Virus record (IMG/VR): IMGVR_UViG_3300035670_000287
Coordinates: 1-52,635 of that record
Strand: one strand, 5' to 3'
DNA: 52,635 nt
Origin: a virus
This document shows, in pieces, positions 1 through 52,635 of the stretch. Within the stretch, counting starts at the first letter, position 1, and each line of letters begins with the position of its first letter. Under the pieces are notes generated by a model. That model did not search any database and was not told where the DNA came from. It was given only the letters and a program-made list of their open reading frames with translations. The position numbers were made by a program, and so were the translations under genes.

Positions 1-127
1 GATACAGATACAGCAAAGACAATGTCCAGGATAGACCTTGATAGAGAGATGAATAAGTTTGCCGTTGAAGAACAAGGTAAGAGGAATCAACTTCAAAATG
101 AACAGTGGGAAAGGCAACAGGCCGCTA
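1..127. repeat. Terminal direct repeat, left copy (circular closure)
   Basis: These 127 bases are identical to positions 52509-52635. The reading frame of the gene at the right end continues exactly into this copy, so the repeat is an assembly overlap of a circular molecule (or a circularly permuted one), not a biological long terminal repeat. 127 is also a common assembler k-mer length. Confidence 0.95.
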
Positions 128-228
128 TTGACTCAGAACTTAGTCAGTACTTTAGGAACTATATTGGCGGATTAAAAGATTCAAAACAAAAAGAAAAAGC
201 TACGAGCCTGTACGGAACATATTTATAA
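1..228 (+). CDS. Helical internal virion protein, 3' part (continues from 51705)
   Basis: C-terminal 75 residues of the protein that starts at 51705. The segment is charged and helical, rich in Gln, Glu, Arg and Lys, and ends just before the AAGGAG ribosome site of the gene at 238. The first in-frame ATG at 22 is internal and should not be taken as a start, because the frame is open back across the circular junction. Confidence 0.65.
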   Translation, partial: DTDTAKTMSRIDLDREMNKFAVEEQGKRNQLQNEQWERQQAAIDSELSQYFRNYIGGLKDSKQKEKATSLYGTYL

Positions 229-237
229 GGAGTAACC

Positions 238-879
238 ATGGATTATCAACCACTTAACAACACAAACCTAGGTCAGTCAGACCTATTCAATAAAATGATG
301 AACCAGTTAGCCGCTGGAGGCTTTGCTGGAAAGCAAGCAAAGGTCATGGGGACAGAGGCTTCCTATCAGGCAGACTATGAGAGAGAACAAGCCAAGGCTG
401 GCAGAGCCAAGAGACTAGACGAATTAAATCAGAAGATAGCGGGGATAGAAGACGCCCTTGACCCAGGCAAATTCCAACGAATCAGAAAAGCTGATGGTGG
501 GTATGACTTTTTAGATGGAGCAGGAAAGCCTATCACGGTTGAGGATTACTCAGCAGCTAAGAAGATTGATAAGGGAGAAGCTCTAAAAGATTCAAGAAAC
601 TATCAGGACATAGTCTTTCTAAGAAACTATAACGCCACCATGGACTTACTTGACGGATACTACAACCAAGACGAAGACAAGGTAAAGAAGATAACCAAGC
701 AGTTAGCTAAGGGCGGAGTTGATGTGGCACAGATTATGCCTAAAGATGTAATCGCTGCTCTTTATGAACAGTTTCCCCAATACTTTATGACCGAGTCACA
801 AAAGAGAGACTTAGAAAAAGCCCAAATGCAAAGACAGGGCGAAGGTTTCTATGATAATTTAAGTAAATGGGTTCAGTAA
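238..879 (+). CDS. Putative virion protein, 213 aa, unknown
   Basis: The start is well set by AAGGAGT five bases upstream. The protein is hydrophilic and mostly helical. A small Gly/Ala stretch near residue 25 is followed by a Lys/Glu-rich helix at about 40-75 and a C-terminal basic helix. I recognise no catalytic motif or family. It lies between the helical ejected-type protein (51705-228) and the 897-residue protein at 881, with a 1-base gap to the latter, so a structural or ejected role is inferred from context only. Confidence 0.55.
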   Translation: MDYQPLNNTNLGQSDLFNKMMNQLAAGGFAGKQAKVMGTEASYQADYEREQAKAGRAKRLDELNQKIAGIEDALDPGKFQRIRKADGGYDFLDGAGKPITVEDYSAAKKIDKGEALKDSRNYQDIVFLRNYNATMDLLDGYYNQDEDKVKKITKQLAKGGVDVAQIMPKDVIAALYEQFPQYFMTESQKRDLEKAQMQRQGEGFYDNLSKWVQ

Positions 880-880
880 A

Positions 881-3574
881 ATGGGCAAGTTCACCCTAGA
901 TTTTATCGAAGCACTAACCAATAGAGTTGCTGGCAACGACGAGAAAAAAAAGAGAGTAGCCAGTACTATTAACGATTTTATTGGTGGGGTGGACAGAACC
1001 GTAAATCAGCCAAAAAAAATGCTAGGTAATACTGTACTTGACCTGTCAATTAGACCAGTCGCTCAACAAACAGCAAGGGCACAACACGCTATATATTCCA
1101 AGCAAGGAGACGACGCTCATCGAGGCTCAGATACCGCCTATATCCCCCAGAACTCTATCGAGAAGTTTATTATGGGCAATGAACCCGTTAAGGCATGGGG
1201 AGGAAAAGGCAATACCCAGAAGAAAGGTATGTCTGACTTTTTACAGTCGTCTTTGGGCGTTGATAGTAAATATGCTGATGACATTGCCTATCCGCTAGTG
1301 ATTGCTGGTGCTGGGTTGGACTTTCTGCCTGGTGGAGGGAAGAAAAAGGGAGCCCAAAAAGCTCTAGGGGCAGCCGATGATATGGTAGATATAATAAAGG
1401 TAATTAAAAAGAGATTCCCAGATGTGACTGATGATGTAGCCGAACAACTAGCCAGAAAGTATGCTCCCAAAGCCGATGAAGTGGTAGAAACCGCAGGTAA
1501 GCTCCCCCAACCTACCAAGGGGGCTAAGAGTATAGAACCAGAAATAGGAAACACGGTTAAAACTAAACCAGGGATACTGGGAGATGGAGAATATAAAGTA
1601 GTTAAAAAAAATGGAGACACTTATACGATAGTTGGCTTATCAGAAAAAGGTAATCTCAAAAAAACTGCGTTTGATGTTTCCAAAGATGATATCGACGTAA
1701 CCATAGGGGCTAAAGTAGATGAAGTGGCGGGAACTGACCCAGAGAAAATCCTCGCAGAAGCTATTAGAAAAGCTAAACCAGTGGCTCAAGAGACAGAGGA
1801 GCTCCGTAAGGTAGAAAAAGGGACAAGGGCTGGTAGAGCGGAAGATATTTTAGATAGCAACCTATCAGGTAAAGAATTAGAAAGGGCTTTTAAGGGGTCG
1901 TTTAAGGGAGAATACGCCAAGAGACCAGACTTCAACCCCATTATAGATGAGATAGGAGAGGACACTGCCCAAACCCTAAAGGAAACAAGGATACTCAAGA
2001 ATGAAGCCTTACAACAATTTGAAAAACTAAACGCCCTAAACGCCTTTGATAAGGTTATGGATGGACATAACCCCAATGAGAGCGAGCTTTATATACTAGA
2101 AAAGGCCTTTGGAGAGGCGTTCAATGAGCTTCCAGCAGCAAAAGAAATTGATAAAAAACTAAAAAAGTTTGTATCGGTGGTAAATTTTGGTAAAGCGTTC
2201 ACGACATCATTTGATATGTCCTCTTTCAGGCAGGGCGTATTTGCGTTATCTGGTCATCCCACAAGAATACCTGGATTTTTAGCCGATAACTTTAAGGGCT
2301 GGGGGCTAGGGAAGGGCGAACAAAACCTACAAGCGGCCGCTGACTCTTGGAAAAAATTAGAAAACTATAATCTTGTAAGAAAATATGTCGATATTACAGG
2401 CTTCGGCGGAAAAACAGAAGAGGCGTTTTATGGAGCAAACCTTGCAGAACAAGTTCCTCTGGCTGGAAAGCTCGTAAGAGCCTCTGAGAGGGCTTATTCT
2501 TTGTCGCTAACCAATTTAAGGGTTAGGCTGGCGGATAGAACGTTTGCCGATATGAAGAAAGCAGGCCTAGACCCAATAAGGGATGCCAAATATTTTGAAG
2601 CCGTGGGCGATACGTTTAACTCTGGAACTGGAAGAGGAAAATTCGGAGAACCATTCGCTAGAATTATAGGGGCATCTGGCAAGAAAGGCATGAACGAAGC
2701 TCAAACAAAAAGACTGGCAAGTAATATTGAAAAACTTGCTAACACTGGGCTCTTCTCATCAAAACTTATTGCCGCCAGGATGTCTCATTTCAACCCCAAG
2801 AACTATCGACCGTCAAAAGTAGGAAAGTTTGCCGCCAAGGAAAAGTGGCAGGAGCTTCTCGGTTTTGTCGGGTTTACTGCTGGATTAATAGCAACGGTTA
2901 AAATAATAAAAGAAACAACAGACGCAGATATTGACGTAGAGACAGACGTGAGAAGTTCTGATTTTGGAAAAGTAAAAATTAATGGCACTACAAGGCTTGA
3001 CTTTACTGGAGGAGAGGCTGCCTACGCCAGGGTTTTAGGACAATTTATTAGCGGTAGTAAAAAAGATTCAGAGAGTGGAGAAATAGAGAAGTTGGGAGTG
3101 GGATATAAACCACAAACAAGACCAGGGGTTGTTGGAAATTTCCTTAGAGGAAAAACATCTCCAGCCCTAGGAAGTGCCCTTAATCTGGCGTACGGTAATA
3201 ATGTGGTTGGCGAGCCCTCTTATTTAGGAAAAGAATTTACGGGATTTTTCTCCCCCCTATACGCAAAAGATATCGGAGACCTCTTCATAAAAGAGGGATT
3301 TTCTCCAGACCTCATCCCTCTGTTGATGGCTGGTTTCTTCGGAGCAGGAGTACAAACTTATGGGAGTGACGAAGAACAGGCAAGTAGGGAAGACGCTAAA
3401 GACAAGCAGGAAGACTACCAAGAGGCAAGCTGGAGAGACGAACCGCTAGGCAAGGCATCATATAACGCCTTTGGTGATATGTGGTTTACTGAGGATATGA
3501 TAGACAAACTAAAGGGTCGTTCTAGCAAGCCAGCTGGCGGGTATGGTTCGATTAATGAGTTTCTAGGTAAATAA
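881..3574 (+). CDS. Large internal virion / ejection-type protein, 897 aa
   Basis: Its size, position after two helical virion proteins and position ahead of the lysis genes fit the large internal (ejected) proteins of short-tailed phages. Residues ~110-150 hold a hydrophobic Gly-rich patch. The middle (about 420-640) resembles the phage 'large polyvalent protein associated' domains, with alternating hydrophobic helices and conserved-looking Arg/Asn-Phe motifs. A hydrophobic segment near residues 660-680 could insert in a membrane. No peptidase or transglycosylase motif is evident. There is no tape measure elsewhere, so this could be its functional counterpart in DNA delivery. The family call is by resemblance and unverified. 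Confidence 0.45.
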   Translation: MGKFTLDFIEALTNRVAGNDEKKKRVASTINDFIGGVDRTVNQPKKMLGNTVLDLSIRPVAQQTARAQHAIYSKQGDDAHRGSDTAYIPQNSIEKFIMGNEPVKAWGGKGNTQKKGMSDFLQSSLGVDSKYADDIAYPLVIAGAGLDFLPGGGKKKGAQKALGAADDMVDIIKVIKKRFPDVTDDVAEQLARKYAPKADEVVETAGKLPQPTKGAKSIEPEIGNTVKTKPGILGDGEYKVVKKNGDTYTIVGLSEKGNLKKTAFDVSKDDIDVTIGAKVDEVAGTDPEKILAEAIRKAKPVAQETEELRKVEKGTRAGRAEDILDSNLSGKELERAFKGSFKGEYAKRPDFNPIIDEIGEDTAQTLKETRILKNEALQQFEKLNALNAFDKVMDGHNPNESELYILEKAFGEAFNELPAAKEIDKKLKKFVSVVNFGKAFTTSFDMSSFRQGVFALSGHPTRIPGFLADNFKGWGLGKGEQNLQAAADSWKKLENYNLVRKYVDITGFGGKTEEAFYGANLAEQVPLAGKLVRASERAYSLSLTNLRVRLADRTFADMKKAGLDPIRDAKYFEAVGDTFNSGTGRGKFGEPFARIIGASGKKGMNEAQTKRLASNIEKLANTGLFSSKLIAARMSHFNPKNYRPSKVGKFAAKEKWQELLGFVGFTAGLIATVKIIKETTDADIDVETDVRSSDFGKVKINGTTRLDFTGGEAAYARVLGQFISGSKKDSESGEIEKLGVGYKPQTRPGVVGNFLRGKTSPALGSALNLAYGNNVVGEPSYLGKEFTGFFSPLYAKDIGDLFIKEGFSPDLIPLLMAGFFGAGVQTYGSDEEQASREDAKDKQEDYQEASWRDEPLGKASYNAFGDMWFTEDMIDKLKGRSSKPAGGYGSINEFLGK

Positions 3575-3575
3575 A

Positions 3576-3842
3576 ATGAAAGAATTATCAAAACAAATAA
3601 CAAATGCGGAAGCGAGGTTTGCAGTGCTAGAGACACAGATGGCTCAGAACGAAGTCGACCACCAGACTATCTTAACCGAAGTCAGGCACAACTGTGCCGA
3701 GAACTCTAAGAGGTTCGACAAGTTAGAGGAATTGATTACGACAGCAGCCGAGAGCAAGGCTAACAAGTGGGTCGAATGGTTCGCCAAGTCCCTGATAGCG
3801 GCCATGCTTACGATAGCCGTCTACATGTTAAACAGATTATAG
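3576..3842 (+). CDS. XhlA-like coiled-coil membrane protein (holin-associated)
   Basis: 88 residues. An N-terminal amphipathic coiled coil (about residues 3-60) is followed by one C-terminal membrane helix (about 67-86). This architecture is typical of haemolysin XhlA/holin-accessory proteins of Gram-positive phages, which act at the cytoplasmic membrane with the lysin. It begins one base after the 881 gene and is followed by the CHAP lysin and a second small membrane protein, giving a compact lysis cassette. A tail-associated chaperone with a similar layout cannot be fully excluded. Confidence 0.6.
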   Translation: MKELSKQITNAEARFAVLETQMAQNEVDHQTILTEVRHNCAENSKRFDKLEELITTAAESKANKWVEWFAKSLIAAMLTIAVYMLNRL

Positions 3843-3871
3843 TTTACACATAGCGAAAAATTTGCTATACT
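3843..3871 (+). promoter_or_regulatory. Sigma70-type promoter for the lysin
   Basis: TTTACA at 3843-3848 and TATACT at 3866-3871, 17 bases apart. The sequence around it (TAG before the -35 box, ATTTGC before the -10 box, GGAAAA after it) is shared with the promoter at 25984, so this looks like a phage-specific promoter type. Confidence 0.75.
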
Positions 3872-3896
3872 AAGGAAAACAGAAAGGGGGTGAAAA

Positions 3897-4310
3897 ATGA
3901 TAACTCTAAATCAATTTATCAACAAGTACATCTGGAAGCAGGTAGACGTTGATAACTATCCTAGCTGGGACAAAACACAGTGTGTTGATTTATTGAAGAA
4001 GTATTACCCCGAAGTTCTGGGAGTACCAGCAATAAGGGGAGACGGTGGAGACTACTTCGCCAATTCACCTTCAACTCAATTTAGAAAGATATACAATTCC
4101 TATTGGGCAATCCCTAGAGCAGGCGACGTTATGGTATGGAAGGAGACCTCCCGACTACCGTTTGGTCATGTGGCAATCGTCACTTCGGCCAATCTCTACA
4201 CCTTCACTTCTTTCGACCAGAACTGGCCAAGCCAGACCTCTCCCTGTATGTACGTTAAACATAAATATACTGGGGATTACCCCGTTTTAGGTTGGTTAAG
4301 AAAAAAATAA
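3897..4310 (+). CDS. CHAP-domain endolysin
   Basis: 137 residues, essentially one CHAP (NlpC/P60-like) domain. The catalytic Cys is at residue 29 (motif TQCVDLL), the catalytic His at 91 (FGHVAIV) and the polar third residue is in FDQNW at about 107-110. CHAP enzymes hydrolyse peptidoglycan peptide bonds or the MurNAc-Ala amide. There is no separate wall-binding domain, so it is small for a lysin. It has its own promoter and a strong AAAGGGGG ribosome site, and lies between the XhlA-like protein and a holin-like protein. Confidence 0.8.
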   Translation: MITLNQFINKYIWKQVDVDNYPSWDKTQCVDLLKKYYPEVLGVPAIRGDGGDYFANSPSTQFRKIYNSYWAIPRAGDVMVWKETSRLPFGHVAIVTSANLYTFTSFDQNWPSQTSPCMYVKHKYTGDYPVLGWLRKK

Positions 4311-4323
4311 AAAGGAGACAAAA

Positions 4324-4515
4324 ATGTTACGCACGGTTTGGGAAAGATTAAAAAGTCCTGTCGTTATTATCCAACTGCTATCTATCCTTGGAGCAGTAGT
4401 AGTTGTGCTAGTACCTGGAATTGACTCATCGGTAGACAAGATAGTCGCAGCAGTTGCTGTCATCATCAACGTCTTCGCTGGGTTAAACAACCCGACGGAT
4501 AGGAAAAACTTCTAA
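4324..4515 (+). CDS. Small holin-like membrane protein
   Basis: 63 residues with two hydrophobic segments (about 12-30 and 36-54), a short turn and a hydrophilic tail ending in NNPTDRKNF. That ending is typical of the small phage holins of Gram-positive hosts (phi-LC3-like group). Holins form membrane lesions that time lysis. The ribosome site AAGGAG is 6 bases upstream. It follows the CHAP lysin by 13 bases. Confidence 0.65.
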   Translation: MLRTVWERLKSPVVIIQLLSILGAVVVVLVPGIDSSVDKIVAAVAVIINVFAGLNNPTDRKNF

Positions 4516-4537
4516 CAACTAGAAGTCCAAAACAAAA

Positions 4538-4675
4538 ATGAAAAAAGAATATGACGATTACGAGGTAGGAGCAGATATAACCCTGTGTGGCTGTATCGCC
4601 TACCTCTTTTTGTCTTTATGTGCATTTATTGCGTCTATTGCCTGGTTCTTTCACTGCTTCCAAATCTATTTTTAA
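4538..4675 (+). CDS. Membrane microprotein, 45 aa
   Basis: Starts with an acidic/basic N-terminus (MKKEYDDYEVG) and contains one long hydrophobic Cys/Phe-rich helix covering most of the rest. The ribosome site is weak. It lies just after the lysis cassette and could be a lysis accessory (antiholin/spanin-like), but nothing beyond a membrane helix supports a function. The stop codon sits at the foot of the hairpin at 4674-4733. Confidence 0.4.
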   Translation: MKKEYDDYEVGADITLCGCIAYLFLSLCAFIASIAWFFHCFQIYF

Positions 4676-4733
4676 CTCGGCTTCGGTGGGGGGTAGCTAC
4701 AATCGATTGCCCCCATCGGAGAAATCCGAGTTC
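4674..4733 (+). promoter_or_regulatory. Long interrupted hairpin between two small genes
   Basis: AACTCGG at 4674-4680 pairs with CCGAGTT at 4727-4733. Inside, a G-rich run pairs with a C-rich run (CGGTGGGGG with CCCCCATCG, one G.U pair). There is no T tract, so it is not a simple terminator. It could be a leader structure or processing site for the gene at 4762. Confidence 0.5.
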
Positions 4734-4761
4734 ATTAAAAAATAGCAACAGAGGAGGAGTG

Positions 4762-4908
4762 ATGTATGGCTGGGACAGGCTCCTGATGCTTCTAGGCTTG
4801 GTCATCCTGTCATGGCTGACCGTCTACGGCATCTGCTGGGCAATCTACAAGACCCTTCAGTGGGTCAACGACTACTTGGACAACTTCGTTCTCAACCCGC
4901 AGTGGTGA
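4762..4908 (+). CDS. Membrane microprotein, 48 aa
   Basis: The start is fixed by GAGGAGG five to ten bases upstream; a longer frame reaching back to 4585 crosses the hairpin and is unlikely. One clear membrane helix (about residues 7-29) is followed by a Trp/Tyr-rich amphipathic tail. Codons here become C- and G-rich compared with genes before 4700. Function unknown. Confidence 0.5.
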   Translation: MYGWDRLLMLLGLVILSWLTVYGICWAIYKTLQWVNDYLDNFVLNPQW

Positions 4909-4911
4909 GCC

Positions 4912-4992
4912 ATGGAAGGGATGCATAACATCTTCATTGCGGCAGCCTACGCTGTCTGCTTCATCGTTCTCATCGTAGAGCTGGTGAAGTGA
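4912..4992 (+). CDS. Membrane microprotein, 26 aa (tentative)
   Basis: A 26-residue frame with one hydrophobic helix, beginning 3 bases after the previous stop and ending TGATG, where its stop overlaps the next start by one base. Overlaps like this are the rule in this operon and are the main reason for calling it. It may be a translational-coupling leader peptide instead of a functional protein. Confidence 0.35.
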   Translation: MEGMHNIFIAAAYAVCFIVLIVELVK

Positions 4993-5201
4993 TGTTCGGA
5001 ACATACCATATCTTCGTTTTCAGGGGGAAGGCACTCACCTTTATCGAGTGTCCGTCCTGTGGGCATCTGACCCACATCCCTGGAAGGCTCAAGCCCAACA
5101 AGGCCAGGCACTGCTTCGGCTGTGACCTGGAGTTCATCGAACCCACAACGAGGGTGGGGGTGAAGGTCTATGAAGTCCACAACGCTGATAGTGGTCTATA
5201 A
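4992..5201 (+). CDS. Zinc-ribbon microprotein, 69 aa
   Basis: Contains CPSC at about residues 20-23 and CFGC at about 42-45, a four-Cys zinc ribbon, with a His-rich strand between. Phage zinc ribbons of this size often bind nucleic acid or regulate transcription, but no specific family is recognised. The start is the ATG overlapping the upstream stop (TGATG). It overlaps the next zinc-ribbon gene by 32 bases. Confidence 0.5.
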   Translation: MFGTYHIFVFRGKALTFIECPSCGHLTHIPGRLKPNKARHCFGCDLEFIEPTTRVGVKVYEVHNADSGL

Positions 5202-5340
5202 CAAGCTGGTTGTGACTGCGACCTGCCCCTACTGCCACCGCTTCATCTGCATCGACGACCAGCTGGTTCTGTTCTACTGGTGCCCCGCCTGCAAGCATGC
5301 GTTCCTGCCCTACAAGACACCGCTGAAAGTGGGGTGGTGA
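5170..5340 (+). CDS. Zinc-ribbon microprotein, 56 aa
   Basis: A four-Cys ribbon: CPYC at about residues 19-22 and CPAC at about 39-42. The stop codon shares one base with the start of the next gene (TGATG), which supports translation. With the preceding gene it makes a pair of adjacent zinc ribbons. Function unknown. Confidence 0.5.
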   Translation: MKSTTLIVVYNKLVVTATCPYCHRFICIDDQLVLFYWCPACKHAFLPYKTPLKVGW

Positions 5341-5591
5341 TGGAAGACAATATTGATAACTACTTCCTGCCACTCAACTCTACTAGAAAGGTACTCATCG
5401 CTGTCTTTTTCCTAGACGGTGAGTGCGAATCGGAAATCAACCAGATGGTCAGGGCAGTCATCGGTGGGCTGGTTCACTCTGGCTTCTACACCGATGCTCA
5501 GAAGTTCGGCTTCACCTACAACGAGTCAACCGTCAACATCTACAAGGAAGTCCCTATCTTTGACGTTTGGGGACATCTTCATTCCTGCTAG
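5340..5591 (+). CDS. Unknown protein, 83 aa
   Basis: Starts at the ATG that overlaps the upstream stop. Mixed alpha/beta pattern: an N-terminal beta strand KVLIAVFFL, a Glu/Arg helix and a C-terminal strand. No motif recognised. It shares the C-rich codon use of the 4762-7066 block. Confidence 0.4.
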   Translation: MEDNIDNYFLPLNSTRKVLIAVFFLDGECESEINQMVRAVIGGLVHSGFYTDAQKFGFTYNESTVNIYKEVPIFDVWGHLHSC

Positions 5592-5599
5592 GGGGAGCG

Positions 5600-5836
5600 A
5601 TGGTCTGTCCCGTCTGCCATAAGGACGACAGTGTTTCTTCTGAGCACCATTTTTGGTGGCCGAAGAAGAAGTACCGCAACACCATCAAGAGAGCTCATCG
5701 GATGATGCTTCACCCGAAGTGTCACCGAGACTACCACGACTTCTACCTGCGTCACTGCCACCGTGAGACACGGCAGTGCGAGAAGCGGTTCGTTTGTCAC
5801 TACTCCAGTGTCTGTTGCTATTATGCTGGCCGTTAG
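5600..5836 (+). CDS. Small HNH-like zinc protein, 78 aa
   Basis: Starts at the ATG after AGGGGG. CPVC near the N-terminus, a His-His pair around residue 17-18 and the C-terminal LHPKCHRDYH pattern resemble the beta-beta-alpha metal site of HNH nucleases, and further Cys/His residues follow. It is shorter than a typical HNH enzyme and may be only a zinc-binding relative. It ends in a hairpin (CTGGC/GCCAG, 5826-5840) and is followed by the structured leader of the phosphoesterase gene. Confidence 0.45.
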   Translation: MVCPVCHKDDSVSSEHHFWWPKKKYRNTIKRAHRMMLHPKCHRDYHDFYLRHCHRETRQCEKRFVCHYSSVCCYYAGR

Positions 5837-5848
5837 CCAGCCAAAGTC

Positions 5849-5918
5849 GGAGGGCTAGTTAAGAGCGGGTTACCACCCGAACCCTGGCTAGTCCTCCACC
5901 ACCCTTAGAAAGGAGGGG
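5849..5918 (+). promoter_or_regulatory. Structured leader with possible SD / anti-SD switch
   Basis: GGAGGGCTAG (5849-5858) pairs with CTAGTCCTCC (5888-5897), one G.U pair. Inside, CGGGT/ACCCG (5866-5879) or GGGTT/AACCC (5867-5884) can pair, exclusively of each other. TCCTCC at 5892-5897 can also pair with the AGGAGGGG ribosome site of the phosphoesterase (5911-5918). The leader therefore could either free or block that site. This is inferred from base pairing only. Confidence 0.45.
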
Positions 5919-5920
5919 AA

Positions 5921-7066
5921 ATGAAAGAGGAAAAGTTCGAGTGGACAGAAGAACGCAAGTCCTTCCTCGTCAACTCAACTGATGAGGAGATGACAGCGTT
6001 TGTCTCCGAACACGGTCTCAAGCTCGAGTCTGTCTCCAGATTCCGCAGGAAACTGCGGAGGAGAGACGACCCGTCCAAGAAGACCAGGAAGTCACTGGCT
6101 CAGTTTCTGACCAGCGGCAAGCGGGTCTTTGAAATCGAGAACTACTTCGAGAAGAGCCTCGACGAAGTCTTGAAGGACATCCCTCAAGGCTACGAGCTCT
6201 TCCAGACCGTAGATGAGCACCACAACACCATCTACGTTCTCATCCCTGAAGTCCCCGTGGACTACGAACTGAAAGACAGGGCGTGGACTTACCGCTGGCA
6301 ACCCAACGGTCAGCCCTATCTCTGGATTCAGTTCCCCGACGACTTCAACGGCAGGAAGCTCAAGGTCGTCCCCATCGCTGACCTCCACGACGGCAACCAA
6401 GCCTGTAACATGGACAAGTTCCGTGAGTGGGTCAACTGGATTTCATCCAGAGAGGACACCTTCGCCTTCATCAACGGCGACCTGTTCGAGAACGCTCATG
6501 GCGACTCCAACCGTGGGGTGGCTATCTATGAGCAGACCACCCGACCTCGGGGTCAGCTCGATGAGCTGGTTCACATCCTCGCCCCTATCGCTCACAAGAT
6601 TCTCTGGGCTATCCCAGGTAATCACGAGGATAGGTCAAGGACAAGGGACTACGACCCGCTGGAGTGGCTCTGTGAGAGGCTGGGGATTCCCTACTCTTAC
6701 GAGCCCATCTACGTCGACGTGCTGTGGAAGGGATTCGTTTTCGACTTCTTCTGCCAGCACGGTAACACGGGTTCACAGACCAAGGGGGGCAAGATGAACG
6801 CCGCCTCCCGTCCTCAGAAGTTCCAAGAGCACGTTTGCTTCACGGTCATGGCTCACGTCCACGATGCCACCACCAACACTACGGTGCGTATCTGCCGTGA
6901 CAGGAAGAACTTCAAGCTCTTGGAGAAGAAGCAGTATGTCCTCATCTGCCCAGCGTTCCTGAGTTACTTCGGAAGCTATGCTTCCAAGCACCTCTACGAG
7001 CCTGGGGCTCAAGGGACAATCAACTGCGAACTGTTCGCCAACGGTGACTATCACCTGCGGGCTTAA
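5921..7066 (+). CDS. Calcineurin-like metallophosphoesterase
   Basis: 381 residues. An N-terminal ~130-residue helical region, possibly DNA-binding (basic stretch RRKLRRRDD at about 43-51), precedes a metallophosphoesterase domain. All five metal-site blocks are present: DLHDG (D154, H156), NGDLFE (D187), GNHED (N234, H235), QHGNT (H280) and AHVHD (H312, H314). Enzymes of this class hydrolyse phosphodi- or monoesters with two metals. Phage members are often linked to DNA repair nucleases or nucleotide turnover; the substrate here is unknown. Codons are strikingly C/G-ending compared with flanking genes, suggesting separate ancestry of the 4762-7066 block. Confidence 0.85.
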   Translation: MKEEKFEWTEERKSFLVNSTDEEMTAFVSEHGLKLESVSRFRRKLRRRDDPSKKTRKSLAQFLTSGKRVFEIENYFEKSLDEVLKDIPQGYELFQTVDEHHNTIYVLIPEVPVDYELKDRAWTYRWQPNGQPYLWIQFPDDFNGRKLKVVPIADLHDGNQACNMDKFREWVNWISSREDTFAFINGDLFENAHGDSNRGVAIYEQTTRPRGQLDELVHILAPIAHKILWAIPGNHEDRSRTRDYDPLEWLCERLGIPYSYEPIYVDVLWKGFVFDFFCQHGNTGSQTKGGKMNAASRPQKFQEHVCFTVMAHVHDATTNTTVRICRDRKNFKLLEKKQYVLICPAFLSYFGSYASKHLYEPGAQGTINCELFANGDYHLRA

Positions 7067-7070
7067 CCCT

Positions 7071-7109
7071 GTGGGGGTGCAAAACGGCACGAGATGTCGA
7101 CACCCCCAC
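7071..7109 (+). promoter_or_regulatory. Strong intergenic hairpin
   Basis: GTGGGGGTG (7071-7079) and CACCCCCAC (7101-7109) form a perfect 9-bp stem; the loop can form a further CGGCA/TGTCG stem. No T tract follows. It ends 8 bases before the AGGAGG of the next gene, so it may protect or process the message. Confidence 0.55.
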
Positions 7110-7126
7110 TTAACTTAGGAGGTATC

Positions 7127-7393
7127 GTGAAAGAAAGACTAAAATTCTGGTGTAAGTTCTGGGGCGTACCAGTCCCCAAGACCTACCGCATCCCCAAGAA
7201 AGGGATGGTTTCCAACGGCTACAAGAAAAGCTACAAGTTCTGTGGCTATTGTGCTGAGGACGACACCATCTACTACGAGGGGAAGCTGACCGAAGAAGCC
7301 ATCTTCCACGAGATAATCCACAAACGCTTTCCTGAAGCACCAGAGAGCGTAGTACATGGTCTAACTATAGCCTTCAGGGGCTGGCTATTCTAA
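7127..7393 (+). CDS. HExxH putative metalloprotease-like protein, 88 aa
   Basis: Start is GTG 7127, 4-5 bases after TAGGAGG; an upstream ATG at 7094 would cut through the hairpin and is not favoured. The motif FHEIIHKRF at residues 60-68 is an HExxH zinc-protease signature (H61, E62, H65), with a second CxxC-like pair (FCGYC) earlier. Small HExxH proteins are common in phages with unknown substrates. The stop lies inside a 7-bp hairpin (7376-7401). Confidence 0.5.
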   Translation: MKERLKFWCKFWGVPVPKTYRIPKKGMVSNGYKKSYKFCGYCAEDDTIYYEGKLTEEAIFHEIIHKRFPEAPESVVHGLTIAFRGWLF

Positions 7394-7401
7394 AAGCCCC
7401 T
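7376..7401 (+). promoter_or_regulatory. Hairpin over the stop codon of the HExxH gene
   Basis: AGGGGCT (7376-7382) pairs with AGCCCCT (7395-7401). Only three T follow, so termination would be weak. It is the fourth strong hairpin between genes in this block. Confidence 0.45.
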
Positions 7402-7418
7402 TTAACTAAGGAGAAAAG

Positions 7419-7637
7419 ATGGACGATACACATAAAGAAAACTTAAAGCAATTATTAGAAATGTTCAATTATCAAGCCACCGCCAAGTATACCAAAGGGG
7501 TCGAAGAACACGGCGGCCACCTGTGGCGAAAAGGAGTGGAGTTCTTAATAGACGCCGCTTATGAAGAAGCGGTTGACCAAGTGATTTACTTGGGACAACT
7601 AAGACAGATATTAAATGGGATAGAGGGTGACAAGTGA
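7419..7637 (+). CDS. MazG-like nucleotide pyrophosphohydrolase-type protein, 72 aa
   Basis: The pattern KYTKGVEEHGG, then a Leu, then EEAVDQVIYL resembles the compact MazG-like all-alpha fold in which Glu/Asp residues of an EExxD-type motif bind magnesium. Such phage proteins hydrolyse nucleoside triphosphates and adjust nucleotide pools. Ribosome site AAGGAG is 8 bases upstream. It overlaps the next start by 4 bases. Confidence 0.5.
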   Translation: MDDTHKENLKQLLEMFNYQATAKYTKGVEEHGGHLWRKGVEFLIDAAYEEAVDQVIYLGQLRQILNGIEGDK

Positions 7638-7831
7638 GTGGCTGGTTAGGGCTGATACTGCTAGTCACCAGCTACTTCTTTAAGGATAAATCCTTTTGGT
7701 GGCTACAACTGTTTGCTTGCTTCTTTCTGATAGTTCACGCCATCGACATTTCTGACCCAGTATATATCCTAGTGAACTCTATTATATTCTTTATTATTAT
7801 CTGGAGACTGTATGGTATACATAGCAGGTAA
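7634..7831 (+). CDS. Two-helix membrane protein, 65 aa
   Basis: GTG start overlapping the upstream TGA (GTGA). Two to three hydrophobic segments, rich in Phe, Ile and Trp, cover almost the whole chain. It overlaps the next gene by 20 bases. No family recognised; it could be a membrane-acting accessory such as a superinfection factor. Confidence 0.45.
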   Translation: MSGWLGLILLVTSYFFKDKSFWWLQLFACFFLIVHAIDISDPVYILVNSIIFFIIIWRLYGIHSR

Positions 7832-8105
7832 GATAAGTGCCGACACCCCCGAAGAAGAAGAAGCCAACCTCAAACGTTTCTACGAGATAGAGAAAGAGTT
7901 CCTAGATGAAGGACTCGATGTCCACAACCCCGCTAGGTATAAGAAGCGAGGCAAGGTTTGGGAGCATTATTTGGCGATAGACTCAATTTTTCTGGTACGA
8001 AATCAACCTGATATGTTTTTTCTTAAAGGATGGGAGGAATCCCTCGGTGCGAGGCTAGAACACGAGATAGCTAAAAATTTGAAGCTAAAAATCTCTTACG
8101 AATAA
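7812..8105 (+). CDS. DUF4406 / nucleoside 2-deoxyribosyltransferase-like protein
   Basis: 97 residues. The N-terminus MVYIAGKIS is the first strand and loop of the nucleoside-deoxyribosyltransferase-like fold. NPARY and the D at about residue 55 follow, and the C-terminal motif GWEESLGARLEHEIA is the family hallmark. DUF4406 proteins are common in phages and are thought to act on nucleotide or base metabolism. It ends 3 bases before a terminator stem. Confidence 0.7.
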   Translation: MVYIAGKISADTPEEEEANLKRFYEIEKEFLDEGLDVHNPARYKKRGKVWEHYLAIDSIFLVRNQPDMFFLKGWEESLGARLEHEIAKNLKLKISYE

Positions 8106-8108
8106 CAA

Positions 8109-8134
8109 AAGAGAGGGTGGTCGACCCCTCTCTT
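8109..8134. terminator. Bidirectional terminator hairpin
   Basis: AAGAGAGGG (8109-8117) and CCCTCTCTT (8126-8134) form a perfect 9-bp stem with an 8-base loop. It separates the + strand genes ending at 8105 from the - strand operon whose last gene ends at 8203. T tracts are short. Confidence 0.65.
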
Positions 8135-8202
8135 GTAGAATGGTGCAATTTATTATATAGTATAGTAGCCAGGGGTCTTCCTCTTTTCTTCCTCTGGCAC
8201 TT

Positions 8203-8358
8203 TTATTCTAGCTCATCGAGTTTGGCCAAAAGGTCGTCTAGTCTTATAAGTCTTTTAACTTTTCCATCTCTAACAAAGTCCTTCATCTTTGTATATGCGA
8301 CCTCTTTCTCAGCCCACTCTCTTAACTCCTTGATTACTTCTGACCTAACAGCGTCCAT
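8203..8358 (-). CDS. Small helical protein, 51 aa
   Basis: Found from the sequence in the last position of the - strand operon. The start is the ATG sharing one base with the upstream stop (TGATG), preceded by GGAGGA. The protein is a charged helix rich in Leu, Lys, Arg and Glu with coiled-coil character. Function unknown. Confidence 0.45.
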   Translation of the reverse strand: MDAVRSEVIKELREWAEKEVAYTKMKDFVRDGKVKRLIRLDDLLAKLDELE

Positions 8359-8720
8359 CATTCCTCCTCTAGCCTATCAAGGTACTTCTGCCCGATTTCA
8401 TCTAAGGCATCAGCATACCACTGATTGAACCCCTTGTCGTCCTTATGAGTTTCCTTGTAGTAGACGAACATCCGTGACCTCAATCTCTGGGATGGAGTCT
8501 TCTCCTTGTCGAAGGCGTCTACATTTTCAGCAGGGACGTCCTCTTCTTGGATATCCGATTCGGAGAAGACCATCCACCCCTCTTTTCGAGCCAGCTCGAA
8601 GACCTTAGTTTGTTCTTGCGGTGATAGCTCTCTAGTTACCACTGCTATTTTAATTCCACCATCGACTAATGTTTGTATCCCCTGTATCATGGCGGGGATT
8701 TGAAATAAGCTTTTACTCAT
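8358..8720 (-). CDS. Conserved phage protein with TPSQRLR motif, 120 aa
   Basis: The C-terminal half carries KTPSQRLRSRMFVYYKE followed by an amphipathic helix. This recalls a motif I know from conserved, uncharacterised proteins of phage recombination/SSB neighbourhoods. Residues 1-35 look like a beta-alpha-beta unit. The start follows AAGGAGGAG, and the upstream gene's stop overlaps it (ATGA). Its place downstream of an SSB-like protein suggests a role in DNA metabolism, by inference. Confidence 0.5.
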   Translation of the reverse strand: MSKSLFQIPAMIQGIQTLVDGGIKIAVVTRELSPQEQTKVFELARKEGWMVFSESDIQEEDVPAENVDAFDKEKTPSQRLRSRMFVYYKETHKDDKGFNQWYADALDEIGQKYLDRLEEE

Positions 8721-8998
8721 TTCTCCTCCTTTAATAAAGATTCTCCGTAGTAGTTGTGTGGTGGTGTCGGCCTCTTAACTCCACAACATACGCAGTAGTC
8801 GTTTAATTCGCTTCCATAATAACAACCGACAATTGAACAATTTCTTCCTTTCAAAAACTCGTGTAAATTGTGACCACCTAACAGCCCTTGGCGGTATTTT
8901 CCCATCGCCCTATAAATTTCAATAACTATCAAGGTCTCTAGGTCTGCCAACGGAACGTCGTGCTCCATCGCAAATTCTGTTATATCTGAATTTTTCAT
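8717..8998 (-). CDS. Cys-rich small protein, 93 aa
   Basis: Start chosen at ATG 8998, after AAGGAGT; a longer frame to 9025 lacks a ribosome site. Residues 1-50 are helical (acidic, Leu-rich). The C-terminal third has CSIVGC and CVCC, probably a zinc knuckle. The stop overlaps the next start by 4 bases. Function unknown. Confidence 0.5.
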   Translation of the reverse strand: MKNSDITEFAMEHDVPLADLETLIVIEIYRAMGKYRQGLLGGHNLHEFLKGRNCSIVGCYYGSELNDYCVCCGVKRPTPPHNYYGESLLKEEK

Positions 8999-9008
8999 TA
9001 TTACTCCT

Positions 9009-9374
9009 TTAGAATGGGATGTCATCGAGGTCTTCCTCTAGCTGTTCGGGGACTTTGACCTCATTAAAGTAATATCTTATATCCATACCTGTCTTACCGT
9101 TGGACTTGACTTCAAAGGTGGCTAGGTTGATATCAGATACCCCATCTTTAAAGACCGCCTCTAGTAGGCTGGAGAGCTGACCACTGCCTAAGTCTAACCA
9201 ACCCTTATCAGTTTCTACCTGATAGACCTTGCGTGCTCCGTTGAACCACTTGTCCTCTGATACCATCTTCTTAGTCCCAGCGTCCCACATCTTAAACTTG
9301 TAGCCCTCAACCTCTTCAACGGTAAAGGTCTTACCGACCAATTCTGATAGCTTTGTATATCTTTTATCTTCCAT
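9009..9374 (-). CDS. SSB-like single-stranded DNA-binding protein
   Basis: 121 residues with alternating beta strands consistent with an OB-fold (aromatic-rich strands around YKFKMWDAG and KVYQVETDKGW). The acidic C-terminus ends in DDIPF, the classical SSB tail that recruits host replication and repair proteins. It binds single-stranded DNA, probably the only replication protein the phage encodes. It is in an operon led by the promoter at 10164-10192 and overlaps the upstream zinc-ribbon gene by 11 bases. Confidence 0.6.
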   Translation of the reverse strand: MEDKRYTKLSELVGKTFTVEEVEGYKFKMWDAGTKKMVSEDKWFNGARKVYQVETDKGWLDLGSGQLSSLLEAVFKDGVSDINLATFEVKSNGKTGMDIRYYFNEVKVPEQLEEDLDDIPF

Positions 9375-9642
9375 TTATCTTCCTTACTTTCTCAGCCAGC
9401 TCACCTAGCGTCTTATTATAGTAACACTCCTCACACAAATCATAGACCGTACCGTTGTATACTCTTGTCATCTCTCCTGGATTGTTACATAGTATACATC
9501 CTGTTGCTGTTATCTCCCCCATAATCTCTATCTCCTTAGTTGCTTTACGTTTCTCGGCTAGGGGTACTTGGCTCTTAGGGACTCGCTTCCCTTTATATGT
9601 CCAAGTAATCCTGCCGTCTTTACCGACATTATACAGATACAT
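9364..9642 (-). CDS. Zinc-ribbon protein, 92 aa
   Basis: Start at ATG 9642, set by AGGAGT five bases upstream, inside the 3' end of the next small zinc-finger gene. N-terminal basic region, then CILC (about residues 54-57) and CEEC (about 76-79), a four-Cys ribbon, and a helical tail. Possibly nucleic-acid binding. Confidence 0.5.
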   Translation of the reverse strand: MYLYNVGKDGRITWTYKGKRVPKSQVPLAEKRKATKEIEIMGEITATGCILCNNPGEMTRVYNGTVYDLCEECYYNKTLGELAEKVRKINGR

Positions 9643-9772
9643 GTTTACTCCTATGTGCTCTCCACGGGTGACCATCCCGTCTGTGACCCTCATAGGCACA
9701 CTTCTGAGAGCAGTACTTAGTCCCTCTGTTCTTTATCTCTTTGCCACAGACCAAACACTCTTTATTTTTCAT
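9629..9772 (-). CDS. Treble-clef zinc-finger microprotein, 47 aa
   Basis: A short frame with an excellent ribosome site (GGAGG, 5 bases). It contains CLVCG at residues 6-10 and YCSQKC at 20-25, the typical treble-clef/FCS-type zinc finger, followed by a basic His/Arg-rich tail. It overlaps the upstream gene by 11 bases and the downstream start by 14 bases, consistent with a translated operon member. Confidence 0.6.
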   Translation of the reverse strand: MKNKECLVCGKEIKNRGTKYCSQKCAYEGHRRDGHPWRAHRSKHVSV

Positions 9773-10136
9773 TTGCCTCCTTACGTTCTGCGTACTGTTT
9801 ACGTTTATATTCTCTCTTTTTGTCTTGAATCTGTCCGTTCTGAGCTGGAGTCAGGTTCTCGTAGTCCTCTAAGAGAATCGGTCTACCCTCAGCGACTTTC
9901 TCTAACATCTCTTTTAGTTTGGTCGGGCTAATCTTACCATCTCCCCTCAGCTCTTCCATCTTTCTTTTATCTCTCTCGACATCAGTCATAGAGAGCGTAA
10001 ATAAGTCCTCTGAGATTTTCTTCGCCTCATCTAGTGGCGTGTCGTCAGGGACTTCGATACTTCGGGCTGCCCAAATGTCCTCGGACTCATAGTTTCCGAG
10101 ATTGACCTTTCGGCTGTACCCACGTTTGATTTCCAT
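9762..10136 (-). CDS. Conserved phage early protein, 124 aa
   Basis: First gene of the - strand operon behind a TTGACA/TAAGAT promoter. The N-terminus has YSRKVNLGNYES, a pattern I associate with small conserved phage proteins located near SSB and recombination genes. The rest is helical and strongly charged, with a Lys/Arg/Glu C-terminal coil. Biochemical role unknown. Confidence 0.5.
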   Translation of the reverse strand: MEIKRGYSRKVNLGNYESEDIWAARSIEVPDDTPLDEAKKISEDLFTLSMTDVERDKRKMEELRGDGKISPTKLKEMLEKVAEGRPILLEDYENLTPAQNGQIQDKKREYKRKQYAERKEANEK

Positions 10137-10163
10137 AGTTACCTCTTTCTTTAATGTACAACC

Positions 10164-10192
10164 ATCTTACCACACTATAACCCAAATGTCAA
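10164..10192 (-). promoter_or_regulatory. Early-type sigma70 promoter, - strand
   Basis: Read on the - strand: TTGACA (10192-10187), 17 bases, TAAGAT (10169-10164). The spacer ends ATAGTGTGG just before the -10 box, as in the promoter at 13517-13545. It drives the 10136-8203 operon. Confidence 0.8.
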
Positions 10193-10200
10193 ATTAAAGT

Positions 10201-10209
10201 TGTGGATAA
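10201..10209 (-). promoter_or_regulatory. DnaA box, perfect match
   Basis: TGTGGATAA is the complement of TTATCCACA, the strongest DnaA consensus. It lies between two divergent promoters, next to a TATATATTT run. With the two boxes at 15196 and 15241 it suggests use of host DnaA for replication or regulation. Confidence 0.5.
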
Positions 10210-10237
10210 GTATATATTTCAAAGCTATTTGATACCC

Positions 10238-10266
10238 TTGATACAATGCTTGATATCGAGTATAAT
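10238..10266 (+). promoter_or_regulatory. Near-consensus sigma70 promoter, + strand
   Basis: TTGATA (10238-10243), 17 bases, TATAAT (10261-10266). It drives the HNH gene at 10294 and probably the secreted protein at 10845. Confidence 0.8.
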
Positions 10267-10293
10267 AGGGAGAACATTTAAACAAGGAGAGTT

Positions 10294-10815
10294 ATGAAGC
10301 AATGCCATAAATGCTTGCGACTACTGCCTTTAGAAAGTTTTCACAAACATCCCGCTACCAAAGATAAGCTAGATGGTCGCTGTAAACAGTGTAAGAAAGA
10401 AGGACAACACAAGCTCCCTAAAATATGCGAGCATTGTGGTAAAAGTTTTTTAGCCGCCAAACCAATACCAAAAGTTCGTAGAGGAAGATTCTGTTCAAAA
10501 AAATGTCAATTTTCTTTTATGACAGGGGATAAAAGCCATCGATGGAGGGGCGGTAAAAAAATAAGCAAAGGTGGGTATATTTATATTTTTCAGAGAGAAC
10601 ACCCACATAGTACCAAAAACGGATATGTTCTCGAGCATAGATTATTGATGGAAAAGAAGATTGGTAGATATTTAACCAAAGAAGAAGTCGTCCATCACAT
10701 AAACAGCAATACGAAAGATAATAGGATAGAGAATTTGGAGCTGTTCTCCAATCAAGGAGAGCATTTAAGTTATCATAATACTAATGGGAGAACGCCTATG
10801 ACCCTAATTGGATGA
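10294..10815 (+). CDS. HNH homing endonuclease with N-terminal zinc fingers
   Basis: 173 residues. Two Cys-rich fingers (CHKC/CKQC at about 4-34, CEHC with FCSKKC at about 45-70) precede an HNH core: LEHRLLMEKKIGRYL, VVHHINSN and IENLELFS with the terminal His. These are the H-N-H metal and catalytic residues of the HNH_3 group found in free-standing homing enzymes. It sits alone behind a near-consensus promoter, with AAGGAGAG as ribosome site, dividing two opposite transcription units. Confidence 0.85.
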   Translation: MKQCHKCLRLLPLESFHKHPATKDKLDGRCKQCKKEGQHKLPKICEHCGKSFLAAKPIPKVRRGRFCSKKCQFSFMTGDKSHRWRGGKKISKGGYIYIFQREHPHSTKNGYVLEHRLLMEKKIGRYLTKEEVVHHINSNTKDNRIENLELFSNQGEHLSYHNTNGRTPMTLIG

Positions 10816-10844
10816 AAAGAAGATATCTAACGAAAGGGTAAAAA

Positions 10845-11333
10845 ATAAGAAAAAAAATTATAGTGGCACTTACTTCTGTATTAATCCTAGCGATTCCACT
10901 AGTCGCTTACGCTAACAGTTTAAGAAAAGTCGAAACAAAAAACGAAAAAGAAATCGCAGAGAACATTAAGAAAGAAATAGACAGAGAGCCCACTGTAGCC
11001 CCGTTTCCTCGTGGGGAGTATCAGGTAACCACCCCTGCCCCAAAAACGCCACAGAGAGCCTCTACGAAGCCCACAACGCCTATTGTGAGCACTCAGTCTG
11101 AGCAGTGGTACAAAATATTCATTTACAACCACGAATCAGGCAACGACCCAAAACGTTGGAATACATCAGGGTGTGTCGGGTTGGGACAAGCGTGTCCTGC
11201 CTCTAAATTATTGGCTGTATGCCCGACACTTGATTATGCCTGTGAGGATAGGTGGTTTACTAACTACGCTATCTCCCGCTATGGCTCTTGGTACAACGCA
11301 TATCGTTGGTGGATAGCTCACAGATGGTGGTAA
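10845..11333 (+). CDS. Secreted transglycosylase-like protein with apparent AUA start
   Basis: Residues 1-25 form a signal peptide: basic RKK, a hydrophobic core, and cleavage after AYA. A Pro/Thr linker then leads to a C-terminal domain with NHESGNDP, GLGQACP, WFTNYA, RYGSWYNAY and WWIAHRWW. This is the pattern of lysozyme-like lytic transglycosylase domains of Gram-positive and Patescibacteria-type surface proteins; the Glu in HESG would be catalytic. The ribosome site AAAGGG (10833-10838) stands 6 bases before an ATA codon at 10845. The only standard start, GTG 10863, has no ribosome site and would cut off the basic n-region. A TAA at 10839 blocks anything further upstream. Confidence 0.7.
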   Translation: MRKKIIVALTSVLILAIPLVAYANSLRKVETKNEKEIAENIKKEIDREPTVAPFPRGEYQVTTPAPKTPQRASTKPTTPIVSTQSEQWYKIFIYNHESGNDPKRWNTSGCVGLGQACPASKLLAVCPTLDYACEDRWFTNYAISRYGSWYNAYRWWIAHRWW

Positions 11334-11399
11334 CTATCATCATGTGGGCACTTGCCTTCTATTTCACTTATCTAATCCTCTGCGAAGATAAGGAAAAGA

Positions 11400-11567
11400 A
11401 TGTGGGAGAAAAAATTAAAAGGCAAAACAACGGTAGAGGCTTGGAGATTAATCTACGACCTCACCCGTCCTCTCACACCCGAGCAAAGAGATAGGCTCTG
11501 GCAATACTATCTCAAAGTAAATAAAAAACCCCGACCAGATGACGCATCATGGTGGGGTGAAACCTAA
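11400..11567 (+). CDS. Small basic protein, 55 aa
   Basis: ATG with AAGGAAAAGA upstream. Sequence features: a Lys-rich N-terminus, WRLIYDLTRPLTPEQRDRLW (helical) and a Pro/Asp tail ending WWGET. It ends at the stem of a terminator. An overlapping frame from ATG 11324 to 11494 (one membrane helix, MWALAFYFTYLILC) starts within the previous stop and could also be translated; I could not choose with confidence. Confidence 0.45.
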   Translation: MWEKKLKGKTTVEAWRLIYDLTRPLTPEQRDRLWQYYLKVNKKPRPDDASWWGET

Positions 11568-11594
11568 AAGAGGGGTTGTTAATCCCTCTTTTTT
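11566..11594. terminator. Bidirectional rho-independent terminator
   Basis: AAAAGAGGG (11566-11574) and CCCTCTTTT (11584-11592), 9-bp stem, with six T on the + side and A/T on the other. It separates the + genes ending at 11567 from the - genes ending at 11579. Confidence 0.8.
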
Positions 11595-11788
11595 ATACCC
11601 AGCTGATTTTCCATAAAATCTACCCCATCTTCAACCCATTTTTCCATCAAGTGATTCTTCTTGGTATCTATCTTCATTTCTTTTCTGAGCTTCCACATAA
11701 TGATATCTATTCTGTCATTTAATTCAGGGTAGATATGGAGTGAGCTACGCTTTCTCTCTGACCATCTTCTCGGTGCTTTCTCTTTCAT
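11579..11788 (-). CDS. Possible ribbon-helix-helix protein, 69 aa
   Basis: Basic N-terminus RRWSERKRSSLHIYPELNDR looks like the beta strand and first helix of a CopG/Arc-type ribbon-helix-helix fold, followed by a second helix (HLMEKWVEDGVDFM). RHH proteins are small dimeric DNA-binding repressors. It is the last gene of the - strand array and overlaps its upstream neighbour by 4 bases. The fold call is tentative. Confidence 0.4.
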   Translation of the reverse strand: MKEKAPRRWSERKRSSLHIYPELNDRIDIIMWKLRKEMKIDTKKNHLMEKWVEDGVDFMENQLGIKKRD

Positions 11789-11949
11789 CTTACTTCCATT
11801 TCTTTTATTACTCTATCAGCTTCTATCATAGCGTCTAAGGTATTGATAAACGCTTCTATCTGATTATCTTTGACTTCTTCTGAGGCGTTCCACTTCGCTA
11901 GATAGAGTGATAGCTGTAATCTAACCCACTTTTTAATCCCTGGATTCAT
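11785..11949 (-). CDS. Small helical protein, 54 aa
   Basis: The start is ATG 11949, with GAAAGGAG upstream and a one-base overlap with the stop of the membrane peptide (AAATGA). A longer frame to 12147 passes through two other small genes and is rejected. All-helical, with a Trp/Arg N-terminus and a Met/Glu/Ile-rich C-terminus. Unknown. Confidence 0.45.
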   Translation of the reverse strand: MNPGIKKWVRLQLSLYLAKWNASEEVKDNQIEAFINTLDAMIEADRVIKEMEVR

Positions 11950-12029
11950 TTCATGCTCCTTTCTTTTAATACTGCCCAAATTAATCCGATAATGACATAT
12001 ATTGTCCAACCATATAGAATTAATTTCAT
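11946..12029 (-). CDS. Membrane microprotein, 27 aa
   Basis: One hydrophobic helix (residues 3-21) and a short basic tail. It is tied into the operon by overlapping ATGA junctions at both ends, with GGAGG upstream in the preceding gene. The double coupling is the main evidence that it is translated. Confidence 0.4.
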   Translation of the reverse strand: MKLILYGWTIYVIIGLIWAVLKERSMK

Positions 12030-12187
12030 AGTGCCTCCAATATGGCACAGCTCTCACACATACCCTCAAACCCATCACATTCTTCTTCTGTAATGTCCTC
12101 GCCACACTCGGTACAGGTGTGTCCACCGATTTGACCACACCAACCACACTCTAAATCTTCTTCTTTTTCAATTTCTTCTATGTCCAT
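12026..12187 (-). CDS. Acidic zinc-ribbon microprotein, 53 aa
   Basis: CGWCG (residues 14-18), CTECG (25-29) and CDGFEGMCESC (37-47) give several Cys pairs, so one or two zinc sites. The N-terminus is Glu/Asp-rich. Ribosome site AGAGGGGA. Function unknown. Confidence 0.5.
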   Translation of the reverse strand: MDIEEIEKEEDLECGWCGQIGGHTCTECGEDITEEECDGFEGMCESCAILEAL

Positions 12188-12333
12188 AGTCCCCTCTCTT
12201 TCAACTGATTCTCAACTTCTTCCATTCTCTCATACTCGTACTGTTGCCATTTTTCTTTAGCAAACTCTTTTCTCTCTTTTACCCACTCACAGAAATCGTG
12301 TAGCTCTGCTTGGGTTTTATCTTCTTCACTCAT
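12178..12333 (-). CDS. Small charged helical protein, 51 aa
   Basis: A single long Glu/Lys/Arg/Trp-rich helix with a coiled-coil pattern. Ribosome site AAGGGGGAG upstream. It overlaps the zinc microprotein start by 10 bases. Unknown. Confidence 0.45.
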   Translation of the reverse strand: MSEEDKTQAELHDFCEWVKERKEFAKEKWQQYEYERMEEVENQLKERGLWT

Positions 12334-12344
12334 CTCTCCCCCTT

Positions 12345-12560
12345 TCACATTTTTTCTAATTTGTCAAATGGTACTGAATAACAATCTAACTTACCATTAC
12401 TCTCTATCGGGTACTTCTCTACCTCTCGACCTGAGATATAAAACTTCATACCCTCTAAATGTTTTGCCTTTGTAAAGGTAATAACATTATCAACACCAAC
12501 TTTGTACTTCGCTATCAAGACTTTCATATCGTGGTAGCGTGGCTTCCAAATCTCTATCAT
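12345..12560 (-). CDS. Unknown small protein, 71 aa
   Basis: Start at ATG 12560, after AGAGGAG; the longer frame to 12587 lacks a ribosome site. Mostly beta pattern (VLIAKYKVGVDNVITFT, KFYISGREV). Overlaps the 3' end of the upstream zinc protein by about 70 bases, so one of the two may be shorter than drawn. Confidence 0.4.
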   Translation of the reverse strand: MIEIWKPRYHDMKVLIAKYKVGVDNVITFTKAKHLEGMKFYISGREVEKYPIESNGKLDCYSVPFDKLEKM

Positions 12561-12753
12561 TACTTCTCCTCTCTTTACATTTATCACATATCACACTTAT
12601 TTTCTCGCAGTCAAAACACTCGTTCTCAAACATATCTTCTTCATTAAATCCCCAATACTCTCTCCCACACTCACATTCGAAATAATCACTTCTATTTATC
12701 GCCTTTTCTTCGCTTTCTAATATCTCGCCACACTCACAGACAATTTTATACAT
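12490..12753 (-). CDS. Zinc-ribbon protein, 87 aa
   Basis: N-terminal CECGE and CECGRE make one ribbon; CFDC and CDKC make a second (about residues 45-58). The last ~23 residues overlap the next gene in another frame and may not be conserved. Function unknown; the array as a whole is unusually rich in such ribbons. Confidence 0.45.
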   Translation of the reverse strand: MYKIVCECGEILESEEKAINRSDYFECECGREYWGFNEEDMFENECFDCEKISVICDKCKERRSNDRDLEATLPRYESLDSEVQSWC

Positions 12754-12784
12754 ACTACCCCCACTTTTTTAGAGTTTTTTTTCT

Positions 12785-12952
12785 TTATCTTGCTAGGTAT
12801 TTTCTTATCTCTTTGACCACGTCTTGCGGTTTCATTTCATCATCTACAAACTGCCATATACTCGCATTTTCCTTTTCTAATGCTATAATCTCTTGGTCAG
12901 TCAGCTCTTGATAGACCGCTTCCTCAAAGATGTCATTGTACTTATTACTCAC
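12785..12952 (-). CDS. Small helical protein, 55 aa
   Basis: GTG start overlapping the upstream stop (GTGA), after GAGGAGAT. Acidic helical N-terminal half and a C-terminal segment PQDVVKEIRKYL. No family recognised. The 24 bases after it are T/A-rich. Confidence 0.45.
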   Translation of the reverse strand: MSNKYNDIFEEAVYQELTDQEIIALEKENASIWQFVDDEMKPQDVVKEIRKYLAR

Positions 12953-13191
12953 ATCTCCTCACTTTCTTTTATCTCTTTTAATTCTTCCCACTTGCTGTCC
13001 GATATTTCCTCGCCAACAAGTTTTTCATAATCGGATTTATCATACTCTTTTGCTACTTCGTCAATCCAAGTCCAAACTATTCCTAGCTTTTTTTGGCTAT
13101 CTACCGACATTTCAAGCGTTTTTTCTACAACCATTTTGTAGTCTATCTCGCTCAAAACACCCTTTAACGCTTCGTATACTTTTTCGTTCAT
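12949..13191 (-). CDS. Small acidic helical protein, 80 aa
   Basis: Ribosome site AAGGAAAG, and the start overlaps the stop of the remnant upstream (ATGA). Glu/Lys-rich helices with two Trp residues; no motif seen. First intact gene downstream of the promoter at 13517. Confidence 0.45.
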   Translation of the reverse strand: MNEKVYEALKGVLSEIDYKMVVEKTLEMSVDSQKKLGIVWTWIDEVAKEYDKSDYEKLVGEEISDSKWEELKEIKESEEM

Positions 13192-13418
13192 TTCTCTTTC
13201 CTTTCTTTTTTAGTAGTGGCTTTGTTTATCAGGCTCATACTGCCGAAGCAGGTTTTACATGGGCGCTTTCCACCCTTTTGCCAGACAGGAATAAACTTGG
13301 TCGGCTTTCCTCTTATTTGTTGGGCTTTATCGGTATCCCTTTCGAGAAGCTCGTAAACTTAGTCGAGCGCCAACTGAACTCGATACCCTATCCGATACCA
13401 CTTTTTAATGTTCTGTTC
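13188..13418 (-). pseudogene. Broken small gene with in-frame TAA
   Basis: One frame reads through protein-like sequence (KKWYRIGYRVQLALD), then TAA at 13359-13361, then VYELLERDTDKAQQIRG and a basic C-terminus with CKTC, ending in a TGA that overlaps the next start (ATGA). Neither half has an ATG/GTG start with a ribosome site. The natural reading is a recently inactivated gene of about 77 codons; stop read-through or a sequence error is also possible. Confidence 0.4.
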
Positions 13419-13449
13419 TCAAGAGAGAGAAAACTTATTTAACTTGTGA

Positions 13450-13477
13450 GCTAACCTTTAATTAATTATTTGTTAGC
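13450..13477. promoter_or_regulatory. Operator-like inverted repeat downstream of a promoter
   Basis: GCTAAC (13450-13455) and GTTAGC (13472-13477) flank an AT-rich palindrome-like centre, about 40-60 bases downstream of the -10 box of the - strand promoter at 13517-13545. Could be a repressor site or leader hairpin. Confidence 0.35.
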
Positions 13478-13516
13478 ACTTTCTCTCTCTTTTTCAAATT
13501 ACTTATTCACCCTCTC

Positions 13517-13545
13517 ATGCTACCACACTATTGCCCACTTGTCAA
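13517..13545 (-). promoter_or_regulatory. Early-type sigma70 promoter, - strand
   Basis: Read on the - strand: TTGACA (13545-13540), 17 bases, TAGCAT (13522-13517). Its spacer end ATAGTGTGG matches the promoter at 10164-10192. It drives the small genes from 13191 down to 11579. Confidence 0.75.
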
Positions 13546-13565
13546 TAAGATTATGACAGGTCAGG

Positions 13566-13639
13566 GGGGAAGCCACTTACTGCTTCCCCACAAGAGGTTA
13601 TCGAGCTTAATAGCTCGTAGCGAGAGGCAAGGCTTCCCC
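13566..13639. ncRNA. Structured non-coding element
   Basis: GGGGAAGC and GCTTCCCC form a tight hairpin (about 13568-13590), and a second GGCTTCCCC at 13631-13639 can compete for the same arm. CGAGC/GCTCG forms another at 13602-13617. There is no long frame and no T tract. I see a folded RNA or a regulatory DNA structure between a promoter and the first inverted-repeat unit, but cannot name a family. Confidence 0.4.
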
Positions 13640-13689
13640 ACCTTTTAATCCGAGAGTCGAACTCGGCTACCTCTCTCTATGAGCTATCA
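13608..13689 (-). repeat. Inverted-repeat unit 1 (non-coding; tRNA T-arm-like hairpin inside)
   Basis: Arms 13608-13627 and 13670-13689 are complementary at 17 of 20 positions, and at 18 of 20 as - strand RNA because one difference becomes a G.U pair. The interior holds, on the - strand, CCGAG-TTCGACT-CTCGG: a 5-bp stem with a perfect 7-base T-loop. No full tRNA can be folded around it. The next unit starts 4 bases later. Confidence 0.6.
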
Positions 13690-13693
13690 ATTA

Positions 13694-14059
13694 TTAGACA
13701 CCCATTTGGCAAGGTCAATTTACTTTTCTATTTACTCAACCCGAAATTATAATCCTCGTTCATATTTTCAGCTATCTCGTACCAATTAACCTCGTCTACG
13801 AAAGCACTTGCCCAACCACCAACGAGTCTATTGGTTTCATTTTCAAAACCATTTTGGTCAATAAAGTCCAAAGTATAGTTTTTAAGATAATCCGACAACC
13901 CTACAATATCGCCAAAAGACTCTTTTGCGTTGTCTATGCTATCGCCAAAACCATCAAACAACTCAAGATTTACTCGCCAAGTGGCGTAATTTGTCCAACC
14001 ATTATATTTTTCCATTTCTAACCTCTTTTACTTTCTGACCTCGCCAAATTGATGTCTAA
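13694..14059 (-). repeat. Inverted-repeat unit 2 around the DUF7249-like gene
   Basis: Arms 13694-13717 and 14036-14059 (24 bases) pair at 23 of 24 positions in - strand RNA, two of them G.U. They enclose exactly one gene (13728-14015). Spacers to the neighbouring units are 4 and 3 bases. Confidence 0.75.
13728..14015 (-). CDS. DUF7249-like conserved phage protein, 95 aa
   Basis: The N-terminus YNGWTNYATWRVNLE is the signature of a small phage/plasmid family (DUF7249 group), sometimes annotated as antirestriction-related; a mechanism has not been shown that I know of. The rest is acidic and helical, with repeated Asn/Asp and WASAFVDEVNWYEIA. It is the only gene in inverted-repeat unit 2, behind an AAGAGG ribosome site. 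Confidence 0.65.
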   Translation of the reverse strand: MEKYNGWTNYATWRVNLELFDGFGDSIDNAKESFGDIVGLSDYLKNYTLDFIDQNGFENETNRLVGGWASAFVDEVNWYEIAENMNEDYNFGLSK

Positions 14060-14098
14060 TCCCTATCACTTCACAAGTCGCAAGGCGTCATTTACTCT

Positions 14099-14284
14099 TT
14101 AATATTGTTCGTAAGTACTTTTTCTGATAGCTTCCGACTTCTTTAAACCCTCATTGATTACATATAAGTAAGCCAAAAAGAGAATAAAGCATATAATCAC
14201 AGCTAAGCAACTTCTCTTTGTCTGATTCAAGCGTTGTCGTCTCTTTCGTCTTTTGATAGCTTCTTTGGTGTGTTTTGTTAGCAT
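14099..14284 (-). CDS. Single-pass membrane protein, 61 aa
   Basis: A strongly basic N-terminus (KRRKRRQRLNQTKR) precedes one membrane helix (about residues 27-44) and a hydrophilic tail, predicting an N-in topology. Starts within the 3' end of the upstream zinc gene (7-base overlap). Second gene of inverted-repeat unit 3. Function unknown. Confidence 0.5.
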   Translation of the reverse strand: MLTKHTKEAIKRRKRRQRLNQTKRSCLAVIICFILFLAYLYVINEGLKKSEAIRKSTYEQY

Positions 14285-14484
14285 TTTATGACTTCCATTT
14301 CTCGATTAAACTCTACCAAGATAAATGGTTGCCCACACTCACAGATTAAATCTGTTTCGTCTGACGACATAAAATAATCTGCCTTGTTTGCTGAATATTC
14401 AACCATACAATTTTCACAAAACAAAACCTCTTTTGTCCTTGTTTTATCAAGTATTTGGTCTGATAGGTCTTTAATCTTTACCAT
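14278..14484 (-). CDS. Zinc-ribbon protein, 68 aa
   Basis: CENC (about residues 23-26) and CECG (about 49-52) form a four-Cys ribbon, with beta strands between. First gene of unit 3, with AGGGGG upstream of the start. Resembles other ribbons in this array but is not a copy of them. Confidence 0.5.
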   Translation of the reverse strand: MVKIKDLSDQILDKTRTKEVLFCENCMVEYSANKADYFMSSDETDLICECGQPFILVEFNREMEVIKC

Positions 14485-14534
14485 AGTATAACCCCCTGTT
14501 TTCTGACACCTCGCAACCTGTAAAGTGATAGTTT

Positions 14535-14753
14535 CACAAGCCCAAGTACAAGAGCAAGGTATTAATTCTTTATTCCTCTATCACTTTTAATTCTTTATTT
14601 AAGAACTTTGTAACTATTTCAAACCTATAACAACCTTTACAAATGTCTTGCCTCTCGCTTTCGTTGTTTGTATCGTCAACCTCGCCACATATTTTACATT
14701 TGAATAACATAATAACCTCTTTTCTAACCCTTGCCCTTGTATTTGGACTTGTG
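14535..14753 (-). repeat. Inverted-repeat unit 4 around a zinc-ribbon gene
   Basis: Arms 14535-14560 and 14727-14753 pair over about 25 positions with one A.C mismatch and two G.U pairs in - strand RNA. The unit encloses only the gene 14570-14710. Spacers to neighbours are 3 and 4 bases. The arms are related in sequence to those of unit 5. Confidence 0.75.
14570..14710 (-). CDS. Zinc-ribbon microprotein, 46 aa
   Basis: Start ATG after AAGAGG. CKICGE at residues 5-10 and CKGCY at 24-28 make a four-Cys zinc ribbon; the C-terminus is a Lys/Glu/Val helix. Sole gene of inverted-repeat unit 4. Function unknown. Confidence 0.55.
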   Translation of the reverse strand: MLFKCKICGEVDDTNNESERQDICKGCYRFEIVTKFLNKELKVIEE

Positions 14754-14757
14754 ATTA

Positions 14758-15021
14758 CACACTAGCAAGTATAAGAGCAAGGCGAAGTTAATTATTCTTT
14801 AAGCAGTTCTTATCTCGTATTCTCTCTCTATATACTCTCTAAACTTATTCTCGTCAAATCTATCATTTTTTGCTTTTAGTAAGTCACAGAAATCCTGTAT
14901 AATAGTTTCAACCTTGATACCTCTAACTCTCGCACAAGCCAAAATAGTAGCAATTAATACATAATCCTTTTTAGTCATTTCGATACTCGCTTTCTGCCTT
15001 GCCCTTGTATCTGCTAGTGTG
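14758..15021 (-). repeat. Inverted-repeat unit 5 around one small gene
   Basis: Arms 14758-14783 and 14996-15021 (26 bases) pair at 24 of 26 positions in - strand RNA including two G.U pairs. The unit encloses the gene 14799-14978. It is the unit nearest the start of this - strand transcript. Confidence 0.75.
14799..14978 (-). CDS. Conserved small phage protein, 59 aa
   Basis: MTKKDYVLIATILACA at the N-terminus and LLKAKNDRFDENKFREYIE at the C-terminus match a pattern common in small uncharacterised phage and plasmid proteins. All-helical. No ribosome site stronger than GAGTAT is seen. Sole gene of inverted-repeat unit 5. Confidence 0.55.
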   Translation of the reverse strand: MTKKDYVLIATILACARVRGIKVETIIQDFCDLLKAKNDRFDENKFREYIEREYEIRTA

Positions 15022-15091
15022 TTTTGTTAGATAAGCTCTTATACTGCCCTGAGAGTCATAGCTCTATGGCTGGTTTTTAGCTCTAACCTAT

Positions 15092-15120
15092 TTGTCAAGG
15101 TGCTTGATTTGTGCTATAAT
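15092..15120 (+). promoter_or_regulatory. Sigma70 promoter towards TerS
   Basis: TTGTCA (15092-15097), 17 bases, TATAAT (15115-15120). It faces the packaging genes and leaves a leader of about 125 bases that contains the two DnaA-type boxes. Confidence 0.65.
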
Positions 15121-15138
15121 TGATTTACTGATAATCTA

Positions 15139-15166
15139 AGTATAACACTACTTGACAAGTATACAA
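15139..15166 (-). promoter_or_regulatory. Possible - strand promoter for the inverted-repeat units
   Basis: Read on the - strand: TTGTAT (15166-15161), 16 bases, TATACT (15144-15139). Overlaps the divergent + promoter region; weaker than the other promoters. Confidence 0.35.
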
Positions 15167-15195
15167 GAAAATTAATTTGAAGCTAAAAATGACAC

Positions 15196-15250
15196 TTTTC
15201 CACAATTAGCCGAATAAGTGTTTTACAAAATGAAAGTGAGTTTTCCACAA
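15196..15250 (+). promoter_or_regulatory. Two TTTTCCACAA direct repeats (DnaA-box type)
   Basis: Exact 10-base repeats at 15196-15205 and 15241-15250. Both fit the relaxed DnaA consensus TTWTNCACA. The second ends two bases before the ATG at 15253, so it would also overlap the ribosome-binding region of that gene, and binding there could repress translation or transcription. Confidence 0.45.
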
Positions 15251-15252
15251 CC

Positions 15253-15765
15253 ATGAGTGAGTTAGAGCAAATAATCAAGAAAATACCCGATAAAAGAAAG
15301 TCCGCCCTACCAAAACACAAGAGAGCGGAAGTTATTCAAGAGTTAGCACAAGGCAAGAGCGTAAGAAAGACAGCAATTGACTTAGGTATAGCAAGAAAGA
15401 CAGCCGAAACTATAAGAATAGAGAATAAGCCACTAATAGCGGAAATACAAGAAAAGCAAGCAATTCAAGCGGTAGAGATAAAACAACGGCTATTGAATAA
15501 GACTTTAAACTTGTTAGATAGGAAACTAGACAGAATAGAGCAAGACGATAGCAAACTGGATTATATGAAACCACAAGAACTTACAAGTACCGCTAAAGAC
15601 TTGTTCAATATGTCACAAGTAGAGTTAGGGAAAGACACGACAGATTATACAAAGAAAGATATAGCAACCCTCACAAATGAGCTAAAGACAATAACATACG
15701 CTATAGAGGCTAATAACACTAGAGAGCTATTACAGCTTACATTTAACGATAAAGACGACAACTAG
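15253..15765 (+). CDS. Helix-turn-helix protein, candidate small terminase
   Basis: 170 residues. A helix-turn-helix of the resolvase/transposase type at about 22-50 (ELAQGKSVRKTAIDLGIARKT) is followed by a long central helix and a C-terminal acidic segment. DNA-recognition HTH plus helical oligomerisation region is the usual plan of small terminase subunits. It lies 1.8 kb ahead of the large terminase, separated by a non-coding region that could hold the packaging site. A replication or transcription regulator binding the nearby DnaA-like repeats is the main alternative. Confidence 0.5.
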   Translation: MSELEQIIKKIPDKRKSALPKHKRAEVIQELAQGKSVRKTAIDLGIARKTAETIRIENKPLIAEIQEKQAIQAVEIKQRLLNKTLNLLDRKLDRIEQDDSKLDYMKPQELTSTAKDLFNMSQVELGKDTTDYTKKDIATLTNELKTITYAIEANNTRELLQLTFNDKDDN

Positions 15766-16060
15766 TACCACTTACTCTATATAAGCCCATAGTCGTACAA
15801 CATACATTACTCTTATATTGTGCGACATATACATCATTTATGTTATAATATATGTTTTATTAATTTATTTATTTATTATTTATTTATTAATGATTATGTA
15901 TATTATAATGTAAGAGATAGACCAACCCCCATGCCACCCCATTACCTCCTCCAACTTATAGATATAGTGGTAGTTACTTACATATATAATTTATATAAAA
16001 AAATAGTAAAGTATATTAAATAATATTTTATATTATTCGTCAAGGTATGCGTAGGGACAG
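15766..16060. other. AT-rich non-coding block (origin-like)
   Basis: No credible gene. It contains a 9-bp imperfect inverted repeat (15792-15800 with 15818-15826), a run of TTTA/TTA repeats at about 15855-15890, and long A/T tracts up to 16040. Together with the DnaA-type boxes 500 bases upstream this resembles an easily melted origin region; a packaging site is also possible. Confidence 0.4.
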
Positions 16061-16069
16061 AGTGAGTTT

Positions 16070-16098
16070 AGTAGTCCCCTGCGTGTGGCTACTTTTTC
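16070..16098 (+). terminator. Weak terminator-like hairpin
   Basis: AGTAG (16070-16074) and CTACT (16089-16093) followed by T5. A competing GGGAC/GTCCC stem overlaps it. Could end the transcript from 15092. Confidence 0.35.
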
Positions 16099-16342
16099 TC
16101 TGAGAAGTTGTTTGAAAGTTTTCTCTCTTTCCTTCCTGCAGCTGCTGACTCTATCGGGTTCGACATTCCTCTAGTACCGATGACCTTGACCTTCACAGCG
16201 AGTGTCCAAAAATACTTTTCTTTGAGTTTTGGGTTCTATTTTTGTTAGGTTTTATATCCCGTTTATGCGTTGGGCATAGAGTTGAGATAGTTCGATAGAC
16301 TTCTTCTGGGTGTTGGCTCTATCGATTCGTCCCACCAACCAC
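16099..16342. other. Non-coding stretch, little recognisable
   Basis: No convincing frame on either strand. The only structure I see is an 8-bp inverted repeat TCGATAGA (16292-16299) / TCTATCGA (16318-16325). Confidence 0.4.
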
Positions 16343-16439
16343 TATCCTGACGATAGATATATACAGTATATAAAAAGCCGCCTGGTTTGTCAAGCGACGT
16401 ACCAAGCGGCCTATTTTGTTGAGTTGTTTCGTCAGGATA
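16343..16439. repeat. Nested inverted repeat / cruciform
   Basis: Outer arms TATCCTGACGA (16343-16353) and TCGTCAGGATA (16429-16439) are perfect 11-mers. Nested inside is GCCGC-TGGT (16377-16386) with ACCA-GCGGC (16401-16410), one mismatch, followed by CTATTTTGTT. It may be a terminator, an att/pac-type recognition site or an origin structure. Confidence 0.45.
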
Positions 16440-16591
16440 ATGCACAACCCATATTGAATTGTAGCTACATTATATCATATTATATAAGTATGTCAAGCAG
16501 AAAAGAGAGCCCTTTCTAAACGTCACCACATCAGGCCGTTTGCGTTCATTCAAAAGCTCTCGCCCTCTCACCTGAAATTAATATACCACAA

Positions 16592-16620
16592 TTTACACAA
16601 CCTGTAAAACGTGTTAGAAT
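16592..16620 (+). promoter_or_regulatory. Sigma70 promoter giving an apparently leaderless message
   Basis: TTTACA (16592-16597), 17 bases, TAGAAT (16615-16620). The ATG of the next gene is at 16627, exactly where transcription should start, and no ribosome site is present. Confidence 0.65.
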
Positions 16621-16626
16621 ATACCT

Positions 16627-16821
16627 ATGACAAAAGAACTTACCGTCTTTGGATGCTACCATAACCGCCTGAAATATACCGACGACTTTGTTTTCTGTGT
16701 GGAGTGCGGGGAGCGGTGGTTCTCGGAATATATGATTCAAAGTGCCATCGTCAAGGTTACTCACCACGAGCAGCCCAATTTTAATGAGATATTAACCGAA
16801 TGGAGAAAACATGTTCAGTAA
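16627..16821 (+). CDS. Small Cys/His protein, leaderless, 64 aa
   Basis: CYHN and CVECGERW at about residues 10-31 form a likely zinc site, followed by a helical C-terminus. The start codon lies 7 bases after the -10 box with no ribosome site, implying leaderless translation. It overlaps the start of the next gene by 11 bases and heads the packaging/head operon. Function unknown. Confidence 0.5.
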   Translation: MTKELTVFGCYHNRLKYTDDFVFCVECGERWFSEYMIQSAIVKVTHHEQPNFNEILTEWRKHVQ

Positions 16822-17449
16822 ACTATGGAACGCCGTTAAGGGCTGGATGACCAACGAAGGCATCCCCAAGGGTGTAGATAAAGACAAGCCATTTAAGGGT
16901 GAGCGGGTTATCGAAATAGATAAAGACTCAGGCCGTAGGGACTATGTCTATCAGGGTAAAGACCCCCAAATCCCCAAGGACATATTCGCAGAAAAAATCA
17001 AATTTAAGGATAATCGGGTAGGAGAGATGCCCAGAGGAGAGAAGGTTCTCATCCATCCCAGGACTAAGAAAGAAGTCACCCCGCTATCCAGCGTTTATAA
17101 AGACCCCCTGGCCTATATTAAAGTCCTGTCTGATGCTACGTTCGGAGAAGACCAATGGCCAGCTACAAAAAAAATAATTATGGATGAATCCAGCGGTAAT
17201 CCAAAAGCGTTTAATGGAACCTATCTTGGCTTGTTTCAGAATAATAAAGATTTGTTTTCCTCAGACGAACCCAGCCTGGATGAACAGTTCAAGGTCTGGT
17301 CTAACTATATCAGGACACACATTGACAATAGAACAGGAAAACCTTACGGAACCCCGTCACAAGCCCTGGACTTTAGGGAAAACGAAGCCCCTAAATATAA
17401 AGCCTCTGGCGACCCCAGATACGCTAACTTCTCAATAAATTGGTATTAA
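16811..17449 (+). CDS. Lysozyme/transglycosylase-like virion protein, 212 aa
   Basis: The N-terminal 90 residues are basic and not recognised. The C-terminal half carries FGEDQWPATKKIIMDESSGNP and TYLGLFQNN, matching the E-S-(G/S)-xx-N/x-G-L-x-Q pattern of soluble lytic transglycosylases, with the Glu in DESSG as catalytic residue. Phage particles often carry such an enzyme to open the peptidoglycan during entry. It lies just ahead of the large terminase, which is unusual but seen for virion lysozymes. Confidence 0.55.
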   Translation: MFSKLWNAVKGWMTNEGIPKGVDKDKPFKGERVIEIDKDSGRRDYVYQGKDPQIPKDIFAEKIKFKDNRVGEMPRGEKVLIHPRTKKEVTPLSSVYKDPLAYIKVLSDATFGEDQWPATKKIIMDESSGNPKAFNGTYLGLFQNNKDLFSSDEPSLDEQFKVWSNYIRTHIDNRTGKPYGTPSQALDFRENEAPKYKASGDPRYANFSINWY

Positions 17450-17461
17450 ATGGAGAAACAA

Positions 17462-17602
17462 ATGGAAAGAACCCCCTGCGAAGTATACTCAAGAGTGTGC
17501 GGTTATTACCGCCCAGTCAAGGACTGGAACCCCGCTAAGCAACAAGAATTTGAAGATAGAAAAGACTTTGAATGGAACGACAAGAAATTATCGAAGCCTT
17601 AG
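17462..17602 (+). CDS. Orphan NrdD C-terminus-like microprotein, 46 aa
   Basis: CEVYSRVCGYYRPVKDWN and KQQEFEDR closely resemble the conserved C-terminal tail of class III (anaerobic) ribonucleotide reductase, around the glycyl-radical and zinc-site end. No other part of NrdD is present. The start has GGAG 6 bases upstream. It overlaps TerL by 31 bases. Orphans like this are found next to terminases in some phages; the role is unknown, and residual activity by rescue of a damaged host NrdD is only a possibility. Confidence 0.55.
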   Translation: MERTPCEVYSRVCGYYRPVKDWNPAKQQEFEDRKDFEWNDKKLSKP

Positions 17603-19179
17603 AGAAGGCCAAACAACTCCAGCTACTAACCTTAGCGGAGACAGCAAAGAAAGACCTGTTCTTTTTGGCTCATGAAATCCTCGACTACAAGTTAATGACC
17701 GAATCTGTCCACCGCCCGCTAACGGCGGTGTTGCAGTCTCTGGTCGAACCTAACTCTAAATGGCTGGAGATGATACCCAAAGAGTCCACCCACTTCTCAG
17801 AGCGGGACAACGATATCTTTAACAACAACATCTCCATAGAGGACTTGAATAAAAAGTTTAGACTGATTCTGATGCCCCGTGGTACTTTTAAATCCACCAT
17901 CTCCACCATCTCCTTCCCGCTACAGCTGTTACTAATCAACCCAGATATAAGAATATTGATAGATTCAGAGACCTTTGATAAGTCACGGGCGTTTATGGCT
18001 GAGATTAGAGGCCACCTGGAATCCAATGAGAAGTACCGAGCCCTCTTTAAAGCCCTCCATGGCATCTACCCAGATGAGAGAAAGGGTGTCGATAAGTGGG
18101 GAGACACGGAAATCAACGTCGCCGCCCGTAAGAAGAAAGCCAAAGAACCTAATCTTAGTTGTTCTGGTGTTGGGGTAACCAAGGTAGGGATGCACTACGA
18201 TGTAGTGATGTCCGACGATTTACATTCCGAGAAGAATGTAACCAATAAAGAGCAGATACAACAGGTAATCGACCACTATAAGCTCAACCTCTCCCTACTG
18301 GAGCCGACAGGATTCATGACGGTTATCGGCACGAGGTGGGACTATCTCGACTTATACCAGTATATTATCGATAATGAACGCCACAGGTTCTGTGTTTACG
18401 CCCAACAAGCGGAAAAACCCGACGGAACTCTGTTATTCCCCGAAAGATTGACCAAACAATTCCTGACAGACCAGAGGATGTCGCAGGGCTCATCGATTTA
18501 TTCTATGCAGTACCAGAATTTACCGATAGATGACGAAACTGCCACCTTTAAATACTCCCAAATGCGTAAAGTAGACAACGATTGGGTCAAAAACAAGCCG
18601 ATTAACTGGTTTTTGATGTGCGACCCCGCTATTTCGCAGGCTTCAACCGCCGATGACACCGCTTTTGTGGTTGCTGGCTTCGATATGGAGCGAAATATCT
18701 ACGTCAAAGACATAATTTACGGCAAATTCATGCCATCAGAGATAGTAGACCAGATATTCTACCTCTATGAGATGCATAAACCGAAAATGGTCGGGGTAGA
18801 GAGCGTTGCTTTCCAGAAAACCCTGATATATTCCATCAATGACAAAATGAAAGAGCGAAACTGGGCATTTTCCATAAAAGAGATTAAAAGAAAGAACGCT
18901 CACTCTAAAGAAGACAGGATAAAATCTCTCCAACCCTATTATGAGAATGGCCGTGTTTTCCACCTTAGAACCTGCAAAAACATCGATGAATTGGAGTACC
19001 AACTCATACACTTCCCAAAAGGACGAAAAGATGATATAATAGATGCACTTGCTGACTTGTTGGAGATAGGTTTCCCCCCAGATAACCGCCAACGACACAA
19101 TACAGATGAAGACCGAGCACGAAAAAGGAAAATGTTTAAAATATTAAGCCAGCCGAGAAGTAAAATTACTGGTTACTAG
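17572..19179 (+). CDS. Terminase large subunit
   Basis: 535 residues. The N-terminal ATPase has a Walker A-type loop MPRGTFKST (101-109) and a Walker B DVVMSDD (210-216). The C-terminal RNase H-like nuclease has the acidic residues D351 (MCDPAIS), E in VGVESVAF and D487/D488/D491 (RKDDIIDAL). It pumps DNA into proheads and cuts the concatemer. Position directly ahead of the portal and the full length support an intact enzyme. Confidence 0.95.
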   Translation: MERQEIIEALEKAKQLQLLTLAETAKKDLFFLAHEILDYKLMTESVHRPLTAVLQSLVEPNSKWLEMIPKESTHFSERDNDIFNNNISIEDLNKKFRLILMPRGTFKSTISTISFPLQLLLINPDIRILIDSETFDKSRAFMAEIRGHLESNEKYRALFKALHGIYPDERKGVDKWGDTEINVAARKKKAKEPNLSCSGVGVTKVGMHYDVVMSDDLHSEKNVTNKEQIQQVIDHYKLNLSLLEPTGFMTVIGTRWDYLDLYQYIIDNERHRFCVYAQQAEKPDGTLLFPERLTKQFLTDQRMSQGSSIYSMQYQNLPIDDETATFKYSQMRKVDNDWVKNKPINWFLMCDPAISQASTADDTAFVVAGFDMERNIYVKDIIYGKFMPSEIVDQIFYLYEMHKPKMVGVESVAFQKTLIYSINDKMKERNWAFSIKEIKRKNAHSKEDRIKSLQPYYENGRVFHLRTCKNIDELEYQLIHFPKGRKDDIIDALADLLEIGFPPDNRQRHNTDEDRARKRKMFKILSQPRSKITGY

Positions 19180-19187
19180 GAGCAAGA

Positions 19188-21260
19188 ATGAAATCACGAG
19201 CCGTCCTAAAGGAAGAAGAGAAAATCGCCAAAGCCCAAGAAGCTGAAGGCAACTATACGCCGTCCGAAGACGAGAAGAAAATCATCCAACGGGTCTATCA
19301 ACGATATGACTGGATGCGGAACTCAGAGGCCAGAAGCGAGTATGAGACCGACATCGATAACGCCGACAAGGATTACAGAGCCTATGTCGTCCCCAATGAC
19401 GCTGATGACTACCGTTCCAACATCAATAAGCCGATATCTTTCGCTATTATTGAAACGATGGAGCAGGAGACGATTGAACGCAAACCTCGACCTTTTGTCG
19501 AACCCCGTTCCCGCTCAGATGAAGCCTCCTCAGAGTTTACCAACGATGTCTTAAAGTATTCCTTTGACGTCGGTAACTTCGACCTCCAATTCTCCCTGGC
19601 CAGGAAAGAATCCAGAATCCGTGGTACAGGCTTTTTGTTTGAATACTACCGCTATGACAAGAGAACCGTCGGAGAGCTAGACCTTAAAAAGGAAGACGGA
19701 GAGCTAGTCGAATCCTACAAGGAAATTGAAAAGATAGATTATGACGATTTATACTGCGAACACCTCGATGGCCAATGGCTCTTCTTTGACCCCGCAGGCC
19801 ACCACATCTCTAAATGCCGAGATATGATACGCCGAGAGATATTGAATATCGAAGAGTTTTATCGTGTCTATAACAATAAGAGAGGCTTTATCAACGTCGA
19901 TATGGTTAAAGGTTCAGGGAACGTCGACTGGGCGACCTTCTACACCCCGCCCGCAGGGATGGAAGAAGATGCCGTCGAAGTCCTCCACTATTACAACCGC
20001 TCCCTTGACAGATATGACGTTCTAGCCAACGGCGTGGTTATCAGAAAGGGCTACAACCCCTATCCCCACAAAGAACTCCCCGTCATCGTCCTATACTGCT
20101 ACAAAGACCCCAACCATTTTTATGGCTTGGGAATACCAAAAGTTGTTAAATCCTTAGTTGAGGAAAGAAACACTATCTCTAATTTAAGGATGGACGCTCA
20201 GAAAATGGGCATCAACAAGATGTTCTTTATCGACGATATGGTGGAGATGGACGATATCGACCTTATCCCCCGACCTCACGGCTTTATCCCCGTCAATACT
20301 GGCGGTCAGCCGTTAAACCAGAAAATCTTACCCCTAGAGTACGGTAACATCCCACTATCTACCTATAAGGAAGAAGAAGTCCTAATAGAAGACATCAGAA
20401 GGACGACAGGCGTCGACGATAGAATCCAAGGCCTCAATATGGGCGGAACCGCTACTGAAGCCTCGATTTTGAAGGAAGCGACGATGAAACGTATCAATGC
20501 CCAGAATCTTTACAATGAAATGGACGCTTTAGTCCGTTTGGGCATATTGAGACTGGAAAACATCAAATTCTTCTATTCTGTGCCTAAGTTTGAGAAAATC
20601 ACAGGCAAAGACGACGTTAAAGAGAAATACCGCACTATTGCCGTTAAAGGCAAGGAATATCAGCTAGATGAGATGGGCGGCCTAGTCGTTGAAGAGAAAG
20701 AAGGCGTTTCCAACTTCACCCTGAATAAAGACTTCATGAAGTTCCTAGAAAGAGACTACGACATCGTCGTTAGGGCTGATTCCAGCTATGTCGTCTCTAA
20801 ACCCGTGATGCAGTCCAAATTCACCGAGATGGTGGATAGAATCACTGCTAACCCGCTATTCCAGCTAGAAGCCGACGCTAAGAAACTATTAAAGCGATAT
20901 ATCGAAATAATGGACGAAGACCCCAATGAAATCATGAAAGAACCCCGAGACACCGAAGAAATGCAATTCCTGGCACAGATGGAGAATGATGTCATGATGG
21001 GCGGCTATCCGCTACCTCCGACTCAGGGAGCGACCATGGAGCACAATCAAGTCCATCTAAACTACGCTCAGAGTGCCGAAGCCCAACAGAACGACGAAGT
21101 CCTCTTACAGATACTAGAAACCCACATTAGAGGCGAAGCGTTAGAGATGGGAGCGATGATGCCAGAAGAAGGCGGAGCACCAGATATGGGCTCACAACTC
21201 CCCGACCCCAATATGAATCCCGTGGATATAATGCCAAACAACCCACAAGGAGCAGAATAA
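19188..21260 (+). CDS. Portal protein (P22-like size)
   Basis: 690 residues, directly after the large terminase. An alpha/beta clip and stem are followed by helical crown-type regions and an acidic Met/Pro-rich C-terminus. The length fits the long portals of P22-type short-tailed phages (about 700 residues) better than those of most siphophages. The portal forms the dodecameric DNA gate of the head. Ribosome site AGGAGC is upstream; 8 bases separate it from terL. Confidence 0.85.
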   Translation: MKSRAVLKEEEKIAKAQEAEGNYTPSEDEKKIIQRVYQRYDWMRNSEARSEYETDIDNADKDYRAYVVPNDADDYRSNINKPISFAIIETMEQETIERKPRPFVEPRSRSDEASSEFTNDVLKYSFDVGNFDLQFSLARKESRIRGTGFLFEYYRYDKRTVGELDLKKEDGELVESYKEIEKIDYDDLYCEHLDGQWLFFDPAGHHISKCRDMIRREILNIEEFYRVYNNKRGFINVDMVKGSGNVDWATFYTPPAGMEEDAVEVLHYYNRSLDRYDVLANGVVIRKGYNPYPHKELPVIVLYCYKDPNHFYGLGIPKVVKSLVEERNTISNLRMDAQKMGINKMFFIDDMVEMDDIDLIPRPHGFIPVNTGGQPLNQKILPLEYGNIPLSTYKEEEVLIEDIRRTTGVDDRIQGLNMGGTATEASILKEATMKRINAQNLYNEMDALVRLGILRLENIKFFYSVPKFEKITGKDDVKEKYRTIAVKGKEYQLDEMGGLVVEEKEGVSNFTLNKDFMKFLERDYDIVVRADSSYVVSKPVMQSKFTEMVDRITANPLFQLEADAKKLLKRYIEIMDEDPNEIMKEPRDTEEMQFLAQMENDVMMGGYPLPPTQGATMEHNQVHLNYAQSAEAQQNDEVLLQILETHIRGEALEMGAMMPEEGGAPDMGSQLPDPNMNPVDIMPNNPQGAE

Positions 21261-21275
21261 AAAGAAAGAAGGAAA

Positions 21276-21536
21276 ATGAAAGTAAGAAAGTTTCTCAGTG
21301 AAGAGGACAAGGCAATCCTGCACGACCTTTATGATTCTAACTATTGGCCAGTCTTTAAGAAGATGCTCGCCAACGACCAGTTGAATATCATGCAGGCGGG
21401 GATGTCTTCTAACTTCGACCAGGAGTTCTACGTCAATAAAGGCCAGTTACTCCACATCGAACGTTTAAAGACCGAGATGAGCAGGATTTTCAAGGAAATA
21501 GAAAATAAAAACAAGGAGAGAAATGCCAAAAGCTAA
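21276..21536 (+). CDS. Small head-region protein, 86 aa
   Basis: Helical, amphipathic, with a central LHDLYDSNYWPVFKKML segment and a Lys/Glu C-terminal coil. Placed between portal and scaffold, where small completion, protease-like or minor head proteins occur. No motif recognised. The ribosome site is AAGGAA. Confidence 0.5.
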   Translation: MKVRKFLSEEDKAILHDLYDSNYWPVFKKMLANDQLNIMQAGMSSNFDQEFYVNKGQLLHIERLKTEMSRIFKEIENKNKERNAKS

Positions 21537-21675
21537 AAGCAAAAAGCAAGCAGGGTTTTTCGGCCTCATTGCCTCTGGCAAGAAGAAGGCCAAAGGCTTC
21601 TCCAAATCAGAAGCCAAAGACCGATTGAGAGGGGTTAAAGTAAAATCCCTACCCAAAAGAACCAAAAACAAATAA
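21523..21675 (+). CDS. Highly basic microprotein, 50 aa
   Basis: ATG with AAGGAGAG upstream, overlapping the previous stop by 14 bases. Almost a third of its residues are Lys or Arg, around one short hydrophobic patch (GFFGLIASG). Suits a DNA-binding or head-packaged peptide, by composition only. Confidence 0.55.
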   Translation: MPKAKSKKQAGFFGLIASGKKKAKGFSKSEAKDRLRGVKVKSLPKRTKNK

Positions 21676-21678
21676 AGG

Positions 21679-21707
21679 TTGACAGTGGAAAAGGATTATG
21701 TTACTAT
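21679..21707 (+). promoter_or_regulatory. Possible promoter at the start of the 61-aa gene
   Basis: TTGACA (21679-21684), 17 bases, TACTAT (21702-21707). It overlaps the 5' end of the frame at 21685. If used, transcription would begin inside that frame, towards the scaffold. Confidence 0.4.
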
Positions 21708-21870
21708 AAAGGAAGTCCAGTTGTTAAGTCTGGGTAGCCGATGCTACAAGATGGTCAGCTGGATAATCGAAAACCAAAACGAAATCGAGGGATATAAGGA
21801 TGGTAACATCTCCTTCTCTTTCACTGGTGGTATCTTAAAAGTCAAAGACGAAAATTACAAACAGTTATAA
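21685..21870 (+). CDS. Unknown small protein, 61 aa
   Basis: GTG 21685 fits the AAAGG ribosome site better than TTG 21679. Mixed helix-strand protein with ISFSFTGGILKVKDE at the C-terminus. Function unknown. The overlap of its 5' end with a good promoter leaves some doubt that it is translated from this start. Confidence 0.4.
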   Translation: MEKDYVTIKEVQLLSLGSRCYKMVSWIIENQNEIEGYKDGNISFSFTGGILKVKDENYKQL

Positions 21871-21936
21871 TGTAACTCCATGAACGAGGCATTATCCTGA
21901 GCACACTCCTCCGTGCTTAGGATTGTGCCTCTTTTT
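21866..21936 (+). promoter_or_regulatory. Leader module 1: -10 box followed by strong terminator hairpin
   Basis: TATAAT (21866-21871; poor -35 box), then GTAACTCCATGAAC, then a nested hairpin: GAGGCA/TGCCTC, ATCCT/AGGAT and GCAC/GTGC (21886-21931), then T5. The GTAACT..ATGAAC.AGGCA string recurs at 40047-40066. It sits ahead of the scaffold gene and may be an attenuator, a plain operon terminator or a source of a ~60-base RNA. Confidence 0.65.
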
Positions 21937-21983
21937 ATAACTTAAACTTCCCAGTTGCTAAACAAATGGGATGAAAGGACAAC

Positions 21984-22793
21984 ATGGCCAAGAAAGAAGA
22001 AACTCCTGAAGTTTCTGAAGAAGAAACCAAACAGGAAACGGAAGCTGCCGAGACCGAGGCAGAGCAAACCGTAGAAGTAACGGAAGACGACGGTCAGACT
22101 GAGGAAACAGCCTTCGACATGAAGTTTAAGCAGTTCCAAGCCCAAAACGCAGAGGAATATGCCCGCAAACTTGAAGAAGCCTACCTCAACAGTAGCCAAG
22201 AAGGGCAACGGCTCAATAAAGAGTTGTCGGACAGAGAGAAGGAACTTGAGGTTATCCAAAAAATAGTTCAGTCTAATCCCGACCTCAAACAGGGCTTTGC
22301 CGATTCTCTAGGCGGAGACTATAACTCTCCAGCAGAAGACTTGACGGCTCAACAGATACGTCAAATCATCAGGGAGGAACTTGGTAAGAACCCAGCATTA
22401 TCGCATGCTGAGGAACAAAGAAAGTCTCAAGACAAAGCCATCTATGATGAATTTGTTCAAGAGCACCCAGAAGTTGAAACTAACCCCCAACTTGCCGAAG
22501 AGCTAGAAACCTACTTTGGAGCCTTAGCTCAAGCCGAGGCTAACAAGGGGAAAACAGTGGACTTCAAAAGCACCCTTTTTAAGGCGTGGAAAGTAGTCTC
22601 AGGCGAACAGGAGTTAGCAGGAATGAAGAAAGTCATTCAGAAAGAAAGTGCAGCGATGGGCAGTGCCCCGTCAGAAGGAAAAGCCAAGGCTGGTCAATCA
22701 CTCTCTGAAGCAGAGCGTAAGATTGCCCAAGCATTCGGTCTATCCGACGAGGACTACCACGCAGGCAAAAAACTTTCACAAGAAGATAAATAA
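21984..22793 (+). CDS. Capsid scaffolding protein
   Basis: 269 residues, very acidic N-terminus (Glu/Thr-rich to about residue 45), a long central coiled coil and a Lys-rich C-terminal helical end. This is the classical scaffold layout, and it lies immediately before the decoration-like and major capsid genes. Scaffolds guide prohead assembly and leave before DNA fills the head. It has the leader module upstream and an AAGG ribosome site. Confidence 0.75.
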   Translation: MAKKEETPEVSEEETKQETEAAETEAEQTVEVTEDDGQTEETAFDMKFKQFQAQNAEEYARKLEEAYLNSSQEGQRLNKELSDREKELEVIQKIVQSNPDLKQGFADSLGGDYNSPAEDLTAQQIRQIIREELGKNPALSHAEEQRKSQDKAIYDEFVQEHPEVETNPQLAEELETYFGALAQAEANKGKTVDFKSTLFKAWKVVSGEQELAGMKKVIQKESAAMGSAPSEGKAKAGQSLSEAERKIAQAFGLSDEDYHAGKKLSQEDK

Positions 22794-22871
22794 TAACTAC
22801 CCACAATGAAAACTCACGCTAATTGCTAAAGAGAAAATGGAGATAATTAAAAGGGTAAGGAGTAAAAAACA

Positions 22872-23351
22872 ATGTACGGACTAAAGTACTATAAAAACCT
22901 TTTCGGTTCACCTCAACCTCTAGTTAATAGTGGTTGTCCTGACATCCGAGTAAAGGCTTCCCAAACTATTACCAAAGGCGACCCAGTAAACATCGAAGCT
23001 GGTTACTGGAATTTAGCTGCTGCTACAGAGAAAATCTTTGGCATCGCTAACGAAACCGTCGTTGGTAACGCTGGTGGGACTTCTAAACTAGAAGTCATCC
23101 CAGTAAGAGAAGGCGACATCTTCATTGCCGACAACGACAATGTAGGCACAACCTTCGCTGCAACCCACCCTGGCACATACTTCGATATTACAGGGACAAC
23201 AGGAGCTGTCTTAGTCGACACTAGTTCTACTACTACGACTGGTCAACTTCTCTGCGTCGAATACAACCCGCAAAATCTGGGGCTGGATTCTGACACTTCT
23301 ATCGGCCTTTTCATGATTGCCGAAAGACAAAACGACGGCTTAGCCGCTTAA
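22872..23351 (+). CDS. Capsid decoration-like protein, 159 aa
   Basis: Beta-rich with KASQTITKGDPVNIEAGYW and a Thr/Ser-rich loop, similar in pattern to DUF2190/cement-type head proteins that cap capsid capsomers. Sits between scaffold and major capsid protein. Ribosome site AAGGAG. Structural role inferred from pattern and place. Confidence 0.6.
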   Translation: MYGLKYYKNLFGSPQPLVNSGCPDIRVKASQTITKGDPVNIEAGYWNLAAATEKIFGIANETVVGNAGGTSKLEVIPVREGDIFIADNDNVGTTFAATHPGTYFDITGTTGAVLVDTSSTTTTGQLLCVEYNPQNLGLDSDTSIGLFMIAERQNDGLAA

Positions 23352-23383
23352 TAGTAAATTAACAACAAAATCGGGAGATTAAG

Positions 23384-24322
23384 ATGAGTGTTTTAACACG
23401 AGCTAACTTCGCCGATTTGCTAGACCCCGCCTTTAGAAAAATCTATTCTGATGCGGAAAAAGAACTGAACTACAAATACTCACAAGTATTCAACGTCAGC
23501 AATTCTTCCAAGAATCTTGAGAAAGATTCAGGCATTTCTGGTCTACAGCAAATGGCAGAAGTTGGGGAAGGTGAAGCCGTAACCTCTGATACTGTGTATC
23601 AAGGCTATGACAGCACGTATACCCACAAGAAATTCGGTAGGAAAGTAACTATCACCGAAGAAATGGTCGACGACGACCAATATAGAGAAGTTGAAAAACG
23701 GGCTAAGGGATTGGCTATTGCCATGAACAGAACCGTTGAGCAATCTGGTGCAGACGTTCTTAACAACGGCTGGACAGCAGGTGCTGGCGGCAAAGCTAGT
23801 GGCTTCTTAACAGGTGGCGATAGCTATGCTCTTTTCTACGCATCTCATCCTCGAACTGATGGCGGAACAGCACAGTCAAACTCTACCACATCTGACCTAG
23901 CGGAAGATTCCCTAGAGACAGTATTGGTCGCTATGCGTTCTACCAAAGACGACCGAGGTGAATTAATCCTCGTTCAACCAGATACCCTTATCATTCCTCC
24001 AGCCCTTGAGAAAGAAGCTATGATTCTTCTTAACACTCAAGGTCGAGTCGGAACAGCTAACAACGATGTCAACCCTTATAAGGGAAGATTGAACATCGTA
24101 GTTTGGGACTTCCTAGGCTCTGCTGCTGGTGGTTCTGATACCGCTTGGTTTGTGCTTGATAAGAGCATGAACCCGCTAAATTGGTTCTGGAGAAAACGTG
24201 GTTCGCTTGAAAGAAACGTAGACTTTGACACTTCAAACATTGAGTACAAACTCACTGCTAGATGGTCAAATGGTTTCTCCACATGGAGAGGCATCTATGG
24301 CTCAAAAGGCGATAACAGCTAA
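23384..24322 (+). CDS. Major capsid protein (HK97 fold)
   Basis: 312 residues, position after the scaffold and the decoration gene. Contains the Mu-F/HK97-like features DSTYTHKKFGRKVTITEEM (E-loop/N-arm region), the central PDTLIIPPALE and the C-terminal P-domain strand. No protease or delta-domain is fused. Several hundred copies would form the head. Strong ribosome site GGGAGA. A terminator-like element and an HNH gene follow. Confidence 0.85.
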   Translation: MSVLTRANFADLLDPAFRKIYSDAEKELNYKYSQVFNVSNSSKNLEKDSGISGLQQMAEVGEGEAVTSDTVYQGYDSTYTHKKFGRKVTITEEMVDDDQYREVEKRAKGLAIAMNRTVEQSGADVLNNGWTAGAGGKASGFLTGGDSYALFYASHPRTDGGTAQSNSTTSDLAEDSLETVLVAMRSTKDDRGELILVQPDTLIIPPALEKEAMILLNTQGRVGTANNDVNPYKGRLNIVVWDFLGSAAGGSDTAWFVLDKSMNPLNWFWRKRGSLERNVDFDTSNIEYKLTARWSNGFSTWRGIYGSKGDNS

Positions 24323-24339
24323 AATCAACTAAATGGGTA

Positions 24340-24708
24340 GGGCTCGTTAGTACTGCAAGGACTAACTACTGTATGGACAATAGACCAAAATGTACAAATG
24401 AAGGATGTAATAATCCCGCAACCAAAAAAAGAACTAGAAAGGACGGAATCCCTGTTTATAGAAAACTATGTTCTGGTTGTCTGCGGAGAAAGTATGGCAT
24501 GCCTTCAAATTCAAAGGGTAGAGCAAAAGCGAAGTTACCAAACAAATGTATTATTTGTGGATGGGATAAAGCACCTTGCGATATTCATAGAATAAAATTT
24601 GGAAAAGATGGTGGTAAGTATACAAAAGGGAATGTTGTAAAAATATGTCCTAATTGCCACCGACAAATACATTTCGGTTCGTTGTCCATACAGTAACTCG
24701 CTGAGCCC
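24340..24708 (+). repeat. Perfect inverted repeat framing an HNH gene
   Basis: TACTGTATGGACAA (24367-24380) and TTGTCCATACAGTA (24682-24695) are perfect 14-mers that include the ATG and touch the stop of the HNH gene. Outside them GGGCTC (24340-24345) pairs with GAGCCC (24703-24708). Without the HNH gene the flanks would form one intergenic hairpin, so the gene appears to have entered its loop. In RNA the HNH start codon would be buried in the stem. Confidence 0.7.
24373..24696 (+). CDS. HNH homing endonuclease, 107 aa
   Basis: CNNPATKKR and CSGCLRRKYG form an N-terminal zinc finger. The C-terminal CIICGWDKAPCDIHRI, NVVKICPNCHRQIH is an HNH core with its two CxxC-type zinc pairs and the final His. 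No ribosome site precedes the ATG. It lies between the capsid and the mucin-tailed head protein, inside a perfect inverted repeat, as expected for a free-standing homing gene in a non-essential spacer. Confidence 0.8.
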   Translation: MDNRPKCTNEGCNNPATKKRTRKDGIPVYRKLCSGCLRRKYGMPSNSKGRAKAKLPNKCIICGWDKAPCDIHRIKFGKDGGKYTKGNVVKICPNCHRQIHFGSLSIQ

Positions 24709-24727
24709 CTCCTAACATGGAGTATAA

Positions 24728-25549
24728 ATGTTAGACAAAACTAAACCGTGGCAAAGACATGCCTTTGGAAGTCCGTGGGACAAGAATATCTGCAAGTTCT
24801 CTTTCGGATGGACTCACACTTACAAGAAGGCTGCCGCTGGAACAGCCACTTCCGTTCTAGCCGCTACCACCTGTGGAACAACCACCACTACGATTACGAC
24901 TGGTTTCACAGACCCTGATGTCCCTCGTGTCCTTAAAATCACGATGGCAACAGCTGCAGGTATCGGTGACGGCAGTGCCATCATCACTGGAACAAATGTA
25001 GAGGGAGCAACAATTACTGAAACCTTCGATATCGTCGACGGAACCGCTGGGGCAACCAACGGGACTAAGGCCTTCAAGACGGTTGAAAGCGTTGTTGTTT
25101 CTCCGATGAAAGGGTCTTGTACCATTGCCGTCGGAACTCTCAACGTTCTTGGGATGAACCACAGACTATTCCCTTCAAATACTACTATCAGAGAAGTCAT
25201 CGATAACGGCACGACCAGGTCACTGGTTGCTACCGCTCCAACGATTACCGACGCTGATGAACAGTATATTGAGAAGAATCTGGTCACTCCAGTCACAACG
25301 GTCAATGGGACGTATTTCTATACGTTCTACTATGACTACGACGCATGGTCAGTCGGCGACATCAATGATGACCCGAAATACCATACTTCGACGTCGACTT
25401 CTTCGACTTCTACTTCTACGTCAACCACGGCTACCCCAAGTACTTCTACTTCTAGCACTTCGTCATCGACTTCAAGCACTTCGAGCTCAACCTCAAGTAC
25501 TTCTAGTTCGACAAGTTCTACCAGTACCAGTACGACAACTGTACCGTAA
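24728..25549 (+). CDS. Virion protein with C-terminal Ser/Thr mucin-like tail
   Basis: 273 residues. Residues 1-215 are a beta-rich, Thr/Gly/Ala-rich domain of unknown family. From about residue 218 to the end the chain is almost only Ser and Thr, ending STSTTTVP, the same motif that closes each stalk in the giant fibre at 40426. Directly after the capsid genes, it is probably a head-surface (fibre or decoration) or neck protein. The Ser/Thr tail is built from mixed codons, so it is not a simple DNA repeat. Likely substrate of the glycan island that starts 490 bases downstream (inference). Confidence 0.6.
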   Translation: MLDKTKPWQRHAFGSPWDKNICKFSFGWTHTYKKAAAGTATSVLAATTCGTTTTTITTGFTDPDVPRVLKITMATAAGIGDGSAIITGTNVEGATITETFDIVDGTAGATNGTKAFKTVESVVVSPMKGSCTIAVGTLNVLGMNHRLFPSNTTIREVIDNGTTRSLVATAPTITDADEQYIEKNLVTPVTTVNGTYFYTFYYDYDAWSVGDINDDPKYHTSTSTSSTSTSTSTTATPSTSTSSTSSSTSSTSSSTSSTSSSTSSTSTSTTTVP

Positions 25550-25571
25550 AATAAAAATTAATATAGGGATT

Positions 25572-25594
25572 GGGGCAACCAAAATAGTTGCCCC
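25572..25594. promoter_or_regulatory. Intergenic 8-bp hairpin
   Basis: GGGGCAAC (25572-25579) and GTTGCCCC (25587-25594), 7-base loop. No T tract. Possibly a message-stabilising or processing hairpin. Confidence 0.45.
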
Positions 25595-25621
25595 CGCCCT
25601 TGCGTAAGCTAAAGGAGAACC

Positions 25622-25975
25622 ATGATAAAATCACAAACAACTATAGCCAATGCTCACGATTTCACTGACACCTTCACCGCTGAGTATGACAAAGACCATT
25701 CAGCCCTAGTCCTGATTACTCCCACCACTGGGAAGAAAATCAAGGTTACGGGCGTTTATCTTTCTACCGAAGGAGCCTCTGCTGCTGGTAAAGCGGTCAA
25801 GGTCTACTTCACGGGAGATACCGTGGTAAACGTCTACGTCACCAACGCTGTCCAGAATACTGTTATTCAAGACATCGTTCTTGAGGGAGCAGTCAATGAA
25901 ACCCTGAAACTAACCTCTAATCTAGGAGATGACAAAAACTACTTCATCGCTGTCAATTATAGGGAAGAAGGCTAA
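25622..25975 (+). CDS. Small beta-rich virion protein, 117 aa
   Basis: Alternating strands typical of a small beta sandwich (ALVLITPTTGKKIKVTGVYLS, KAVKVYFTGDTVVNVYV). Lies at the end of the head operon, just ahead of the glycan island promoter. A capsid decoration or head fibre role is plausible. Ribosome site AAGGAG. Confidence 0.5.
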   Translation: MIKSQTTIANAHDFTDTFTAEYDKDHSALVLITPTTGKKIKVTGVYLSTEGASAAGKAVKVYFTGDTVVNVYVTNAVQNTVIQDIVLEGAVNETLKLTSNLGDDKNYFIAVNYREEG

Positions 25976-25983
25976 AAAAATAG

Positions 25984-26012
25984 TTTACAAGTATCTTTAT
26001 ATTTGCTATACT
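25984..26012 (+). promoter_or_regulatory. Sigma70-type promoter for the glycan island
   Basis: TTTACA (25984-25989), 17 bases, TATACT (26007-26012), with the same flanks as the lysin promoter at 3843 (TAG before, ATTTGC in the spacer end, GGAAAA after). Confidence 0.75.
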
Positions 26013-26037
26013 ATAGGAAAAGAAAAGAGGAAACAAA

Positions 26038-27345
26038 ATGAGAAAAAAAGTTGGAATATTAACCAATTTTAATAGCTACCTTAAATCATATTCACCCCTC
26101 ATTATTGTTTCTGAACAAATCACTATGTTATTACAGGCTGGCTACGAACCAGTCGTAATAGTTACGGAGTCCTTTGACCCTCCGAAGGATTCCGTTTTTA
26201 GTAAGGTCAAACTTGAGTATATCCCCAACGTCTCGGTCTCTAACGAAGCCAAGCAAGACATCTCTTTTGAAACCGATATCTCCTTTTTAGAGCAGGAGAT
26301 GAGACGTATTATTAAAGACAACAATATCGAGGTGATGATTACCCACGACCTCATTTTCTTACCTGACTACGTCAAGCACAGGATAGCCTGCCTCTCCATG
26401 GTCAAAGACTTCCCGAAACTCCGCTGGCTCCACTGGGTACACTCCGCCACCAACCCCGAATCTCTCATTAATGAAAGAAAGAACTTTGAAGACAAATACC
26501 GAGAGATGCTCAAGCAGAAATTCCCTAATTCCTTCCTTGTTTATCCCAACGCCTATGATGTACCACGGGTAGCTTTGAACTTCGGCTATGAGACAGGCGA
26601 AATCAAGGTAGTACCTCACTCCACTAACTATATTGAATTTAACCACCCCCACCCGATAGTCGAAAGACTCATCGCCGAGAAGGGGCTTTTAGATGCCGAT
26701 GTTATTATGATATACCCCCTACGGATGGACAGGGGCAAGCAACCCCACGTCAACCTGGAAATCATCCGAGCCTGCAATAACCTCGGACTTGACGCACGCC
26801 TTATCTTTGTCAATTTCCACTCAACGGGAGACGACAAGGTTACATATAAGGAAGAAATCAAAACAAAAGCTGAGGAATACGGTATCAGCGAGAAAGTGGT
26901 CTTCATGAATGAATTTGACCCGTCTCTCCATACCGAGTCCCCGAGGGAACTGGTCTCTGACCTTTTGGAATTATCTAATGTTTTCTGCCTGCCATCGATG
27001 TCGGAGACCTACTCTCTGGTCGTTCAAGAAGCAATGCTTAAAGGAAACTTCTGTATCTTAAACCACGACTTCGCCCCCATGCGAAGTATCTACGGGGACA
27101 AGGCTATCTATCGCCAGTTCTCCTCTAACATCGCCTTTGACGGTTTAAACGGGACTATCGAAACCACCTTCTCCAACCCCGACGGTTACTACCACGATAT
27201 CGCTTGTTACATTAAATACATGCTCGATAACGATATGGTCTTAAAGGCTAAGACCTGGGCACGGAGGGATAGAAACCCCCACGCTGTCTTCAGAAACTAC
27301 GTCGAACCCCTACTATATAGTGGAGTGGAAGATGCCCAAAATTAA
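26038..27345 (+). CDS. GT-B fold glycosyltransferase (GT4-like)
   Basis: 435 residues in two Rossmann-like halves. The C-terminal half has the GT4 signature CLPSMSETYSLVVQEAM, whose two acidic positions flank the nucleotide-sugar site. IYPLRMDRGKQP is the typical start of the C-terminal domain. Retaining GT4 enzymes move sugars from NDP- or GDP-donors. First gene of the island behind its own promoter (AGAGG ribosome site). Its last codons overlap the HNH gene at 27332, so its natural C-terminus may have been altered by that insertion. Confidence 0.8.
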   Translation: MRKKVGILTNFNSYLKSYSPLIIVSEQITMLLQAGYEPVVIVTESFDPPKDSVFSKVKLEYIPNVSVSNEAKQDISFETDISFLEQEMRRIIKDNNIEVMITHDLIFLPDYVKHRIACLSMVKDFPKLRWLHWVHSATNPESLINERKNFEDKYREMLKQKFPNSFLVYPNAYDVPRVALNFGYETGEIKVVPHSTNYIEFNHPHPIVERLIAEKGLLDADVIMIYPLRMDRGKQPHVNLEIIRACNNLGLDARLIFVNFHSTGDDKVTYKEEIKTKAEEYGISEKVVFMNEFDPSLHTESPRELVSDLLELSNVFCLPSMSETYSLVVQEAMLKGNFCILNHDFAPMRSIYGDKAIYRQFSSNIAFDGLNGTIETTFSNPDGYYHDIACYIKYMLDNDMVLKAKTWARRDRNPHAVFRNYVEPLLYSGVEDAQN

Positions 27346-27793
27346 ATTAACTAAAAATAAGTTTGCCATTGTTGACCAAGAAGACATTAGGTTCTTAGGT
27401 CAGTGGAAATGGCAATTTTTGTCAAACGGCTATGCGGTAAGAACAACATCAATAAACGGAAAAAGAAAAGCAATTTTAATGCACAGAGTTATCAATAATA
27501 CACCAGAAGGAATGATAACTGACCACATAAATGGAAACAAGATAGATAATCGAAAGAAGAATCTAAGAACCTGTACTTATAGCAAGAATCTAATGAACCA
27601 AAGACTATCGTCCAGAAACACCCATGGACTTAAAGGAATAACACTGATAAAAAAAACAAAGAGATGGAAAGCACAGATAAAACTAAATGGTAAAAATTTA
27701 AATCTTGGGCATTTTGTAAACAAAGAAGATGCCCACACTGCTTACGTCAAAGCTGCTAAAAAGTATTTTGGTGAGTTTGCGAGGGAAAAGTGA
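27332..27793 (+). CDS. HNH homing endonuclease with AP2-like domain
   Basis: 153 residues from ATG 27332. N-terminal beta hairpins, then LMHRVINN, ITDHINGNKIDNR and NLRTCTYSKN (HNH_3 core), then a C-terminal AP2-type DNA-binding domain (GLKGITL to KYFGEFA). It is a paralogue of the gene at 32680. GCCCAAAATT is present at 27334-27343 and again at 27797-27806, so the gene seems to have entered at the start codon of the following glycosyltransferase. Confidence 0.85.
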   Translation: MPKIKLTKNKFAIVDQEDIRFLGQWKWQFLSNGYAVRTTSINGKRKAILMHRVINNTPEGMITDHINGNKIDNRKKNLRTCTYSKNLMNQRLSSRNTHGLKGITLIKKTKRWKAQIKLNGKNLNLGHFVNKEDAHTAYVKAAKKYFGEFAREK

Positions 27794-28593
27794 AAAGCCC
27801 AAAATTCTCTGTGATTTGTCCAGTCTATAGCGAGCCAACAGGCAACTTCAACCGCAAGCTGACTATCAGCCGTGCCATTAGAAGCATTTTAAATCAACAA
27901 TACCACGACTGGGAATTAATCTTGGTCAACGACGGCTCTCGGGACGAAATGCCTGAGATTTTGGATGAATGGGCAAAACATGATAATAGAATTAAAGTGT
28001 TCCACCAGCCCCCCTTAAACCGTGCCGTCGCCCGAAATAGAGGGATGGATGAAGCCACAGGCGAGTGGATATGCTGGCTGGACTCTGACGATGAGTATGT
28101 CTCCCACTACCTGCGAGCGATGGACAGAGCCATCACCGACTTACCTGAATACAACATTTTTAACTTTGAATCAATTATTTACTACCCCGACCACCACAGC
28201 CTTATCAGACCAGCCTTCAAGCCGAAGATAGAAGACGAAGGCCACGAATACTTTAGAAGTGGGCACATTGCAACGGGTAGCTTTATCTTTAGACGGGAGC
28301 TCTGGGCGAGCGACCCCAAATACCGTATCCCCGATGAATCCTCTCCTTACGGTTTTGCCGCCGCCAGTGGCTTCGATATGAGGTTCGGGGAAAACCACCC
28401 CGACGTCGAACCACCATCAGAAGGAGCTTTCACCGACCACAAGCTCAGGGTCGGGATATCTCTGGGCAATCCGTGGGGTGATGACTTCCTCCAGTTCTAC
28501 TATTTAACCAGAGATAACATCTCCAAGGCCTTGGATATCGCCCTCTACATCCAATACCCCAGAAGTAGTGAAGATGGATACGAACACTTCTAA
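27790..28593 (+). CDS. GT2 family glycosyltransferase (GT-A)
   Basis: 267 residues, GT-A fold. FSVICPVYSE strand, LILVNDGSRD nucleotide-binding loop, the WICWLDSDDE DxD metal site and ARNRGMDEATGEW are all present; a variable acceptor region follows. Inverting GT2 enzymes use NDP- or GDP-sugars. The GTG start overlaps the HNH stop and probably replaced an original ATG displaced by the HNH insertion. Part of the glycan island. Confidence 0.8.
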   Translation: MKSPKFSVICPVYSEPTGNFNRKLTISRAIRSILNQQYHDWELILVNDGSRDEMPEILDEWAKHDNRIKVFHQPPLNRAVARNRGMDEATGEWICWLDSDDEYVSHYLRAMDRAITDLPEYNIFNFESIIYYPDHHSLIRPAFKPKIEDEGHEYFRSGHIATGSFIFRRELWASDPKYRIPDESSPYGFAAASGFDMRFGENHPDVEPPSEGAFTDHKLRVGISLGNPWGDDFLQFYYLTRDNISKALDIALYIQYPRSSEDGYEHF

Positions 28594-28606
28594 AATCGAT
28601 ATAGTT

Positions 28607-29083
28607 TTAATGCCTACTTTTCCAGTGCCAGTAGGTATCATAGTGTTTTCGACAAAGTCCTATTTTCTTAGTCGTTGGCTGTTTACATATTTGACAAATA
28701 CCATTATTTTTTGGTTTAAATTTATTCCAATCAAAAACTCTCGGTCTGTTGTTATGAAAAAGAGAAACATGGTTGCCTTGGTCTGTAATAATAAGATTGC
28801 CAAGAGAGTTATTCAATCTATCCCCATCTTTATGATGAACTTTTTCATTTCTATCAAGTTTTCTACCAATAGCTTTTTCAATAATGTAGCGATGTTCAAA
28901 AATTCTCTCTCCATTTATTGTAAGTTTTTTATATCCATCATGAAAACAACCAGAACCTTTTGGCCTGTTCATAAGGGGATAGTCGTTGAGTTTTCCCTTA
29001 TGTTTAACATAATCAAAGTGTTTTTGGCACAAATACCTACCAACAAGTTTTTCTTTAGAGCAATCTTCAAATATACATTTCAT
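28607..29083 (-). CDS. HNH homing endonuclease on the opposite strand
   Basis: 158 residues, antisense to the surrounding operon, as expected for an inserted homing gene. CIFEDCSKEK / YLCQKH zinc finger, then FEHRYIIEKAIGRKL, VHHKDGDRLNNSLGNL and GNHVSLFHNN (HNH_3 core), then a C-terminal CQICKQP / LCRKHY finger. Fits exactly between two glycosyltransferase genes. Confidence 0.85.
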   Translation of the reverse strand: MKCIFEDCSKEKLVGRYLCQKHFDYVKHKGKLNDYPLMNRPKGSGCFHDGYKKLTINGERIFEHRYIIEKAIGRKLDRNEKVHHKDGDRLNNSLGNLIITDQGNHVSLFHNNRPRVFDWNKFKPKNNGICQICKQPTTKKIGLCRKHYDTYWHWKSRH

Positions 29084-29097
29084 AAGGGAAGTATACT

Positions 29098-29862
29098 ATG
29101 TCGTCAATAGAAAGTAAAGAGCCAACTTCAATAGTAATGACAGTATGGAATCGTCCCCAGATGAGCGAGCGGACAATCAAACACTTAGCCTTGGTCACCT
29201 CAACCCCTTCCAGACTAATTGTCGTCGATGACGGCTCAGACCGAGAGACCAACACTATGTTACAGAGATTGAAACGGGAGGGTTTTATTGATACTCTGAT
29301 TCGCAACAAATACAACATCGGGCTAGAACCATCTAAGAACCTCGGTTTACAGGCGGTCAAGTCCGATTATTTTATTTCCACCGATAATGACTGCTTACCA
29401 GAATACCCCAGGAAAGACGACTGGCTGGCCAAACTAATACACCTGATGGATATGAACCCAGGCTACGGAGCGATTGCCTGCAGGACGCAAGTAATGATAG
29501 GGACGGGGAATATCTTTGAACAAGCCGATGAGACAGGAGAACCCCTAGTCGACTTCCCTCATCCAGGCGGTTCGGTCAGAATCATGCAACGAAAACTGAT
29601 TACTAGAATCGGTGGCTGGCGAGACTGGGTAGAATCCAGAGGGTCAGAAGAAAAACACATCGGCGGCAAGTTAAGAGAGATTGGCTTCAGGTCAGCCTTT
29701 GCGACTCATGTCCGTTGCTACCACATGTTCGGCGATGACGCCAACTGGGGCTACGGCACGCTTGAACCAGAGAAACATGGTCACACCCCTATCTGGCATC
29801 CAGCTATTCAAAACGGCGATGATGAAGGGGATATCGAGAGGTGGCTCAAACATGAGGAATAG
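29098..29862 (+). CDS. GT2-like glycosyltransferase
   Basis: 254 residues. SIVMTVWNRP strand, LIVVDDGSDRE, and FISTDNDCLPEY as the DxD-type site define a GT-A domain. GGWRDW and a C-terminal His-rich region (CYHMFGDD) follow. Second GT2 of the island, different in sequence from its neighbours, so different linkages are likely. Overlaps the next gene by 11 bases. Confidence 0.8.
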   Translation: MSSIESKEPTSIVMTVWNRPQMSERTIKHLALVTSTPSRLIVVDDGSDRETNTMLQRLKREGFIDTLIRNKYNIGLEPSKNLGLQAVKSDYFISTDNDCLPEYPRKDDWLAKLIHLMDMNPGYGAIACRTQVMIGTGNIFEQADETGEPLVDFPHPGGSVRIMQRKLITRIGGWRDWVESRGSEEKHIGGKLREIGFRSAFATHVRCYHMFGDDANWGYGTLEPEKHGHTPIWHPAIQNGDDEGDIERWLKHEE

Positions 29863-30955
29863 ACGCATTTTAAAACTAAAGGAAATCCACCTACCAGAAG
29901 TCGAAATCAAGATGATGGGCGACTTTAAGACTGGGGAGGGCTTTTGGAGTTTCATCCTACAGCACGACAAGCTAGAAGAAATCTACGGCAAGAAATTTCT
30001 AGCTTTAAAGATTTTCCGCCACGCCAAACCCGCTAAGATAGAGAACGTTTGGTGGGGAGGAGAAGGCTGCGAGAACGCTACCAAGTTGATAGAAGCCACC
30101 GTTATTAAGAACATCTACGCCCTAGACGGGCTGGCTCCTAAAGTCCACGATATCGTCGATGTCCATACCAAGAACCACTCCATAACCAAAGCACAGGTAG
30201 TAGAGTACGGCGGGGAGAGAGTAGAAGAAGGAGAACTCCCTAGGGGGTATCTGGACTTCCTTATCAACTACGGCAAGAAGCATCACATCTACGCCTGCCC
30301 CGAGCCCAGAGGAGAGAACGTCGTCGGCGGGAAGTATGTCGACTTCCAAGGCTGGAGGTTCACCGATAAGAAGGCCTATGAACAAGACCTAAAAGACCGC
30401 CTCAGTGAGTTTGTCTATTGGGGGCCGCCAGGAGTCTACCAGACTATCCCAGGCTTTATGGACGGACGCAGGAATACCGAGTATCGCATCAAACAACTAG
30501 GATTGGATAAGATAGACTTTAAAGGCAAGACGGTCTTAGATATTGGCTGTTCGGCAGGGGTGTTTTGCCACTATGCCATGAACCGTGGAGCAAAGAGAGT
30601 CATTGGCCTAGAAACCCCAGAGATAGCCAGAGTCGCTCAGGAACTCGCCAACTACCTCTACTACTGGCCACTAGACTTCTACGGGATTGATTTAAAGACC
30701 GCCACCTATAAGGACATCGTCGAGCTAACAGGCTTTGAAGAGTTTGATATTGTCTTCTTCCTCTCGATGGGGATGCACATAAACTATCCCGACTACGTTT
30801 CTAAGCTAACCAAAGAGACCCTAGTCTACGAAGGCAACCAACGACCCCAAGACCTCATCTGCCAGGAACAGATAACCAAAGATTTTAAAAAAATAAAAGT
30901 GTTGGAAAACACTACCGATTTATTGGAAAGGCCAGTATGGATAGCGAAAAAGTAA
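29852..30955 (+). CDS. Kinase-like domain fused to a SAM methyltransferase
   Basis: 367 residues from ATG 29852 (a longer frame to 29681 is rejected: no ribosome site and overlap with the GT). Residues ~20-190 resemble a minimal kinase/aminoglycoside-phosphotransferase lobe: FLALKIFRH (K53), EATVIKN (E81), ENVVGG (N156), YVDFQGW (D164 as the DFG-type Asp). Residues ~205-367 are a class I methyltransferase with VLDIGCSAG at 228-236 and an acidic strand end VIGLE. It may phosphorylate and methylate a glycan end, a known way to cap polysaccharides, but that is inference. Confidence 0.6.
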   Translation: MRNRRILKLKEIHLPEVEIKMMGDFKTGEGFWSFILQHDKLEEIYGKKFLALKIFRHAKPAKIENVWWGGEGCENATKLIEATVIKNIYALDGLAPKVHDIVDVHTKNHSITKAQVVEYGGERVEEGELPRGYLDFLINYGKKHHIYACPEPRGENVVGGKYVDFQGWRFTDKKAYEQDLKDRLSEFVYWGPPGVYQTIPGFMDGRRNTEYRIKQLGLDKIDFKGKTVLDIGCSAGVFCHYAMNRGAKRVIGLETPEIARVAQELANYLYYWPLDFYGIDLKTATYKDIVELTGFEEFDIVFFLSMGMHINYPDYVSKLTKETLVYEGNQRPQDLICQEQITKDFKKIKVLENTTDLLERPVWIAKK

Positions 30956-31500
30956 AGTACGATAAAACCCAAGAGAAACTCTACGTTTACTGGAACGAAC
31001 TCTTTGACACCCACGGAGGATATATGCTCCCTGCGGGCACGAACGAGTATGCTATTTTAAGAGACCTCCTACTGGCCTTTATCCGAGACGGAGAGTCTGT
31101 CCTTGATTTAGGCTGTGCCTCTGGCGGAACGTATGACTGGATACTAGACCGAGAAAGAGACGTTGAATACAAAGGGACTGACTTCGCCGATAAGTTTGTT
31201 AAGGCTAATCAGGAACGCCACCCAGATATTTTATGGGAGGTAGAGGACTGCCGAGAATTAAATGAAGAAGACGGTAGTTTTGATGTCGTCATCTTATATG
31301 ATGTCCTGGACGGACTTGTCGGCTGGGAGCAAGCCCTGGACGAAGCCTACCGAGTCGCCAGGAAGAGAGTTCTAGTGATGATGTGGTGTGACCCTGCGAT
31401 GGACGACAAGCGAGCCTATATGGAAAAGTTCGGCACGGTCACCGATATTAAGGTAGAAGGTAATGTCCACTTCCACCGACTGTTAGTGGGGCTTAAATGA
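30937..31500 (+). CDS. SAM-dependent methyltransferase
   Basis: 187 residues. VLDLGCASGGTYD is motif I (SAM-binding Gly loop), YKGTDFADKFV the acidic second strand and FDVVILYDVLDGL the post-motif region. Class I Rossmann methyltransferase. Overlaps the preceding fusion gene by 19 bases. Inside the glycan island, so sugar O-methylation is the likely role. Confidence 0.75.
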   Translation: MDSEKVKYDKTQEKLYVYWNELFDTHGGYMLPAGTNEYAILRDLLLAFIRDGESVLDLGCASGGTYDWILDRERDVEYKGTDFADKFVKANQERHPDILWEVEDCRELNEEDGSFDVVILYDVLDGLVGWEQALDEAYRVARKRVLVMMWCDPAMDDKRAYMEKFGTVTDIKVEGNVHFHRLLVGLK

Positions 31501-31583
31501 ACCTAGAGATAATCTTAATGGTAATCTTTATGATTTTAGAAATAATCTTTTTAATTATATTAGGAGGCAGAATTGTTCATTAA
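31497..31583 (+). CDS. Membrane microprotein, 28 aa (tentative)
   Basis: ATG overlapping the upstream stop (ATGA). Nearly all Ile, Leu, Met, Phe: one membrane helix. Its end contains the AGGAGG ribosome site of the next gene. It may be a small membrane anchor, or translated mainly to couple the two methyltransferases. Confidence 0.35.
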   Translation: MNLEIILMVIFMILEIIFLIILGGRIVH

Positions 31584-32109
31584 TCTTGGGTGCGGCAACA
31601 ACCCTTTACCAAAGCCGTGGCATAACATTGATAAATACTACTACCCAGGAACCGAGGAGATGAACCGAGCTGACGGTAACCCTGAAGACTTTGACTGGGA
31701 GCAGGGTGATTTTACTGACCTCTCTAAATGGGAAGACAACTCCGTAGATAGAGTTAATATCTGCCACGCCCTTGAACACGTCGGTTATCACGACGCCCAG
31801 AAAGCCCTAAGAGAAATATATCGTGTCCTCAAGCCAGGAGGAGATGTCGAGATAGAAGTCCCCGACCTGGATGTTATCTTCCAAGGAGTCATAGATGGAG
31901 CCTTCACCTATGAGAACATGATTGACTTGGTCTACGGGGGACAAGACAACAATGTCTATTGGGGTGGTCACTTCTGTGGCTTTACTAAGAATATGTTATT
32001 AAATGAGATGGAACGAGTCGGCTTTAAAGATATAGAATCAAGAGATGTCGGCTTCGGCACCTCCAAGCCTGAACCAGATAGAAACTTTAGATTAAGGGGT
32101 ATTAAATGA
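31573..32109 (+). CDS. SAM-dependent methyltransferase
   Basis: 178 residues from TTG 31573, which fits AGGAGG at 31561-31568 well. FINLGCGNNP is motif I; VNICHALEHV and IYRVLKPGG with IEVPDLD are typical of the glycan/polyketide methyltransferase_11 group that follows glycosyltransferases. Overlaps the deacetylase start by 4 bases. Third methyltransferase of the island. Confidence 0.75.
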   Translation: MFINLGCGNNPLPKPWHNIDKYYYPGTEEMNRADGNPEDFDWEQGDFTDLSKWEDNSVDRVNICHALEHVGYHDAQKALREIYRVLKPGGDVEIEVPDLDVIFQGVIDGAFTYENMIDLVYGGQDNNVYWGGHFCGFTKNMLLNEMERVGFKDIESRDVGFGTSKPEPDRNFRLRGIK

Positions 32110-32693
32110 TTTGTGTTGATTACGATGATTTTGGTTATGAGCACGACTGTCGGATGGAGCTGGAAAAACTCAAAGAAATCAATCCGAAGTTTAAAGTTAC
32201 CCTCTTTACTATCCCCGCCTTAACGACGATAGAGATGCTCCGCTGGGCTTCCGATAACGACTACTGGGTAGAGATAGCTCAACACGGCTGGAACCACCAC
32301 TCCAACTATGAGTGTGCCAACTGGACTTATGATGAGTGCTGTAAAGCCCTCCACGACGGCATCTTACTGGGAGCCAAAGGTTTCAAAGCCCCTGGCTGGC
32401 AAATCTCCGATGACTGCTATCTGGCCTTGAGAGACTATGGCTACTGGGTATCAGACCAATCATATAACGACGGCAGAAGACCACCAGAGCTCCCCGCCTA
32501 CTGTTTAATGGCTGACGGGACGTTCAGGTTCAGAAAAGGGCAAGTCGATGTCCCCGTAGAGGCCTATCACGGTCATACCTGGTCGTGTAATTGTGGGAAC
32601 GGAATAGATGAGGATTGGAATAATATATCACAACTAGTTAAAGAACATAGTGATTTTAAATTTATTAGCGAGATAGTTTATGAAAACAGTTAA
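32106..32693 (+). CDS. NodB-type polysaccharide deacetylase (CE4)
   Basis: 195 residues. VDYDDFG near the N-terminus supplies the catalytic/metal Asp pair, HGWNHH (H60, H64/H65) the zinc-binding histidines, and FKAPGW the third conserved block. CE4 enzymes remove N- or O-acetyl groups from amino sugars. No signal peptide is present, so it acts in the cytoplasm, presumably on the phage-made glycan or its precursor and not on the wall. Overlaps the methyltransferase before it. Confidence 0.75.
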   Translation: MICVDYDDFGYEHDCRMELEKLKEINPKFKVTLFTIPALTTIEMLRWASDNDYWVEIAQHGWNHHSNYECANWTYDECCKALHDGILLGAKGFKAPGWQISDDCYLALRDYGYWVSDQSYNDGRRPPELPAYCLMADGTFRFRKGQVDVPVEAYHGHTWSCNCGNGIDEDWNNISQLVKEHSDFKFISEIVYENS

Positions 32694-33150
32694 ATTAACA
32701 CAAAATAAACGTGCGATAGTTGACGATGAAGATTTTTATTTTATTAATCAATACAAGTGGCACTTTAATGGACGATATGCAGTTAGAAATAATCCGCCTC
32801 GTGGCAGTAAACTAATTAGAATGCACCGCATTATTGCGGATGCTCCAGATGGGGTTGAAGTAGACCACATCAACGGTGACAGACTTGATAATAGAAAATC
32901 TAATTTACGATTATGTAATCATTCAGAAAATGGGAAAAACATATCCATTAGCAAAATAAACACATCTGGGTATAAAGGAGTAAGCAAAAATGGTAACTGC
33001 TGGAGAGCGAGAATAAGGGTTGACGGTAAATTAATCAGTCTGGGATATTTTAGGGAAAAGACAGACGCAGCGATGGCCTATAATCATGCGGCCAAAAAGT
33101 ATTTTGGAGAATTTGCTAAATTAAACGAAATAGAAAATGTTCATTCATAA
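32680..33150 (+). CDS. HNH homing endonuclease with AP2-like domain
   Basis: 156 residues, same plan as the gene at 27332: beta-hairpin N-terminus, MHRIIADAP, VDHINGDRLDNRKSNLR (HNH_3), then an AP2-type domain ending AAKKYFGEFAK. The two are clearly paralogous but well diverged. It starts inside the last codons of the deacetylase and overlaps the following zinc gene by 14 bases. Confidence 0.85.
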   Translation: MKTVKLTQNKRAIVDDEDFYFINQYKWHFNGRYAVRNNPPRGSKLIRMHRIIADAPDGVEVDHINGDRLDNRKSNLRLCNHSENGKNISISKINTSGYKGVSKNGNCWRARIRVDGKLISLGYFREKTDAAMAYNHAAKKYFGEFAKLNEIENVHS

Positions 33151-33292
33151 ATGTAGCAGTTGTAAGAAAGAGACACAGTGGCTGGAACTAACCTGGAATA
33201 ACGCAGGCTATCAGTACCTCTACCACCAATGTGCCAAGTGCGGGCGACAGGTCTTCGTTAAGAAGACCCCACTACCGAGGGGCTGGAGATGA
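33137..33292 (+). CDS. Zinc-ribbon microprotein, 51 aa
   Basis: CSSC (residues 6-9) and CAKC (32-35) with aromatic strands between and a basic C-terminus. Starts within the HNH gene and ends ATGA over the next HNH start. Function unknown. Confidence 0.5.
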   Translation: MFIHKCSSCKKETQWLELTWNNAGYQYLYHQCAKCGRQVFVKKTPLPRGWR

Positions 33293-33648
33293 AGAAGAAA
33301 GATTATAAGAAGTTAGCGATTAAAAAGGCAAAAACGATTGCCAAAGAAAGGGCAGGATATGTATGCGAAAAATGTGGACGGAGTAAAGAAGAAGGCTGGC
33401 AGATACACGGGGCTCACATCATACCCGTCAGGTACGGGCATACGGCGGCTAACCCTGACAACATCATCAGTCTTTGTGGAAAATGCCATAGCCTGGGAAG
33501 GGAGTCAGCCCATGAAAATCCGACAGTATTCACCCACTGGCTCGACGCTAAATATCCTGGTCGAGCAGACGAGATGTGGAAACTAGCACAACCGACAGAT
33601 AAAGTAGATTGGAAGGAGATATATGAGAATCTTAGTAACAGGGAGTAG
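33289..33648 (+). CDS. HNH endonuclease family protein, 119 aa
   Basis: YVCEKCGRSKE, IHGAHIIPVRYG, NPDNIISLCGKCHS: a compact HNH domain with two CxxC zinc pairs of the McrA/RecQ-like group, different from the HNH_3 genes nearby. C-terminal helical tail. It overlaps the SDR gene by 26 bases, so it is fitted into the operon without leaving a gap. Confidence 0.75.
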   Translation: MKKKDYKKLAIKKAKTIAKERAGYVCEKCGRSKEEGWQIHGAHIIPVRYGHTAANPDNIISLCGKCHSLGRESAHENPTVFTHWLDAKYPGRADEMWKLAQPTDKVDWKEIYENLSNRE

Positions 33649-34483
33649 AGGTTTTGTAGGGACAGAAACAGTTAAACTCTTGGAAGAGAAAGGCCACGAG
33701 ATTATTCACTATGACCTAATGGACGGCTTTGATATCTCAGATAAGGCACAACTTTTAGATATGATGATAGAGGCTGACCGTGTCTTACACCTCGCTGCCA
33801 TAGCCAGATTTGAAGACTGTGACCGAAACCCCAAACTAGCCTACGAAACCAACATCAGTGGAACTAAAAACGTCTCAGAGGTCGCCAGGGAATACCACAT
33901 CCCCATTGTCTATGCCTCAACAGGTTCCTGCTATATGCCCATCATCCAAGAGCCACCAATAACCGAAGACTTTAAAACCAGAGGGAACTCCGTCTACGGC
34001 TGTTCCAAAGCTGTAGCTGAGAAGTATATAGAAGAAGTCAACCCTCACATTATATTAAGATACGCCCACCTCTACGGGAAAGAGAAACGCTACCACGGAC
34101 TAATCGGCAACTTCATCGGCAGGATAAACAAAGGCTTAAAGCCCGAGCTCTACGGTGGGAGTCAGTCTAACGATTTTTGTTACATTAAAGACATCGCCCA
34201 AGCCAACCTCCTCGCCCTGACCGCTCCGTGGGATAAGTGGAACCAAGTCTATAACATCGGCTCAGGCGAAGAGATAACCGCCGAAGAAGCCACCGCCACC
34301 CTAGCAGAAGTCACGGGCTATGTCGGGCAGTTTGACGTTACCAGAAAAAGAAGCGTCGACCCAGAGAGATTCGTCTACGACATCTCCAAGGCCAAGACGA
34401 TGCTTAAATACCAACCCAAATACACTTTCGAGCGAGGCTTGAAAGATATGAATATAGAGGAAGAATTATGCTTAGTGTCCTAA
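33623..34483 (+). CDS. NAD-dependent sugar epimerase/dehydratase (extended SDR)
   Basis: 286 residues. TGSRGFVG (residues 6-13) binds NAD(P); YGCSK (Y125, K129) is the catalytic pair; RYAHLYG and NIGSGEEIT are usual for nucleotide-sugar SDRs. It probably epimerises or reduces an NDP- or GDP-sugar made by the neighbouring dehydratase. Ribosome site AAGGAG inside the upstream HNH gene. Confidence 0.8.
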   Translation: MRILVTGSRGFVGTETVKLLEEKGHEIIHYDLMDGFDISDKAQLLDMMIEADRVLHLAAIARFEDCDRNPKLAYETNISGTKNVSEVAREYHIPIVYASTGSCYMPIIQEPPITEDFKTRGNSVYGCSKAVAEKYIEEVNPHIILRYAHLYGKEKRYHGLIGNFIGRINKGLKPELYGGSQSNDFCYIKDIAQANLLALTAPWDKWNQVYNIGSGEEITAEEATATLAEVTGYVGQFDVTRKRSVDPERFVYDISKAKTMLKYQPKYTFERGLKDMNIEEELCLVS

Positions 34484-35208
34484 TTCCATCTACTCCAAAA
34501 ACAAAAAAGTACCTTGACTTTTGTATTTCATCTATTGAAAAAAACACAACTGTTCCGTTTGAAATCCTAGTAGGTGAGAATGGTAAGGACACGAATTACC
34601 CCCAAGGCCAGTGTGCCGCTGTCAATCGGATAGCCAAAGAAGCCAAGGGGGATTGGTTTTTAATCTCCAATGACGATATGTACTACCCCCCGAACTGGGA
34701 CAAACACCTCATCTACCCCTCAGAGTGTTTATCCCTGAACGCTAACTTTACCTGGGACGCTGTGCCTGGGTTGAATCACCCCGTCCTCAAAGCAGGAGAT
34801 ACGATTGAATCTTTTAATCAGGAACTAGCAGATGACTGTCACCCAGAACCGATAGTGGAGAACGGCTTCACTTTTCCGATAATCTTATCCCGTAGGCTCT
34901 GGGAGCTAGTCGGTGGGTATGATGAGATGTACGACCCCTGGAGTTCCAACTCCGACTCTGACTTGGAATACAAATGTATCCTCGCTGGTATCCAACCGAA
35001 AGTTTTACGGGGGGTCTTTGTCTACCACTTCGGGATGAAGTCAGGAACATTCGACCCCGACCAACAAGTCTACTGGCAGAAGAACTGGGACTACTTCAAT
35101 GAGAAGTGGGGCTTCTCCCGAGTCGATACACCGTTTATTCAGAAAGCTGACGTTCAAATAGATACGCAAAAATTAAAACATAAACCGAAATGGAGTGTAT
35201 ATGAATAA
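34468..35208 (+). CDS. GT2-like glycosyltransferase
   Basis: 246 residues. SVLIPSTPKTKKYL, EILVGENGKD and LISNDDMYYP give a GT-A domain with a DD-type metal site; GGYDEMYDPWSSNSDSD and VYHFGMKSG complete the acceptor part. Overlaps both neighbouring nucleotide-sugar genes, consistent with a shared pathway. Confidence 0.75.
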   Translation: MLSVLIPSTPKTKKYLDFCISSIEKNTTVPFEILVGENGKDTNYPQGQCAAVNRIAKEAKGDWFLISNDDMYYPPNWDKHLIYPSECLSLNANFTWDAVPGLNHPVLKAGDTIESFNQELADDCHPEPIVENGFTFPIILSRRLWELVGGYDEMYDPWSSNSDSDLEYKCILAGIQPKVLRGVFVYHFGMKSGTFDPDQQVYWQKNWDYFNEKWGFSRVDTPFIQKADVQIDTQKLKHKPKWSVYE

Positions 35209-36211
35209 CATTGCTCTTATCACAGGATGCCTAGGTCAGGACGGAACCTACCTGGCGGAGATGCTCTTACAGAAAGGCTACGAAGTCCACGGCCTGATTA
35301 GAAGAACGAGCCAACCCAATCCCAGATTGAAATACCTAGAAGGAGTGACCCTCCACGAAGGCGATATCACCGACGCCATGAGCATCCACCGCATCATTGA
35401 TGAAGTCTGCCCAACCGAGATATACAACCTCGCTGCCCAGTCTCATGTCGGTACCAGTTTCGATATGCCAGAGTATACCATGAAGGTCAATGCAGGAGGG
35501 CTCCTGAACGTCTTAGAGGCCGTCAGACAGGACTTTCCTAAGTGTCGGGTATATCAGGCCTCCACAAGCGAACTCTACGGAAAAGCCCTGGAAACGCCTC
35601 AGAATGAAAATACCCCCTTTAACCCTATATCACCCTACGCCGTCTCCAAGCTCCACGCCCACGAGACTGCCAAGTACTATCGGGAGTACTATAATATCTT
35701 TGTTTCCTGCGGGATTCTCTTTAACCACGAGTCTCCGAGAAGGGGAGATGAGTTTGTCACCCAGAAGATAATTAAAGCCGCAGTCCGCATCGCTAAAGGA
35801 GAGCAGGAGAAGCTGGAACTGGGAGACCTTTCACCCAAGAGAGACTGGGGTGATGCCAGAGAATATGTCGAAGCGATGTGGCTGATGCTCCAAGACACCG
35901 AACCAGGAGATTACGTCATCGCTACTGGTGAGACCCACTCAGTCCGAGACTTTGTCCAAATCGCTTTCAGGATGGCAGGACTTAAAGACTACCGCAAATA
36001 CGTGGTCTCTACCGAAGCTAACAAGCGTCCAGCCGAAGTGATGGAACTAAAAGGGGATAATACCAAGTTTAGAAAACGAATGGGTTGGCACCCCAAGACC
36101 GATATAAAGGAATTAATTAAAGATATGATAGAAACGGAGAGAAATGGCGAAGAACGTTCTTATTACTGGGAGTGCGGGGTTCATCGGCAAGTCGTTACTC
36201 CAGGAGATTAG
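35201..36211 (+). CDS. gmd: GDP-mannose 4,6-dehydratase
   Basis: 336 residues from ATG 35201 (GGAG upstream). All hallmark blocks are present: ITGCLGQDGTYLAE, QASTSELYG, SPYAVSKLHAHETAKYYREYY (Y146, K150), NHESPRRG and RDWGDAREYVEAMWLML. It converts GDP-D-mannose to GDP-4-keto-6-deoxymannose, the precursor of GDP-L-fucose, GDP-D-rhamnose, GDP-perosamine and similar sugars. No GDP-fucose synthase-type partner is obvious, but the SDR genes on both sides may supply the next step. Length and motifs indicate an intact enzyme. Confidence 0.93.
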   Translation: MNNIALITGCLGQDGTYLAEMLLQKGYEVHGLIRRTSQPNPRLKYLEGVTLHEGDITDAMSIHRIIDEVCPTEIYNLAAQSHVGTSFDMPEYTMKVNAGGLLNVLEAVRQDFPKCRVYQASTSELYGKALETPQNENTPFNPISPYAVSKLHAHETAKYYREYYNIFVSCGILFNHESPRRGDEFVTQKIIKAAVRIAKGEQEKLELGDLSPKRDWGDAREYVEAMWLMLQDTEPGDYVIATGETHSVRDFVQIAFRMAGLKDYRKYVVSTEANKRPAEVMELKGDNTKFRKRMGWHPKTDIKELIKDMIETERNGEERSYYWECGVHRQVVTPGD

Positions 36212-36857
36212 CGGCGACACGATGGACTTGGCCTGTGACCAAGACGTCTGTAACGGTATCGATGGTGAGTATAAGACCATTATCCACCTGGCAGCCTTTA
36301 TGGGCGACGAAGACAACCTATTAGAGAATAACATCAACTCAACTAGAGAGGTGGTCAATTACTGTAAGAAGAACGAGGCCAGACTTATCTTCACCTCCTC
36401 GGCGGCGGTCTATGGGAACGCTGGTATCTACCCCACTCCAGAACACCACCCCATATCTCCGATAAACGAATACGGCAGAAGCAAGGCTAAATGTGAAAAA
36501 ATAATAGAGCAAAATCTGTCAGACTATGTTATACTGAGGCTAGCAAATGTTTACCCCAAAGATGGAGGGGTAATCGGTAAATTCCAGAAAGGAGAACATG
36601 TTATCTTTGGCGATGGCACAAACGTTCGGGATTATATCCATATCGATACTGTTGTTGACAGTATCTTTTCTTGTCTTATCAACCCTATTGTTGGTACTTA
36701 TAATCTGGGTAGTGGGATTGGTAAATCGAACAATCAAATTTATAAGGAGTTCGGTACGGGAAAAGAACCCGTCTATGAAGTAGCACCCAGGGAAGAGATA
36801 AAGTTCTCTATCCTGGATTCAAAGAAATGGAGGCGAATTGAAAACAAATATAAATAA
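36144..36857 (+). CDS. Short nucleotide-sugar SDR (4-keto-reductase/epimerase type)
   Basis: 237 residues, shorter than usual (about 300). ITGSAGFIG, SSAAVYG, YGRSK (Y110, K114) and a C-terminal NLGSGIG are present. It overlaps gmd by 68 bases, an unusually long overlap that suggests a tightly coupled pair. A role reducing the 4-keto sugar made by Gmd to GDP-rhamnose or a relative is the most economical reading. Confidence 0.75.
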   Translation: MAKNVLITGSAGFIGKSLLQEISGDTMDLACDQDVCNGIDGEYKTIIHLAAFMGDEDNLLENNINSTREVVNYCKKNEARLIFTSSAAVYGNAGIYPTPEHHPISPINEYGRSKAKCEKIIEQNLSDYVILRLANVYPKDGGVIGKFQKGEHVIFGDGTNVRDYIHIDTVVDSIFSCLINPIVGTYNLGSGIGKSNNQIYKEFGTGKEPVYEVAPREEIKFSILDSKKWRRIENKYK

Positions 36858-37773
36858 GATTATGGTCTATGGTAACTTCGGTAAGTCCTGGGACGGCAGT
36901 ATCTGTGACGAGAAGCACGTCTCTGATGCCCTAGCAGTGATGGGTTATACCGTTATTGAGTGTCAACGGGAGATGGGGATAGCCGAAGGTGAACCAGATT
37001 TAGTTATCGTCTCTCAGTGGAACGGCTACCAGAAGAACTTCATTGAAGAATTAAAGAAGAAATATAACTGCCCTGTTGTTTACTGGGCATTTGACTACCA
37101 GTGGGAAGCCCACGAAGACTGGCACTTTGAGATGGCCACCCAAGCAGACCTCTTTCTCTCACCCGAAATGGAACACGCCCACGAATACAAGGAGGCCAAG
37201 GCTAACTTTCAATGGCTACCCCAAGGCTTTGCCCCGATGTTTTTAGATAGAATAGACGACCCCACTATCATCAAGGAGCACGAAATCGTCTTTACTGGAA
37301 CTTATTTGCCCACAGGAGGCTTCAGGACGGACGTTTTGAAAAAAGTTGACTCCGAGTACCACCTAGATGTCTTTTCAATAACCCAAAATGAGTGGAAAGC
37401 CCAAGGACTGAAGAATGTCCACCCCCCTGTTTTGGACTATGACCTGCCCGACTTGGTTTCTAAGACTAAGATTACCCTCTCGGTCGACCTCTTTCCAGGT
37501 CGGGCTGGTTGTTGGTCAGACAGAAACGCTCAGGTAATGTCCTGCGGTGGTCTGGTCTTATACAAATACACCCCCTTGTCAGAAGAAGAGTTTGGTGATG
37601 GAGTAGTATACTTCAACACAATAGATGAATGTCTGTCAAGAATAGACTTCTTATTAAAGAATCCTGATGTTGCCAAGGAGATAGCAAAGACGGGCTATTT
37701 CATTGCGAAAACCCGTCTTTCCGCTTTGGCACGAGTTAAGAATTTGATAACCATAATCGAGAACATATTATGA
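36838..37773 (+). CDS. CgeB-like GT-B glycosyltransferase
   Basis: 311 residues from TTG 36838 after GGAGG. VYGNFGKSWDG, then WAFDYQWE, LPQGFAP, and near the end CWSDRNAQVMSCGGLVLYKY, which is the CgeB/Glyco_trans_1_2 block around the donor site. Such enzymes glycosylate phage, spore or S-layer structures in several bacteria. Overlaps both neighbours. Confidence 0.7.
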   Translation: MKTNINKIMVYGNFGKSWDGSICDEKHVSDALAVMGYTVIECQREMGIAEGEPDLVIVSQWNGYQKNFIEELKKKYNCPVVYWAFDYQWEAHEDWHFEMATQADLFLSPEMEHAHEYKEAKANFQWLPQGFAPMFLDRIDDPTIIKEHEIVFTGTYLPTGGFRTDVLKKVDSEYHLDVFSITQNEWKAQGLKNVHPPVLDYDLPDLVSKTKITLSVDLFPGRAGCWSDRNAQVMSCGGLVLYKYTPLSEEEFGDGVVYFNTIDECLSRIDFLLKNPDVAKEIAKTGYFIAKTRLSALARVKNLITIIENIL

Positions 37774-38702
37774 AGATAGCCCTGTATGACCCCAACCTAT
37801 ACAAGTTCACCCAAGCGATGCAAGACCACTGGGAGGCTCAGGGACACGAGTTCCGAAAGACTCTCTACTACGACCCAGCCATAGCGAACTGGGCTGATAC
37901 TCTCTGGTTTGACACTTGTGATAATAATATGAAACAGGCAACGATGAACAACGACCCAGGCTGGAAGCTGATGGATATGCCAGAGAAGAAACACGTCATC
38001 TGCCGAGTGATAGATATAGAAGCCTGGTGCGGACTGTATAGAGATGTAGACTGGTATCAAGTCGATGATGTTATCTTTATCGCCCCCCACATCAGAAGGC
38101 TGGTAGAGAACGATGTTAATTTTGTAGCCAACAATGTCCGAGTCCACGACATCCCCTGCGGCGTAGATACAGATAAGTTTACATATAAACAGAGTTTCAA
38201 AGACCCAACAGATATTGCTTGGGTAGCGGAGCGGTGGGACGCCAAGGGAATCACCTTAGCCCTGCAACTCATCGCTTCTCTCCCTGAGAAATATACCCTA
38301 CATGCTTGTGGTATCTGGGTACTACCTAACTGGTATAAGGCCTATGTCGACCACTTCATCAAAGAAAATAACCTAGAGCATAGATTCCTCGTCACCGAAA
38401 GGGTAGAGGATATGAACGCCTTCCTGGAAGATATGGACTATACCCTGTGTGCCTCCAAGAAGGAAGCCTTCTCCTACGCTATCGCTGAGGGGATGTCTAA
38501 AGGACTTAAACCCTTAATCCACAACTTCTACGGAGCACCAGAACTCTGGGACAGGAAGTATATCTGGAACACCATAGACCAAGCCAGAGACTTAGTCTTA
38601 GGCGAATATAACCCCGAAGAGTATCGCAAGTATATATTAGATAACTATACCTTGACAAAAATGTTAAATAGTTTTGATAAAATAATAGAAAGGAAAGTAT
38701 GA
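37770..38702 (+). CDS. GT-B fold glycosyltransferase
   Basis: 310 residues. IPCGVDTDKF closes the N-terminal domain and LCASKKEAFSYAIAEGMSKGLKPL is the GT4-type donor-binding block. The N-terminal half is shorter than in most GT4 enzymes. Overlaps the upstream gene by 4 bases. Fifth or later step of glycan assembly, order unknown. Confidence 0.75.
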   Translation: MKIALYDPNLYKFTQAMQDHWEAQGHEFRKTLYYDPAIANWADTLWFDTCDNNMKQATMNNDPGWKLMDMPEKKHVICRVIDIEAWCGLYRDVDWYQVDDVIFIAPHIRRLVENDVNFVANNVRVHDIPCGVDTDKFTYKQSFKDPTDIAWVAERWDAKGITLALQLIASLPEKYTLHACGIWVLPNWYKAYVDHFIKENNLEHRFLVTERVEDMNAFLEDMDYTLCASKKEAFSYAIAEGMSKGLKPLIHNFYGAPELWDRKYIWNTIDQARDLVLGEYNPEEYRKYILDNYTLTKMLNSFDKIIERKV

Positions 38703-39061
38703 AAGCTGAAGAAGCACAACAACTAGTTGATTTAATCAACACTCTAGTCGATGATGCGGTCATTGAAGAAGCCCAAATCGTCGAAGAACCTAAAGAGGTC
38801 GGACTATCAGAGGAAGAGACCAACAAACTCTTTAGACGAAGCGTCCCAGAGGGATTCTCTTGGGAAAACGCCAGACCTGCCAGAGCCGCCATCACAGGCG
38901 ACAGGGTCTTTCTAATCTTTGGAGAAGAGAGAAGATGGATACCCGACCTAGAGACTCTGCAGAAGATGGGTTGGGACTTAGGAGATGTTGAGAACATACC
39001 AGATGATGAGATAAGGAAGCTAAAAGAAGGCTTCGGTCTTTTCTCTTGCAAACTATGGTAA
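38699..39061 (+). CDS. Small protein with RRWIPDxxTL motif, 120 aa
   Basis: Acidic helical N-terminus, then a short beta segment VFLIFGEERRWIPDLETLQKMGWDLGDV that resembles a repeat often found at the ends of secreted or surface proteins of Gram-positive and Patescibacteria-type organisms. Possibly a virion surface protein placed within the glycan island. Ribosome site AAAGGAAAG. Function unknown. Confidence 0.45.
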   Translation: MKAEEAQQLVDLINTLVDDAVIEEAQIVEEPKEVGLSEEETNKLFRRSVPEGFSWENARPARAAITGDRVFLIFGEERRWIPDLETLQKMGWDLGDVENIPDDEIRKLKEGFGLFSCKLW

Positions 39062-40008
39062 AAGAAAATACTTTTTGCTATGGAATTATTCGGGACGACC
39101 TAATCGAAAGGTCTCTGGAAACCCTCTATAGTAATACGCCTCCCAATTTCTATGTCTACATTATAGACCAGACATACGATGGATTAGACGTGGGGTACTT
39201 CAGAAGAAAGTTTAGAGACCTGATGATAATAAGAAGCCCGATAACTGACAAACACATAACAGGGAACTTAGGCTTTGCTAAGTGTTTTAATATCGGCCTG
39301 AAGCTCTGTGAAACCCCCTACTTCACTACTTGCAATGACGATGTAGAATTTGTGCACCCCAACTGGTATCAAGGGGCGGTAGAAACCTTTAAGAAGGTAG
39401 ACGAATCTACCCCAGATAGACCGTGTATACTAGTAACCCCCTCATCTATCAAACTTCCAGATTGGTCAGTTGGTAGGCCGAGAGGGGATGACTTCTATAT
39501 TATGGACTATAAGAAAAGCTATACCGACGAAGACTACGAACATCTATTAAATGATGAGCACTATGTAAACGAACACTTAACGATTAAACCCGATACAGTT
39601 ATTGATGGGATTACTCTTTACTTAGGGATGGGGAAGACCGACCTGCTGCGAGAGGTGGGAGGCCTTGATGAGAGATTCAGTAGTGGTGGAGAGGACTATG
39701 ATTTCTGCTGTCGTGCGTATACCCTGGGGTATAGAACTGTTGGGACAACTTTGTCTTGGGTCTTTCACCATTGGAGTATGAGCTTTGCCTCCTCTAATGA
39801 AGACGAAAAAGTGAAGAAACTTATAGACCCGAATATGACCTGGAACAGTTTAACCGAGTGTTGGGGGGAGGGGAGACACGATGTCTGGGGAACACGATGT
39901 AAGGTCTGTGGTGAAAGTATGAGAATAAAAAAAGGAACAAAATATGCAACCTGCTCAAAAGGACACGAAGAATACGAAGTCCCTAGACCAGCGAAGGTTG
40001 ACCTGTAG
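39055..40008 (+). CDS. GT2-like glycosyltransferase with C-terminal zinc ribbon
   Basis: 317 residues from ATG 39055 (TTG 39046 possible; neither has a good ribosome site). YVYIIDQTYD, FTTCNDDVEFVHP (DxD-type site), GGLDERFSSGGEDYDFCCRA are GT-A features. An unusual C-terminal extension has CKVC and CSKGH, probably a zinc ribbon, which could dock a protein substrate. Last gene of the island. Confidence 0.75.
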   Translation: MVKENTFCYGIIRDDLIERSLETLYSNTPPNFYVYIIDQTYDGLDVGYFRRKFRDLMIIRSPITDKHITGNLGFAKCFNIGLKLCETPYFTTCNDDVEFVHPNWYQGAVETFKKVDESTPDRPCILVTPSSIKLPDWSVGRPRGDDFYIMDYKKSYTDEDYEHLLNDEHYVNEHLTIKPDTVIDGITLYLGMGKTDLLREVGGLDERFSSGGEDYDFCCRAYTLGYRTVGTTLSWVFHHWSMSFASSNEDEKVKKLIDPNMTWNSLTECWGEGRHDVWGTRCKVCGESMRIKKGTKYATCSKGHEEYEVPRPAKVDL

Positions 40009-40037
40009 TAGACAAAACACCAAATTTATAGTATTAT
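40009..40037 (+). promoter_or_regulatory. Promoter of leader module 2
   Basis: TAGACA (40009-40014), 17 bases, TATTAT (40032-40037). It overlaps the stop of the last island gene and is followed within about 20 bases by a terminator. Confidence 0.6.
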
Positions 40038-40058
40038 ATTAGAGGTGTAACTATATGA

Positions 40059-40087
40059 ACAAGGCACGGACTCTGCCTTGTTTTTTT
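40059..40087 (+). terminator. Rho-independent terminator in leader module 2
   Basis: ACAAGGCA (40059-40066) and TGCCTTGT (40074-40081), 7-base loop, with seven T from 40081 to 40087. It ends the island transcript and would also stop most transcripts from the promoter just upstream, leaving an RNA of about 45 bases. Confidence 0.85.
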
Positions 40088-40115
40088 ATTTAATAGAGTC
40101 CCCAGGAACTCCTAT

Positions 40116-40433
40116 ATGGAAGATTTTATTGTCAAAGAATCAAACATAGACACGAATGGTTTGTTCGCCAATCGTGATTATTTACCAGACGAACTGGTAA
40201 TGAGCTTTCAAGGTAACCCACCGAAGATGATTTACATAAATCATTCGTGTGAGCCTTCTTGCTATACTATTGAGCCAGTCAAGGACGACTACCAGACCCA
40301 TACCCTTCATGCTGGAAAATGGGGACTAAAGGAAGGCCAAGAGATTACTTATGACTACAGGCTTGGGCAAGACTTAGATTATTTTAACAATACTATCAGT
40401 GATAATTGTAACTGCGAGAAATGTCGTGGATAA
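40116..40433 (+). CDS. Minimal SET-domain protein lysine methyltransferase
   Basis: 105 residues, about the size of chlorovirus vSET. An N-terminal strand set (SNIDTNGLFANRDYLPDELV) is followed by INHSCEPSC (N42-H43-S44-C45), the SAM-binding NHSC motif. EGQEITYDY (I77-Y81) carries the catalytic Tyr, and NCNCEKCRG (C98, C100, C103) is a post-SET zinc cluster. SET enzymes methylate protein lysines with SAM. It overlaps the giant fibre gene by 8 bases, so the fibre or a host protein could be the substrate. No AGGAGG is visible; CAGGAACTCC lies at a distance of about 7 bases. Confidence 0.8.
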   Translation: MEDFIVKESNIDTNGLFANRDYLPDELVMSFQGNPPKMIYINHSCEPSCYTIEPVKDDYQTHTLHAGKWGLKEGQEITYDYRLGQDLDYFNNTISDNCNCEKCRG

Positions 40434-43400
40434 AACTTACAAAGTCATTGGTAACAGCATGTCGTCAGATAATATTGTCGATGGCGACTTAGTCACGGTC
40501 TCTAACCGTCAGCCAAAAGACGGAGATATCGTAGTTGCCGAGTGGAATGACGAATTTATTGTAAAAACCTATCGTGATTCAGCCCTATACTGTGGTGAGT
40601 ATTTATTTACAGACAGTGATTTTGTGGTTGTAGGTGTGGTGGATGAAGTTATTAAAGATAGGTCTAGTAGGTTTTATATAGAGAGCGTTCATGGTAAAGC
40701 GACAACTTCTACATCGTCAACCTCTAGCTCTACCTCTCAGTCTTTCAGTACCAGCTCCACCTCTACCTCTACCACCACAGCTCCTCCCACCGTGGCTCTC
40801 GGTTCTCCTGCCGATAATGCTACAATTTCTGACACTACGCCAGACCTAACGTTTACTGGCACATCCAACGGAGGAGCACAGGTTAAATACCAAGTGCAGG
40901 TGGCATCAACACCCTTTTTCGAAGTTCTAGATAGTTATAGCGACACTAGAGATTACGCCGTATCACTCAAGATTACAACTGGCGACACGGAGGCAGGTCA
41001 GTCATTCCACGCAGTAGGAACGCTGGGTAGCTGTAAATTCTATCTTGGAAAATGGGGGACAATTTCGGGGAATATCTATGCAAAGCTATATGCACTGTCT
41101 GGGGCTTATGGTGGCGGAGATGATGTCCCTACCGGTGCAGCCTTGGCAACATCAGACGCTCTCGATGTGTCAGATTTTACAACAACCATGACAGAAAAAA
41201 CATTTACATTTTCTGGAGCAAATCAATATGCGATGAATGGAGATTACGTAATCGCTGTATCTTCGTCTATCGGAGACGATAGTAATTATGTGAATATCGG
41301 CTCTGCCGTAACGACACCAACACATACAGGCAATCCCTGCACATATAAAAGCCCGACTTGGACGGCGTCAAATGTCCACGATTTTCTGTTTTCTGTTCTG
41401 TCAACAGGGGCAACGCCCCTCATCGACGCCCTCTCCACCAACCTGACAGGTTTCACTACCGACGCTGATGGTTTCTATAACTCAGGAGTAGAGACTACTT
41501 ATACGGTTCAATCTGCTCTCTCCGCAGGTACTTACTACTGGAGAGTTAGGGCAGCCGAATCTGCTGGTACTTGGGGGGCGTGGAGTCCAGGGGACTCTAC
41601 TTTAGGGTATGACCATTTTCATCTGGAGACAGCCACCACTTCTACAAGCAGCACCTCAAGCAGTACCTCAATTTCTACATCTTCTACAAGTTCCTCTACT
41701 TCAAGGTCTGTATCTACTAGCAGCACATCCTCTAGTACTAGCAGTTCTATTAGTACATCCAGCACCAGCTCTAGCACCTCTAGTTCAACTTCTGTTTCTA
41801 CCTCTAGTACTAGCAGCAGTACTTCAATATCTACTAGTTCTACCTCTCAATCAGAAACAACCTCAACTTCATCGACCAGCAGCAGTACCTCAATTTCGAC
41901 ATCCAGTACTTCCGAATCAACATCTTCATCAATTTCTACAAGCTCTACATCAGAGTCAACTTCCAGCTCAACTAGTTCTACTAGCTCTTCTACCTCAACA
42001 TCAATCTCAACATCCAGTACCTCATCGAGCACCTCTAGCTCTTCATCTTCATCTACTTCAACGACCACTGCTCCTCCAGGATGGTACAATGCCTCATGGC
42101 CATACAGATTTAAAGTAACCGTTTTAGCCTCTAAGGTAGATGCCGACCTGACAGATTTTCCTGTTTACTTTGACCTAAACGATGCCCCTGCAGGCTTCCA
42201 CACCTATTGTAATCAAACAGACGCCAGGGATATCAGGGTTACAACCTCAGACCAGCAGACCGAAGTCCCAAGAGAGGTGGTTTTCTATGACTCCGCTACC
42301 GACACTGGAGAACTTCACTTTAAGGGCAATATTGATGGAGACGACAATACTGATTTTTATGTTTACTATGGTAATGCCGATGCTACTGAGCCAGCCGAAG
42401 ATGCTACTTATGGCCGAGAGGCGACTTGGAATAGTAATTATAAGCTAGTCAAGCATTTAAACGATATTACCACATCGACTACACTTGATAGTACTTCTAG
42501 CGACCAGGATGGAACAAAGAAGGGTGCTGGCGAACCAGCCGTAGCTACCGACCTAATTGGCAAGTGCCAATCATTTGACGGGTCAGATGATTATATTTCT
42601 GGAACAAATGGGACAAGTTTAACAAGCACGGCCATTACAATTCAAGCGTGGGTCAATTTTACAGACTTTACCAAAGCAAACCCCAGAGTTATTGAAGTCA
42701 GAGATGGAACATATTCTGTTCAGATAATCCGAGACGGAGGTTCACAAAAGTTTGTTACCAAGCATAGTGAATGGCAGTCAGCTATATCGGGGACACAGTG
42801 GAACATTCCGTCTACTGGAACCGACTACATGATTCACGCCGTTTGGGATGCATCTAATGACACTACAGTCTTTTACTGTAATGGTGTCGCTCAGGAAGGT
42901 GCGGCTAATAATAACATCGGGGTCGGAAACCAGGCGAGTAAGTATTATATCGGTATGAGAAGTGACCTTGTCGACACATCACAGCTAAAGGGTGTCGTTG
43001 ACGAGGTTCGTCTTTCTACAACCGCCCTATCTTCCACATGGGTTTCTACTGAATATAATAACCAATCAGACCCAAGTGCATTTTATCAAGTTGGTACGGC
43101 TGAATCAGGGACCACTACTTCCACTTCCTCCACCAGCTCTTCTACATCACTCTCTACTTCCAGCACTAGTTCGAGCACCTCCAGTTCCACCTCTATCAGC
43201 ACTAGTTCTACTTCGAGCTCAACCAGTACAAGCATTTCTACTTCTTCAACCAGTAGCTCAACTTCTAGTTCTATCAGTACATCAACGTCTTCTACTAGTT
43301 CCAGTACCAGCTCCTCGACCTCCATAAGTACCTCCAGTACTTCTCAGTCTACATCTACCAGTATTTCAACATCGTCCACGTCCTCCTCTACCAGTAGTTC

Positions 43401-46400
43401 TACCTCTATTTCTACCAGCTCAACGTCTCAATCTACGAGTACGTCCCAATCAACCTCCACCTCTAGTACTTCACAATCTACCAGCACCTCTCAGAGTACG
43501 TCAACATCATCAACTAGCCAAAGTACCTCTACTTCAATCTCTACTTCATCGACTTCCCAAAGCACCAGCACGAGCCAGTCAACGTCAACCAGTTCTACTT
43601 CCCAATCGACTAGCACATCTCAATCTACAAGTACCAGTTCAACCTCGCAAAGTACTTCCACAAGTCAGAGCACATCTACATCCAGCACCTCACAAAGCAC
43701 TAGCACTTCAATAAGTACAAGCTCTACCTCACAGAGTACGAGTACAAGCATATCTACTTCCTCCACGTCTCAATCAACATCTACGTCTATCTCTACCTCA
43801 AGCACAAGTCAGTCGACAAGTACGTCTATTTCCACTTCCAGTACGTCACAGTCTACCAGCCAGTCTACATCCACCAGTATCTCGACTAGCAGTACCTCCA
43901 GTTCTACCTCACAGTCTACGACCTCATCTACCTCTACCTCCACGACGACTGTCCCCTGGTACTATGCCGATACTATTACAGTAAATACTGGCTCTATCAA
44001 CTCAGGGATAATAGATGATACTTACAGCGATAACGGCACAAGACTAGTCTTAAATGAAGTAACCCCTGCCGCTCCTGGATTTGACTATGACTTTATCTTT
44101 GGTACTGGCGGGCAAACAGTCCCTGACGGTATTTATAAGCTCACCTTTAATGGATACTATGATGGTAACCCCGCCCATAATGTAAAACTCCAACAGTATA
44201 AGTTTACTGCTCCTGCTGGGTGGGTTAATGTCACGGCCAACGCTCAGGACTTCCCAGATAATTCCAGTGACCAATCTTATGAGTTCCCACTACTATCTCC
44301 GACATCTGACTACATTAGTGGTGGAGAGATACGCTTAAAGATAATCCATACCTCTAACGGCTCGGCTGGACATTATATGAACATAGACTATATGAAGCTG
44401 GAGACCTACTTTACTACCTCTACTTCATCTACTTCTAGCTCCACATCTACCAGCTCCACAAGTAGCTCTACTTCAACCTCTGTATCTACCAGCACATCAT
44501 CCACTAGCTCTTCTACTTCCACTAGTATCAGCACTTCTTCTACCAGCTCCTCCACCAGCTCGTCTATCTCTACTTCTTCAACAAGCCAGAGTACTTCCAC
44601 CAGTCGCTCTACAAGTACCTCCTCGACATCACAGAGCACTTCTACGAGCATTTCTACCTCAAGTACCAGTCAGAGTACCTCCACGAGTCAATCCACTAGT
44701 ACCTCTAGTACTTCCCAGTCGACTAGCACTAGTCAGTCAACGAGCACTTCTTCAACTTCCAGCTCCACTTCTATATCTACAAGCTCTACTTCCCAGAGTA
44801 CATCTGTCTCTACTAGCTCAAGCACGTCTACCACGCTTTCTATGACCACTTCGACTAGTTCGACATCCTCGTCAACGTCTCAATCTACATCAACTTCGAC
44901 AACGATACCTCCCGCCTGCGTTGTTGACCAACAACAGACAACAGCCCTTGCCGATGCCTCGTACCAATGGCCAGTGGGTAGCGTTACTGGGTTGTGGGAA
45001 GAGGGGGGACAATCCTTTACCCCAAGCATAACAGCGAACCTTTGTTATGTTAACTTCGCATTTAGTAGAGACGGCAACCCTACCGACAATGTCGTCTGCC
45101 AGCTCTGGTCATCTGATTCTGGGGATACTCCTCAATCTCTTTTAGCAACGGCAGATAACTCTCATAACGTAACGTCCTTTCCTGTCGCCCCCAACTATGG
45201 GATTTATGGGTTTACCTTTACTGGGGCAAATTCTATCCAACTGCTTTCAGGGAGCAAGTATGCTTTCGTTATCAGTCGCACTGGGGGTGATGACGGAACC
45301 AATCATGTCCACCTTGTTGGTAGCGATACTGACACTTATTCACGGGGTAAAAGGATTAAAAAGGGGGTTACTTGGGCTGCCAGTTCTCTAAGCGACCTAT
45401 ACTTCAACGAACACTACGACAACACCACCACGACATCTACGTCGACATCATCGACTAGCACTTCGACTAGTCTATCTACCAGCTCGACAAGTTCGTCAAC
45501 GTCCCAAAGTACATCTGTCTCAACAAGCAGTACTAGCCAGAGTACAAGTAACAGCACTTCTAGTACCTCATCATCTACTTCGCAGAGTGTTTCCACCTCT
45601 AGTACAAGCCAGAGCACATCTACCAGCACGAGCATATCTACCAGCTCGACCTCACAGAGCACAAGCACTAGCGTATCTACATCTTCAACGTCACAGTCAA
45701 CCTCTAGCTCTATTAGCACTAGCAGTACGTCTTCTTCGACCTCAATCTCTACATCCGCATCCACCTCTTCAACCTCGTCTAGTACTTCTCAGTCAACCTC
45801 TATCTCTACTAGCTCCACCAGCTCTTCAACTTCCCAGTCCACATCTTCCTCTACATCTATATCTACCTCAAGCACCAGTAGCTCTACCACCCAGAGTTGG
45901 ACAACATCTACATCTAGTACGAGCAGTAGTACTTCTAGTACCTCAGAGAGCACTTCAACAAGCACATCAACATCCTTGAGCACATCTTCTACAAGCTCAA
46001 GCACAAGTTCATCAACTTCTACATCTACTACTACCGTCCCAGCAACATGCGTAATAGACCAAGAAAACACAACCTCTGGGTCAGGGGCTACTCTTACTGT
46101 TCCAAGATTCCAATCTTTTACGCCCTCTGTTAATGCTACTATTTGTAATATTGCTCTTTATATGTTTGGCGGCGGTACTTCTGTCGGAGATACAAGCGTT
46201 TCTATTTATACAGTATCTGGTGGATTGCCAAGCACGCTGATAGAAACATCCCCCTTTGTTCAAAATAATAATGGCATTGGGGCAAGCACAAGATGGATTA
46301 GTTTCCCGTTCTCATCAACTTCAGTTCTTTATTCTGGAGTCCTTTATGCCATAGTTATAGAGTCAAGCCTTCCAACATCAGCCGCTGGAGTTGCTGCCTC

Positions 46401-47187
46401 TTCTGGAGACACATATACTAGCGGGGTATCTGGTATTTATACCTTTGGGTCATGGCGGTTAGGGAGTGCGGGAGTTGACCTTACCTTTAAAGAATACTAC
46501 GAGAATACAACCCTCTTTACAACCTCAACTTCAAGTACTTCTTCTAGTACATCGAGTACTTCTAGCTCAACTTCTACATCGTCCACTTCGTCAAGCACAT
46601 CGGTTTCTATAAGCACCAGCTCCAGTACGACAATAAGCTGGACGACATCTACAAGCTCAACCAGTAGCTCAACCTCAACTAGCGTTAGTACATCCAGTAC
46701 CTCCCAGAGCACATCTACTTCTATATCAACGAGTTCAACAAGTTCATCCACGTCTACCAGTATCAGCACCAGCTCTACTAGTCAGTCAACTTCTACCAGT
46801 ATCTCCACGAGTTCGACCTCCAGTTCTACTTCTACGAGTATCTCGACATCCAGCACATCCAGCTCGACGTCTAGCTCAACTTCTCTCTCAACCAGCAGTA
46901 CTTCATCTAGTACCTCAACTTCGATTTCTACTTCAACGACAATCTCCACTTCCAGTACTTCTAGTTCCACTAGCTCTACGAGTACCTCAATCTCTACCTC
47001 CACCACCCTACCGCCAGACCCGAAGAAGGATAAGAAGCCTAAGTTCCACGTCGTTAGACAAAGAGAGATGCTTAACATTAAGACGTTCAACCCGAAGTTT
47101 TATGTAGTCAAAGAAAACAAGAGATTCAAGACCGTTAAAGATAATAAATCAGTAGACATTAATAACGATAAACCGAGGATGAGCTAA
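40426..47187 (+). CDS. Giant mucin-like fibre with N-terminal LexA/S24-like domain, 2253 aa
   Basis: Start GTG 40426 (a frame start at 40399 lies inside the SET gene). Residues 1-85 match the LexA/UmuD/S24 peptidase fold: GNSM with Ser11, DGDLVTV, GDIVVAEW, FIVKTY with Lys47; the 36-residue Ser-Lys spacing is as in LexA. Six Ser/Thr stalks follow (nt ~40702-40779, 41635-42069, 43111-43950, 44414-44906, 45424-46035, 46520-47010; about 980 residues), each ending STSTT(T/I/L)xP. Between them are a fibronectin-like region, a DUF2341 plus LamG-like lectin domain, and three 150-170-residue beta domains; the last two share a QSFTPS start. The C-terminus is Lys-rich with PKFHVVRQ / PKFYVVKE. Likely a host-binding, O-glycosylated tail or head fibre that may self-cleave. 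Confidence 0.8.
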   Translation: MDKTYKVIGNSMSSDNIVDGDLVTVSNRQPKDGDIVVAEWNDEFIVKTYRDSALYCGEYLFTDSDFVVVGVVDEVIKDRSSRFYIESVHGKATTSTSSTSSSTSQSFSTSSTSTSTTTAPPTVALGSPADNATISDTTPDLTFTGTSNGGAQVKYQVQVASTPFFEVLDSYSDTRDYAVSLKITTGDTEAGQSFHAVGTLGSCKFYLGKWGTISGNIYAKLYALSGAYGGGDDVPTGAALATSDALDVSDFTTTMTEKTFTFSGANQYAMNGDYVIAVSSSIGDDSNYVNIGSAVTTPTHTGNPCTYKSPTWTASNVHDFLFSVLSTGATPLIDALSTNLTGFTTDADGFYNSGVETTYTVQSALSAGTYYWRVRAAESAGTWGAWSPGDSTLGYDHFHLETATTSTSSTSSSTSISTSSTSSSTSRSVSTSSTSSSTSSSISTSSTSSSTSSSTSVSTSSTSSSTSISTSSTSQSETTSTSSTSSSTSISTSSTSESTSSSISTSSTSESTSSSTSSTSSSTSTSISTSSTSSSTSSSSSSSTSTTTAPPGWYNASWPYRFKVTVLASKVDADLTDFPVYFDLNDAPAGFHTYCNQTDARDIRVTTSDQQTEVPREVVFYDSATDTGELHFKGNIDGDDNTDFYVYYGNADATEPAEDATYGREATWNSNYKLVKHLNDITTSTTLDSTSSDQDGTKKGAGEPAVATDLIGKCQSFDGSDDYISGTNGTSLTSTAITIQAWVNFTDFTKANPRVIEVRDGTYSVQIIRDGGSQKFVTKHSEWQSAISGTQWNIPSTGTDYMIHAVWDASNDTTVFYCNGVAQEGAANNNIGVGNQASKYYIGMRSDLVDTSQLKGVVDEVRLSTTALSSTWVSTEYNNQSDPSAFYQVGTAESGTTTSTSSTSSSTSLSTSSTSSSTSSSTSISTSSTSSSTSTSISTSSTSSSTSSSISTSTSSTSSSTSSSTSISTSSTSQSTSTSISTSSTSSSTSSSTSISTSSTSQSTSTSQSTSTSSTSQSTSTSQSTSTSSTSQSTSTSISTSSTSQSTSTSQSTSTSSTSQSTSTSQSTSTSSTSQSTSTSQSTSTSSTSQSTSTSISTSSTSQSTSTSISTSSTSQSTSTSISTSSTSQSTSTSISTSSTSQSTSQSTSTSISTSSTSSSTSQSTTSSTSTSTTTVPWYYADTITVNTGSINSGIIDDTYSDNGTRLVLNEVTPAAPGFDYDFIFGTGGQTVPDGIYKLTFNGYYDGNPAHNVKLQQYKFTAPAGWVNVTANAQDFPDNSSDQSYEFPLLSPTSDYISGGEIRLKIIHTSNGSAGHYMNIDYMKLETYFTTSTSSTSSSTSTSSTSSSTSTSVSTSTSSTSSSTSTSISTSSTSSSTSSSISTSSTSQSTSTSRSTSTSSTSQSTSTSISTSSTSQSTSTSQSTSTSSTSQSTSTSQSTSTSSTSSSTSISTSSTSQSTSVSTSSSTSTTLSMTTSTSSTSSSTSQSTSTSTTIPPACVVDQQQTTALADASYQWPVGSVTGLWEEGGQSFTPSITANLCYVNFAFSRDGNPTDNVVCQLWSSDSGDTPQSLLATADNSHNVTSFPVAPNYGIYGFTFTGANSIQLLSGSKYAFVISRTGGDDGTNHVHLVGSDTDTYSRGKRIKKGVTWAASSLSDLYFNEHYDNTTTTSTSTSSTSTSTSLSTSSTSSSTSQSTSVSTSSTSQSTSNSTSSTSSSTSQSVSTSSTSQSTSTSTSISTSSTSQSTSTSVSTSSTSQSTSSSISTSSTSSSTSISTSASTSSTSSSTSQSTSISTSSTSSSTSQSTSSSTSISTSSTSSSTTQSWTTSTSSTSSSTSSTSESTSTSTSTSLSTSSTSSSTSSSTSTSTTTVPATCVIDQENTTSGSGATLTVPRFQSFTPSVNATICNIALYMFGGGTSVGDTSVSIYTVSGGLPSTLIETSPFVQNNNGIGASTRWISFPFSSTSVLYSGVLYAIVIESSLPTSAAGVAASSGDTYTSGVSGIYTFGSWRLGSAGVDLTFKEYYENTTLFTTSTSSTSSSTSSTSSSTSTSSTSSSTSVSISTSSSTTISWTTSTSSTSSSTSTSVSTSSTSQSTSTSISTSSTSSSTSTSISTSSTSQSTSTSISTSSTSSSTSTSISTSSTSSSTSSSTSLSTSSTSSSTSTSISTSTTISTSSTSSSTSSTSTSISTSTTLPPDPKKDKKPKFHVVRQREMLNIKTFNPKFYVVKENKRFKTVKDNKSVDINNDKPRMS

Positions 47188-47188
47188 A

Positions 47189-47217
47189 TTGACTAATTAG
47201 CTAAAATGTAGTATTAT
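47189..47217 (+). promoter_or_regulatory. Promoter of leader module 3
   Basis: TTGACT (47189-47194), 17 bases, TATTAT (47212-47217), followed by GTGTAAC as in module 2. Confidence 0.65.
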
Positions 47218-47234
47218 ATCTTTAGTGTAACCCG

Positions 47235-47259
47235 AAGGGCACAGAAGTGTGTCCTTTTT
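47235..47259 (+). terminator. Terminator-like hairpin in leader module 3
   Basis: AAGGGCAC (47235-47242) and GTGTCCTT (47249-47256), one G.U pair, then T to 47259. Weaker than module 2 but in the same position relative to the promoter and the next gene. Confidence 0.65.
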
Positions 47260-47276
47260 ATTTATTAGGAGAAACC

Positions 47277-48434
47277 ATGATTCTAACAATCAACCACCCA
47301 TCTTACGATGAAGCCGAACGAACAATACTAACCGACCCTGCTGCTCTCGGAGCCACAACCTTAAAGGTTAAAAGCACCAAGCAATTCACGGCCACTACTT
47401 ATGTAGTTGTCGGAGAGATAGGCACAGAGAACGCTGAAATGAGGCTCATCTCCTCCATTACCGATGATATCTCGATGGTCACCGACGCTCTTGATTTCTC
47501 CCATAGCGAAAATGACCCCGTAATCTACTCACTCTACAATCAAATTAGAATCTATCGGGCTACCTCACTAACAGGAACTTACTCAGCTTTAGCGACAACT
47601 GATATCGATGTCGACCAATCATTCACTGCTTACAACGATACCACAGGCGTCTCTACCTATTACTATAAGATTGATTACTATAACTCCACCACCACCGCTT
47701 CCTCTGACCTCTCTGACCCTATCCCAGCTACAGGCGTGGAGTATGATACTGTCCGCTCAGTCACGGATGATGTTTTAAGAGAAGCCAGAGATACGGACGA
47801 GGCCATCACCTCCAGAGATGAAGTTCTCTCTTGGCTGAATGACTGTCAGGCTGACGTTAAAGCTAGAAGAAGGAAGTGGGCATTTCTCTATACCAGAGCC
47901 GCAGGCACAACCACGGCTGATACTGAATACTATCCCCTATCTACTGCCTTCTCAGTAACTAACATTGATAAGATAGACCACCTAGTATATAGATATGATG
48001 ATGGCTCTAACGATAATAGCTATCGCCTACAGTACTTACCAGAAGAAGAGTTCGACTACCAGACCAAAGACAATGACGAATCCTCCAGTGATGCTATCGA
48101 AGTCTTTACCATCGATGAAGCGATGGATTATATCAGGCTCTACCCGAAGCCAGCTACCACCACAGCGGCTTCGCTCTACCTCTACTATTATAAAGACCTA
48201 CCCTATCTGGATTCAGACGGGGATGAGCTCCTAATCCCTGATACCAGAGTCTATAAGTTCTACTGTCTCCACGAGTTCTACCTGAAGAAGGGTGAGATTA
48301 ACTTAGCAGACCGCTACTCAATGAAATATGAACAAGCCCTCGCAGGCTTGATGAGAGAACAACGTAAAGAAGTCGGACAACCGAGAGGCTTTAGATATCT
48401 ACCAGAAAGAGAAAGGAGATACTATAAACTCTAA
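47277..48434 (+). CDS. Tail adaptor/connector-like virion protein, 385 aa
   Basis: ATG 47277 has TAGGAG upstream. Residues ~1-150 are a beta domain with a fibronectin-like part (RIYRATSLTGTY to YYYKIDYY). The C-terminal ~230 residues (EVLSWLNDCQADVKARRRKW, TIDEAMDYIRLYPKP, Arg/Tyr-rich end) resemble head-tail adaptor or tail-tube-A-type proteins of short-tailed phages. The family call is by resemblance. Precedes the propeller protein, with which it overlaps if the AUA start is right. Confidence 0.5.
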   Translation: MILTINHPSYDEAERTILTDPAALGATTLKVKSTKQFTATTYVVVGEIGTENAEMRLISSITDDISMVTDALDFSHSENDPVIYSLYNQIRIYRATSLTGTYSALATTDIDVDQSFTAYNDTTGVSTYYYKIDYYNSTTTASSDLSDPIPATGVEYDTVRSVTDDVLREARDTDEAITSRDEVLSWLNDCQADVKARRRKWAFLYTRAAGTTTADTEYYPLSTAFSVTNIDKIDHLVYRYDDGSNDNSYRLQYLPEEEFDYQTKDNDESSSDAIEVFTIDEAMDYIRLYPKPATTTAASLYLYYYKDLPYLDSDGDELLIPDTRVYKFYCLHEFYLKKGEINLADRYSMKYEQALAGLMREQRKEVGQPRGFRYLPERERRYYKL

Positions 48435-50355
48435 AGAGACAATCGCCCGCTACTTTGACCTATCAGGTGGACAGCAGAACGCTTCCAGCCGTCTTTTAAT
48501 GAAAGACAATGAACTGGTCAGGGCTCAGAACGCCCGCTTCTCTGAAGTTATCGGAGGCGTTGGCAGGAGAGATGGCTATGAACAAGTCGGCACAACCCTT
48601 GAACAGGGGCAGGCCGTCTTGTCTGGCAATCCCTTCTTCCACAAAGACGGTAATATGCTACTGGCTTCGGTCAATAACTCTACCCCTAGTGCTACTACGG
48701 TTAAAAGATTAATAGGTAATACATGGACAAATATAATAACTGATTTTCCAGTCAACTGTGAAGTTTGCTATAAAAACTACATGGATTATTCCTTCGTGGT
48801 CGGCTGTGGTTCGACTGGTTTCGCCACCACTACTGTTATTAAAAAGGACGGGACAACCTCAACTACTGAGAATGTCCGCTTCGCCCCCAAAGCGAAGTTC
48901 ATCGTCGAGTACAAGGGCTCTCTCTACGCCTTAAACGTAGAAGTAGACGGCACTAAGTACCCAAATAGAGCATACAAGTCCTCCACCCCGACTGACGCTG
49001 TTACCTATGTCAACGGTGACTTCAAGGGAAGCATCTGGCAGATAGAAGTCGACTCCGTCCGCTACTTGAAGGCAGGGATGACCGTGGATATCTACGGAGA
49101 GAACTCCAGCACCAAGAAGGTAGACTCTCTCTCTATTGTTTCGGTTGATAAGAAGAACAACAAGATAACCTTCGCTGAGACTACGATAGATGTCCTCGAT
49201 AGGGACGAGATATATTTAGAAGATAAGAAAGACGAACTGGTTATCCTTTGGAACACCGACTACCCCAACCCTGAAGCCTCTGACTTTCTGGAGATTTCCC
49301 TAGGTAACAACGAGCTCCCCGACATTACAGGAGCAAAAGTATTTAATAATAGATTATGGATTACCACTGAACACTCAGTCTGGAAGTGGGACGGAGCCAA
49401 CCTGGTCTGTATCAACAAGAACCACGGCAACCTCTCTCACTGGTCAATGCTGGAAATCGGTGGCTATATTGTCCTCTATGATAGGACAGGCTTCTGGGCT
49501 TACTCAGAGAACGGCCTACCACAGCTACTCTCCAAACCTATCCAACCCTATGTCGATGCTATCAAGTCCACGGTCAAGCCCGTAGGCGTGGTAGACGGTA
49601 ACTTAATGAAGGTCTGGGTCGGTGAACTAGGAAATATAGATGACTACACCACCTCTACTTCTACTTCATCTACCTCCACTTCAACTACTTCAACTTCCAC
49701 CTCCTCCACCAGTACCAGTTCGACCAGTACCAGCTCAACCTCTACCTCGATTAGCCACACTACTTCAACTTCATCTACCAGTTCTTCTACTTATTCAACA
49801 AGCTCGACATCGTCTTCCACCAGCTCAACCTCGACTTCTCTGTCAACCTCTTCTACCTCGACCTCCACTGCTGCTCCTACTACCGAGGCTACTGTCCTGG
49901 TCTATGACTTTGCTATCAATGCTTGGTCAGTAGATGTACTTGACAGAAACATCAGAAGTATGTTCTTACATAAGATGCACGGTCACGAGAAGATATACTT
50001 CGGTGATGATACTGGTAGAGTCTTTAGAGATAACACCACCAACACTGACCACGGCAAGTCTATCCCCTTCTTAATCCAGACCAAGAGACAACACCAGAAC
50101 GCCCCAGAGATGATTAAAACCTATCGCAAGCTCTACATCCACAGCGAGAACGGACAGAACGCCACCGTCTATATCTCTATCGATGGCGGAGCTTGGAAGT
50201 CCTACGGACAACTAGATAAAGAATTTACCGTTATAAATTTAGGTGATATTAAAGGAAAGGACATCGCTTTACAGGTTGCCCAGAACGACAAAGGTGTCGG
50301 CTGCTGGCTCTTAGGCTGGGAAGTGATGTATCTAAGTGAGGAATATGCCTACTAA
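48424..50355 (+). CDS. Beta-propeller tail protein with internal Ser/Thr stalk, apparent AUA start
   Basis: The frame is clearly coding upstream of the first ATG (48499): NSKETIARYFDLSGGQQNAS and LLMKDNELVRAQNARF are typical of the N-terminus of tail stabiliser/propeller proteins. AAAGGAG (48412-48418) lies 5 bases before ATA 48424, and no ATG/GTG/TTG fits. A frameshift from the preceding gene is the alternative. 643 residues; repeated WKWDG, FWAYSENG and LVYDFAINAWSVD blades indicate a propeller. A Ser/Thr stretch of about 75 residues (nt ~49648-49875) is inserted in a loop, ending TSTAAPT as in the fibre stalks. Confidence 0.65.
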   Translation: MNSKETIARYFDLSGGQQNASSRLLMKDNELVRAQNARFSEVIGGVGRRDGYEQVGTTLEQGQAVLSGNPFFHKDGNMLLASVNNSTPSATTVKRLIGNTWTNIITDFPVNCEVCYKNYMDYSFVVGCGSTGFATTTVIKKDGTTSTTENVRFAPKAKFIVEYKGSLYALNVEVDGTKYPNRAYKSSTPTDAVTYVNGDFKGSIWQIEVDSVRYLKAGMTVDIYGENSSTKKVDSLSIVSVDKKNNKITFAETTIDVLDRDEIYLEDKKDELVILWNTDYPNPEASDFLEISLGNNELPDITGAKVFNNRLWITTEHSVWKWDGANLVCINKNHGNLSHWSMLEIGGYIVLYDRTGFWAYSENGLPQLLSKPIQPYVDAIKSTVKPVGVVDGNLMKVWVGELGNIDDYTTSTSTSSTSTSTTSTSTSSTSTSSTSTSSTSTSISHTTSTSSTSSSTYSTSSTSSSTSSTSTSLSTSSTSTSTAAPTTEATVLVYDFAINAWSVDVLDRNIRSMFLHKMHGHEKIYFGDDTGRVFRDNTTNTDHGKSIPFLIQTKRQHQNAPEMIKTYRKLYIHSENGQNATVYISIDGGAWKSYGQLDKEFTVINLGDIKGKDIALQVAQNDKGVGCWLLGWEVMYLSEEYAY

Positions 50356-50590
50356 TTTACCCAACTACGAAGACCTTGGCTACAATCAATGGATGGAGAG
50401 AAGCATCGGAACTACCACCAGTGCGGCCTCTAGTCCCATGTCTGAGCTTAACTTTGACCAAGTCCAGATGTCTGGCAGCCTAGGAGATAAGATACAGATA
50501 GGTGGAGAGAATATTTTAATTGACGGAACTAATAAAAGGATTATTATTACCGATGGTAAGACCGAAAGAATTGTGATAGGTGAGCTATGA
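50345..50590 (+). CDS. Small tail protein, 81 aa
   Basis: ATG 50345 (GTGAGG upstream, inside the previous gene). The C-terminal half is a beta-helix-like or triple-stranded repeat (GDKIQIGGENILIDGTNKRI) often seen at the end of phage tail fibres. Overlaps the next start by 4 bases. Probably a fibre-attachment or tip protein. Confidence 0.5.
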   Translation: MPTNLPNYEDLGYNQWMERSIGTTTSAASSPMSELNFDQVQMSGSLGDKIQIGGENILIDGTNKRIIITDGKTERIVIGEL

Positions 50591-51297
50591 TAGGGATAAA
50601 GGTATCAAAACGAGGAGAATCTGTGACTGACGGAGAGCTACAATACGACTCTCGCAACGGTCTTTTGATGGCCTCTAAAGCCTACCAGATACCCATACCT
50701 GCCGCCCCTGGCTACCCTTACTATACAGAAACTATAAAGCATGACATGGGCTACAAGCCACTGATGCTTACCTTTGTGGGGTATCAGAGTGGAACCTCTA
50801 CCGTTAGATGGTACCCGACCTCTGATGAAGTCTCGTGGGACGATGACTATATATATATCTCTGCCATGCAACTAGACTATCCCAAGACTATTGTCATCTA
50901 CCAGATAGATATGGATATGGATGAGTTCTTCAGCGAGTCAAACACTGAATCCTTTAGTAAGTTTGACGAAGAGAAGGTAGACTTCGGGGTGGAGGTCTTT
51001 AGCGAAGATAGAGAGAAAGTATTCAGCAGTAAGCTAAAGCAACTATCACCGATTCAAATGATTAAGAGACTGGGCTGTACTAATGATGGCTCAACTATCT
51101 ATGAGCACGGCTTTGATAAATACCTACACTATCTAGGCTTCTGGTCTAACACTGACACCCCCAACAGGGTTTATCCTATTCCCCAAAACTTTACCACCCA
51201 GCTATATAGCAACAAGAACGAGATAACCTTCGCAGATAATGATGTCTTTACCACGCCGTATGCTTTCTACTGTCTAATCTTTAGGGGGATGGTATGA
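50587..51297 (+). CDS. Putative tail fibre/tip protein, 236 aa
   Basis: Beta-rich, aromatic (Tyr/Trp) protein. IKHDMGYKPLMLTFVGYQSG resembles a segment that returns in the next gene (EHNLGYPPVCYVYIRKGG), and a related EHGFDKYLHYLGFW segment occurs later in this protein. So it may hold two repeats of one small domain. A tail tip or receptor-binding role is inferred from position. Confidence 0.5.
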   Translation: MIGIKVSKRGESVTDGELQYDSRNGLLMASKAYQIPIPAAPGYPYYTETIKHDMGYKPLMLTFVGYQSGTSTVRWYPTSDEVSWDDDYIYISAMQLDYPKTIVIYQIDMDMDEFFSESNTESFSKFDEEKVDFGVEVFSEDREKVFSSKLKQLSPIQMIKRLGCTNDGSTIYEHGFDKYLHYLGFWSNTDTPNRVYPIPQNFTTQLYSNKNEITFADNDVFTTPYAFYCLIFRGMV

Positions 51298-51701
51298 AAA
51301 AATATGGCATACTGATAGACACCGCAGATGAAAGGCTCCTAGATACAACCCTAAGACCGTTTTTAATTTACAAGTCTGGCTCTCTTCCTTTGAGATACCC
51401 AGGAGGTTCACTCGGGGTCTTAACCACCCAAGAGGTAACCATTGAACACAATCTAGGCTATCCCCCAGTCTGTTATGTATATATAAGAAAGGGAGGGGTG
51501 CAGTCACCTGCAGGATACTATAATCTTTGTACCTACAACGCAGATGAGAAGAATCTTTATGTAACCGTAGCTAATTATGGCAACCCTGCCCCAGGAGACG
51601 TTGCTGCCTTTGACTACGTTATAGAATATTACATTCAATATCAAAAAATTAATTTAGATGATGACCTGAACAAACGGGTAGTAAAGGAATATAAGGAGTA
51701 A
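51294..51701 (+). CDS. Putative tail fibre/tip protein, 135 aa
   Basis: One copy of the same xHNLGYxPxxxVY-type beta domain as in the upstream gene, with which it overlaps by 4 bases. Ends in a charged helix. It precedes the internal virion protein gene that crosses the window junction. Confidence 0.5.
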   Translation: MKKYGILIDTADERLLDTTLRPFLIYKSGSLPLRYPGGSLGVLTTQEVTIEHNLGYPPVCYVYIRKGGVQSPAGYYNLCTYNADEKNLYVTVANYGNPAPGDVAAFDYVIEYYIQYQKINLDDDLNKRVVKEYKE

Positions 51702-51704
51702 ATC

Positions 51705-52635
51705 ATGGCAAGTCTTGACCCAAGAAAAGCATTTAATACGGCAGTGAACTACGTCACCAATCCAGTAATAGGAACGTCACAGGCAATTGGTGGATATATC
51801 GCACCAAAAGTTGTTGGGGCTGTTTCTAGTTACTTTGGGGGTGGAGGCAACAACCAGAATAAGATTATTAATACCCCACCACCGACAACGGGGGGAGGGA
51901 ACTCTACCGTGAGTGCTCTCCAAAAATATGTTAATGACCTTCAGGCACTGAACGCAGCCAAGAGCAGTATTTCAAACTACGTAGAGCCACCAGTATATCT
52001 GCCGAGTGTTAATCTACCACAGATATATAAGAACGCTCAGAACAGTCAAGCCGTTAAGAATGTCGGCTCTTACTACACCTCTCAGTTAAACCAGTACCTA
52101 GCAAACGCATCTAAAAGTAAGCAACTTGCCCAAGAATCATACACCACCAACATCAAACAATATGAGAACGCCCTTCAGAAAGCCCTTGAAGAAAGCCAAA
52201 TACAAGGACAAAGGACTGGAGAAGATGTCTCCTCAAACCTAGCTAACATAGCCACAGATGAATCAGCAAGACAGACTACCGAAGGACGCACCTTTGACGC
52301 TGGCATCAGGGGGCTTAGAGAACAGCTGGCGGAGACAGGCCTCGGAGCCAAGGGCATGGGAGCACAGCAGATAATAGAAGCTAAGACTGCTAGAGGAGAA
52401 GCAGAAACCGCCCAGACAAGACAGGTAGAGAGAGCTAAGACTACCCAGAACCTATTGAAGACCAGAACCATGGCCGACCTTGCCAGAAGCGACGAGTGGA
52501 AGAAGAAAGATACAGATACAGCAAAGACAATGTCCAGGATAGACCTTGATAGAGAGATGAATAAGTTTGCCGTTGAAGAACAAGGTAAGAGGAATCAACT
52601 TCAAAATGAACAGTGGGAAAGGCAACAGGCCGCTA
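51705..52635 (+). CDS. Helical internal virion protein, 5' part (continues at 1-228)
   Basis: First part of a 343-residue protein interrupted only by the arbitrary window ends; it continues in frame at position 1 and stops at 228. Start ATG follows the ribosome site AAGGAG. The N-terminus has a Gly/Pro-rich segment (about residues 45-65) with a hydrophobic stretch before it. The rest is a long Gln/Ala/Glu/Lys-rich helix-forming region with coiled-coil character. Such proteins next to tail genes in podoviruses are usually ejected or internal virion proteins; that role is inferred from position and composition. It precedes two more virion-like genes (238, 881) in one tight + strand operon. Confidence 0.6.
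   Translation, partial: MASLDPRKAFNTAVNYVTNPVIGTSQAIGGYIAPKVVGAVSSYFGGGGNNQNKIINTPPPTTGGGNSTVSALQKYVNDLQALNAAKSSISNYVEPPVYLPSVNLPQIYKNAQNSQAVKNVGSYYTSQLNQYLANASKSKQLAQESYTTNIKQYENALQKALEESQIQGQRTGEDVSSNLANIATDESARQTTEGRTFDAGIRGLREQLAETGLGAKGMGAQQIIEAKTARGEAETAQTRQVERAKTTQNLLKTRTMADLARSDEWKKKDTDTAKTMSRIDLDREMNKFAVEEQGKRNQLQNEQWERQQAA
52509..52635. repeat. Terminal direct repeat, right copy
   Basis: Exact copy of 1-127. Removing it leaves a unit of 52,508 bp and restores an uninterrupted gene across the junction. Confidence 0.95.

Follow-up and report, generated by a model that had tools for sequence, protein, structure and literature searches.

Tandem units closed by gene-spanning helices in the predicted minus-strand RNA of an uncultivated tailed phage

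What is the role of the complementary arms that enclose, one after another, a row of small genes on the − strand of a phage genome? The question is raised by virus record IMGVR_UViG_3300035670_000287, an uncultivated phage whose terminase, portal, and capsid genes identify it as tailed; all 52,635 bases of the record were analyzed and are referred to here as the window. Five units lie end to end on the − strand, each closed by a single helix of 21 to 28 bp (Table 1). A first-pass annotation had described this arrangement, and we confirmed its units, arms, and positions, with full helix extents running from 15022-14757 (u5) to 13690-13607 (u1). Its account of unit contents also held, with no gene in u1, one each in u5, u4, and u2, and two in u3, which form one translational unit because their ORFs overlap. 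The arms, given as 20 to 28 bases, span 21 to 28 bp at full helix extent, and the linkers, given as spacers of 3 to 4 bases, each measure 2 nt exactly (AA, AA, GG, and AA at the four junctions). The loop of u1 contains CCGAG-TTCGACT-CTCGG, a hairpin similar to the T-arm of a tRNA.

Table 1. Units of the array and flanking features, in window coordinates
Feature	Position	Strand	Helix (bp)	5′ arm	3′ arm	Content or remark
Unit 5 (u5)	14757..15022	−	27	15022-14996	14783-14757	59-aa ORF, 14978-14799
Unit 4 (u4)	14534..14754	−	26	14754-14729	14559-14534	46-aa CxxC ORF, 14710-14570
Unit 3 (u3)	14063..14531	−	28	14531-14504	14090-14063	Overlapping ORFs of 68 aa (14484-14278) and 61 aa (14284-14099)
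Unit 2 (u2)	13693..14060	−	25	14060-14036	13717-13693	95-aa DUF7249-like gene, 14015-13728
Unit 1 (u1)	13607..13690	−	21	13690-13670	13627-13607	No ORF
Hairpin GGGGAAGC...GCTTCCCC	13566..13589	−				3′ of the last unit; possible transcript end; no T tract
Promoter-like site TTGTCA-16-GATTAT	15131..15158	−				Upstream of unit 5; weak (9/12), a consensus match only, at chance rate

The array is real and nonrandom. On a G.U-tolerant scale, its helices scored 30.0, 26.1, 24.4, 23.1, and 17.9 (23 to 30 for the four gene-bearing units), against a mean best score of 13.5 and a maximum of 18.6 in 200 dinucleotide shuffles of positions 13400-15400; with 17.9 against that maximum, u1 by itself thus falls inside the range of the best shuffles. 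Only one further helix scoring >19 was detected on the − strand of the 52.6-kb window, around an inserted HNH gene. The minimum-energy fold of the 1.5-kb − RNA contains exactly these five helices (mean pair probability, 0.88 to 0.99), without a competing long-range helix. Comparison of the folded − transcript with shuffled controls, which the first-pass annotation had suggested as a check, came out in its favor: the whole-region energy was −391.8 kcal/mol versus −310.1 ± 8.3 kcal/mol for 40 dinucleotide shuffles (z, −9.8), and the corresponding z for the + strand was −5.8. We rejected a + strand reading of the array, given that the arms pair there too but more weakly (−314 versus −418 kcal/mol) and that the genes are on the − strand. 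Rfam returned no match to a known structured RNA family above the gathering score.

Pairing is specific to each unit. By far the best partner of every 5′ arm is its own 3′ arm, with cognate duplexes at −25.7 to −45.9 kcal/mol and noncognate ones at −4.6 to −26.8 kcal/mol, mostly −5 to −20 kcal/mol. Units u2 to u5 have a core in common (GCRAGG in the 5′ arm and CCUUGC in the 3′ arm), and the rest of the arms differs among units. This core and similar leaders suggest, short of proof, that the arms of different units are homologous. When two units were superposed from the shared core on that assumption, 5 (u5/u4), 10 (u3/u4), 11 (u2/u4), and 10 (u2/u3) differences were two-sided and compensating; these 5 to 11 positions changed on both sides yet remained paired, against only 1 to 2 broken pairs per comparison. 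Such changes are the pattern expected if pairing, rather than sequence, were selected. They match pairing across the genes and so argue against the least probable of the readings that we considered, in which each 3′ arm would fold with the next 5′ arm into an intergenic hairpin, like a T7 RNase III site or a terminator. The core does permit local hairpins of this kind (−12.5 to −20.5 kcal/mol), but the gene-spanning cognate duplexes are much stronger and fill the ensemble, and our terminator scan found neither a classical terminator nor terminator-like sites at the array.

Most differences between arms had been described as G.U pairs on the − RNA. The majority stands: among 127 pairs there are 12 G.U, 4 A.C, and 2 other mismatches, a G.U:A.C ratio of 12:4 (binomial p = 0.038) for the window alone and of 18:5 (p = 0.005) once two stems of a relative, described below, are added. 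In the helix 14063/14504, all five non-Watson-Crick positions are indeed G.U over 28 bp. The polarity is nevertheless weaker than had been stated, with u3 (5:0) as its main source and none in u5 (2:2) or u1 (1:1), and we regard it as real yet modest. The inverted repeat at the HNH gene at 24373-24696 provides a contrast, with 2 G.U and 5 A.C on the transcript.

The position of the arms relative to the genes is nearly constant. The 5′ arm ends 17, 18, 19, and 20 nt before the first ATG of u5, u4, u3, and u2, respectively, and the 3′ arm begins 15, 10, 8, and 10 nt past the last stop codon. These gaps are about as long as the stretch that a ribosome occupies during initiation or termination, so a gene could be translated with its helix still closed. 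With the arms paired, the computed openness of the start regions was 0.48 to 0.71, matching or exceeding that with the 3′ arms blocked and showing no consistent fall; it rose for the u4 and u3a start regions when the arms paired.

These values bear on whether the helices could act as a translational lock, in which end-to-end pairing silences a gene until an end of its mRNA is processed. 5′-3′ pairing of a small-protein mRNA is what the array has in common with the known cases: the 5′ and 3′ UTRs of icaR pair in a duplex that is cut by RNase III (PMC3868564), and the aapA1 and hok mRNAs form a long-distance interaction that, between the 5′ and 3′ ends of aapA1, increases stability (PMC8167048). 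The array resembles these cases in that the ends of one bacterial mRNA are paired over the ORF. However, the start region is sequestered there, including the Shine-Dalgarno sequence of icaR and aapA1, whereas the array helices, 21 to 28 bp long and in tandem within an operon, end upstream and leave the ribosome-binding sites unsequestered. Neither an antisense RNA nor a signature of a toxin was detected. Given the 17- to 20-nt gap to the ATG and the openness of the start regions, we consider a lock of the icaR/aapA1 type improbable.

We looked for the array in relatives by searching viral and genome contigs with TerL, portal, and capsid (as single sequences and as alignments), an 897-aa protein, the 68-aa protein of u3, and the u2 protein. 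It was found in no record, and the searches yielded only distant kin, L051 and G001/L055. The L051 contig, whose capsid is 81% identical, stops just upstream of TerL, before the array region. G001/L055 shares 47% identity in both capsid and TerL, and G001 carries a − strand block of small genes at the equivalent place upstream of the terminase, with the arms absent. This contig (L058) also has two stems, 27 and 25 bp long and located at 7932-8101 and 17697-17833, with related, covarying arms, five two-sided changes, and a G.U:A.C ratio of 6:1. They are gene-free, enclosing noncoding stretches of 116 and 87 nt. By eye, the second can be folded much like a tRNA, with U8A9, a D arm, a T-arm with TTCGA, and an acceptor, but the space left is too small for a normal anticodon arm. 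Neither ARAGORN nor Rfam gave a credible match for u1 or for the L058 stems, and we set a tRNA or Rfam identity aside. Together with the ORF-free u1, the L058 stems are suggestive of the same stalk principle acting on RNAs with and without genes.

The arms are not a trait of the DUF7249 family, since 22 testable, distant u2 homologs from other phages lack arms altogether, their best flanking helix scoring 10.5, versus 24.4 at u2. Across 4128 ORFs from the window and from the viral loci retrieved, the arrangement occurred only in the units of the window, plus one case in L020 that we discarded: a stem (1983-2010/2198-2225) around a 42-aa ORF that results from a palindromic hairpin, TAGCAGCATAATTTACTATCTCATTCAATGA, directly repeated on both sides (1978-2211). 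This repeat lies close to a DUF7249 gene. A DNA search with a 17-mer from the u4 and u5 3′ arms hit 25 contigs, about the chance number by a rough estimate, and none of those scanned has such units. A spring-water phage (L062; MW202554.1) carries a long imperfect inverted repeat at 7773-8019, with arms of 52 to 73 nt and a loop of ∼100 nt, that overlaps an annotated small gene and may be MITE-like or a structured RNA.

Cognate pairing, two-sided compensating changes, and placement of the arms at start and stop codons, along with the excess − strand folding energy and the covarying stems in a relative, provide good support for selection on within-unit pairing, as the first-pass annotation had proposed, and make the coding-strand RNA the most likely selected molecule. 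The same evidence bears on a DNA-level origin, in which mobile cassettes, stacked by repeated insertion or duplication, would carry the arms either as terminal inverted repeats or as recombination sites that fold in single-stranded DNA. The shared core and similar leaders hint at descent by duplication, the units abut, and small genes of this kind are accessory; moreover, G.U polarity alone does not decide the matter because single-stranded DNA also tolerates G.T pairs. The units nevertheless lack the identical ends and constant target duplication of a mobile element, sharing only the core, and the arms differ across units while complementarity is kept within each. Linkers vary (three AA and one GG), arm placement follows the start and stop codons closely, varying by only a few bases, and no transposase, integrase, or recombinase was recognized among the neighboring proteins scanned, many of which are unannotated. 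A plausible DNA-level case in the same genome, the HNH inverted repeat, lacks the G.U excess. With arm sequence unconserved among units, variable linkers, and arms that track the reading frames, cassette models fit poorly and we consider them very unlikely. The earlier suggestion of a cassette mechanism thus went unsupported, as did that of RNA-level packing, for which we obtained no evidence.

The HNH locus itself consists of a 32-nt imperfect inverted repeat (24364-24698, + strand) that overlaps the start and stop codons of a 107-aa HNH-like gene (24373-24696). It looks like an inserted free-standing homing endonuclease unit with terminal inverted repeats, given that the equivalent neighbors in L051 are not separated by any gene.

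For the array, we propose an RNA-level device, to which we give about an even chance: closed-loop cistrons that an RNase III-type host enzyme trims into separate, end-protected mRNAs. The region would be transcribed as a single − strand unit, and the RNA would fold as closed loops strung directly one after another, a row of neighbors being expected if each gene or coupled pair is closed by its own arms. Each gene-bearing loop would present one translational unit, that is, a ribosome-binding site followed by one ORF or, in u3, by an overlapping pair. The shared core plus unit-specific outer sequence would give each helix an address, by which a 5′ arm could find its own 3′ arm and not that of its neighbor. 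At 21 to 28 bp, the helices closing the RNA reach the roughly two turns or more expected of an RNase III stalk, and those of 25 to 28 bp would act like the processing stalks of pre-rRNA. Cutting of the stalks by a double-strand-specific ribonuclease would presumably free short mRNAs whose residual stem guards both ends from exonucleases and leaves the ribosome-binding site free; the benefit may be stability or uncoupled expression. Neither this phage nor G001 has an RNase III gene, so the enzyme would need to be that of the host. The computation shows the helices and how specific they are, as well as the compensating changes, the arm geometry, and start sites that are predicted to be open. Against the proposal, the scan revealed no convincing − strand promoter and no classical terminator, none of the relatives found carries the array, the G.U polarity is modest, and a helix that must form across a translated ORF of 170 to 400 nt may do so slowly in the cell.

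The main rival dispenses with cutting. RNase III is expected to cut near-perfect helices of 25 to 28 bp in almost every bacterium, and helices that stay uncut would therefore require protection; we rate this alternative as rather unlikely. It holds that the paired arms shield the cistron ends and prevent mispairing between neighbors, leaving modules on an intact mRNA. The cognate specificity of the arms is in keeping with it, as are ribosome-binding sites that the arms do not cover, start regions of u4 and u3a that open more upon pairing, and neighboring helices that could stack across the 2-nt linkers. Precedents include the ORF-wide structural modules of Escherichia coli operons (PMC5318159) and the stability that the 5′-3′ interaction confers on AapA1 mRNA (PMC8167048).

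Each ingredient of the trimmed-loop reading is known from other systems. RNase III processing stalks of pre-16S and pre-23S rRNA are long helices that close a large loop, and the array resembles them in that a long helix closes a loop containing a functional RNA and the units follow serially on one transcript. Here, though, the loops hold mRNAs with their ribosome-binding sites, each stalk has a specific sequence, the linkers are 2 nt, and cleavage is putative. The early mRNA of phage T7 is, like the proposed array transcript, a polycistronic phage RNA in which double-stranded elements separate small genes, but its RNase III sites are local hairpins confined to the intergenic regions, whereas the array helices span the genes. 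Pairing of 5′ and 3′ UTRs provides a further precedent (PMC3868564, PMC8167048). In E. coli operons each ORF forms its own folding domain (PMC5318159), as does every operon ORF here, although those modules are a statistical trait of the ORF bodies, whereas the array domains are closed by dedicated noncoding arms. PeSL cassettes of T4-like phages, as summarized secondhand (Arbiol 2010 and Comeau 2014, via PMC4503421), are compact intergenic promoter-terminator elements. Like morons, they are described as flanking small accessory phage genes with stem-forming elements; they are not paired arms that enclose a gene, and the array junctions lack a convincing promoter or terminator, so that the units do not each carry their own.

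In the open-access literature that we searched, we found no description of a phage operon with gene-closing address helices arrayed in tandem. We tentatively suggest, with somewhat more doubt than conviction, a new operon organization, in which tandem closed loops, each with its own address helix and a free ribosome-binding site, are either cut apart into individual mRNAs with closed ends or maintained as such, and in which the lineage also applies stalks to noncoding RNAs. Single regulated mRNAs are known whose ends pair across the gene; in this phage operon the arrangement recurs four times, or five with the noncoding unit, and its geometry is nearly constant. Should the loops indeed form and undergo processing, they would offer a compact route from one transcript to several stable, separately controlled messages and, if this is true, a ready-made part for stabilizing mRNAs in bacteria.

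The promoter scan of the array region detected no convincing − strand promoter, its best match (9/12) being at chance level. Two further structures lie outside the array. Just past its end, at 13414-13499, a 12- to 13-bp stem (AAGAGAGAGAAA/TTTCTCTCTCTT) with an inner hairpin (GAGCTAAC/GTTAGC) is possibly a structured leader or a bidirectional terminator. At 16340-16442, an outer stem of 11 to 14 bp (CATTATCCTGACGA/TCGTCAGGATAGTG) encloses a G+C-rich hairpin that resembles a terminator and has T residues after it. Farther along the + strand, a 2262-aa ORF (40399-47187), most of which has no family match, resembles UmuD/LexA S24 peptidases over its first 60 residues.
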